From the IMG/VR virus record IMGVR_UViG_3300032249_000432, positions 1-27,469 of that record: DNA of 27,469 nucleotides; one strand, given 5' to 3'. This DNA is from a virus. The stretch's first letter is position 1. Every line of letters starts with the position of its first letter. Made by a program: the position numbers and the translations under genes. The notes beneath the pieces were generated by a model, which made no database searches, was not told where the DNA came from, and saw only the letters and a program-made list of their open reading frames with translations. This document shows, piece after piece, positions 1 through 27,469 of this stretch.

Positions 1-1
1 C

Positions 2-1150
2 GACAAGCACAACATGGGCGAGATGGGCCGCCAGCTGGTCGAGTCTGGTCGTTCAATCGACGAGGCCCGGGCTGCTGTTCTAGACAAAATGAACATCCCA
101 CAGGAGCCTGTCACCATGAGCGCCGCTGATCTCGGCATGAGCGAGAAGGAAGCCCGCAGCTTCTCCTTCTTGCGTGCCATCAACTATCTGTCCAACCCAA
201 CCGATCGCGCTGCCCGTGAGGCTGCTGCTTTCGAGATCGAGGCATCTGACGCTGCTGCCGTCAAACTCGGCCGTCAGAGCCGTGGTATCACCATCCCTCA
301 GGAAGTGCTTCGCCGCGACCTGAACGTTGGCGCTGCTACCGCTGGTGGCAACCTCGTCGAGACAATGCTCGACTCTGGAAGCTTCATCGATCTGCTTCGC
401 AATGCTTCTGCCCTGGATCAAGCTGGCGCCACCGTGCTGACCGGCCTGACTGGCAACGTTGCAATCCCCCGCCAGAGTGGCGCCGCTACCGCTTACTGGG
501 TGGCTGAGTCCGGCTCTCCCACTGAGTCCCAGCAGACCGTCGATCAAGTCAGCCTGGTGCCCCGCACTGTGGCTGCTTACACCGACTTCAGCCGTCGCCT
601 GATGATCCAGTCCTCCATCGACGTGGAGAACATGGTGCGCAACGATCTGGCTCAAGTGATCGCTCTCAAGATCGACGCTGCTGGTCTTTACGGCACGGGC
701 GCCAGCAATGAGCCCCTCGGCCTGAAGAACACCACCGGCATCGGCACTGAAGACTTCGCCGCTGATGCTCCTACCTTTGCTGAGGTGGTGGCACTCGAGA
801 GCGACGTGGCAACTGCCAACGCTCTGCTGGGCAGCCCCGTCTACCTGATGAACGCCGCCATGCGCGGCAACCTGAAGACCACGAAGAAGGACGCCGGCTC
901 TGGCATCTTCATCATGGAGAACGGCGAGGTTAACGGTTACCGCGGCGTGCTGTCCAACCAAGTGGCATCCAATGATCTCTGGTTCGGTAACTTCGCCGAC
1001 CTGATCATTGGTTACTTCTCAGGTCTCGACCTGATGGTTGACCCCTACACCCACAGCACCAGCGGCACTGTGCGCGTTATCGCGATGCAGGATTGCGACA
1101 TCGCAATTCGTCATCCCGAGTCCTTCAGCCGCGGCAACAACACCCTCTGA
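2..1150 (+). CDS. HK97-fold major capsid protein (5' partial, possibly C-terminal part of a protease-capsid fusion)
   Basis: Forms the icosahedral head shell. The conserved HK97-family core is visible: the N-terminal arm end and linker around GAATAGGNLVET, then VAIPRQSG, AYWVAESG, the P-loop region YTDFSRRLMIQSSIDVE, LYGTGASNEPLG and a C-terminal MQDCDIAIRHPESF. The frame is open to the left edge, with Asp-Lys-His-Asn before the first in-frame ATG at 14, so the gene probably starts upstream. The N-terminal stretch (QLVESGRSIDEARAAVL) resembles the linker seen in ClpP-type prohead protease/capsid fusions. A separate capsid gene with a delta domain starting at 14 is the alternative. The stop overlaps the next start (TGATG). 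Family call very sure; the fusion is inference. Confidence 0.93.
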   Translation, partial: DKHNMGEMGRQLVESGRSIDEARAAVLDKMNIPQEPVTMSAADLGMSEKEARSFSFLRAINYLSNPTDRAAREAAAFEIEASDAAAVKLGRQSRGITIPQEVLRRDLNVGAATAGGNLVETMLDSGSFIDLLRNASALDQAGATVLTGLTGNVAIPRQSGAATAYWVAESGSPTESQQTVDQVSLVPRTVAAYTDFSRRLMIQSSIDVENMVRNDLAQVIALKIDAAGLYGTGASNEPLGLKNTTGIGTEDFAADAPTFAEVVALESDVATANALLGSPVYLMNAAMRGNLKTTKKDAGSGIFIMENGEVNGYRGVLSNQVASNDLWFGNFADLIIGYFSGLDLMVDPYTHSTSGTVRVIAMQDCDIAIRHPESFSRGNNTL

Positions 1151-1356
1151 TGTTGATCCAGGTCCTACGGCAAACAATGCTTGCGGGCCGGGTGGTTCGT
1201 GTTGGGGATGTCACTGAGGCATCCCCTTCCGACGCCAAGCTCCTGATCGGCATTGGTAAAGCAATCGAAGCAGCCGCCCAGGTGGCTGATGTGGTTGAGA
1301 CTATTGCTCAACCTTTACGCAAACCTTCAACCCCCCGACGGAGGGCTAAACCATGA
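1150..1356 (+). CDS. small phage protein downstream of capsid gene
   Basis: A 68-residue protein whose ATG overlaps the capsid stop by one base; an in-frame upstream ATG at 1093 lies inside the capsid gene and is less likely. The sequence begins MLIQVLRQTMLAGRVVRVGD and continues ASPSDAKLLIGIGKA, a pattern I know from small uncharacterised proteins encoded next to head genes in many siphophages. In that group the order is a short beta hairpin, a 'raised by capsid position' D-A-x-x-L-I-x-x-G-K-A helix and a basic tail. Here the tail is PSTPRRRAKP. Its role is unknown; head completion or decoration is a guess from position. The stop overlaps the next start by four bases, so translation is probably coupled. 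Confidence 0.72.
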   Translation: MLIQVLRQTMLAGRVVRVGDVTEASPSDAKLLIGIGKAIEAAAQVADVVETIAQPLRKPSTPRRRAKP

Positions 1357-1733
1357 CCATCCACAATCTTGGATCGAAGACCACGGTCCTCGGTCTACTC
1401 CGCAATGACGTAGTGACCACCACAGGCACCGGCTCTGCCGTTGACCTGCAGGGTTACGAGGGCGACATGGCTGTTCTTCTGGACGCCGAGGCTGGCAGTG
1501 CAGGCGTTACCTACGCTGTCAAGCTGACCGAATCCGACACTTCCGGCGGTACTTACACCGACGTGACTGGCGGCGCTTTCACCACCACTACCGCTAACAC
1601 TGCATCACTGCAAAAGATCTACGTCAATGTGACTTCTTTGAAGCGCTTTGTGAAGATCTCGATCACGGTTGCTGGTGGCACCGGCGCCGGTGCTGTCGCA
1701 GTGTTGGGCCTCGCTTCGGCGAAGTACGGCTAA
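1353..1733 (+). CDS. small beta-rich head protein, possible decoration protein
   Basis: A 126-residue protein rich in Thr, Gly, Ala and Val, predicted by eye to be nearly all beta strand, with no signal peptide or membrane segment. The middle part (YAVKLTESDTSGGTYTDVTGG, split by turns, then SLKRFVKISITVAGG) reads like an immunoglobulin-like or jelly-roll sandwich. The position directly after the capsid gene and before the head-tail joining gene suggests a capsid decoration or head completion protein; that is inference, because no catalytic or family-defining motif is visible. It starts in an ATGA overlap with the preceding gene and ends overlapping the next ATG by one base. High confidence that it is a gene, low confidence in its role. 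Confidence 0.75.
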   Translation: MTIHNLGSKTTVLGLLRNDVVTTTGTGSAVDLQGYEGDMAVLLDAEAGSAGVTYAVKLTESDTSGGTYTDVTGGAFTTTTANTASLQKIYVNVTSLKRFVKISITVAGGTGAGAVAVLGLASAKYG

Positions 1734-2011
1734 TGGCGATCACGGAAGATCTGGACATCTTCCTGGCAGACTTCGGCGTCAGCTGCACAGCTGGCGCCGT
1801 TACTGCTAATGGGATCCTGGACATGCCGAGCCAGATCCTGAGCGATGGCATGGTGCTCAGCACTGACTACACTCTGACCGCACGGGCTTCAAACTTCGGC
1901 AGCTTGATCCGTGGCAACTCGATCACGGTCGATAGCGTGGCCTATACGGTGCGCGAGACCATGTTGATCGATGATGGCAAGTTCGTTCAGATCGCACTTC
2001 AGAAGACATGA
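1733..2011 (+). CDS. head-tail joining protein, lambda gpFII-like
   Basis: A 92-residue protein with the size and pattern of the phage head-tail attachment family (lambda gpFII, Phage_attach). The N-terminus carries an aspartate-rich start (MAITEDLDIFLADFG) and the second half is a beta barrel ending GNSITVDSVAYTVRE followed by IDDGKFVQIALQ. The block 'V-x-Y-T-V-R-x...I-D-D-G...I-x-L' is the recurring signature I associate with gpFII-like proteins. It would bind the filled head at the connector and give the tail terminator its docking site. The gene is in the expected place between head and tail genes. The next gene starts in a four-base overlap (2008-2011). Confidence 0.75.
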   Translation: MAITEDLDIFLADFGVSCTAGAVTANGILDMPSQILSDGMVLSTDYTLTARASNFGSLIRGNSITVDSVAYTVRETMLIDDGKFVQIALQKT

Positions 2012-2637
2012 GCGGCCCTCTCAAGAGCAACACACGTAGCCAATGGGCGACAGTCAATCCAGTGCTGTTGGCTGGTGAGCCTGGCCTTGAAAGCGACACC
2101 GAGAACCTGAAGATCGGCGACGGCAAGACGGTATGGTCTGGCCTTCCCTACTTTGGCAACCCTGGATATTGGGGCTCGTTCTGGGATGAGACGTCGCAGG
2201 TGGCGGCGCTGGTCAATACGGCTTATGGGATCAAGCTGCGGCAGATTGACACGGCAAGCCGCGGCACCAAGATCATCTCAGACACGCGCCTGACGATTGA
2301 TCATCCGGGCATCTATAGCATCACGTTTTCGATTCAGTTCAGTAACACCGACAACTCGATTCACGACATCAACGTTTGGTTGCGCAAAAACGGCGTTGAC
2401 GTGCCAGCCAGCAATAGCCGGTTCAGCATCATTGCCCGGCGTGGCAGCGTTGATGGGAATGTGATTGGCTGCGTCAATTTTGTGCTGGATTTGACCACCA
2501 ACGACTACCTCGAGCTGATGTGGGCAACCAGCAACGTCGCGGCCTACATCCATGCTCAGGCAGCCCAGACCAGTCCCTTCGCTCACCCGAGCATCCCCGG
2601 CATCATCTGCACTGTTGTCCAAGTTGCATCTGCTTAA
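2008..2637 (+). CDS. fibre-like structural protein: Mtd-type N-terminal domain plus jelly-roll C-terminus
   Basis: A 209-residue protein with two visible parts. Residues about 8-50 match the short repeat found at the start of many phage fibres (Mtd N-terminal type): AGEPGLESDTENLKIGDGKT then W-x-x-L-P-Y. From about residue 75 the chain looks like a C1q/TNF-like jelly roll as in receptor-binding proteins: DHPGIYSITFSIQFSNT, INVWLRKNGVDVP, then DYLELMWATSN and a terminal beta strand. Such proteins normally sit in the tail-fibre region, but this one lies between the head-tail joining and tail-terminator genes and is tightly packed there (four-base overlap upstream, three-base gap downstream). 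It may be a head fibre or neck whisker; a displaced adhesin is the alternative. Confidence 0.78.
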   Translation: MSGPLKSNTRSQWATVNPVLLAGEPGLESDTENLKIGDGKTVWSGLPYFGNPGYWGSFWDETSQVAALVNTAYGIKLRQIDTASRGTKIISDTRLTIDHPGIYSITFSIQFSNTDNSIHDINVWLRKNGVDVPASNSRFSIIARRGSVDGNVIGCVNFVLDLTTNDYLELMWATSNVAAYIHAQAAQTSPFAHPSIPGIICTVVQVASA

Positions 2638-2640
2638 GCC

Positions 2641-3072
2641 ATGGCCACCAAACGCGAGACCATCCTGGCGGCGATCCGCACCGCGCTAACGGGCACCACC
2701 GGCGTCAGCACGCGGATCTATCGAAGCCGGGTCGAGCCGCTGGCCAGAGGTGAGCTGCCCGCGATTGTGGTCGAGCCTGTCAGTGACAACGCTGAGCAAA
2801 ACACCAGCCTTCCGACATTGGACTGGACGCTGACTGTGCGGATCGCAGTAATCGTCCGCGGTGATGTGCCAGATCAGGTGGCTGACGCAACAGTGCAAAG
2901 CCTGCACGCAAAGGTGATGGCCGATCTCACTCTTGGGGGCAATGCCTACGATGTGCAGCCTGTTTCTGTTTCGTTTGATCTGGTCGAAGCTGATCAGCCG
3001 AGCGGTGTGATCAGTTGCGACTACGCTGTGAGGTATCGGACCCGCGTGGCCGATCTATCCTTAAGCCCTTAG
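2641..3072 (+). CDS. tail terminator / tail completion protein, lambda gpU-like
   Basis: A 143-residue protein starting MATKRETILAAIRTALTG, the usual opening helix of siphophage tail terminator or minor tail U-type proteins. It continues with ELPAIVVEPVSDNAE and a beta-rich middle (LDWTLTVRIAVIVRG), ending in an antiparallel pair (VISCDYAVRYRTRV). In lambda gpU forms a hexameric ring that stops tail-tube polymerisation and docks to the head. Length and place, after head joining and before the tail tube, agree with this. The call rests on pattern and order, not on a unique motif. It starts three bases after the preceding stop. Confidence 0.7.
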   Translation: MATKRETILAAIRTALTGTTGVSTRIYRSRVEPLARGELPAIVVEPVSDNAEQNTSLPTLDWTLTVRIAVIVRGDVPDQVADATVQSLHAKVMADLTLGGNAYDVQPVSVSFDLVEADQPSGVISCDYAVRYRTRVADLSLSP

Positions 3073-3080
3073 CAGCTACG

Positions 3081-3245
3081 ATGGTAGACGAATACAAAGG
3101 CCAGGGCGGCAGCTATCTGGTCAATCCCAAAACCGGCAAGCGAAAGCTCGTCGAGCGGACCCAGCCGGCCCCTCATCCAACCTCCGAGGTAGCCTCCAAT
3201 GGCATCAGTTCTGACTCGCCGACGCCTGATCCTGGCGAAGATTGA
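3081..3245 (+). CDS. small phage protein overlapping the tail tube gene
   Basis: A 54-residue protein, ATG chosen at 3081 because the upstream in-frame ATG (3015) is buried in the preceding gene. It opens with MVDEYKGQGGSYLVNPKTGK followed by R-K-L-V-E-R-T, a short conserved motif seen in many small uncharacterised phage proteins encoded just before the tail tube gene; the rest is Pro/Ser-rich and probably disordered. The 3' end overlaps the tail tube gene by 47 bases in another frame, which constrains both sequences. Function unknown; a role in tube or terminator assembly is only suggested by place. Confidence 0.62.
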   Translation: MVDEYKGQGGSYLVNPKTGKRKLVERTQPAPHPTSEVASNGISSDSPTPDPGED

Positions 3246-4137
3246 GACCACATACGGCACGGATTCAACTCCGAGCGGCAGCAGCAATGCTGTTCTGGTG
3301 CGCAACCTTGAGATCCAGCCGCTGGTTGCCGATACGGTGAACCGTGACCTGGTGCGGCCTTACATGGGCCAAGCCGATCAACTGCTGGCCCAAACCCGGG
3401 TTGAAGTCAGCTTCGAGGTTGAGTTGGCTGGGTCAGGTACTGCTGGCACCGCTCCGGCTTATGGCCCGGTGCTGCGCAGCTGCGGCCTTAGCGAGACGCT
3501 AGTCACCAGCACCAGCGCCACCTATGCGCCCGAGAGCAGCGGCTTCGAGAGCTGCACCATCCACTACCACGAAGACGGCATCCGCCACAAGCTGACGGGT
3601 TGCCGCGGCACCTTTGAGATTTCCGCTGAAGTCGGCGCGATCCCTTCGATCGCATTCACGATGACCGGCATCTACAACGCCCCCACCGACGAGACGCTGC
3701 CCACCCCGACCTACGCCAACCAAGCAGCCCCGCTGCTGTTCAAGGAAGGTAACACCACCAGCTTCTCGGCATTCTCCTATAGCGGTTGCTTGCAGTCCTA
3801 CAACTTCTCGATGGCAAACGATGTCATCTATCGCGAGCTGGTCGGTTGCTCGAAGGAGATCCTGATCACCAACCGGGCACCCAGTGGCACAGTCGTGATC
3901 GAGGCGCCGACCATTGCGGCGAAGGACTTCTTCGGAATCGCAACTGGCAGCAGCACTGGCAGCATCACCTTTCAGCACGGCACCACTGCCGGCAACAGGT
4001 GCACGGTGACCACTGCGCAGTCTGACCTTGGCAACCTGACCTATAGCGATCAGGACGGCGTGCAGATGCTTAATATGCCTTTCATTGCCGTGCCGACCAG
4101 CTCGGGCAATGATGAGCTGTCCCTTGCTTACACCTAA
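3199..4137 (+). CDS. tail tube (major tail) protein
   Basis: A 312-residue protein that should polymerise as stacked hexamer rings to make the tail tube. The N-terminus (LTRRRLILAKIETTYGTDST) is the common opening of siphophage tube proteins of the gpV-type superfamily, followed by EVSFEVELAGSGTAG, the HEDGIRHKLTGCRGTFEI hairpin and AGxIPSIAFTMTGIY. These strand pairs form the tube beta sandwich in this superfamily. The second half (about residues 180-312) is further beta structure and may be an external decoration domain. Place agrees: after the terminator, before the frameshifted chaperone pair and the tape measure. It starts inside the preceding small gene. Confidence 0.82.
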   Translation: MASVLTRRRLILAKIETTYGTDSTPSGSSNAVLVRNLEIQPLVADTVNRDLVRPYMGQADQLLAQTRVEVSFEVELAGSGTAGTAPAYGPVLRSCGLSETLVTSTSATYAPESSGFESCTIHYHEDGIRHKLTGCRGTFEISAEVGAIPSIAFTMTGIYNAPTDETLPTPTYANQAAPLLFKEGNTTSFSAFSYSGCLQSYNFSMANDVIYRELVGCSKEILITNRAPSGTVVIEAPTIAAKDFFGIATGSSTGSITFQHGTTAGNRCTVTTAQSDLGNLTYSDQDGVQMLNMPFIAVPTSSGNDELSLAYT

Positions 4138-4142
4138 ACCGC

Positions 4143-4487
4143 GTGGCATTTGTCCTCAAGCAATCTGATTCCTACACTTGGCCGGTCACCTTCGACATTC
4201 CTGTCGATGGCGGCCGGCATGAACGGCAGACATTCGACGGTGAGTTCAAGCGGCTGGCTCAGTCGCGCATCACAGAGATTGGCGAGCAGATCAAGGCGGA
4301 GGAGATTACCGACTCCATCCTGGCTGGTGAGGTGCTGATCGGCTGGGCTGGCGTCACGGATGACGCCGGCAAAAATATTCCCTTCAGCCAGTCGGCACTG
4401 CAGCAACTGCTGGATGTGCCGATGCTGGCGGCTGCCATCACGCTGGCCTACTTCGAGAGCCTGCAAGGAGCCAAGCGAAAAAACTGA
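4143..4487 (+). CDS. tail assembly chaperone, short form (lambda gpG-like)
   Basis: A 114-residue protein starting at a GTG six bases after the tail tube stop. It matches gpG-type chaperones in size, in its N-terminal beta hairpin (QSDSYTWPVTFDIPVDGG, then RQTFDGEFKRL) and in the helical second half (FSQSALQQLLDVPMLAAAIT). In lambda, gpG and its frameshifted longer form gpGT coat the tape measure protein and recruit tube subunits. The last codons are CGA AAA AAC TGA, which place the slippery heptamer A AAA AAC exactly before the stop. The -1 frame is open through the next coding stretch, so the gene very probably also makes the longer product listed separately. Confidence 0.82.
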   Translation: MAFVLKQSDSYTWPVTFDIPVDGGRHERQTFDGEFKRLAQSRITEIGEQIKAEEITDSILAGEVLIGWAGVTDDAGKNIPFSQSALQQLLDVPMLAAAITLAYFESLQGAKRKN

Positions 4488-4813
4488 TAGAGGCTGCGGA
4501 ATACTGGGCAGGTGGCGGTGTCGTTGATGATGCTGCTGCAGATGCCGCGGCCATGGGCTTTGAACTGCCAGACCTGCCGCCACCAGTGGCAGCTGAGTTC
4601 GAGATACATCCTGAGAATTGGTCAACCGTGGAGATGTTCCTGCGGTTGCAGACGCAATGGCGATCGACGATGAACGGCGTGATCGGTCTGGACTATTCAG
4701 CAGCTCAATGGTTGTTTAGACTGTATGAGGTGCAGGACCAGTGTGCCCTGCTGGAAGACCTGCAGACCATGGAGGTCGCCGCCATGCAAGCCATCAACAA
4801 GCAAGGAAGCTGA
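4143..4813 (+). CDS. tail assembly chaperone, long form made by -1 frameshift (lambda gpGT-like)
   Basis: Predicted joint product of two frames: 4143-4484 in the first frame, then a -1 shift on A AAA AAC (4478-4484) and reading from 4484 to the stop at 4811-4813. This gives about 223 residues. I read the -1 frame codon by codon from 4484 (CTG ATA GAG GCT GCG GAA) and it has no stop before the downstream ATG at 4553, so the join is clean. The added part (LIEAAEYWAGGGVVDDAAAD and on, then LPDLPPPVAAEFEIHPENW) has the T-domain character that in lambda binds the tail tube protein. Its position just before the tape measure is the universal one. The alternative is separate translation from the ATG at 4553 (86 residues). 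Confidence 0.75.
4478..4484 (+). promoter_or_regulatory. programmed -1 frameshift slippery site A AAA AAC
   Basis: Heptamer of the X XXY YYZ form in the correct phase: frame-0 codons are CGA (4476), AAA (4479), AAC (4482) and then TGA (4485). Both tRNAs can re-pair after a one-base backward slip. It lies at the very end of the short chaperone frame, where siphophages carry this signal. I did not identify a clear downstream stem-loop or upstream Shine-Dalgarno stimulator. Confidence 0.75.
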
Positions 4814-4815
4814 TC

Positions 4816-7098
4816 ATGGCCTTGAACCTCGATGCTGCCCTCAAGATCACGGCCAACGTAGTCGGCGAGAACAACATCCGCCGACTTGGTAACTCGATGC
4901 AGGGGCTCGAGGGCCAGATCAAGAACACCAGCCAAGCGGCCGGGTTACTTGTGATGGGCATCAAGGGATTGGCGGCAGCAGCAGTGACCGGCGGCGTGGT
5001 GACATTGGCAAAGAGCGCGATCGATCTAGCTGATAACATGCGCGACCTGTCGCAGCGAACAGGCGTCAGCATCCAAACGTTGGGCCAGTTCAAGGTTGCA
5101 GCAGAGCTAAGTGGCAGCAGTTTGGAAGGCGTGGCCAAGGGACTCACCTTCCTAAACAAGAATATGGTTGCCGCAGCTACCGGCACTGAAGCGGCGGCCG
5201 CTGCATTTAAGACGATTGGTGTGGCAACGACTGATGCGCAGGGCAATCTGCGATCTGCTGATCAGGTGTTCCTAGACATCGCCGACCGATTCGCCACATT
5301 GCGCGATGGACCAGAGAAGGCAGCACTGGCGATAAAGGTTTTTGGCAAGGCTGGCGCGGAGCTGATTCCAATTCTGAATCTTGGCAGCGAAGAAATCCAG
5401 CGGTTTGGTTTGAACATTGGCCCGGATTTTGCAAACAAAGCGGACGCATTCAATGATCAGCTGGGGTTGATGAGTGCGCAGACGACGATGCTCACCGTCG
5501 AGATCGGATCAAAGCTGCTGCCGATCATGAGTGGGTTGCTGAGCATTGTCAGCGAAAGCATCACCGCAATGGGCAATCTGGCCAAGGAGTTCTATGCCGC
5601 GGTTGGTGGTGCAGCTGGGTTGCAACAGGCAGCAGCTACGTTGATCAAAACCATGGTGGTGCTGGGTGGCGTTACGGCTGGCGTGTTTATTGCCACCAAC
5701 ATCACCACATTTGCAACAGCATTGCGTGGGGTGGTTGGCGTGATGCGGACCCTGTTGTCCCTTGAGCGGGCGATGCTCGCAATCGAAACAGCACGGGTCG
5801 CTGTGGTTGGTTTGATTGCTGGCGTGAAGTCTGGCAAGACACCTGCCACTGCGATCATTGGCGGCGCTATCGGCGGCACCTTAGCGGCTGGCGCGTTGGG
5901 CCTTGGGATCAGCAAGCTGATCGACGGCATCACTCAGAAAATTACTGCTGGGCTTGGAGGCGCCTTCAAAGGCATCTCCATTCCTGAACCAACAGCAGCA
6001 GCTGGCACAATTCCTAATTTATCTGGATTGCAAACTGAGAAAAAAGCCAAGAAAGCTAAAGAGATTACGGAAATTACGGCCGAAGAGCTGCAGCTGAGCA
6101 TGTTGCTGAACAAAGCCAAGATTGACGGGAACACCCTGCTGCAGGCAGAGCTGGAGTACGGCTTGACTCTGCTTGATATTGACAAGCAGAAGATCGGGGC
6201 ACGTCGACGCCAGCAACTTGAAGCTAACGCGGCAACTACATTATTCAAAACACAGATTGATTTTGCGGAGCAGGTTGGCGCCGCGGTTGCTCAGGATTTC
6301 ATGAAGCGTCAAGAGTTGCAAGAGAACTACAACCGCACGGTTGAGGATTTGAAAATCAAGGCCGGCATGATCACCGGCGAAAAACTCAAAGAACTCGAGA
6401 TCGATCGGGAATTAGATGCTATCCGCCAGCGGATGCCAGGCTTGACCGATGCCCAGATCGCCAAACTGCGCGAGCTGATCGCGGCCAGCCAAGATGTAAA
6501 GAAGAGTTTCAAGGAGACCTTTGGCGAAAGCTTGAAGCAGTATTACGAGCAACTTACTAACCTGGGGGCACAAGTTGCTGACTCAGTGAAGGGTGCGTTC
6601 CAAGGACTTGAGGATCAATTGGTTAGTTTTGTGACCACTGGTAAGGCAAGCTTTGCGGATCTAGCCAAAAGCATCATTGCCGACATCGCTCGCATTGCGA
6701 TCCGACAGGCCATCATTGCGCCGCTGTTGAAGGGCGTTGGCGGGATCTTCGGTTTGACCTTTGCCAACGGTGGTGTCTTTGCTCAGAACGGAATCCAGAA
6801 GTTTGCCCGCGGTGGCATCGTTGATAAGCCCACCCTGTTCCCGTTTGCCAAAGGCACGGGCCTGATGGGCGAGGCTGGGCCAGAGGCGATCATGCCTCTT
6901 CGCCGTGGCCGTGATGGCCGACTTGGCGTTGAATCAGCCGGCGGCGGCGGTGGCGTCAATGTCACCGTCAACGTAGACGCGACCGGCACCAGAGCCCAAG
7001 GCGACGAGGGCCGCGCTGGGCAGTTTGCCCGCGCGATCAGCGAAGCGGTCAAGAATGAGATCGTCACCCAGAAGCGCCCCGGAGGACTGCTCGCATAA
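4816..7098 (+). CDS. tape measure protein, lambda gpH-like
   Basis: A 760-residue protein that sets tail length and enters the cell envelope on infection. ATG 4816 is chosen over the in-frame 4741 because AAGGA lies just upstream and the chain from MALNLDAALKITANVVGEN is the normal opening. Residues 41-67, 280-308 and 345-366 are hydrophobic, as expected for membrane-penetrating segments. Residues 67-260 are helical with a TMP-like core (LADNMRDLSQRTGVSIQTLG), and 430-610 are charged helix or coiled coil. The C-terminus has the family signature LMGEAGPEAIMPLRRGRDGR near residue 683. At roughly 1.5 angstrom per residue a tail of about 110 nm is expected. The stop overlaps the next ATG by one base. 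Confidence 0.9.
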   Translation: MALNLDAALKITANVVGENNIRRLGNSMQGLEGQIKNTSQAAGLLVMGIKGLAAAAVTGGVVTLAKSAIDLADNMRDLSQRTGVSIQTLGQFKVAAELSGSSLEGVAKGLTFLNKNMVAAATGTEAAAAAFKTIGVATTDAQGNLRSADQVFLDIADRFATLRDGPEKAALAIKVFGKAGAELIPILNLGSEEIQRFGLNIGPDFANKADAFNDQLGLMSAQTTMLTVEIGSKLLPIMSGLLSIVSESITAMGNLAKEFYAAVGGAAGLQQAAATLIKTMVVLGGVTAGVFIATNITTFATALRGVVGVMRTLLSLERAMLAIETARVAVVGLIAGVKSGKTPATAIIGGAIGGTLAAGALGLGISKLIDGITQKITAGLGGAFKGISIPEPTAAAGTIPNLSGLQTEKKAKKAKEITEITAEELQLSMLLNKAKIDGNTLLQAELEYGLTLLDIDKQKIGARRRQQLEANAATTLFKTQIDFAEQVGAAVAQDFMKRQELQENYNRTVEDLKIKAGMITGEKLKELEIDRELDAIRQRMPGLTDAQIAKLRELIAASQDVKKSFKETFGESLKQYYEQLTNLGAQVADSVKGAFQGLEDQLVSFVTTGKASFADLAKSIIADIARIAIRQAIIAPLLKGVGGIFGLTFANGGVFAQNGIQKFARGGIVDKPTLFPFAKGTGLMGEAGPEAIMPLRRGRDGRLGVESAGGGGGVNVTVNVDATGTRAQGDEGRAGQFARAISEAVKNEIVTQKRPGGLLA

Positions 7099-7433
7099 TG
7101 GCCACCTTCACCTATACGCCCAGCTTTGAGGCAACCGAGATCAGCAAGCCACGTGTCGTCACCTTTCAGGCTGGCGACGGCTATCAGCAGCGTGTCGGCT
7201 TTGGCCTGCATCGCGACGGCAAGGAATGGCAACTGCAGTTCCTGAACCGCACTGACACCGAACGCGACAATATCCTGGCGTTCCTCGAGGCGCGTGCTGC
7301 GGTTGAGTCGTTTGACTGGACGCCACCACGCGGCAGTGCAAGCAAGTACATCTGCAAAGAGTGGCAGGCCACGCTACGGTCTTGCAACTTCAACAACATC
7401 AGCGCCACCTTCGTCGAGGTCTTTGAGCCGTAA
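7098..7433 (+). CDS. minor tail protein, lambda gpM-like
   Basis: A 111-residue protein of the phage minor tail family typified by lambda gpM (Phage_min_tail). Diagnostic stretches are PRVVTFQAGDGYQQRVGFGL near residue 20, a middle LEARAAVESFDWTPPRG and a C-terminal WQATLRSCNFNNISATFVEV. In lambda, gpM joins the distal tail tip at the tape measure end. It follows the tape measure directly and precedes the gpL homologue by three bases, the same order as lambda H-M-L. Confidence 0.87.
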   Translation: MATFTYTPSFEATEISKPRVVTFQAGDGYQQRVGFGLHRDGKEWQLQFLNRTDTERDNILAFLEARAAVESFDWTPPRGSASKYICKEWQATLRSCNFNNISATFVEVFEP

Positions 7434-7436
7434 CCC

Positions 7437-8174
7437 ATGGCGATCCCAGTTTCAGAACTTCAAAAGATCGCACCTAGCTCGGTGATCGAGCTATTTGAGT
7501 TGCAGCTGGTCACCGCGTTGCATGGCAGCAGCACGGTCTACCGTTTCCATGCGGGCAGCAACATGAACGCCAACGGTGAACTGGTATGGGACAGCAATTC
7601 ATACCAGCGGCTGCCGCTTGAGATGGATGGGTTTGAGTACAGCGGCAATGGTCAGTTGCCACGACCCAAGATCAAGGTCAGCAACGTGCTCGGCACGATG
7701 AGCACCATCCTGGCAACAGTCAACGCGGTGACGCCAAACAACGATCTAGCCGGCGCCAAGCTGACTCGGATCCGCACGATGGCCCGCTACATCGATGGCG
7801 CTAATTTCACTGGTGGCACCAATCCCTACGGCACGCCAGACCCGACCGCGGAGTTCCCGCGGGAGATCTATTACCTGAGCCGCAAGTCAGCTGAGAACCG
7901 GCAACTGGTCGAATGGGAATGTGCCGCAGCATTTGACTTGGCTGGTGTCCGCGGACCAAAGCGGCAGTGCATCAGCAGCATTTGCCAATGGGTCTATCGC
8001 TCAACTGAATGCGGCTACACCGGCAGCAACTACTGGAACGCCAGCGATCAGCCTGTCGCAACCTTGGCATTGGATGTTTGCGGCAAGCGGCTCGACAGCT
8101 GCAAACTACGGTTTGGATCGACCGGCTCGCTGCCGTTCGGATCCTTCCCTGGCATCGGAGCATTTACCTCATGA
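7437..8174 (+). CDS. minor tail protein, lambda gpL-like, probable Fe-S protein
   Basis: A 245-residue tail tip protein. The N-terminal two thirds are the Phage_tail_L beta domain ([20 protein letters not shown], then [20 protein letters not shown], and [20 protein letters not shown]). The C-terminus holds cysteines at 162, 178, 183, 192, 215 and 222; C183/C192 and C215/C222 are 9 and 7 apart with 23 between the pairs. From memory that is the spacing of the four cysteines that hold a [4Fe-4S] cluster in lambda gpL. The flanking [15 protein letters not shown] is conserved in the family. The stop overlaps the gpK start as ATGA (8171-8174). Confidence 0.88.
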
Positions 8175-8890
8175 GTTGGCGCGACTCGGCAATGGATCAC
8201 GCCAAAGGCGAGGACCCGCGCGAGGCGTGTGGGTTGGTTGTGGTGGTCAAAGGCCGGCGGCGCTATTGGCCATGTCAGAACCTGGCAACCGATGGCGATC
8301 AGTTCATCATGGATCCGACCGACTTCGCCGCGGCCGAAGATGCCGGCGAGATTGAGGCGATCTTTCACAGCCATCCGATCACACCAGCAGAACCCAGCCA
8401 GGCCGATCTGCTCAGCATCGAGATCAGCGGGTTGCCGTGGCACATCTGCAACCCAAAGACTGGGGCCTGGTCAGAGACCGCGCCAAGCGGCTACAAGGCG
8501 CCACTGATTGGTCGCGAGTGGGTCTGGGCGGTTGCCGACTGTTGGACGCTGGTCCGCGACTGGTACGGCGAGCATGGCATTGACCTGCCGGATTGGCCGC
8601 GACCGATCACACCAGCGGAGTTTGAGGCGGCGCCTCAGTTCGATCAGTTCTGGCGTGATGCAGGGTTCAGCGAGTTGCTGCCTGATGAAGACCTGCAATT
8701 TGGGGATGCCTTGCTGATGAGTATCGAAGGCCAAGGGTTGAACCACGTCGGCGTCTACATCGGCGACCAGCTGGTGTTGCATCATTTGCGTGGTCGGCTG
8801 AGTAGCCGTGATCTTTACGGCGGCTGGCTGCAGAAATGCACAGGCCGGCGTCTGCGGCATGAAGCCGCAGATACACTGATAACAGGCTGA
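8171..8890 (+). CDS. tail tip assembly protein, lambda gpK-like: JAB metalloprotease plus NlpC/P60 domain
   Basis: A 239-residue protein from ATG 8171, which overlaps the gpL stop; an upstream in-frame ATG lies inside gpL and is rejected. Residues about 1-110 form a JAB/MPN domain with the JAMM set in order: E18 (REACGL), H66 and H68 (FHSHP), S76 and D79. Residues 115-239 form an NlpC/P60 cell-wall hydrolase domain with the nucleophile C124 ([11 protein letters not shown]), H192 (NHVGVYIG) and a downstream LVLHHLRG. In lambda gpK works in tail tip assembly and its NlpC/P60 part may cut peptidoglycan during DNA entry. All key residues look intact. Confidence 0.88.
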
Positions 8891-8898
8891 CGCTGGCC

Positions 8899-9501
8899 AT
8901 GTTGCGCGAGATCCGACTTTATGGACAGCTTGCCAAGTTCGTAGGGAAGCGTCGTTTCCTGGCGGCTGTAGACACCGCAGGAGAAGCCGTCAGATTTTTG
9001 ATCGCCAACTTCCCTGGAATTGAGGCACACATCAGCGAACCTGGCCGGTATTACCGAGTAAAGGTGGGCGATCACGCCATTGATGGCGAGGACTTGCATG
9101 GTCCAGTTGGCGGTAACGCGATCAGCATTGTTCCAGTGATCGGTGGGGCTGGTGCTGTTGGCAAAATCTTGGCTGGGGTTGCGCTGGTTGCGCTGGCAAT
9201 TTTTGTCCCAGGGTTGGGATTGGGGCTTGCTGGTTCGATTGTCACCGGGGTGGGTCTGCTTGGGGGCTCGTTGATCCTTGGGGGTGTGAGCCAGCTACTG
9301 ACGCCAACGTCAACGATTGCGCAGTCGGATACCAACAGCGGCACAATGGAGACGGAGCTTGATCCGCAAAAATCCTATAGCTTTAGCGGCATACAAAACA
9401 CCAGCCGTCAAGGTGTGCCCGTGCCGATCGTTTATGGCGAGACGATCATCGGCTCGGTTGTGATCTCGGCCGGTATCGACACTGTGCAGGTGGACGCATG
9501 A
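8899..9501 (+). CDS. tail assembly protein, lambda gpI-like
   Basis: A 200-residue protein of the Lambda_tail_I family. The N-terminus has a ubiquitin-like fold (MLREIRLYGQLAKFVGKRRF, then DTAGEAVRFLIANFPG and YYRVKVGD) and the linker has GGNAISIVPVIGGAG. Residues about 90-135 are strongly hydrophobic and Gly-rich (VALVALAIFVPGLGLGLAG), which the family shows as well. The C-terminal part (SYSFSGIQNTSRQGVPVPIV followed by YGE) is the conserved tail that leads into J. gpI helps build the tail tip and is usually removed before virion completion. The stop overlaps the J start by four bases. Confidence 0.87.
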   Translation: MLREIRLYGQLAKFVGKRRFLAAVDTAGEAVRFLIANFPGIEAHISEPGRYYRVKVGDHAIDGEDLHGPVGGNAISIVPVIGGAGAVGKILAGVALVALAIFVPGLGLGLAGSIVTGVGLLGGSLILGGVSQLLTPTSTIAQSDTNSGTMETELDPQKSYSFSGIQNTSRQGVPVPIVYGETIIGSVVISAGIDTVQVDA

Positions 9502-12500
9502 GCGATCTTATCCGCGGTTCTGGTGGTGGTGGAGGCAAGCAACAAACAGTTGTCCAGCAGGTAGCAGCGCCAGCCCGGACACCAGTTCGCGATGCTGACA
9601 GCCTGGCGTCAAAGCAGTTCGGCACCTTTGTCGATCTGCTTAGCGAAGGCGAGATCGAAGGCTTCCCATCAGCTCGGGCCTACACCCGCGGCGATGCCAA
9701 CTACAACCGCGCCCTGTTGAAGGACATATTCCTCAATGGCACGCAGATCCTGCGGCAAGGTGCAGATGCGACCGGACCGCAGGCGGCTGATTACAACTTC
9801 CAAAACATCACAGTTGATGCGCGCTATGGCACGCAAGCGCAGACCTACATCCCTGGCTTCTCAGATGTCGAGGATGAGATCAGCGTCAACACGATTGTTC
9901 AGCAAGCATCGCCACTGACTCGCACCGTTACAGACAGCAATGTCAATGCCGTTCGGGTGACCGTTACCCTGCCGCGGCTTGAACGGTTCACAGACGAAGG
10001 CGACATCTATGGCACCAGCGTCAACCTGCGCATCCAGGTGCAGTACAACGGCGGTGGTTACACCACCGTGATTGATGACACAATCACCGGCCGCACAGCT
10101 GACCAGTATCAGCGCGACTACAAGATCAGCATTGGCGGGTCATTCCCAGTTGATGTGCGCGTTGTGCGCGTCACTGATGACAGCATCACCAGCCAGCTGC
10201 AAAATGAATTGTATTGGTCGAGCTACACCGAGATCATTGAGCAGAAATTGCGCTACCCAAACAGCGCAATTATGGCGCTGCGTTTTGATGCGGAACAATT
10301 CAGCAGTATTCCGAATCGCACCTTCCGGGTCCGCGGGGTCAAAGTACAGATCCCGAACAACGGCACCGTCAACGCCACCACCGGCGCGATCAGTTACGCC
10401 GGCGTTTGGAATGGCACTTTTGCAGCAGCGACCTGGACGAGTGACCCGGCCTGGATTCTGTATGACCTGCTCACATCCACGCGCTACGGCTTCGGCGATC
10501 ACATCACCGCCAGCCAACTGGATAAGTTCGCTTTTTATTCCGCGTCGCAGTATTGCGGCACGCTGGTCAGCGATGGCTTCGGCGGCACCGAGCCACGCTT
10601 CAGCTGCAATGCACTGATCCAAAACCAGGAAGAGGCATACAAGCTGATCAACGATTTGTGCAGCGTCATGCGCACAATGCCGTACTGGTCAACCGGTGCG
10701 CTCACGATTAGCCAAGACAAGCCCACCGACGCCAGCTACCTGTTCACGCTGGCCAACGTCAGCGAGGACGGATTCAGATACACCGGCTCTGATCTCAAGA
10801 CGCGGCACACGGTTGCGGTGGTCAGCTACCTGGACATGACCACCCAGGAGTTGGCTTATGAGGTGGTCGAGGACACGGCTGCAATTGCGAAGTACGGCGT
10901 TGTCACTATCAACCTGAAAGCATTTGCCTGCACCAGCCGCGGCCAGGCATCCCGACTGGGTTCATGGTTACTCTATTCAGAGGGCTACGAAACAGAGGTT
11001 GTCGAGTTCAAGGCATCGATTGATGCCGGTGTGCTGGTGCGTCCGGGTGCCGTGATCTCGATTGCCGATCCGGTCAAGTCCGGCGTGCGCCGAGGTGGGC
11101 GCATTGCGGCGGCAACTACCACCACTATCACGGTGGACGACACCACCGAGACAAGCCTGCCAACCACTGGAAGTGCAACGATCTCGGTGTTAATGCCTGA
11201 TGGCACAGTCGAGACCAAGGCGATCACTGGCATTGCTGGCGCCGTTGTGACGGTCTCGTCAGCATTCAGCGTGGCGCCGAACGTAAACAGCATCTGGGTC
11301 ATCAACAACTCAACCATCAATACCAGCCTTTGGCGCGTGTTGAACGTTGGCGAGACCGATCAGGCGCAATACGAAATCACGGCGCTGGCGTATGACGCAA
11401 GCAAATACAACTATGTCGAACGCGGCGCAGCGCTGCAGCCGCGGGTGATCACGCAGTTGAACCAGCCGCCAATCGCGCCCAATGGTCTGTCAGCCAGCGA
11501 GACCTTTTACGAATCGCAAGGCCAGGCCAAGGTCAAGATCATCACGAGCTGGAACAGCGTCCCAGGCGTCAGCCAATATCGCGTGCAATACCGGCAAAGC
11601 GAAGGCAACTGGACAAGCGTAGTGGTCCCAAGAACTGACTACGAAATCCTGGACTCCGTAGCCGATACCTACACAATCAACGTCTACAGCTTGAACGGCG
11701 CCAACACGCCAAGCAGTCAGCCGGCAGTGTTGACCTTTGCAGCGGTCGGCAAGACCGCAGTCCCGGGCAATGTGCAGGAGCTGACCTTTGAAGCGATCAA
11801 TGCTAACTCGGGGCGACTGCGGTGGGCGCCAACACTTGACCTGGACGTGAAGATTGGCGGTCGCGTTCACATCCGTCACACCAGCCTGACGAATGGCACC
11901 GGGACATGGAGCAACAGCGTCGATCTGATCGAGGCCAAATCGGGCAGCGCTACCGAAGCAATCATTCCCTTGGTTGAGGGCGAGATCCTGGTCAAGTTTG
12001 AGGATGACGGCGGCCGACAATCAGCAACTGAGACCAGTGTCATCATCGACTTCCCCGACGCGCTTGGCCGGCTGCTAGTGCAGTCAAGGCGCGAGGATGC
12101 CGATGCCCCGCCATTTCAAGGCAGCAAGACCAACTGCTTTTACAGCGACGAATATGACGCGCTTACCATCGATGGCACCCAGCTATTTGATTCCGTAGCA
12201 AATCTGGATCTACTCCCAGTCATGGATGTCATGGGTCCCGTGGCCACCAGCGGGACCTATGAGTTCGCCAACACGCTTGATCTGGGCGCGGCATACAGCT
12301 TGGACCTGAAGCGGTTTTTCGTCACCCGTGGCCACTTCCCAAGCGATCTGATCGACAGCCGCATTGCATTGGTTGATGATTGGTACGATTGGGATGGCGC
12401 TGCATCGTCAGCCGTCAATGCCAAGATGTATTTGCGCAGCACCAACGATAATCCGACTGGCTCCCCCACATGGTCTGCATGGCAGGAGTTCGTCAATGGC

Positions 12501-12881
12501 ACGTTTAAGGCACGCGCATTTCAGTTCAAGACTGAGCTGACGAGCACCGATCCAGGCCAGAACATCCTGATCGACGAGTTGGGCTATGAGGCAACCTTCC
12601 AGCGACGTCAGGATCAAAGCGTTGGCAGCATCGCCAGCGGCGCCGGCGCAAAGACGGTTATCTTTGATAAGCCGTTCTTCGCTGGCACAGCCTCCCTGGG
12701 TGGCGTCAATAGCAGCCTGCCAAGCGTGGGCATTACTGCGCAGAACATGGCTGCTGGCGACTATTTCACGATGGACAGCGTGGCAGGCAACCAGTTTGTG
12801 GTGACCTTCCGCAACAGCGGCGGCACTGCAATCGACCGCAATTTTGCCTGGTCCGCTGTCGGTTATGGAAAAGGGGCTTGA
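9498..12881 (+). CDS. tip attachment / host specificity protein, lambda gpJ-like
   Basis: A 1127-residue protein forming the central tail tip and contacting the receptor. Similarity to lambda J is easily seen along the first 640 residues: FVDLLSEGEIEGFPSA near 45, DQLQ/ELYWSSYTEIIEQ-type motifs near 235, DGFGGTEPRFSCNALI near 355, YWSTGALTISQDKPTDASY near 395 and AFACTSRGQASRLGSWLLYS near 475. Fibronectin type III-like domains follow at about 655-750 and 750-855. The last 270 residues (from about 857) differ from lambda and should carry the host-specific part; they include a discoidin-like beta region and an H-type collar ending in FAWSAVGYG. The gene overlaps gpI by four bases and ends 34 bases before the fibre gene. 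Confidence 0.92.
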   Translation: MSDLIRGSGGGGGKQQTVVQQVAAPARTPVRDADSLASKQFGTFVDLLSEGEIEGFPSARAYTRGDANYNRALLKDIFLNGTQILRQGADATGPQAADYNFQNITVDARYGTQAQTYIPGFSDVEDEISVNTIVQQASPLTRTVTDSNVNAVRVTVTLPRLERFTDEGDIYGTSVNLRIQVQYNGGGYTTVIDDTITGRTADQYQRDYKISIGGSFPVDVRVVRVTDDSITSQLQNELYWSSYTEIIEQKLRYPNSAIMALRFDAEQFSSIPNRTFRVRGVKVQIPNNGTVNATTGAISYAGVWNGTFAAATWTSDPAWILYDLLTSTRYGFGDHITASQLDKFAFYSASQYCGTLVSDGFGGTEPRFSCNALIQNQEEAYKLINDLCSVMRTMPYWSTGALTISQDKPTDASYLFTLANVSEDGFRYTGSDLKTRHTVAVVSYLDMTTQELAYEVVEDTAAIAKYGVVTINLKAFACTSRGQASRLGSWLLYSEGYETEVVEFKASIDAGVLVRPGAVISIADPVKSGVRRGGRIAAATTTTITVDDTTETSLPTTGSATISVLMPDGTVETKAITGIAGAVVTVSSAFSVAPNVNSIWVINNSTINTSLWRVLNVGETDQAQYEITALAYDASKYNYVERGAALQPRVITQLNQPPIAPNGLSASETFYESQGQAKVKIITSWNSVPGVSQYRVQYRQSEGNWTSVVVPRTDYEILDSVADTYTINVYSLNGANTPSSQPAVLTFAAVGKTAVPGNVQELTFEAINANSGRLRWAPTLDLDVKIGGRVHIRHTSLTNGTGTWSNSVDLIEAKSGSATEAIIPLVEGEILVKFEDDGGRQSATETSVIIDFPDALGRLLVQSRREDADAPPFQGSKTNCFYSDEYDALTIDGTQLFDSVANLDLLPVMDVMGPVATSGTYEFANTLDLGAAYSLDLKRFFVTRGHFPSDLIDSRIALVDDWYDWDGAASSAVNAKMYLRSTNDNPTGSPTWSAWQEFVNGTFKARAFQFKTELTSTDPGQNILIDELGYEATFQRRQDQSVGSIASGAGAKTVIFDKPFFAGTASLGGVNSSLPSVGITAQNMAAGDYFTMDSVAGNQFVVTFRNSGGTAIDRNFAWSAVGYGKGA

Positions 12882-12905
12882 TCCCTGCCAGAATTGACCT
12901 ATTAT
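12878..12905 (+). promoter_or_regulatory. possible sigma70-type promoter before the fibre cassette
   Basis: TTGATC at 12878-12883 and TATTAT at 12900-12905 are 16 bases apart, and the ATG at 12916 is only ten bases past the -10 box. If used, the transcript would be nearly leaderless. The gap of 34 bases is larger than at most other late junctions, which fits a separate transcription start. The -35 match is weak and the -35 overlaps the J stop. Confidence 0.3.
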
Positions 12906-12915
12906 CTGACTCATC

Positions 12916-13917
12916 ATGGCCCAACACGATTACGTCATCGCCAACGGCACTGGTGCCGCTGTTCGTTCTGACCTGAACAACGGCCTCGCCGCGATCGTCA
13001 GCCAGAACAGCGGGGCCACTGAACCGGCAGTGATGTATGCGTATCAGTGGTGGGCTGATACGACCACCGGACTGCTCAAGATCCGCAATGCGGCCAACAA
13101 CGCATGGGTGACCATTGGCACGCTAGCCAATGCAAATCTAGGGCTGGCAACGCTGGCTAGTCCGACTTTTACCGGCACGGTCACCATCCCAGCAGGCGCA
13201 AGTATCTCTGGCTTTGCGCCACTGGCCTCGCCAACATTCACCGGCACGGTCACCATCCCGGCAGGCGCGAGCATCTCCGGGTTTGCACCACTGGCTAGCC
13301 CGACCCTGACAGGTACGCCATCAGCCCCTACTGCAGCAGCTGGCACAAATACAACGCAACTGGCAACCACGGCTTTTGTGCTGGCTAACACCGTTCCAGC
13401 TGGAGCTATTGACTATTTTGCAATGTCTACGGCCCCAACCGGCTACCTTAAGGCTAACGGCGCAGCAATAAGTAGGACAACATATGCAACATTGTTTTCG
13501 GCTATTGGAACGACCTATGGCGCAGGCGATGGCAGTACAACTTTCACCTTGCCGGACCTGCGGGGCGAGTTTATTAGGAGCTGGGCTGATGGTAGAGCAG
13601 TAGACACCGGAAGAACATTCGCCAGTTTCCAAGACCAGGCATACCTAAGCCACAATCACGGCGTTAATGATCCTGGGCACAATCACGGCATAAGTGATCC
13701 TGGGCACGCCCACCGTTGGGGTACTGATGACAATGGTGGTGCTGGTGGGGGTGGCAATCCTGATGCCAATGGTGGTACTGATTGGAAAGCATTCACGGAA
13801 GGTGCAGGCACTGGCATTAGCATCAATGGCAGCGGAACTGGCGTAAGCATCCAAAGCAATGGCGGCAGCGAAACCCGCCCGCGCAACATTGCCCTCCTCG
13901 CCTGCATTAAGTTCTGA
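12916..13917 (+). CDS. tail fibre with two 23-residue repeats, collar domain and HxH metal-site repeats
   Basis: A 333-residue fibre. Residues about 80-126 are two near-identical 23-residue repeats (SPTFTGTVTIPAGASISGF core) plus a third diverged unit that leads into TTQLATTAFV, a motif that closes many fibre shafts. A phage tail collar domain follows at about 165-215: PTGYLKANGAAISRTTYATL, then FSAIGTTYGAGDGSTTFTLP and DLRGEFIRSWADG. The tip region has HNHG-x-x-D-P-G twice and then HAHRWG, HxH motifs that bind metal ions along the axis of trimeric fibres such as T4 gp37. The end (ETRPRNIALLACIKF) is the normal collar-family terminus. Expected to be a trimer at the distal tail. Confidence 0.85.
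   Translation: MAQHDYVIANGTGAAVRSDLNNGLAAIVSQNSGATEPAVMYAYQWWADTTTGLLKIRNAANNAWVTIGTLANANLGLATLASPTFTGTVTIPAGASISGFAPLASPTFTGTVTIPAGASISGFAPLASPTLTGTPSAPTAAAGTNTTQLATTAFVLANTVPAGAIDYFAMSTAPTGYLKANGAAISRTTYATLFSAIGTTYGAGDGSTTFTLPDLRGEFIRSWADGRAVDTGRTFASFQDQAYLSHNHGVNDPGHNHGISDPGHAHRWGTDDNGGAGGGGNPDANGGTDWKAFTEGAGTGISINGSGTGVSIQSNGGSETRPRNIALLACIKF
13156..13293 (+). repeat. two tandem 69-bp repeats in the fibre gene
   Basis: Units at 13156-13224 and 13225-13293 encode the same 23 residues; a 20-base core (ACCGGCACGGTCACCATCCC) is identical at 13171 and 13240, and a diverged third unit begins at 13294. The copies differ mainly at third codon positions, so they are not very recent. Repeat number could change by recombination and would change shaft length. 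Confidence 0.85.
13651..13704 (+). repeat. two tandem 27-bp repeats encoding HNHG-type metal motifs
   Basis: Units 13651-13677 and 13678-13704 each encode HNHG-x-x-DPG and differ at only a few positions; a third shorter HAH unit follows at 13705. HxH triads bind iron in trimeric fibre tips of T4 gp37; by analogy this is a metal-stabilised needle. Confidence 0.75.
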
Positions 13918-13919
13918 TC

Positions 13920-14234
13920 ATGAACATCTACCACTTCATTGCTGATACCGGCATCTTCTACGCCAAGGGGGTAGCCGACGAATCACCACTAGAGCCTGGC
14001 GTATTCCTTGTCCCAGCTCACGCCACAACTGTGGCTCCCCCCGTGGTTGCCGATCCTGAGATTGCAGTGTTCAAGGATGGGGCATGGAGTGTTGAAGTAT
14101 TGCCTCCACCTCCCGAGCCCGAGCCCGAGCTGTCATTTGAACCTATCCCCTTGGTTGAACTGACACCTGCTCAGAAGCTTGCGCGGGCTGGGTTGAGCGT
14201 GGATGAACTGAAGGCGCTGCTGGGTCTTGACTGA
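13920..14234 (+). CDS. small fibre-associated protein, possible tail fibre assembly chaperone
   Basis: A 104-residue protein two bases after the fibre stop. The start (MNIYHFIADTGIFYAKGVAD, then SPLEPGVFLVPAHATTVAPP) has the pattern of the N-terminal part of tail fibre assembly proteins, where a short beta motif with 'P-L-x-P-G-x-x-L-x-P-A-x-A-T' recurs, followed by a W that here is GAWSVEVLPP. The middle is Pro/Glu-rich (PPPEPEPELSFEP) and flexible. The C-terminus (ELTPAQKLARAGLSVDELKA then LLGLD) is a short helix seen at the end of many cyanophage-type structural proteins. It would help fold or attach the fibre before it. The next gene starts by a one-base TGATG overlap. Confidence 0.68.
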   Translation: MNIYHFIADTGIFYAKGVADESPLEPGVFLVPAHATTVAPPVVADPEIAVFKDGAWSVEVLPPPPEPEPELSFEPIPLVELTPAQKLARAGLSVDELKALLGLD

Positions 14235-14371
14235 TGGCAGTCCGCGCAAAGGCTGGTGCATCACACATCAGCCACCAGCCGGGACCACCGAAGCTGACCA
14301 ATCAAGGCCAAGGCAAGCGCTCACGCCCTAACCACGGCCGTAAAAAGCGCCGTGGCCAAGGCAAAGGCTAG
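14234..14371 (+). CDS. 45-residue very basic peptide
   Basis: Short gene whose ATG overlaps the previous stop (TGATG); it is too short for common gene callers. The sequence MAVRAKAGASHISHQPGPPK continues through T-N-Q-G-Q-G-K-R-S-R-P to RKKRRGQGKG. It has about 13 Lys or Arg and no Asp or Glu. I recall similar small peptides with a H-x-P-G-P-P-K motif and a basic C-terminus in marine cyanophages. Function unknown: nucleic-acid binding or a virion-associated basic peptide are both possible. Coding is supported by the coupled start, the biased composition and placement in the late operon, not by any database match. Confidence 0.6.
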   Translation: MAVRAKAGASHISHQPGPPKLTNQGQGKRSRPNHGRKKRRGQGKG

Positions 14372-14395
14372 ACTTACACCAAAGCGTTTAACACC

Positions 14396-14737
14396 ATGCC
14401 ATCTGCTGACGAGAGCCTTCAATCAAAACAGTTTGTAACCCTGGACACGCTTACCGCAGCAGGTGTCACTGAAAATGGGTTGAGCTATGGCGCACAGGCA
14501 ATTACCTACCAAGTAACTGTTGCCACTATTGGCACCAACGTTGTAATTCGTTTTGAGGGCAGCCTTGATGGCGTCAGCTACTTCAACTTGGATCAAACCG
14601 ATACTGACACTACAATCACCGCCAATGGCACGACTGGCTATTGCTTAAGTGGGTGCCCTACCAATTATGCTCGTCTTCGTCTGGTAAGCTTTAGCGGTGG
14701 ATCCCCGTCAATATCCACCAAAATAAGCGCCGGTTAA
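14396..14737 (+). CDS. beta-rich structural protein of unknown role
   Basis: A 113-residue protein 24 bases after the basic peptide. It is Thr/Gly/Ser-rich, without membrane segments, and reads as a single beta sandwich: FVTLDTLTAAGVTENG, then TYQVTVATIGTNVVIRFEGS, LDGVSYFNL and YARLRLVSFSGGSPSI. The 'R-F-E-G-S-L-D-G-V-S-Y' strand pair recurs in small phage proteins of unknown function that sit beside fibre genes and resembles a carbohydrate-binding or immunoglobulin-like sandwich. It also recalls in general style the head protein at 1353-1733. Probably a virion accessory or fibre base protein; I cannot name the family. Confidence 0.65.
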   Translation: MPSADESLQSKQFVTLDTLTAAGVTENGLSYGAQAITYQVTVATIGTNVVIRFEGSLDGVSYFNLDQTDTDTTITANGTTGYCLSGCPTNYARLRLVSFSGGSPSISTKISAG

Positions 14738-14741
14738 ATCC

Positions 14742-16118
14742 ATGAAAATTCTTAACGGTGGAGGCAGTGGTGGAGGTGGTGGCGGCACTGTGACAGGCGT
14801 AACTGGTGTTGCACCAATTACTTCAACAGGTGGTACTGCCCCAGCCATTTCAACTAGCCTGGCTACAAACAAACTGCTAGGTCGCGCCACTGCTGGCACG
14901 GGCGTAGCAGAAGAGATTACGCTTGGCACCAACCTTAGTTTTACTGGTACTACGCTCAACGCGACAGGCGGAAGCGGCACCCCTGGCGGTTCTACAACGC
15001 AGGTGCAGTTCAACGACGCTGGCGCCTTTGGTGGCGATGCTGATCTGACGTGGAACAAGACCACCAATGTTCTCGGCATCACGGGTGACGTAAACCTCAG
15101 CGATGGGGGCACCTACACCACCACGCTTCAGACCATCACCCCAACGGCTGCCAGGACAATCAGCTTGCCGGATGCAACTGGAACCGTTGCGTTAGTTGCG
15201 GGGTCTAGCGGGCAACTGCTTTATAACAATGCAGGCGTCAACGCAGGGGCCTCAACGCTGACCTATGACGGCAGCATCCTGACCACCAGCGGGCGGTTCA
15301 TCAATAGCTACAACGCCACCGCATCGAGCCCAGCTAAGTTGTTCACGGGCACCTGGTTCACAGGCGGCACCAGCACCACCACTAAGCCTCAGGTTCTGAT
15401 CGAGCCCACAGGCGCCACCTCTACAGCCTGGTCCACCAATGGCACGGGTCTTGGTGTTAATGCCGCGAGTGGTTTTACGGGGAACCTGCTGGATTTGCAG
15501 GTTAATGGGACAAAGAGTCTAGTTTTTTATAGATCTGGCACATCAAATCTCATTGGCAATGGTCCAACCCAAGCAGATCAATTTGTTGGATGGGTGAATA
15601 ACCTATTTACCGTCAGTCATTACGGAACAAATATAACGTATAACAGTAGCGTGTTTGCGGTAACTGCAAATAGCAGTACGTTCAGTGGATCGGTGACAAT
15701 CGGGGGAGATGTAACTCTTGTTCGCGACGCCGCTGACACCCTCGCCCAGCGTCGCACCACCAACGCCCAAACCTTCCGCGTCTACGGCACCTTCACTGAT
15801 GCCAGCAACCACGTCCGCGCTGCTCTAAGTAGCACCAGCACTGCCGTCACCCTTGCCGCTGAAACTGCTGGAACAGGCGCTGACAACATCCCGCTCAACC
15901 TGACTGCTGCGGGCACCGGCACCATCAAAGTCAACAGCGTGGCCGAGGTGGTTGTATCCAGCACTGTTGCTGGTCTTCCTGCTGCTCCGGTAGTTGGAAT
16001 GCTTACTCGCGTCACTGACGCAACTGCTCCTGTTGTCGGCATGACTGTTGCCGGCGGTGGGGCTGCCGCTGCCCTTGTTTGGTACAACGGCACAAATTGG
16101 TCCGTTATTGGCGTTTAA
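14742..16118 (+). CDS. glycine-rich tail fibre / tail-associated shaft protein
   Basis: A 458-residue protein, low-complexity at the N-terminus (MKILNGGGSGGGGGG then VTGVTGVAPITSTGGTAPAI). It continues with segments that are typical for trimeric phage fibre shafts: LATNKLLGRATAGTGVAEEI, GGSTTQVQFNDAGAFGGDAD, LYNNAGVNAGASTLTYDGSI and SGSVTIGGDVTL. The final 100 residues (AETAGTGADNIPLNLTAAGT then VGMLTRVTDATAPVVGM and LVWYNGTNWSVIGV) match the terminal domain of many uncharacterised fibres. There is no peptidase S74 chaperone at the end, so maturation would be by another route. It is expected to be a second fibre, or a base for the adhesins that follow. Confidence 0.78.
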   Translation: MKILNGGGSGGGGGGTVTGVTGVAPITSTGGTAPAISTSLATNKLLGRATAGTGVAEEITLGTNLSFTGTTLNATGGSGTPGGSTTQVQFNDAGAFGGDADLTWNKTTNVLGITGDVNLSDGGTYTTTLQTITPTAARTISLPDATGTVALVAGSSGQLLYNNAGVNAGASTLTYDGSILTTSGRFINSYNATASSPAKLFTGTWFTGGTSTTTKPQVLIEPTGATSTAWSTNGTGLGVNAASGFTGNLLDLQVNGTKSLVFYRSGTSNLIGNGPTQADQFVGWVNNLFTVSHYGTNITYNSSVFAVTANSSTFSGSVTIGGDVTLVRDAADTLAQRRTTNAQTFRVYGTFTDASNHVRAALSSTSTAVTLAAETAGTGADNIPLNLTAAGTGTIKVNSVAEVVVSSTVAGLPAAPVVGMLTRVTDATAPVVGMTVAGGGAAAALVWYNGTNWSVIGV

Positions 16119-16144
16119 ACTACCCTCACTACCTGGTAACCATC

Positions 16145-16411
16145 ATGGCAACTTTTCAAATCACAATCGACGACACGCTCGTCCCTGGCATCATCGCTAC
16201 CGCCAACCTCGAAGGCAAAGCGCCCGAAGATGTGGTGGAGGAATACGCAACGTCTATGGCCACCAAGGTGTGTCAAGACCTTAAGGTTGGCCCGTACTAC
16301 ACGGGTCCCACACCTCCCCAGTTCAACCAAGACGGCTCACCATACGTCGCCCCCGTTGTTGACCCTGCAATCCTGGAAGACGGTGCCGTAATTGCTGAGG
16401 AGGTTGTATGA
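16145..16411 (+). CDS. small protein of fibre cassette, unknown
   Basis: An 88-residue protein; ATG 16145 is preferred to the upstream in-frame start at 16079 because the latter is inside the preceding gene. It begins MATFQITIDDTLVPGIIATA, continues APEDVVEEYATSMATKVCQD and has a Pro-rich second half (VGPYYTGPTPPQFNQDGSPY). The first half looks like a short alpha/beta unit similar to small proteins encoded beside fibre genes in cyanophages; the tail is likely flexible. Function unknown. It overlaps the next gene by four bases (16408-16411), so the two products may work together. Confidence 0.65.
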   Translation: MATFQITIDDTLVPGIIATANLEGKAPEDVVEEYATSMATKVCQDLKVGPYYTGPTPPQFNQDGSPYVAPVVDPAILEDGAVIAEEVV

Positions 16412-17178
16412 GCCTAGTCATCAGCAAGGTCTTCACCTACGACACGGATGCTGGTGATTACATCCAAGCGGTCGAAGCTGCTGATGGCCAAGCTCTGGAA
16501 GCAGGCACGAGACAAGCAATCAACAACTTTGTCATTGGGTGTAAGCAGGATGGAATTTGGTCTGCCATTAAGGCCAGTTGCATCCTGAGTGGAGCTAGGA
16601 CACTGACTGGTGCGCTGGTGCCATTGGTGGGTACTGCGCCAACAAATAACAACTTTGTTTCTGGTGACTACAACAGGAAAACAGGGTTGGTGGGGAATGG
16701 CAGCACGAAGTATTTGAACAGCAACCGAAATAACAATGCTGATCCTCAAAACAACCAGCATTTGGCATTTTATGCTTCCAGCGGATCAACTGTAGGAGGC
16801 AGATACTATATAGGCAGCTTTGCTGGAACAGGCGTTGCCGGCACAAGTTTTATTTCGGTAGGAAATGTTTCTTCAAGAAACCAAGCAGACATTAAGAAAA
16901 GCGGCAACTCGTCTAGCAGCAATGCGCTTTTTTCAGCTATAACAAGAAATAGCAATGTCAGTTTTTTTCATCGAAGCTTTGACACCACGGTTAACTTAAC
17001 CGGGAATAGCGCAATCCCGCATGACGCGAATATTTCGGTATTTACTGCGGGTACAAACGCTGCAAATGGTGTAGCCGCCCGCCTTGCCTTCTACTCCATC
17101 GGCGAATCCATCGACCTAGCCCTCCTTGACGCCCGCGTCACAGCACTGATCACCGCATTTGGAGTAGCCATCCCATGA
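16408..17178 (+). CDS. concanavalin-like adhesion protein
   Basis: A 256-residue protein with a short helical N-terminus (GQALEAGTRQAINNFVIGCK) and a beta-sandwich body of the LamG/concanavalin type: GALVPLVGTAPTNNNFVSGD, the nucleus TGLVGNGSTKYLNSN, QHLAFYASS then FSAITRNSNVSFFHRSFD. The C-terminus AARLAFYSIGESIDLALLDA then RVTALITAFG is a conserved terminal helix of this kind of protein in cyanobacterial phages. Several runs (AGGRYYIGS, RNNNADPQNNQH) are polar and surface-like. Likely a sugar-binding adhesin on the tail. The gene starts and ends in four-base overlaps. It is visibly less GC-rich in the middle than neighbouring tail genes, suggesting a swapped module. Confidence 0.68.
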   Translation: MSLVISKVFTYDTDAGDYIQAVEAADGQALEAGTRQAINNFVIGCKQDGIWSAIKASCILSGARTLTGALVPLVGTAPTNNNFVSGDYNRKTGLVGNGSTKYLNSNRNNNADPQNNQHLAFYASSGSTVGGRYYIGSFAGTGVAGTSFISVGNVSSRNQADIKKSGNSSSSNALFSAITRNSNVSFFHRSFDTTVNLTGNSAIPHDANISVFTAGTNAANGVAARLAFYSIGESIDLALLDARVTALITAFGVAIP

Positions 17179-17915
17179 GCCCACTAACTGAATCGACAAG
17201 GCTTCTCTTTAAGAAACCAACGGGTTCTGGTTGGATTATTACGCCGCAAACCAAGGTGCCCGTAGATCCGGTATTCAATAACGTGTCACTGCTGCTTCAT
17301 GGCAACGGCACGAACGGTTCCACCACGATCACCGACAACAGCCCCAGCCCTAAAACGGTCACCGCTGTTGGTAATGCGCAAATCTCTACAGCACAGAGCA
17401 AGTTTGGCGGGGCCAGCATTTACTTGGACGGGACCGGAGATGCCGCAAGCATTGCTAGTAATACTGCTTTTGCTTTTGGCGCCAATGATTTTACGATTGA
17501 GCTTTGGGTTTATCCTGTTTCTGTTTCGGGTAATCCAAATTTGTTTGATACCAGACCTTCGGGAAACGGCGCTTGGCCAGTAATTTATTTTGATGGTGGC
17601 AGGCTTAGGTATTTTCTCAATACTGCAGACAGAATCTCCGGCAGCACCGTTTTAGCTGCCAATACAACGTGGTATCACATTGCTCTTTGTCGAGCTGGCT
17701 CAAGTACTAAATTGTTCCTAAATGGAACACAGGAAGGGTCCACTTACTCTGATTCAACCTCGCTTTTAGAGGGGCCATTTGCACTTGGTATTGATAGTAG
17801 AGACTTAACCAATGGTCCGTTCAATGCTTATTTTGATGATGTTAGGGTCACCAAAGGCGTCGCCCGCTACACCGCCAATTTCACGCCCCCTGCTGCCCCG
17901 TTCCCGGACATCTGA
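17175..17915 (+). CDS. LamG-like (concanavalin) adhesin
   Basis: A 246-residue protein with a near-complete LamG_3 domain from about residue 38. Key stretches are VSLLLHGNGTNGSTTITDNS, FGGASIYLDGTGDAASI, FTIELWVYPVSVSGNPNLFD, WYHIALCRAGSSTKLFLNGT and AYFDDVRVTKGVARYTANFT-PPAAPFPDI. This is the typical order for secreted and phage adhesins that bind polysaccharide. The first 35 residues (ESTRLLFKKPTGSGWIITPQ) should be an attachment part. The middle of the gene is lower in GC than the flanking lambda-like tail genes. Starts in a four-base overlap with the preceding adhesin. Probably host or polysaccharide recognition. Confidence 0.78.
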   Translation: MSPLTESTRLLFKKPTGSGWIITPQTKVPVDPVFNNVSLLLHGNGTNGSTTITDNSPSPKTVTAVGNAQISTAQSKFGGASIYLDGTGDAASIASNTAFAFGANDFTIELWVYPVSVSGNPNLFDTRPSGNGAWPVIYFDGGRLRYFLNTADRISGSTVLAANTTWYHIALCRAGSSTKLFLNGTQEGSTYSDSTSLLEGPFALGIDSRDLTNGPFNAYFDDVRVTKGVARYTANFTPPAAPFPDI

Positions 17916-17933
17916 AGAGGCCAGCGTAGGGGC

Positions 17934-17939
17934 TAAAAT
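17934..17939 (+). promoter_or_regulatory. possible -10 box before the lysis genes
   Basis: TAAAAT seven bases before the ATG at 17946, in a 30-base gap that is larger than most junctions of this operon. A -35 candidate at the right distance (TCTGAA) is poor. If used, the message would be leaderless, as also suggested before 12916. Confidence 0.22.
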
Positions 17940-17945
17940 GGATCC

Positions 17946-18188
17946 ATGATCGAGGTTCTTGCTGCTGTTGCCGGAGCATCGATCTCCGTCGCCGCCATGG
18001 GCGCCATGGGGTTCAGCAAGCGCAATGACGAAGCCCGCGATGCGGTTATCCGTCTGACCGCTGCAGTGGAGCACATTGCCACGCAACTCGAGGTCATGCA
18101 TACCGACATCCGTGCCGATCGGAAGGAAACCTTCTCACGGCTGAATGGGGTTGAGCAGCGGGTGACTAAACTCGAAGCAAGACCGTAA
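17946..18188 (+). CDS. membrane microprotein with coiled coil, holin-like candidate
   Basis: An 80-residue protein with one hydrophobic segment at about residues 3-22 (VLAAVAGASISVAAMGAMGF), a short basic turn (SKRNDE) and a long amphipathic helix to the end (DAVIRLTAAVEHIATQLEVM through ETFSRLNGVEQRVTKLEARP), probably a coiled coil. This one-span N-in or N-out layout with a soluble coiled coil is seen in phage proteins encoded just before endolysins, some annotated as holins or lysis accessory proteins. The gene lies directly before another membrane microprotein and the endolysin. A holin function is inference; a spanin-like role is less likely because no lipobox is present. Confidence 0.62.
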   Translation: MIEVLAAVAGASISVAAMGAMGFSKRNDEARDAVIRLTAAVEHIATQLEVMHTDIRADRKETFSRLNGVEQRVTKLEARP

Positions 18189-18195
18189 AACTGAC

Positions 18196-18381
18196 ATGGA
18201 CCGCATCGCTGACTACATCGCCCTTGTGGTGGCCATCCATGGCGTCGCGCTGGTGATCGTCAACATCACCCCCACACCAAAGGACAACGAGGCGCTGGGG
18301 AATTTTTCCCGGATGGTGGTGAAGGCCTACCGCGCGATCGAGATCCTCGCCGGCATTGTGTCACCCTTTGCTAAACGCTGA
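18196..18381 (+). CDS. membrane microprotein, holin candidate
   Basis: A 61-residue protein with one clear membrane span (about residues 6-25, DYIALVVAIHGVALVIVNIT), the motif NITPTPKDNEALG and an amphipathic helix ending AIEILAGIVSPFAKR. The NxTPTPKD block followed by a short helix is conserved in small uncharacterised proteins of many phages, often next to lysis genes. Together with the preceding gene (gap of seven bases) and the endolysin two bases downstream, the best guess is a holin or antiholin pair. Both would act in the cytoplasmic membrane, timing endolysin release. No experimental family is known to me. Confidence 0.6.
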   Translation: MDRIADYIALVVAIHGVALVIVNITPTPKDNEALGNFSRMVVKAYRAIEILAGIVSPFAKR

Positions 18382-18383
18382 GC

Positions 18384-19454
18384 ATGGCCAACGCCACGCC
18401 AATCACGCTTGAGCAGCTCTTCCGCTTCAATCGCGGGCTGCCGCACCAGCTGGCAGCGATCCAGATCCTCGAGCAGGACCTAGCCGTCAATGGCTACGCG
18501 GTCGCTATGCGCCGCGATCGGGCCTGGTTCAACACTTGGAGCCAAGACGGCAAGCAGGTGGACCTGGCTGCCGCTCTGAAGTTGATCAAGCAGTTCGAGG
18601 GTTGCCACCTCGAGGCCTACCCTGACCCGCTCAGTGGTGGCGATCCCTGGACAATCGGCTATGGCACCACCCGCTACCAAGATGGCCGGCGCGTGAGGCA
18701 AGGCGACAAAATCAACGCAATCGAGGCCGATTTGCTGCTCCGCCAGGAGGTGGATCGCATCGCTGAGAAGCTGCGCGCCACCATTCCCTTCTGGGTGGCG
18801 ATGGCCGTTTATCAGCAGTGCGCGCTGATCAGCTTTGCCTACAACCTCGGCAGCAGCTTCTACGGCACCACCGGCTTCGAGACGATCAGCAAGCGGCTAC
18901 GCGAGAAGGACTGGGCCGGCGTGCCCGATGCCCTGCTGCTTTATCGCAACCCGGGCAGCAACGTGGAAGCAGGACTCAAGCGTCGTCGCATTGCCGAGGG
19001 TGACATCTGGGGCCGCGCCAAGCAGGTATCTGCCGCGTTCACCCCTGCGTCGCCTTTCACCTTCAAGATCACGCCACACATCACTTATGGCGAGTTTGCA
19101 CTTGGCCAGGAGGCGCGGCGCTTTGATCACCAGCACCAGTGCGACACGGCCATCAAGCTGGCGCAGTTCCTCGAGAAAGTCCGCACGCAGTTCGGCGGCA
19201 AGCCAATCACGATCACATCGGGCTACAGACCAGCAGCAATCAACCGGCAGGTGGGTGGCGCCAGCCAATCAGAGCACCTGTACAACGCGCCAGGCATCGG
19301 TGCGGTGGACTTCAATATCATTGGCGCCGACATCAATGCGGTGCAAGCCTGGTGTGACAAAGCCTGGCCATACAGCTTGGGCTACGGCGCACCGAAGGGC
19401 TTCGTCCATCTCGGCATCCGCCAGGGCAGTCCTAGGGTTCGGTGGGATTACTGA
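18384..19454 (+). CDS. two-domain endolysin: GH24 lysozyme plus M15 peptidase
   Basis: A 356-residue enzyme that should cut both glycan strands and peptide stems of peptidoglycan. Residues about 60-210 are a T4-type GH24 lysozyme: catalytic E72 (FEGCHLEAYPDP), D81 and T90 (WTIGYGTTRY), followed by ALISFAYNLGSSFYGTTG and GLKRRRIAEGDIW. Residues about 225-356 are a Peptidase_M15_3 domain: ITPHITYGEFALGQEA, ITITSGYRPAAINRQVGGAS, then the zinc ligands H298 (SEHLYN), D309 (GAVDFN) and H342 (GFVHLGI). The first 55 residues (TLEQLFRFNRGLPHQLAAIQ) may be a binding or helper domain. Fusion of the two enzyme types in one lysin is uncommon. No signal peptide, so it depends on a holin. Confidence 0.9.
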   Translation: MANATPITLEQLFRFNRGLPHQLAAIQILEQDLAVNGYAVAMRRDRAWFNTWSQDGKQVDLAAALKLIKQFEGCHLEAYPDPLSGGDPWTIGYGTTRYQDGRRVRQGDKINAIEADLLLRQEVDRIAEKLRATIPFWVAMAVYQQCALISFAYNLGSSFYGTTGFETISKRLREKDWAGVPDALLLYRNPGSNVEAGLKRRRIAEGDIWGRAKQVSAAFTPASPFTFKITPHITYGEFALGQEARRFDHQHQCDTAIKLAQFLEKVRTQFGGKPITITSGYRPAAINRQVGGASQSEHLYNAPGIGAVDFNIIGADINAVQAWCDKAWPYSLGYGAPKGFVHLGIRQGSPRVRWDY

Positions 19455-19460
19455 GCCTGC

Positions 19461-19976
19461 ATGATCATTCCAGACCACGAGATCGCCCGTTTTTGCCAGC
19501 AGGCGGGGATGGTGCTGCCATACAACCCTGACCTGCAAAACCCCGCCAGCCTTGATGTGTTGCTTGGCGATCGTTTGATGATCGAGGTTGAGGAGCGCCC
19601 CGAGTTGCAGATCCTGGGCATCAGCCACCACACGCAGGCGGCCCCGTACTGGCTCGCGCCGGGTGAGTTCTGCCTAGCCGAGACCCAGGAAATCTTCAAC
19701 CTGCCCGACCACATCGCGGCGCAGTTCGTACTCAAGTCCAGCCGTGCCCGCGAAGGATTGGAGCATCTACTCGCTGGCTATTGCGATCCGGGCTGGCATG
19801 GCAGCCGGTTGACGCTAGAGCTTCAGAACGCGCGCCGGTTCCACAACATCGCGCTGTGGCCTGGCATGAAGATCGGCCAGATGGTGTTTCACCTGATCAG
19901 CGGCACACCGGAACGCACCTACCGCGAAACTGGAAGGTATAACGGGGACCTAGGTGTGACTGCCAGCCGAGGCTAA
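19461..19976 (+). CDS. dCTP deaminase-like enzyme
   Basis: A 171-residue protein of the dCTP deaminase/dUTPase trimer family, which turns dCTP into dUTP on the way to dTTP. Motifs run in order: MIIPDHEIARFCQ at the start, NPASLDVLLGDRLMI, FVLKSSRAREGL (substrate arginines near 95-97), CDPGWHGSRLTLELQN with the catalytic Glu near 120, MKIGQMVFHLIS and the terminal ETGRYNGDLGV that closes the active site. Key residues look present. It is short but within family range. The gene sits at the end of the late operon rather than with replication genes, seven bases after the endolysin. Its 3' end overlaps a convergent small gene. Confidence 0.86.
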   Translation: MIIPDHEIARFCQQAGMVLPYNPDLQNPASLDVLLGDRLMIEVEERPELQILGISHHTQAAPYWLAPGEFCLAETQEIFNLPDHIAAQFVLKSSRAREGLEHLLAGYCDPGWHGSRLTLELQNARRFHNIALWPGMKIGQMVFHLISGTPERTYRETGRYNGDLGVTASRG

Positions 19977-20135
19977 TTCCCGCATCCGATAGATCCGCGC
20001 AGGCGCTTCAGCCGGATCATCCAACGGGATCATCCGGTAGTCATCAACGCCATGAATCTCGGCCCAATGCTGCGCAGCAAGGTGAGTGGCGAAAGGACCA
20101 ACGTGCCAGGGGCCAAGATCAAGAATGAAAGTCAT
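19950..20135 (-). CDS. small phage protein, unknown
   Basis: A 61-residue protein: MTFILDLGPWHVGPFATHLA, then AQHWAEIHGVDDYRMIPLDD and PAEAPARIYRMRE. The layout 'G-P-F-A-T-x-x-A-A-x-x-W-A-E-x-x-G' followed by 'Y-x-M-I-P-L-D-D-P' is a one-domain alpha/beta pattern that I have seen in small unannotated phage proteins. Its ATG is inside an ATGA overlap with the upstream acidic gene, and its end overlaps the dCTP deaminase gene by 27 bases on the other strand. Function unknown. Coding support is the coupled start and sensible composition. Confidence 0.6.
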   Translation of the reverse strand: MTFILDLGPWHVGPFATHLAAQHWAEIHGVDDYRMIPLDDPAEAPARIYRMRELASAGSHT

Positions 20136-20245
20136 TTGAGATTGGGATTGCGTTCGGCAGCGGTGAGGCTGGGGTGGTCGTCGTCGTCGTCATCCTCGGG
20201 CAGATCCTCGGGGATGTGGTCATATTCAGGGTCGAGCTTGGGCAT
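20132..20245 (-). CDS. 37-residue acidic microprotein
   Basis: A very short gene: MPKLDPEYDHIPEDLPEDDD continues with Asp-rich residues and ends TAAERNPNLK. The longer in-frame start at 20371 would overlap the upstream gene and gives an improbable Cys/Arg-rich extension, so 20245 is chosen. The overlap with the following gene (ATGA at 20132-20135) supports that it is translated. A stretch of six aspartates suggests a DNA-mimic or an ion- or basic-protein-binding role, but this is speculation. It lies just after a strong 7-bp hairpin (20255-20272). Confidence 0.5.
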   Translation of the reverse strand: MPKLDPEYDHIPEDLPEDDDDDDHPSLTAAERNPNLK

Positions 20246-20254
20246 GGGTTGCAA

Positions 20255-20272
20255 GGGGCGCCATAGCGCCCC
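20255..20272 (-). promoter_or_regulatory. perfect hairpin between two minus-strand genes
   Basis: GGGGCGC and GCGCCCC pair perfectly around a four-base loop (TATG on the minus strand). It lies between the stop of the gene at 20281 and the start at 20245. No U-run follows, so a classical terminator is unlikely; it could stop RNA decay or separate expression of the two genes. Confidence 0.5.
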
Positions 20273-20280
20273 GGCGGGGG

Positions 20281-20547
20281 TCAGGAATTGACCTGAACAA
20301 CGATGCCGCCCGCTGCAGCGGCTTGCTTGGCAGCCAGGTCGGGGCGGCCAGCCCAGCCGACGACGTGCCATGTCTCAGGGTAGAACTTTTTGCCTGCAAC
20401 AACTTCGCCCTGATCGTCGGTCAACCAGCCCGTGTAGATGCCAGCAGCGCGGTGGCGAACAACGACGTGGGTGTAGGTGCGAGCTGTGCGGCGGGTGACT
20501 GTCTCGCCATTTGGCAGGGTAGCGGTCAGAAGGGTGGTCTTTGCCAT
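20281..20547 (-). CDS. small beta-rich phage protein, unknown
   Basis: An 88-residue protein: MAKTTLLTATLPNGETVTRR, TYTHVVVRHRAAGIYTGWLT, then GKKFYPETWHVVGWAGRPDL and a C-terminal helix AAKQAAAAGGIVVQV. It reads as a small beta fold with conserved aromatic residues, of the kind seen as unannotated proteins in cyanophages. An in-frame start at 20685 would add 46 residues covering the putative promoter and hairpin below, so 20547 is preferred. It would be the first gene of a three-gene minus-strand group. Function unknown. Confidence 0.6.
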   Translation of the reverse strand: MAKTTLLTATLPNGETVTRRTARTYTHVVVRHRAAGIYTGWLTDDQGEVVAGKKFYPETWHVVGWAGRPDLAAKQAAAAGGIVVQVNS

Positions 20548-20562
20548 TGTCTGGAGAGCGGT

Positions 20563-20577
20563 GGGAGCTGTGCTCCC
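20563..20577 (-). promoter_or_regulatory. inverted repeat GGGAGC-N3-GCTCCC in a 5' untranslated region
   Basis: Perfect 6-bp arms around three bases, lying between the promoter-like motif at 20590 and the start codon at 20547. It may be an operator or mRNA hairpin. A similar repeat, GGAGCA-N3-TGCTCC, lies at 24151-24165 upstream of another minus-strand gene. Confidence 0.4.
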
Positions 20578-20584
20578 GATGAGA

Positions 20585-20600
20585 TAACTATACACCGCAG
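20585..20600 (-). promoter_or_regulatory. promoter-like motif CTGCGGTGTATAGTT upstream of a minus-strand gene group
   Basis: The minus strand reads CTGCGGTGTATAGTT with a TATAGT -10-like box, about 40 bases upstream of the start at 20547. The first eleven bases (CTRCGGTGTAT) also occur at 23782-23792, again about 40 bases before the first gene of a minus-strand operon. The -35 region is weak, as expected if an activator or a dedicated sigma factor is needed. Confidence 0.42.
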
Positions 20601-20699
20601 ACAGCGCACCATGTCGGGTCAGGATGGCCCGTTCACAATCCGTCACACCCCAGGCGATCCGGTCGCGTCCGTTACCGTTGGCCAAGCGGCGGTCATCCC

Positions 20700-20885
20700 A
20701 TGCGGGCTCACATCGTCGAGATCACCGCCAAGGTCGTTGTCCGCTCAGACACCGATCCAGACCAGCTGCCAGCTGACATTTACAGCCAAATCTCTGAGTT
20801 CATCCGCAACGAGACCGACATCCTCGACCTTTCCGTTGAGCTGTTCACCCTCCCAGAAGATCTCAGTGGAACAGCATCACATTGA
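20700..20885 (+). CDS. small phage protein, unknown
   Basis: A 61-residue protein: MRAHIVEITAKVVVRSDTDP, DQLPADIYSQISEFIRNETD then ILDLSVELFTLPEDL. The beta-helix-beta order with 'I-E-I-T-A...V-V-R-S-D' at the start and a mid acidic helix is a small fold seen repeatedly in cyanophages without known function. The region before it (20548-20699) has no further gene and would hold its promoter, divergent from the minus group. The end overlaps the HNH gene by 20 bases, suggesting coupled expression. Confidence 0.6.
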   Translation: MRAHIVEITAKVVVRSDTDPDQLPADIYSQISEFIRNETDILDLSVELFTLPEDLSGTASH

Positions 20886-21171
20886 CGAGACCCGACTGGT
20901 CACCCGGCGATCAGCCCGCGATCAGATCCATTTGGCCTGGGATTACCGCTGCGCCTACTGCAACGATCCCCTTGGCCGCAGCCCAACGCTCGACCATGTG
21001 GTGCCAAAGGTCCACGGCGGGCTCACCGTCCGCGAAAACCTGATCTCCTGCTGTCTGATGTGCAACAGCCAGAAAGGTCACAAGGACTGGATCGACTGGT
21101 ATCGCGCCCAACACTTCTGGTCAGCTACGGCCGAATGGGCCATTGCACAGTGGCTGGCTGGCGAGATCTAA
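20866..21171 (+). CDS. HNH endonuclease
   Basis: A 101-residue nuclease with the HNH/His-Me fold and two zinc-binding CxxC pairs: YRCAYCNDPLG, TLDHVVPKVHGG (catalytic DH), then NLISCCLMCNSQKG and a C-terminal helix (WATAEWAIAQW-like). The start is uncertain: the frame is open far upstream, and GTG at 20866 is chosen as it overlaps the preceding gene modestly and begins at a natural N-terminus (VEQHHIDETRLVTRRSA). Role could be DNA maturation, host DNA cutting or homing. It stands between two minus-strand groups and overlaps the convergent gene's stop by four bases at 21168-21171. Confidence 0.82.
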   Translation: MEQHHIDETRLVTRRSARDQIHLAWDYRCAYCNDPLGRSPTLDHVVPKVHGGLTVRENLISCCLMCNSQKGHKDWIDWYRAQHFWSATAEWAIAQWLAGEI

Positions 21172-21341
21172 CGCGCCAGCAGGTGGTCCAGATACAGCTC
21201 GGCCTGCCATAGGTCGCTGGAGTAACGGCACATCCCATGCGCGCAGCTGCGGTAATACAACTCACCGCCATCGGCTGGCTGAAGCGTCTCGATCCATCCG
21301 CCATCCCGATCCAAGCGGCTCACCAGCACCGGCTCGCTCAT
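21168..21341 (-). CDS. 57-residue protein, last gene of the twelve-gene minus operon
   Basis: Short protein not obvious as an ORF: MSEPVLVSRLDRDGGWIETL, then QPADGGELYYRSCAHGMCRY and SSDLWQAELYLDHLLAR. It has two Cys and one His in CAHGMC, which could bind metal, and an amphipathic C-terminal helix. I found it by reading the minus strand after the overlapping stop of its upstream neighbour (ATGA at 21338-21341). Function unknown. It ends convergently with the HNH gene. Confidence 0.55.
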   Translation of the reverse strand: MSEPVLVSRLDRDGGWIETLQPADGGELYYRSCAHGMCRYSSDLWQAELYLDHLLAR

Positions 21342-21667
21342 GGCCGATCAAGCACGAATAGCTCACATCTTGCCGCAAACCGGCCACCGCTCTGGCGCGC
21401 CTCTGGAAACTCAAGGTTGCAGCGCTTGCGCGTCGCCTCCCATTGCACACAGTCCCAGCACATCCGGGGCGCCTCAGCCGGGCGGATCCTGGTCAATGCT
21501 GCCGAATAGATCGACTGCGCCCGGAGCAGTGCATCCTGCAGCCGTATGGCGCCGGTGTCAACTTCCAGCTGGTGCTCAGCCTTTGGGCCAAGGTTGACCC
21601 GACAGTGCCAGGTACGGTCGGCACGATCGCAGAAGAGAAGCAGTCGGCCACCATACAAGCTGATCAT
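21338..21667 (-). CDS. Cys-rich (zinc ribbon-like) phage protein
   Basis: A 109-residue protein. The first 60 residues are a mixed alpha/beta region (MISLYGGRLLLFCDRADRTW, RLQDALLRAQSIYSAALTR). The C-terminus carries CWDCVQW (C70, C73), RCNLEFPEARQSGGRF (C83) and AARCELF (C101), four cysteines spaced like a small zinc site. 'CxxC-x-x-[WF]...C-x-L-x-x-P-E...C' is a recurring, uncharacterised phage protein motif. It starts and ends in ATGA overlaps, the eleventh gene of the operon. Binding to nucleic acid or to a host protein is a guess. Confidence 0.68.
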   Translation of the reverse strand: MISLYGGRLLLFCDRADRTWHCRVNLGPKAEHQLEVDTGAIRLQDALLRAQSIYSAALTRIRPAEAPRMCWDCVQWEATRKRCNLEFPEARQSGGRFAARCELFVLDRP

Positions 21668-21879
21668 TCGAGTTCACCGTGACTCGGCGCGTGATACAAC
21701 CGCTCAAGCAACATGCTGCTTGGCTCAAGTGAATCCAGCATTTCATCTGCTGGATCAACCACCACAAACATCGCCGGCGATCCCATCTCCTTCACCACCA
21801 CCAGGCTGGTGCGTGGGCTGCGAGCCAGGACCCACAGCGCTAGCCGCTCAAGCAGGTTTAGGTCGAGCAGTTGCGTCAT
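21664..21879 (-). CDS. small phage protein, unknown
   Basis: A 71-residue protein; ATG 21879 is chosen because it makes an ATGA overlap with the DUF3310 gene, the upstream in-frame ATG (21915) does not. It is predicted alpha/beta: MTQLLDLNLLERLALWVLAR, RTSLVVVKEMGSPAMFVVVD, then PADEMLDSLEPSSMLLERLY. There are no cysteines or membrane spans. Function unknown; tight coupling on both sides suggests it acts with its neighbours. Confidence 0.62.
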   Translation of the reverse strand: MTQLLDLNLLERLALWVLARSPRTSLVVVKEMGSPAMFVVVDPADEMLDSLEPSSMLLERLYHAPSHGELE

Positions 21880-22094
21880 GGCTCCAGTCTGCCAAGCAGT
21901 CGGTCCACATACCACCGGGCCTTGGCAAGCGATTCCCGGCCACCCTTGGCGTGATGGTTCATGCGCCAGATGTATTTCATGGCGTTGCCCTTGCAGTATC
22001 CCCGAAACTCCTCTGGCGTCAGCGCTGCCTCGATCGCGTCAATGCACTCAATTCCGCCCTGTCGGTAGTGCTCTGGGTTCGTTGCATCAGTCAT
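21876..22094 (-). CDS. DUF3310 protein
   Basis: A 72-residue protein of the DUF3310 family, widespread in phages and without an established function. The complete signature is present: NPEHYRQGGIECIDAIEAAL, TPEEFRGYCKGNAMKYIWRM and GGRESLAKARWYVDRLLGRL. It is sometimes called a nucleotide kinase-like protein by context, but no P-loop is visible here, so I do not assign an activity. It is gene nine of the operon with ATGA overlaps on both sides. Confidence 0.85.
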   Translation of the reverse strand: MTDATNPEHYRQGGIECIDAIEAALTPEEFRGYCKGNAMKYIWRMNHHAKGGRESLAKARWYVDRLLGRLEP

Positions 22095-22327
22095 GAGAAG
22101 GTCACGCGTTGAGCGCCGGGGAGGCGGGTTGGATAGCGATGGCGATATTGGCCATCAAGGTTGGGGTCGATCTTCCACCTGATGGATTCGGGCGGAAGTT
22201 CAACTTCTACGGTCCACCAGTTGTGATCGCATTGGTTGCATCTTCTGCGTCGGACGATTGATTCAACCGTGTCGCGGCGTGTTGTGGGGCTGCGGATCTC
22301 TTGGCTATCGCAGATGGGGCAGTGCAT
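22091..22327 (-). CDS. NrdR-like zinc-ribbon protein without ATP-cone (copy 1)
   Basis: A 78-residue protein from ATG 22327 (an in-frame start at 22426 would add an implausible extension). The N-terminus copies the zinc ribbon of the transcription repressor NrdR: MHCPICDSQ with C3 and C6, then VRRRRCNQCDHNWWTVEVEL with C30 and C33. The rest is Pro/Arg-rich and has no ATP-cone domain, which full NrdR (about 150 residues) needs for nucleotide sensing. It may bind DNA or act as a partner. The protein at 23814-24140 has the same four Cys positions and the same W-x-T-V-E-V motif. Separated from its upstream neighbour by ten bases. Confidence 0.78.
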   Translation of the reverse strand: MHCPICDSQEIRSPTTRRDTVESIVRRRRCNQCDHNWWTVEVELPPESIRWKIDPNLDGQYRHRYPTRLPGAQRVTFS

Positions 22328-22337
22328 TAGTCGGTCC

Positions 22338-22604
22338 TCATGCCCACCGATCACCAAGCAACTGCCGGCGGCAGACAGCAATGCACTGTTGCGCATGTTT
22401 CTCAGCCAGGACGCTCTCGGCCTCACCGATCGCGGTCACGCAGGCGGCGTGCAGTTCGGCGTAGCTGGTGTCGCGGAAGTTGGCGGCCACATCAAGGCAA
22501 AACTCCTCCCACAGTCCCGTGTAGGTGTTGCAGGTGCGGCCGCTGGCTGCATAGAGCGCGTCCATCATGTCGGCGCGTTGCTGATCCTGTTGGACTCGGT
22601 TCAT
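22338..22604 (-). CDS. helical small phage protein, unknown
   Basis: An 88-residue protein, largely alpha-helical: MNRVQQDQQRADMMDALYAA, CNTYTGLWEEFCLDVAANFR and a long helix YAELHAACVTAIGEAESVLA. Five cysteines are spread along the chain but do not make a clear CxxC site. It starts in an ATGA overlap (22601-22604). No family recognised. Confidence 0.6.
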   Translation of the reverse strand: MNRVQQDQQRADMMDALYAASGRTCNTYTGLWEEFCLDVAANFRDTSYAELHAACVTAIGEAESVLAEKHAQQCIAVCRRQLLGDRWA

Positions 22605-22807
22605 CGGTGGTCCCGTAATGCTTGGCGAATGGTGAGCAGTTCTTCCCGGCGTGCCGAGATGTGCGGGTGGCTACCCAGCTGGCGGAGCTGATCCAGCCGG
22701 ATGTCAATCAGCCGGCAGAGCCGCAATCGTTCATCCTGCTGGCCAGCATTAAACATGCTGGAATCAGAAATGAGCGCCTCCAGCTTGGCGCGGATATGGT
22801 CACTCAT
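22601..22807 (-). CDS. helical small phage protein, unknown
   Basis: A 68-residue protein, almost entirely charged helix: MSDHIRAKLEALISDSSMFN, AGQQDERLRLCRLIDIRLDQ, then ARREELLTIRQALRDHR. It probably forms a helical hairpin or coiled coil. ATGA overlaps on both sides (22804-22807 and 22601-22604). No family recognised. Confidence 0.62.
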   Translation of the reverse strand: MSDHIRAKLEALISDSSMFNAGQQDERLRLCRLIDIRLDQLRQLGSHPHISARREELLTIRQALRDHR

Positions 22808-23043
22808 TGGGTTACCTCTACCTCAGCACCGGGCCAGCGGGCCTGGGCGTAGCGGATTGCGTGGCGCGTGCTTTCGGCCCGAGTGATCCAGGTCATCGGC
22901 TGAGAACCTGGCTTGAAAACCAAGAGCCGATATTCGCGGGTATGGCTGCCGTGTCGAGGCCGGCTGACGCCTTCCCCGTGCCTGCTTTCCGGCAGTTCTT
23001 CAACCCATTGGAAGGGCAGCATTGCTCCTATTGGTTCAGGCAT
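22804..23043 (-). CDS. small phage protein, unknown
   Basis: A 79-residue protein from ATG 23043; an alternative start at 23091 would lengthen the overlap with the upstream gene from 8 to 56 bases. It begins MPEPIGAMLPFQWVEELPES, then has a basic, probably flexible part (RHGEGVSRPRHGSHTREYRL) and a C-terminal alpha/beta part (WITRAESTRHAIRYAQARWP). The final 40 residues resemble the compact W-x-x-R-A-x-S...A-x-x-x-A-x-x-W unit found in several small genes of this region. Function unknown. Confidence 0.58.
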   Translation of the reverse strand: MPEPIGAMLPFQWVEELPESRHGEGVSRPRHGSHTREYRLLVFKPGSQPMTWITRAESTRHAIRYAQARWPGAEVEVTQ

Positions 23044-23218
23044 GGATGTTCGGATCAGTAACGATTTCAGGGTTGAGCCATTCGAGTTCATTCCACCAAG
23101 GCAGCCAGCTCTCGGCAGCGATCGCCTTGGCTTCGGTAAAGCTATGCGCCGTGATCGATTCGATCACGTTGGCAGCTTTGATCTGGAAGTAGAAGCGGCG
23201 GGGCGTGGTGCGAGTCAT
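23036..23218 (-). CDS. small phage protein, unknown
   Basis: A 60-residue protein: MTRTTPRRFYFQIKAANVIE, SITAHSFTEAKAIAAESWLP and WWNELEWLNPEIVTDP. The fold looks like beta hairpin, helix (a compact unit with F-x-E-A-K-x-x-A-A-x-x-W) and an acidic tail. The start at 23218 is in an ATGA overlap with its neighbour; the ORF is open upstream but the earlier ATG (23335) would overlap the whole neighbour. Function unknown. Confidence 0.62.
   Translation of the reverse strand: MTRTTPRRFYFQIKAANVIESITAHSFTEAKAIAAESWLPWWNELEWLNPEIVTDPNIHA
23118..23125 (+). repeat. HIP1 octamer GCGATCGC
   Basis: One exact copy of the palindrome GCGATCGC, which is over-represented in many cyanobacterial genomes. One copy is weak evidence for a cyanobacterial host and I did not see enrichment along the window. 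Confidence 0.5.
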
Positions 23219-23424
23219 GATGTGGCCTCCTGCCATTCGCCGCACCAAAATGCTCCAAATGTTTCCGGATTGGTCGCTTGAGGCGTGAGTGTGTTCCAGT
23301 CGTACCCGTAAACAGTTGGGGGATACCTCAAGCATTCACTGATGCAATCCATGGTTGGCGAGTCTTCTTGATCAAAAGCCTCGCGGAACCAAAAGCGGCA
23401 GTTTAGGCAGCTGTTTTCAGTCAT
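23215..23424 (-). CDS. Cys-rich small protein (NCRFW type)
   Basis: A 69-residue protein with MTENSCLNCRFWFREAF (C6, C9), TMDCISECLRYPPTVYG (C27, C31) and a C-terminal AFWCGEW (C61). The order CxxC-R-F-W, later C-x-R-Y-P-P and W-C-G-E-W belongs to a widespread unnamed family of phage and bacterial small proteins that probably bind one zinc ion. The related-looking gene at 21338-21667 has a similar CxxC-x-x-W and C-x-x-F layout. ATGA overlaps on both sides. Function unknown. Confidence 0.72.
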   Translation of the reverse strand: MTENSCLNCRFWFREAFDQEDSPTMDCISECLRYPPTVYGYDWNTLTPQATNPETFGAFWCGEWQEATS

Positions 23425-23552
23425 GGCTTCACCTCCAGATGAGCGGCAGGGTGTTGAACTGCTTGCTGCTTGGCGGTGTCATAGCCGGCGGCATAGACGC
23501 AAGCCAGCAGCACAACGACTGCGATGCGGTTGATGATGGGGTTGTTGATCAT
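23421..23552 (-). CDS. 43-residue membrane microprotein
   Basis: A short gene read between two ATGA overlaps: MINNPIINRIAVVVLLACVY, then AAGYDTAKQQAVQHPAAHLE and VKP. One membrane span covers about residues 6-22, with a short polar tail. The Cys at 18 is preceded by L-L-A, a possible lipobox (L-L-A-C), so a lipoprotein is possible, but the short N-terminus is unusual for one. Together with the next protein, which is also membrane-anchored, it may form a small membrane complex. Function unknown. Confidence 0.58.
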   Translation of the reverse strand: MINNPIINRIAVVVLLACVYAAGYDTAKQQAVQHPAAHLEVKP

Positions 23553-23743
23553 GAGGCAAGCGCCTGACGGACGCGGTAGCGGGTGATTTTAAGGCGAGCG
23601 GCGATCTGGCGTTGGCTGTGGCCAGCGCGTTGCAAGATGCGGATCCGGCGTTGATCAGAGGCAGTGAGCCAGTCGATCAAGGCAACCAGCACCAGCAACG
23701 GCAGCAGCAGCTTCCAGATCAATAGGAAGGTGGTGGTGAGCAT
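23549..23743 (-). CDS. membrane-anchored helix-turn-helix protein, first gene of the twelve-gene operon
   Basis: A 64-residue protein with an N-terminal membrane span at about residues 5-24 (TFLLIWKLLLPLLVLVALID) and a C-terminal helix-turn-helix of the resolvase/Homeodomain-like type: RRIRILQRAGHSQRQIAARL then KITRYRVRQAL. The G-H-S-Q-R-Q-I-A-A-R-L core is a classic turn plus recognition helix. Such a very small protein would hold DNA at the membrane or sense membrane state; soluble HTH control of the operon is also possible. It starts about 40 bases from the putative promoter motif at 23782 and its end is in an ATGA overlap with the next gene. Confidence 0.72.
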   Translation of the reverse strand: MLTTTFLLIWKLLLPLLVLVALIDWLTASDQRRIRILQRAGHSQRQIAARLKITRYRVRQALAS

Positions 23744-23775
23744 GGGTGAGATGCGGTGGCCTCGTCGGCCGTGCG

Positions 23776-23803
23776 CGAATCATACACCGTAGGCGGTGCA
23801 CTC
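23776..23803 (-). promoter_or_regulatory. promoter region of the twelve-gene operon with CTACGGTGTATGAT motif and inverted repeat
   Basis: The minus strand reads CTACGGTGTATGAT at 23792-23779, giving TATGAT as a -10-like box about 33-40 bases upstream of the start at 23743. Just upstream is GGCGG-N6-CCGCC with a central GTGCAC palindrome, which could be an operator covering the weak -35. CTRCGGTGTAT is shared with 20590-20600. No good TTGACA match is visible. Confidence 0.42.
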
Positions 23804-23813
23804 CGCCACCGGG

Positions 23814-24140
23814 TCAGTCACACTTCGTTACGCGGTGCCGGACGTCGGATTCTCTTGACCTTCGCTCGTTATATGCCTGCAGCCCTGCCAACTGATCCTT
23901 TGCCTCCTCATGGCTCAAGCCGATCCGCGTGTGCCCTGCTTGCACCTCCACCGGCACGCGCAGCACCGGCTTGCCATTTGACGCGCGCCAACCGATCGCA
24001 TAGCTCGGGACTGGCACCTCCACCGTGAACCACACATTCCCGCACGCCTCACACACGCGCTTGCGCACTGTTTGGTCGGCTAGCTGGCTATTGGTAGATG
24101 GCGCACGGCTGCGATCGTGACCGCATTTGGAGCATTGCAT
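23814..24140 (-). CDS. NrdR-like zinc-ribbon protein without ATP-cone (copy 2)
   Basis: A 108-residue protein from ATG 24140 (an in-frame start at 24260 would extend into the divergent gene). MQCSKCGHD (C3, C6) and VRKRVCEACGNVWFTVEVPV (C30, C33) copy the NrdR zinc ribbon in the same positions as the protein at 22091-22327. Both have W-x-T-V-E-V and then a short I-x-W. Downstream of the ribbon this one carries a longer basic-to-acidic helical tail (GLSHEEAKDQLAGLQAYNER) instead of an ATP-cone. It lies 70 bases upstream of the twelve-gene operon, with its own putative promoter. Role: possible DNA-binding regulator, inferred only. Confidence 0.74.
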   Translation of the reverse strand: MQCSKCGHDRSRAPSTNSQLADQTVRKRVCEACGNVWFTVEVPVPSYAIGWRASNGKPVLRVPVEVQAGHTRIGLSHEEAKDQLAGLQAYNERRSRESDVRHRVTKCD

Positions 24141-24144
24141 CGGC

Positions 24145-24171
24145 ATTATGGGAGCAATCTGCTCCTGGCAA
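24145..24171 (-). promoter_or_regulatory. promoter with inverted repeat filling its spacer
   Basis: On the minus strand TTGCCA (24171-24166), the perfect repeat GGAGCAGATTGCTCC (24165-24151) and CATAAT (24150-24145) follow one another, ending four bases before the ATG at 24140. A spacer of 15 is shorter than the optimal 17, and the transcript would be nearly leaderless. Binding of a dimer on the repeat would block this promoter. All by eye. Confidence 0.42.
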
Positions 24172-24192
24172 GTGGAACAATTCGGACAGTGG

Positions 24193-24378
24193 ATGATCCC
24201 TAAGGTGGCGACTGAAGACCAGCTCAAGATCGAGATAATGGCCCGGCGCCTTGAAATCACCGAAAACGTTGGACCTCTTGCGGCATCGCTCTACCGCTCA
24301 TGGAACCTTCAGCAGGCATTGCTTCAGCAGGCGACCAATGAGATCGCCCGCCTAGAGCTGCTGCTGATGAAGCCCTAA
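24193..24378 (+). CDS. small helical phage protein, unknown
   Basis: A 61-residue protein: MIPKVATEDQLKIEIMARRL, EITENVGPLAASLYRSWNLQ and QALLQQATNEIARLELLLMK-P. It is nearly all charged or amphipathic helix. ATG 24193 is chosen because the longer in-frame start (24127) runs into the divergent gene's coding start at 24140 and its promoter. The 3' end overlaps the convergent SSB-like gene by four bases. It diverges from the copy 2 zinc-ribbon gene, so the two could share control. Function unknown. Confidence 0.58.
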   Translation: MIPKVATEDQLKIEIMARRLEITENVGPLAASLYRSWNLQQALLQQATNEIARLELLLMKP

Positions 24379-24752
24379 AACAGATCAGCCTCAGTGATCT
24401 CGACCACTTCGCCTCCAGTCGCCTTGGCCAGGCTGTCAGCCGCACCAGCAGCGGCCATTTTCTCCTCAATAGCCTTCATCGTCTTGTAATCAGGCTCGAA
24501 GGCAAGGCTGAGATAGTTCTGGCCACTGGCAGCCTGTTTGGTCCAACCGCTGATCTTGACGGGGATCTCACCGCGATCATTGGGGCTGGCATTCATGACA
24601 TAGGACGCAAACGCCATCCGATCCTCCTCCTTGATGCTGAACACGCCATCAAATGCCGGATAGTTGCGAGTCGGGTCGTAGCGATCCTTAAAGCGCTCCT
24701 GCAGCTTCTCAGGTGTGTTCTTGAATAATGCGCCGTTGGCTTTAAAAGTCAC
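24375..24752 (-). CDS. probable single-stranded DNA-binding protein
   Basis: A 125-residue protein in the recombination operon: MTFKANGALFKNTPEKLQER, YPAFDGVFSIKEEDRMAFAS, YVMNASPNDRGEIPVKISGW and NYLSLAFEP, an OB-fold-like beta order similar to phage SSB-type or DUF736-like proteins. The C-terminus is a flexible linker followed by EVVEITEADLF, an acidic tip ending in an aromatic residue as in bacterial SSB and T7 gp2.5, where it recruits partner proteins. This is the last gene of a minus-strand operon after exonuclease, RecT-like and HTH genes. It overlaps the HTH gene by four bases. Assignment rests on context, fold pattern and the tip. Confidence 0.68.
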   Translation of the reverse strand: MTFKANGALFKNTPEKLQERFKDRYDPTRNYPAFDGVFSIKEEDRMAFASYVMNASPNDRGEIPVKISGWTKQAASGQNYLSLAFEPDYKTMKAIEEKMAAAGAADSLAKATGGEVVEITEADLF

Positions 24753-24940
24753 TGATTTTCAGGGGTAATGGTGTTGGCCTTTTCGTATTGCTCCACCATG
24801 GCCAGGGGGTAGAGCACGCGACCGTTGATCTTAGTAAAAGCAGGCCCAGTATCACTGGATCGCCAACGGATCAACGTCTGGCGGTGGACATGCCACCGCT
24901 CAGCCAGTTGCAGGTCAGTCAAGAATTCAGAAGAGTTCAT
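24749..24940 (-). CDS. excisionase-like / MerR-type small HTH protein
   Basis: A 63-residue DNA-binding protein of the HTH_17 (excisionase/MerR-like) kind: FLTDLQLAERWHVHRQTLIR, then WRSSDTGPAFTKINGRVLYP and LAMVEQYEKANT. The pattern L-A-E-R-W-x-V-x-R-x-T-x-x-R-W...G-R-V-x-Y is the winged-helix and wing signature. ATG 24940 is preferred over the TTG at 24946 because a nine-base SD (GGAGGTGAT) ends six bases upstream of it, inside the end of the RecT-like gene. It could be an excisionase, a transcription factor or a recombination accessory protein. Confidence 0.75.
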   Translation of the reverse strand: MNSSEFLTDLQLAERWHVHRQTLIRWRSSDTGPAFTKINGRVLYPLAMVEQYEKANTITPENQ

Positions 24941-25583
24941 CGGCAATCACCTCCACAGGTTGTGCAATCGTTGCATTGAGCTGTTCCAGGTCGGTCTTCG
25001 GCAATTCAGACTTGACCGTCACCGGCTCGATGTCAACCACCTCCTCCTGAGTCTGAATGCCCACCAGCAGCTCTGGGATGTAGAGACGGCCCCAGAAGGC
25101 CGCAGCCCTATACCTGATCATCAAATCCGGGAGGGTTAGCCACTTGCTGCCCGACTTCGTGGCCCATCCTTCCTTTTTGGCCATCGCCATGGTGACGGTC
25201 GGGCCGCGGAGATCCTCGCCGGTTTTCAACTCAGTTGCGACGCAGGTGCAGGCCAACGTGTCACCCTGACCCGTCACCTCATATCGCAGCGGACTGAACC
25301 GACCGCAGCCATTGATCAAGCCAATGATGAATTGACTGCTCCAGCTGGGGCGGCCATGAATGATATGCAGATTCTGCATCACCTGAAACGGGCTCATCCG
25401 CATTCGATTAGCAATCTCCAAGGCGACCAAGCAGTTGGCGAATCCCTGCTGCCCTTGGAACTGCGGAGGGATCAACGTGCTGCTGGCCAGGGCCTTAGCG
25501 ATCCGTTGGGCATCCTCAAAAGCTTGGATGCCGGAGAACACCGAGCCGGTGCTGGTGGTGGTGAGTGCTGTGGAGTCAGTCAT
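24927..25583 (-). CDS. RecT-like single-strand annealing protein
   Basis: A 218-residue protein between an exonuclease and an SSB-like gene, the normal RecE-RecT order. The sequence IAKALASSTLIPPQFQG near 30, ANCLVALEIANRMRMSPFQV near 50, MQNLHIIHGRPSWSSQFIIG near 70, CGRFSPLRY and MIRYRAAAFWGRLYIPELL near 155 are the repeated marks of a phage family I know as RecT-type recombination proteins. It would anneal DNA strands cut by the exonuclease. The C-terminus is an acidic linker ending EVIADELF, similar to the SSB tip in the next-but-one gene. The stop of the exonuclease overlaps the start by one base. The family call rests largely on context. Confidence 0.72.
   Translation of the reverse strand: MTDSTALTTTSTGSVFSGIQAFEDAQRIAKALASSTLIPPQFQGQQGFANCLVALEIANRMRMSPFQVMQNLHIIHGRPSWSSQFIIGLINGCGRFSPLRYEVTGQGDTLACTCVATELKTGEDLRGPTVTMAMAKKEGWATKSGSKWLTLPDLMIRYRAAAFWGRLYIPELLVGIQTQEEVVDIEPVTVKSELPKTDLEQLNATIAQPVEVIADELF
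24946..24954 (-). promoter_or_regulatory. strong Shine-Dalgarno GGAGGTGAT inside the recT-like gene
   Basis: Nine bases fully complementary to the canonical 16S rRNA 3' end, six bases before the HTH start at 24940 when counted from the T. It lies in the codons for Glu-Val-Ile near the RecT-like C-terminus. Few other genes here have a comparable site, so it settles the start choice for the HTH gene. Confidence 0.7.
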
Positions 25584-26422
25584 CAGTAGGTCTCAATCTC
25601 AGGTAGTTGTTCCATGGATCCGTCTGGCCGCGGCATCATCCAGCCGGGCAAGCTAATCGGTTCGATCTGATCGCTGTAACCGGGCCACGCGCCAGCCTGT
25701 TTGCAGGTGGCGAGCACATCCAGATCGCGCGCCGCCGTCTCGGCGCCAATCGTCACAATGACTGGCGCAGCAGCATAGACAGCAACTGCATAGGGTGGCT
25801 TTTTCTCCACACACACAAACAGAAACTGCTCAGGTCGGCAGCCAGTGGCAGCCTGCACCCCGTCCAGATACCAGCTGCTCTGCACGTGATACCTGAATGC
25901 CCCGATCGATTTGCGGAACCCTGCAGGGCTGGCGTCTTCGGTGCTTTTCAAGTCAACAATCAACCGGCCGTCATTGGTCAGCCAGTCCGGTCGGCACTTG
26001 CAGGCCAGTCCCGTTCTCGGATCTGTCCACATGTGGGTGGTCTCGGCTTTGCCCTCCCAGTGCAGCAATGCCGCAGCAGCGGGATGCGCCCACACAGCCT
26101 CGGCCATCCGGCTGATCTGTGCGCGATCATCGGCGGCGATCAGTTCACGGTCGCCAGCCTCAGCCTCAAACTCGGCCCAGGCTTCCTTGCCGGCCTTGGT
26201 ACGGCGATCAACCTGCGGCGCTGTGATGTAGCGCTCCTCAAACTGATCCTGCTCCAGCACCAGCGTATGCAGCGCGGTTCCGATGCGCATGGCTGGCGTT
26301 GGCTCAGGCACCTCGCGCTTCGGATCGATATAGCGTGCCCAGTAATGCAGCGGACTACGGGCCACCAGATCGAGGTGGCTTTTGCTCACCGCTGGGTGAG
26401 CGTGATATGCGGCGTTGTCCAT
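25583..26422 (-). CDS. RecE-type exonuclease (PD-(D/E)XK, exonuclease VIII C-terminal family)
   Basis: A 279-residue nuclease that should resect double-stranded DNA ends for the annealing protein encoded next. Key marks: HPAVSKSHLDLVARSPLHYW (family opening), MRIGTALHTLVLEQDQF near 46, the active-site series E127 (GKAE), D146 (KCRPDWL) and D157-L-K159 (LIVDLKST), then YHVQSSWYLDGVQ near 178 with the conserved Q and Y of the motif. The length is normal for phage RecE C-terminal nucleases, which lack the large E. coli N-terminal part. First gene of a four-gene minus operon; divergent to the helicase. Confidence 0.88.
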   Translation of the reverse strand: MDNAAYHAHPAVSKSHLDLVARSPLHYWARYIDPKREVPEPTPAMRIGTALHTLVLEQDQFEERYITAPQVDRRTKAGKEAWAEFEAEAGDRELIAADDRAQISRMAEAVWAHPAAAALLHWEGKAETTHMWTDPRTGLACKCRPDWLTNDGRLIVDLKSTEDASPAGFRKSIGAFRYHVQSSWYLDGVQAATGCRPEQFLFVCVEKKPPYAVAVYAAAPVIVTIGAETAARDLDVLATCKQAGAWPGYSDQIEPISLPGWMMPRPDGSMEQLPEIETY

Positions 26423-26475
26423 GGCGTAGCGCGACAGCCCACATCGTATAGCATCGGCTCATACGCAGCAACTCC
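26423..26475. other. divergent control region between recombination operon and helicase
   Basis: A 53-base gap separating divergently transcribed genes. The minus strand has TTGCTG and TATACG about 15 bases apart, and the pentamer CATCG is repeated around TATAG (CATCGTATAGCATCG). Either could be promoter or operator; both are weak. Confidence 0.3.
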
Positions 26476-27469
26476 TTGAACCTTCGGCCCTATCAACAGC
26501 AGGCCATCAATGATCTGCGGGCTGCATTCCGCAATGGCGCCAAAGCTCCTCTGCTGGTGGCACCAACCGGCGCTGGCAAGACCGTGATCTTCTCAGCAAT
26601 CGCCGCAGCAACCGCAGCCAAAGGCCGCAACGGTCTGGTGTTGGTCCATCGCCGTGAACTGGTTATCCAAGCCAGCCGCAAGCTCACCGATGCAGGCGTG
26701 ACCCATGGCATCATCGCCGCCGGGATGGATGGTGCAAACGCATCAATTCAGGTCGCATCGGTGCAAACGCTCATCCGGCGGCTGCACACAGTCACCGAGC
26801 CGCCCGACCTGATCATCATCGATGAGGCCCACCATGCAGCAGCTGGCAGCTGGCAGGCCATCATCAATCACTGGCCTGATGTCCCACTGATCGGCGTGAC
26901 TGCCACGCCATGCAGGCTTGACGGCAAAGGTCTCGGCAACGTGTTCGACACATTGATCGAGGGTCCATCGGTGCAGATGCTCACCTCAGCCGGCTACCTG
27001 TCACCTGCCCGCATCTATGCACCACCCATGGTTGCCGATCTGTCAGGCATCAAACGACGCGCCGGCGATTACGCCATCGATCAAGCCGCGGACGCGATGA
27101 CCCGACCAACGGTGACTGGTGATGCGATCAAGCACTACCGAACACTGGCTGGCGATCAACAGGCGATCACGTTCTGCTGCAACGTCAACCATGCCGTCTC
27201 GGTGCGGGACTCATTTGCAACAGCTGGTATCAGCTCTGAACTGTTGCTGGGCAATACTTCAGACCGCGATGCCGTAGTCGGCCGATTCGCCACTGGTGAG
27301 ACCCGCATCCTCGTGACCGTTGATGTGGTCAGCGAGGGCTTCGACATCCCAGCAGCCGGTTGCGCCATCCTGCTGAGGCCCACTCAGTCCTTGGGGCTAT
27401 ACCTGCAGCAAGTTGGGCGGGTACTGCGACCAGCGGCAGGTAAGAAGCACGCCATCATCCTCGACCACG
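26476..27469 (+). CDS. SF2 DEAH helicase (3' partial)
   Basis: A helicase of superfamily 2, type III restriction/UvrB-like subgroup, running off the right edge after 331 codons. A stop at 26449 limits the start; no ATG fits and TTG 26476 gives the natural opening MNLRPYQQQAINDLRAAFRN. Motif I (Walker A) is APTGAGKT at 29-36, motif II IIDEAHH at 114-120, motif III GVTATP at 140-145, and motif VI QQVGRVLRP near 310. Motif V-like VTVDVVSEGFDIP precedes it. Motifs are intact. Phage forms usually act in replication or recombination. It diverges from the exonuclease gene, so both would be early genes. Confidence 0.86.
   Translation, partial: MNLRPYQQQAINDLRAAFRNGAKAPLLVAPTGAGKTVIFSAIAAATAAKGRNGLVLVHRRELVIQASRKLTDAGVTHGIIAAGMDGANASIQVASVQTLIRRLHTVTEPPDLIIIDEAHHAAAGSWQAIINHWPDVPLIGVTATPCRLDGKGLGNVFDTLIEGPSVQMLTSAGYLSPARIYAPPMVADLSGIKRRAGDYAIDQAADAMTRPTVTGDAIKHYRTLAGDQQAITFCCNVNHAVSVRDSFATAGISSELLLGNTSDRDAVVGRFATGETRILVTVDVVSEGFDIPAAGCAILLRPTQSLGLYLQQVGRVLRPAAGKKHAIILDH

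Follow-up and report, generated by a model that had tools for sequence, protein, structure and literature searches.

A predicted programmed -1 ribosomal frameshift in the G/GT-type tail assembly chaperone gene of a likely cyanobacterial virus

The -1 frameshift of the lambda tail assembly chaperone genes G and GT has long been established, with a ratio of 30:1 (PMC5009743). The available text of further papers predicts slip sites for the chaperone pair in several other phages: AAAAAAC in phiCbK and GGGAAAC in Colossus (PMC3556154), GGGAAAC directly before TGA in KL1 (PMC3483164) and AAAAAAC directly before the stop in Loki (PMC5313236). In the haloarchaeal viruses HCTV-1 and HCTV-2, G_GGA_AAC and A_AAA_AAC, respectively, are described in g-t expression (PMC5009743). 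The record of RcapMu (JN190960) carries the labels 'potential -1 frameshift' and 'DUF1799-containing protein'. For Dragolir, A AAA AAC or G GGA AAC was perhaps also predicted at the chaperone gene. In E. coli dnaX, an upstream Shine-Dalgarno (SD) element and a downstream hairpin stimulate frameshifting, and the stop does not directly follow the heptamer. The dnaX shift site is A_AAA_AAG (PMC5009743).

Here we analysed a window of 27,469 bases, which is a whole IMG/VR virus record and for which an earlier note had claimed a gpG/gpGT-type pair joined at A AAA AAC. We predict that ribosomes make a programmed -1 shift within a tail assembly chaperone gene of the lambda G/GT type, and put the probability of this reading at roughly 95%. 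Tail chaperone frameshifting is known or predicted in many phages, and by its sequence the window is very likely a well-supported, ordinary case. The features are:

3199-4137, + strand, tail tube (major tail) protein gene (PF18906 Phage_tube_2, E 5e-23), directly 5' of the G-like ORF
4143-4487, + strand, gpG-like short tail assembly chaperone, 114 aa, GTG start (weak PF08748 Phage_TAC_4 match; phrog_8233)
4467-4470, + strand, GGAG, SD-like element 7 nt 5' of the heptamer (anti-SD pairing, GGA codon conservation)
4478-4484, + strand, slippery heptamer A AAA AAC, in phase X XXY YYZ in ORF 4143-4487
4485-4487, + strand, TGA stop of the 0 frame, the codon right after the heptamer
4484-4813, + strand, T-like -1 frame extension, 109 aa, decoded after the shift (PF08809 DUF1799, E 9e-17)
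4143-4813, + strand, predicted gpGT-like fusion, 223 aa, with the -1 shift at 4484
4493-4516, + strand, candidate downstream hairpin (4493-4497 with 4512-4516) after an 8-nt spacer (RNAalifold)
4816-7098, + strand, tape measure protein gene (PF09718 Tape_meas_lam_C, E 3e-24)

As described for lambda, a short chaperone with a -1 extension and an in-phase heptamer adjoins the tape measure gene (PMC5009743). The lambda heptamer is G GGA AAG, as the earlier note had it, whereas the window has A AAA AAC, and both the stop right after the heptamer and the DUF1799-type T part are features of the window. Likened through their published descriptions, phiCbK, Colossus, KL1 and Loki have the same heptamers in the same kind of gene pair, and KL1 and Loki also share the abutting stop; their hosts (Caulobacter, Burkholderia, Acinetobacter) are unlike that of the window. 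HCTV-1 and HCTV-2, again compared by description, use the two heptamers found in the window's family but infect archaea. RcapMu has a homologous G (tblastn E 1e-3) with GGGAAAC before TGA, differing in its G GGA AAC version and its Rhodobacter host, and dnaX shares an A-rich heptamer but has A AAA AAG and is another gene. We found no description of the family regularity reported below (AAC as second codon, adjacent stop, A/G exchange) in the available text of the open-licence literature searched. The accessible part of the S-LBS1 paper (PMC6157547) contained no mention of a frameshift, tape measure or chaperone, DUF1799 was met in one paper, whose available text lists it apart from the chaperone, and a search on the Pfam names returned, among the matches listed, unrelated TAC4 papers alone.

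The codons at the site are CGA AAA AAC TGA. The heptamer claimed for 4478-4484 is there, on the + strand and in the frame of ORF 4143-4487, and the short-frame stop follows it immediately, as had been said. The -1 frame, claimed to be open into the downstream coding stretch, indeed runs open from 4364 to a TGA at 4811-4813, just short of the tape measure gene, and overlaps the 0 frame by 124 nt; the heptamer is the sole in-phase X XXY YYZ within this overlap. The +1 frame is shut at 4525, 13 codons past the 0-frame stop.

The genes are ordered tail tube, G-like ORF, T-like ORF and tape measure, so that the pair lies between the tail tube and tape measure genes, with lambda-like minor tail genes 3' of the latter. 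The tape measure ORF is listed from 4741 and has an in-frame ATG at 4816. This gene order, together with the family-wide heptamer and the conserved -1 relation, supports the claim of a gpG/gpGT-type pair. The host is likely a cyanobacterium, because the major capsid protein is nearest to those of the Synechococcus siphoviruses S-CBS3, S-LBS1 and S-CBS1 (52-57% identity) and the nearest named relative of the G-like protein (ORF1, 4143-4487) is S-CBS1 (49.6%). The record is probably an incomplete genome, since a ResIII/DEAD helicase gene (26476-27468, + strand) is cut by its end. Elsewhere, the window contains a tail collar gene (12916-13917) whose translation has tandem repeats, nearly identical and each about 23 residues long (ASPTFTGTVTIPAGASISGFAPL), an endolysin-like ORF (18384-19454) that combines a Phage_lysozyme (PF00959) with a Peptidase_M15_3 (PF08291) enzyme domain, a dCTP deaminase-like gene (19461-19976; PF22769, E 1e-28) and an Exonuclease VIII-like PD-(D/E)XK gene (25583-26422, - strand); no tRNA genes were found in its 27,469 bases.

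Taken by itself, ORF1 matches PF08748 Phage_TAC_4 at E 0.0088 with 16.7 bits, under the 21.1 cut-off, and the PHROG tail assembly chaperone phrog_8233 at E 5e-5. Its assignment to a chaperone sequence family comes through its relatives: in alignment A5, 54 of 63 sequences match Phage_TAC_4 at E <= 0.01 (best 6e-37). The T part matches PF08809 DUF1799 with 61.5 bits against a cut-off of 26 (E 9e-17), as do all 50 members of alignment A6. By these profile matches the gene pair is Phage_TAC_4 plus DUF1799. The AlphaFold models of the two halves are confident, with pLDDT 89.0 (G) and 89.8 (T). In VIA-align, the G model was weakly similar to YqbN (3klu, Z 3.9, rmsd 6.7 over 96) and to the HK97 chaperone (2ob9, Z 2.8, rmsd 4.6 over 73), no Z value reaching 5, and Foldseek returned nothing at E <= 0.001 with either model. 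A sequence search of the PDB found nothing with the G profile and, with T, three ribosomal-protein rows near E 0.8.

The heptamer as such is not rare: AAAAAAC occurs three times in the window against 1.51 expected, and 17 of 100 shuffles reach three. With the protein fixed and codons resampled synonymously, an in-phase heptamer abutted the stop in 3.9% of draws, and 21% of draws had one anywhere within the last 41 codons. Because of these frequencies the window's sequence alone is suggestive but not decisive, chance being possible. We judge the heptamer real because it is conserved in 80 of 80 close relatives and in 212 of 216 independently chosen loci, conservation in relatives being a check that the earlier note had named. 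The close relatives derive from a search of viral contigs with ORF1, which gave 234 relatives, the best 80 of which (62-97% identity) were kept. Each of these best 80 has AAAAAAC right before the stop, and all 81 rows, window included, read exactly AAAAAAC in phase.

The independently chosen loci come from a survey that took no account of the slip site, in which viral and genome contigs were scanned for the T-domain motif about 50 codons downstream. It yielded at least 239 loci, 216 of them with a recognisable upstream G-type ORF, chosen by the G profile. The T frame is the -1 frame in all 216 of these listed loci, and 212 carry AAAAAAC or GGGAAAC. The heptamer abuts the stop in 194 (AAAAAAC in 110, GGGAAAC in 84), and of the other 22 listed loci, 18 keep one of the two 10-49 nt before the stop. 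The four listed loci with neither AAC heptamer have AAAAAAG, GGGAAAT, AAAAAAA and, in one (L254), a non-canonical sequence. L254, whose G frame ends AAG GGG AAA ATC TAG, is the only one of the 216 listed loci without a canonical heptamer. Excluded from the 216 were 23 of the 239 listed loci, which had no G ORF by the profile. In thirteen of these, fewer than 300 nt precede the motif and there was nothing to score, and ten have candidate sites, with AAAAAAC or GGGAAAC in eight, at -7, -10 or -46; L280 has GGGAAAA. In L260, GGGAAAG, which the earlier note gives as lambda's heptamer, stands 25 nt before the stop and replaces the AAC heptamers. The survey counts are of loci and not of independent lineages, since some loci (e.g. 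L107 and L047) share contigs with the close-clade set.

The heptamer switched between its A and G versions at least 15 times on a quickly built tree of 153 sequences, from which the trait columns had been removed beforehand; gene mosaicism might inflate this count. Collapsing branches with support below 80, 90 and 95 left at least 12, 10 and 6 switches, and label shuffling with the 80-support collapse gave a mean of 40.8. Throughout, X1 is identical to X2X3 in 194 of the 194 stop-abutting heptamers. Triple exchanges that preserve X XXY YYZ are a prediction of tandem slippage, and the conservation pattern therefore speaks for tandem tRNA slippage rather than for stop-driven or transcriptional slippage or for separate initiation.

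Slippage driven by the stop, with the peptidyl-tRNA slipping alone on A AAC TGA while the A site is occupied by the stop codon, would yield an identical product and would fit the stop being the next codon in 194 of the 216 listed loci. Such slippage would have no need for X1 to equal X2X3, yet the match is complete, and the 18 listed loci that keep AAAAAAC or GGGAAAC at a distance from their stop likewise speak against it; we consider it very unlikely.

The T-like frame could also be a gene of its own, translated from the ATG at 4553 into a T-only protein of 86 aa, the heptamer being incidental, and the records of S-CBS1, S-LBS1 and S-CBS3 annotate the second ORF with its own start. Translation from that ATG only had been named in the earlier note as an outcome that would refute the frameshift, but the ATG is present in only 24 of 62 distinct relatives. 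Moreover, the -1 frame protein from the slip site to the first ATG is conserved while varying at synonymous sites: in the close clade its first residue is L and its second I, T or M, residues 4-9 are conserved with variable third positions, and all 50 members of alignment A6 have Leu as their first residue. Codons 113-114 are invariant among the 63 distinct close-clade sequences, and the heptamer is conserved far above chance. By this pattern of substitutions the -1 frame is under selection and predicted to be translated 5' of any start codon, which makes a separate gene extremely improbable. The same arrangement is found in named relatives, among them S-CBS1, S-LBS1, S-CBS3, RcapMu and HK639 (11 of 11 loci scored). 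Transcriptional slippage on the run of six A, adding or dropping bases and so joining the frames, is known for longer runs and is almost certainly not the cause here, as 84 of the 194 listed stop-abutting sites are GGGAAAC, at the same position in the same family and without a long homopolymer, and all 81 close-clade rows are exactly AAAAAAC in phase. On the grounds of conservation, all three were rejected as the main mechanism.

The predicted tandem slippage probably has two stimulators, which the earlier note had not included, nor had it mentioned the GGGAAAC alternative or the prior publication of the heptamers in other phages. Upstream, anti-SD pairing over the 20 nt 5' of the heptamer averages -6.84 kcal/mol in the 63 distinct relatives versus -4.0 kcal/mol in synonymous sequences (0 of 60 rounds as low). 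A GGA codon is present in 61 of the 63 relatives, GGA making up 9.8% of Gly codons in the counted window genes. The close clade thereby shows selection on an upstream SD-like element of the dnaX type, and GGAG is a probable frameshift stimulator. The effect was smaller in the survey AAAAAAC group, which includes window relatives (0 of 60 rounds), and no anti-SD signal was found in the survey GGGAAAC group (34 of 60 synonymous rounds as strong).

Downstream, RNAalifold on 38 sequences gave -6.8 kcal/mol versus a synonymous-shuffle mean of -0.24 kcal/mol (0 of 40 as low), with a close-clade stem of 5-6 pairs that starts after an 8-nt spacer. Covariation of the stem is modest (92.5% of cells paired, two pairs changed on both sides); in the controls, 137 of 500 letter shuffles pair equally well and a +3 slide still gives 86%. 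Segments of 36 nt starting 5-8 nt past the heptamer have more stable folds than their synonymous shuffles (0 of 30 rounds per group) in the survey AAAAAAC group (109), the survey GGGAAAC group (83) and the 31 scorable of 38 close relatives, and segments 60 nt further on showed no such excess in the two survey groups. The window's own stem is weak, with two G-U pairs, and the window alone prefers other pairings; dinucleotide-shuffle z values for its fold are weak at -0.8 (4489-4528) and -1.9 (4485-4544). Rfam gave no match up to E 1 on 4300-4900. Judged on these folds, the hairpin is a probable stimulator.

Under the predicted mechanism, most ribosomes would read CGA AAA AAC, meet the adjacent TGA and release the 114-aa gpG-like chaperone. 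In a minority, both tRNAs would slip back one base, from AAA AAC to AAA AAA, and these ribosomes would continue with CTG ATA GAG to make the 223-aa gpGT-like fusion. The sequences show the layout, the frame, a heptamer that is conserved and covaries, and selection on the -1 frame; we infer that the fusion is produced, at some G:GT ratio, and that it has a role as in lambda: many G copies would coat the tape measure, and the T part (DUF1799) of the rare fusion would bring the tail tube protein to it. Counted against a frameshift are the score of ORF1 below the Pfam cut-off for Phage_TAC_4, the weak hairpin in the window, the 4 of 216 listed loci without an AAC heptamer, the lack of a confident match to a solved structure, and the statement that in E. 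coli A_AAA_AAC shifts far less readily than A_AAA_AAG (PMC5009743).

The finding corrects the annotation of three cyanophage relatives, S-CBS1, S-LBS1 and S-CBS3, whose records give two separate ORFs with neither an annotated frameshift nor a joined gene. The S-LBS1 record calls the G-like homologue (L083:1501-1881) 'ATPase component of the ABC-type cobalamin/Fe3+-siderophores transport system', likely a misannotation. DUF1799, 'hypothetical' in Pfam, is likely the T half of gpGT, and the window T part was matched in 1,079 phage records (tblastn). For the family, the repeated exchange of A AAA and G GGA, in which X1 always matches, amounts to a clean natural experiment on tandem slippage with an AAC second codon. 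It is unlikely, though conceivable, that the shift in the Phage_TAC_4/DUF1799 family is coupled to termination; if it were, the near-invariant AAC, poorly shifty in E. coli, and the adjacent stop would tie the G:GT ratio to release-factor supply and the state of the Asn-tRNA, and tail assembly might sense the translation state of the host.

Follow-up and report, generated by a model that had tools for sequence, protein, structure and literature searches.

A conserved early operon of twelve small genes in a cyanosiphovirus, with overlapping gene junctions and exchangeable slots

The window analyzed here, a 27,469-base IMG/VR virus record, is a fragment of a cyanosiphovirus and contains on its minus strand (23743-21168) a real and strongly conserved early operon of twelve small genes, g1 to g12, whose layout is new and whose principles are already known. 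The explanation that we favor, with moderate confidence, is that these genes are the accessory section of the replication/recombination arm in an S-CBS3-type cyanosiphovirus, in which a fixed chassis of genes is combined with exchangeable slots, coupled translation and a role in early reprogramming.

The twelve ORFs all lie in one direction and are 43-109 codons long (64, 43, 69, 60, 79, 68, 88, 78, 72, 71, 109 and 57 codons for g1 to g12, respectively). Nine of their eleven junctions are four-base ATGA overlaps (-4), g4/g5 is an eight-base overlap (-8) and g7/g8 is a gap (+10), exactly as an earlier note made from the letters of this DNA had described, and consequently the overlapping stop and start codons by which a termination-reinitiation operon is recognized are present at 10 of the 11 junctions, with a single 10-base gap. 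This number of four-base overlaps is out of the ordinary even among such phages, as they make up 9/11 junctions here versus 18/81 (22%) in replication/early regions annotated in five cyanophages (Fisher P = 2e-4) and 2/18 in the structural arm of the window, for which the gene list is a rough one with starts picked from ORF lists (P = 2.5e-4). All twelve genes are real. For eleven of them, homologues occur in contigs of related viruses, with median pN/pS values of 0.25-0.61 that are indicative of purifying selection (the value for g3 is from one sequence pair only). No homologue of g8 was found at the same position among the first 37 relatives, and its designation as a genuine gene relies on an above-cut-off match to a Pfam zinc ribbon and on its location in a slot that no contig leaves empty.

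Based on sequence likeness, the window virus appears to be an aquatic cyanobacterial virus related to Synechococcus phage S-CBS3, a phage that has been grouped with S-CBS1 and S-LBS1 among viruses of 30-35 kb (PMC6157547). The nearest matches of g4 are in Synechococcus phages and that of g7 is in S-CBS3, while the window tail protein has its best likeness to Prochlorococcus phage proteins. No relative of g11 was confirmed in GTDB bacterial genomes, and hence there was no prophage or host evidence by that route. The array is located downstream of genes for an exonuclease VIII, RecT, an HTH protein, a small conserved protein and a zinc ribbon. The first four of these constitute a recombination module (24375-26422, minus strand) of conserved order, in which RecT and exonuclease VIII were assigned by PHROG/Pfam and the small gene occupies the position of SSB in other cyanophages. 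The zinc-ribbon gene (23814-24149, minus strand) is NrdR-like and conserved, is outside the overlap chain and matches PF22811 at 26.6 bits, just under the cut-off of 27.2. The window also encodes a dCTP deaminase of its own, at 19461-19976.

Relatives were collected by scans with DUF3310, g11, g5 and g1 and were required to have at least three chassis genes, which gave 259 related loci, or 152 once near-identical ones were dropped. The earlier note had proposed a search for the same gene order in other phages and held that an order not conserved at all would refute its reading; in fact, of 18,592 gene pairs across the 259 loci, 18,589 follow the same order from the exonuclease to g12 and three do not. 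The chassis is made up of g4, g5, g6, g7, g9, g10, g11 and g12, and within it the genes of the groups g4/g5, g6/g7 and g9/g10/g11 stay next to each other in essentially every contig. The junctions inside these groups are similarly constant: g4/g5 has the -8 overlap in 120/123 contigs and a gap in two; g6/g7 has the -4 overlap in 132/144 and is split in 0/144; g9/g10 has -4 in 114/145 and -1 in 20/145 and is split in 0/145; and g10/g11 has -4 in 141/144 with no gap, the remaining three being one -1 overlap and two out-of-order calls.

Among the chassis genes (all minus strand), g4 (23036-23218, 60 aa) is present in 136/152 contigs as well as in S-CBS1, S-CBS3, S-H1 and KBS-S-2A, and belongs to PHROG 22131 (phrog_22131, E 1.5e-25), a family whose function is unassigned. 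Its partner g5 (22804-23043, 79 aa) overlaps it by eight bases; paralogy of the two was considered and rejected, there being no profile match between them. The next group consists of g6 (22601-22807, 68 aa), with a cargo slot on its g5 side, and g7 (22338-22604, 88 aa), which has a counterpart in S-CBS3 and is predicted to be a four-helix protein (AlphaFold pLDDT 79); a fold search of the g7 model against the PDB gave no significant match. The third group starts with g9 (21876-22094, 72 aa), a stand-alone DUF3310 domain (PF11753, E 6.8e-19, 68.1 bits versus a cut-off of 24, profile positions 2-60/60) with a pN/pS of 0.25, and continues with g10 (21664-21879, 71 aa) and g11 (21338-21667, 109 aa). 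The latter has a beta-rich N-terminal domain and a C-terminal CxxC...C...PE...C zinc-knuckle-like domain that elsewhere is fused to HTH-like segments and also to an NrdR-like ribbon, as judged by eye; no g11 was found in PDB sequences and a fold search of its model returned no significant match. The final gene, g12 (21168-21341, 57 aa), is found in 134/152 contigs and in S-CBS3, and its stop codon overlaps the stop of a converging HNH gene. Ahead of the chassis are g1 (23549-23743, 64 aa; 98/152 contigs, pN/pS 0.38), which has an N-terminal hydrophobic helix, probably transmembrane, and a C-terminal HTH with weak similarity to sigma-70 region 4 (both the HTH and sigma-70 matches being sub-threshold in Pfam/NCBIfam), and g2 (23421-23552, 43 aa; 62/152 contigs, pN/pS 0.59), a single-pass membrane-type microprotein with a -4 overlap with g1.

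Gene content varies at three slots: before g4, between g5 and g6, and between g7 and g9. The g5/g6 junction has extra sequence, almost always whole genes, in 64/126 contigs, for example a 502-base, two-gene insertion in relative L002. There is room for a gene between g7 and g9 in 143/143 contigs, although the ATG-only rule gave no ORF in 17 of the 143, and the contents vary among relatives. In the window, this slot holds g8 (22091-22327, minus strand, 78 aa), an NrdR-type zinc ribbon (Zn_ribbon_NrdR, PF22811, 34.5 bits, cut-off 27.2) and an apparent paralogue of the gene at 23814-24149. Together with the PHROG assignment of g4, this corrects the earlier note, which had taken DUF3310 to be the only named family in the array. 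As a full NrdR repressor g8 did not qualify, in that the ATP-cone and the equivalog score were lacking (TIGR00244, 25.3 bits versus 124.65, profile 1-43/147). In relatives whose flanking chassis is 87-93% identical, homology to the window stops 0-8 bases past the g7 stop and returns 1-2 bases before the g9 start. The Cys-rich g3 (23215-23424, minus strand, 69 aa) is also cargo, being missing or substituted at codon-precise junctions in near relatives, and is precisely absent from two of them (L165 and L239).

In total, 447 cargo genes in 55 families were identified, and on the chassis tree at least 28 content changes were counted at g7/g9 and about 45 at g5/g6. Starts of cargo genes were called by rule (the 5'-most ATG, overlap of at most 30 bases), with a tiling that was limited to ATG starts and penalized gaps and long overlaps but did not reward the -4, -8 or -1 offsets; with these calls, the start of 355/447 cargo genes (79%) lies at -4, -8 or -1 as measured from the stop of the gene before, and no cargo gene begins at 0 to +5. 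As 79% of the cargo thus enters through a four-, eight- or one-base overlap, the coupling outlasts the individual genes. A microhomology recombination seam was tried at the g5/g6 slot and rejected, since the start of the first cargo gene resembled the next chassis start no more than it did other starts, the mean shared prefix being 3.25 bases versus 2.5-4.0 in controls. Extended junction homology was likewise rejected, only the overlap bases being near-invariant across pairs of cargo families. Among the cargo, ThyX, dCTP deaminase and a double-psi beta-barrel protein could be recognized, as could proteins of the HTH-like and zinc-ribbon kinds; the slot adjoining g9 is occupied by zinc ribbons, HTH-like proteins, ThyX or dCTP deaminase. 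A likeness of cargo family 3 to ribbon-helix-helix proteins was seen by eye and had no Pfam support.

The strongest rival to a maintained coupling is plain genome compaction, whereby small early genes are packed tightly, coupling is unselected and ATGA is no more than the simplest way of joining genes closely. Tight arrays of small genes are usual in phages, which counts for this reading, as does the fact that -4, -1 and -8 are the commonest overlaps across all prokaryotes (PMC10666635). Nevertheless, we consider compaction unlikely, given that overlap is far less frequent both in the structural arm of the window and in the early regions of other cyanophages, that cargo is never found at 0 to +5 bases even though such a spacing adds hardly any length, and that individual junctions keep their own overlap type across divergent contigs.

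In gene pairs that have been tested, such overlaps couple translation, and reinitiation is lost once the stop-start distance reaches about 20 bases (PMC6728339, PMC10666635); the junction types of the array are those that favor termination-reinitiation. We infer that a single leftward message, probably beginning upstream of g1, runs as far as g12, and that ribosomes would be handed from gene to gene by termination-reinitiation at the overlapping stop and start codons, aided by Shine-Dalgarno (SD) sites that some genes have near their ends for the gene that follows. SD-like sites within the upstream gene were present at 77% of g6 starts, 56% of g11 starts and 12% of g10 starts, and because such internal sites permit independent initiation, coupling may be aided by them and less than strict. 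The leader of g1 (23744-23813, minus strand) is without an SD-like site and has a GC-rich hairpin in many relatives; across g1 leaders an SD-like site occurs in 5% and the median folding z is -1.1, versus about 0 at most other tested starts. A search for a sigma-70 consensus promoter found none, a -10-like TATGAT-type box was located upstream of g1 in just 5/94 leaders, and Rfam and tRNA scans found nothing.

Under the favored explanation of a fixed chassis with exchangeable slots, recombination would exchange whole genes before g4, at g5/g6 and at g7/g9, and the insertions that restore a four-, eight- or one-base overlap would mostly persist, because, we propose, a promoterless internal gene is expressed only with ribosome hand-over. 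The earlier note had taken the coupling to imply fixed ratios and a common task for the whole array. An operon-like unit with its order kept is borne out, but the implication does not extend to all twelve genes, as g3 and g8 are exchangeable cargo, g5/g6 is split in 64/126 contigs and internal SD-like sites occur. Candidates for partners in fixed ratios are limited to g4-g5, g6-g7 and g9-g10-g11, the never-split groups, which probably encode interacting partners.

With respect to function, g1, g8 and g11 are probably small nucleic-acid-binding regulators, and g9, along with the ThyX or dCTP deaminase beside it in relatives, probably represents nucleotide supply. Since the products are probably of these two kinds, the operon is likely to serve early transcription reprogramming and thymidylate supply. 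DUF3310 has been linked to gp1.7, the nucleotide kinase of T7, and overexpression of four mycobacteriophage proteins that carry the domain at their C terminus was toxic (PMC11797047). The PHROG matches of g9 are to families named 'nucleotide kinase', and it is through these names and the literature that g9 is tied to a gp1.7-type kinase, the activity being putative. Support for nucleotide supply comes from g9 and from a minority of the genes in the slots, and most of the chassis matches nothing functionally characterized.

The earlier note had named defence or counter-defence among the candidate roles, and a counter-defence island, whose slots hold rapidly exchanged inhibitors of host immunity, would account for the rapid turnover of small cargo and for one family being repeated several times within a single slot. 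We regard this as improbable, as PADLOC gave no convincing match for the ten window proteins scanned (g1 to g8, g10 and g11), the sole one being a weak match of a CARF model over the g1 HTH (E 0.007), and the recognizable cargo is regulatory, nucleotide-metabolic or cell-wall related; no positive evidence for such a role was obtained. The contents of the g8 slot and its DUF3310 neighbor point to early regulation and the supply of thymidylate rather than to a dedicated defence system. A single complex or pathway of all twelve proteins in fixed ratios is very improbable, for although order and overlaps are conserved and overlapping gene pairs are enriched for complex subunits (PMC10666635), g3 and g8 are substituted or missing in close relatives, g1 and g2 are absent from many contigs (contig ends being partly responsible), unrelated cargo is inserted mid-operon and g5, g9, g10 and g11 are undetected in S-CBS3.

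A further proposal, which we advance tentatively and hold to be rather doubtful, is that the array acts as a plug-in platform: the chassis would load translation onto the slots, a promoterless newcomer that keeps the ATGA-type overlap would immediately be expressed early, its position fixing the level, and selection would maintain the coupling rule rather than the gene content. About 150 natural variants and the cultured relative S-CBS3 make the overlap-restoring rule for acquired genes testable. The layout also sorts small phage genes into never-split groups and swappable cargo and indicates where new cargo is to be expected, and the slots offer a place to search for small regulators, nucleotide-metabolism proteins or host-takeover proteins of cyanophages.

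S-CBS3 (NC_015465), which was isolated on Synechococcus sp. CB0202, shares with the window, by family HMMs, g4, g6, g7, a slot gene, g12 and the converging HNH gene, all in unchanged order, with -4 overlaps at g6/g7 and g7/slot, and the order g4 ... g6-g7-slot ... g12-HNH is likewise found in IMG/VR relatives. It differs, besides the four undetected chassis genes, in having a sigma factor gene before g6 and fewer overlaps. The genomes of tailed phages are mosaics with exchange at gene boundaries, and as in these, whole genes of the array's early region are replaced at gene borders; unlike general mosaicism, exchange in the array is confined mainly to a few fixed slots between gene groups that stay together, and most inserted genes retain a start/stop overlap. 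The T7 gp1.7/DUF3310 proteins share the DUF3310 domain with g9, which is only 72 residues long, consists of the domain alone and is a putative kinase. Finally, the termination-reinitiation pairs (ATGA/TGATG) of Huber et al. (2019, 2023) have the same -4, -1 and -8 junctions as the array, but whereas those are conserved cellular gene pairs, in the array ten of eleven consecutive junctions overlap and the overlaps outlast the exchange of cargo.

A single family of cargo genes, with 134 copies, was present in every slot, that is, at each of the junctions of the twelve-gene minus-strand run (g1 to g12) that hold exchangeable genes: g5/g6, g7/g9 and the position preceding g4 (relatives, e.g. L023, L036 and L021). 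Two sequence types of this family were distinguished, '..PITPPPELV..' and 'LSPAAQAV..', and in the same relatives several repeats of it were observed within one slot.

The first gene of the run, g1 (23549-23743, minus strand), was found in 98 of the 152 non-redundant contigs, and a search for its relatives in cultured phage records found none. It combines in one protein a probable membrane helix and an HTH weakly resembling sigma-70 region 4, and is possibly a membrane-anchored DNA-binding protein. A CxxC...C...PE...C zinc-knuckle-like domain resembling the end of g11 was identified in L213, L201, L017, L072 and L032, where its apparent fusion partners are HTH-like segments or an NrdR-like ribbon. 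The last gene, g12, overlaps a converging HNH gene tail to tail by their stop codons (21168-21171). Elsewhere in the window, a tail-fibre-like gene (12916-13917, plus strand) contains near-perfect internal repeats (SPTFTGTVTIPAGASISGFAPLA).

Two NrdR-type zinc-ribbon genes lie on the minus strand of the same arm, the slot cargo g8 (22091-22327) and a conserved gene at 23814-24149, and they are apparently paralogues. The minus-strand genes of this leftward arm are interrupted by an opposite-strand small ORF (24172-24378, plus strand; ~68 codons, GTG start), and ORFs resembling it were seen in most inspected relatives. It is flanked on one side by the conserved zinc-ribbon gene and on the other by a small conserved gene placed like the SSB of other cyanophages; the distance from one of these two flanking genes to the other is near-constant in ~100 contigs.
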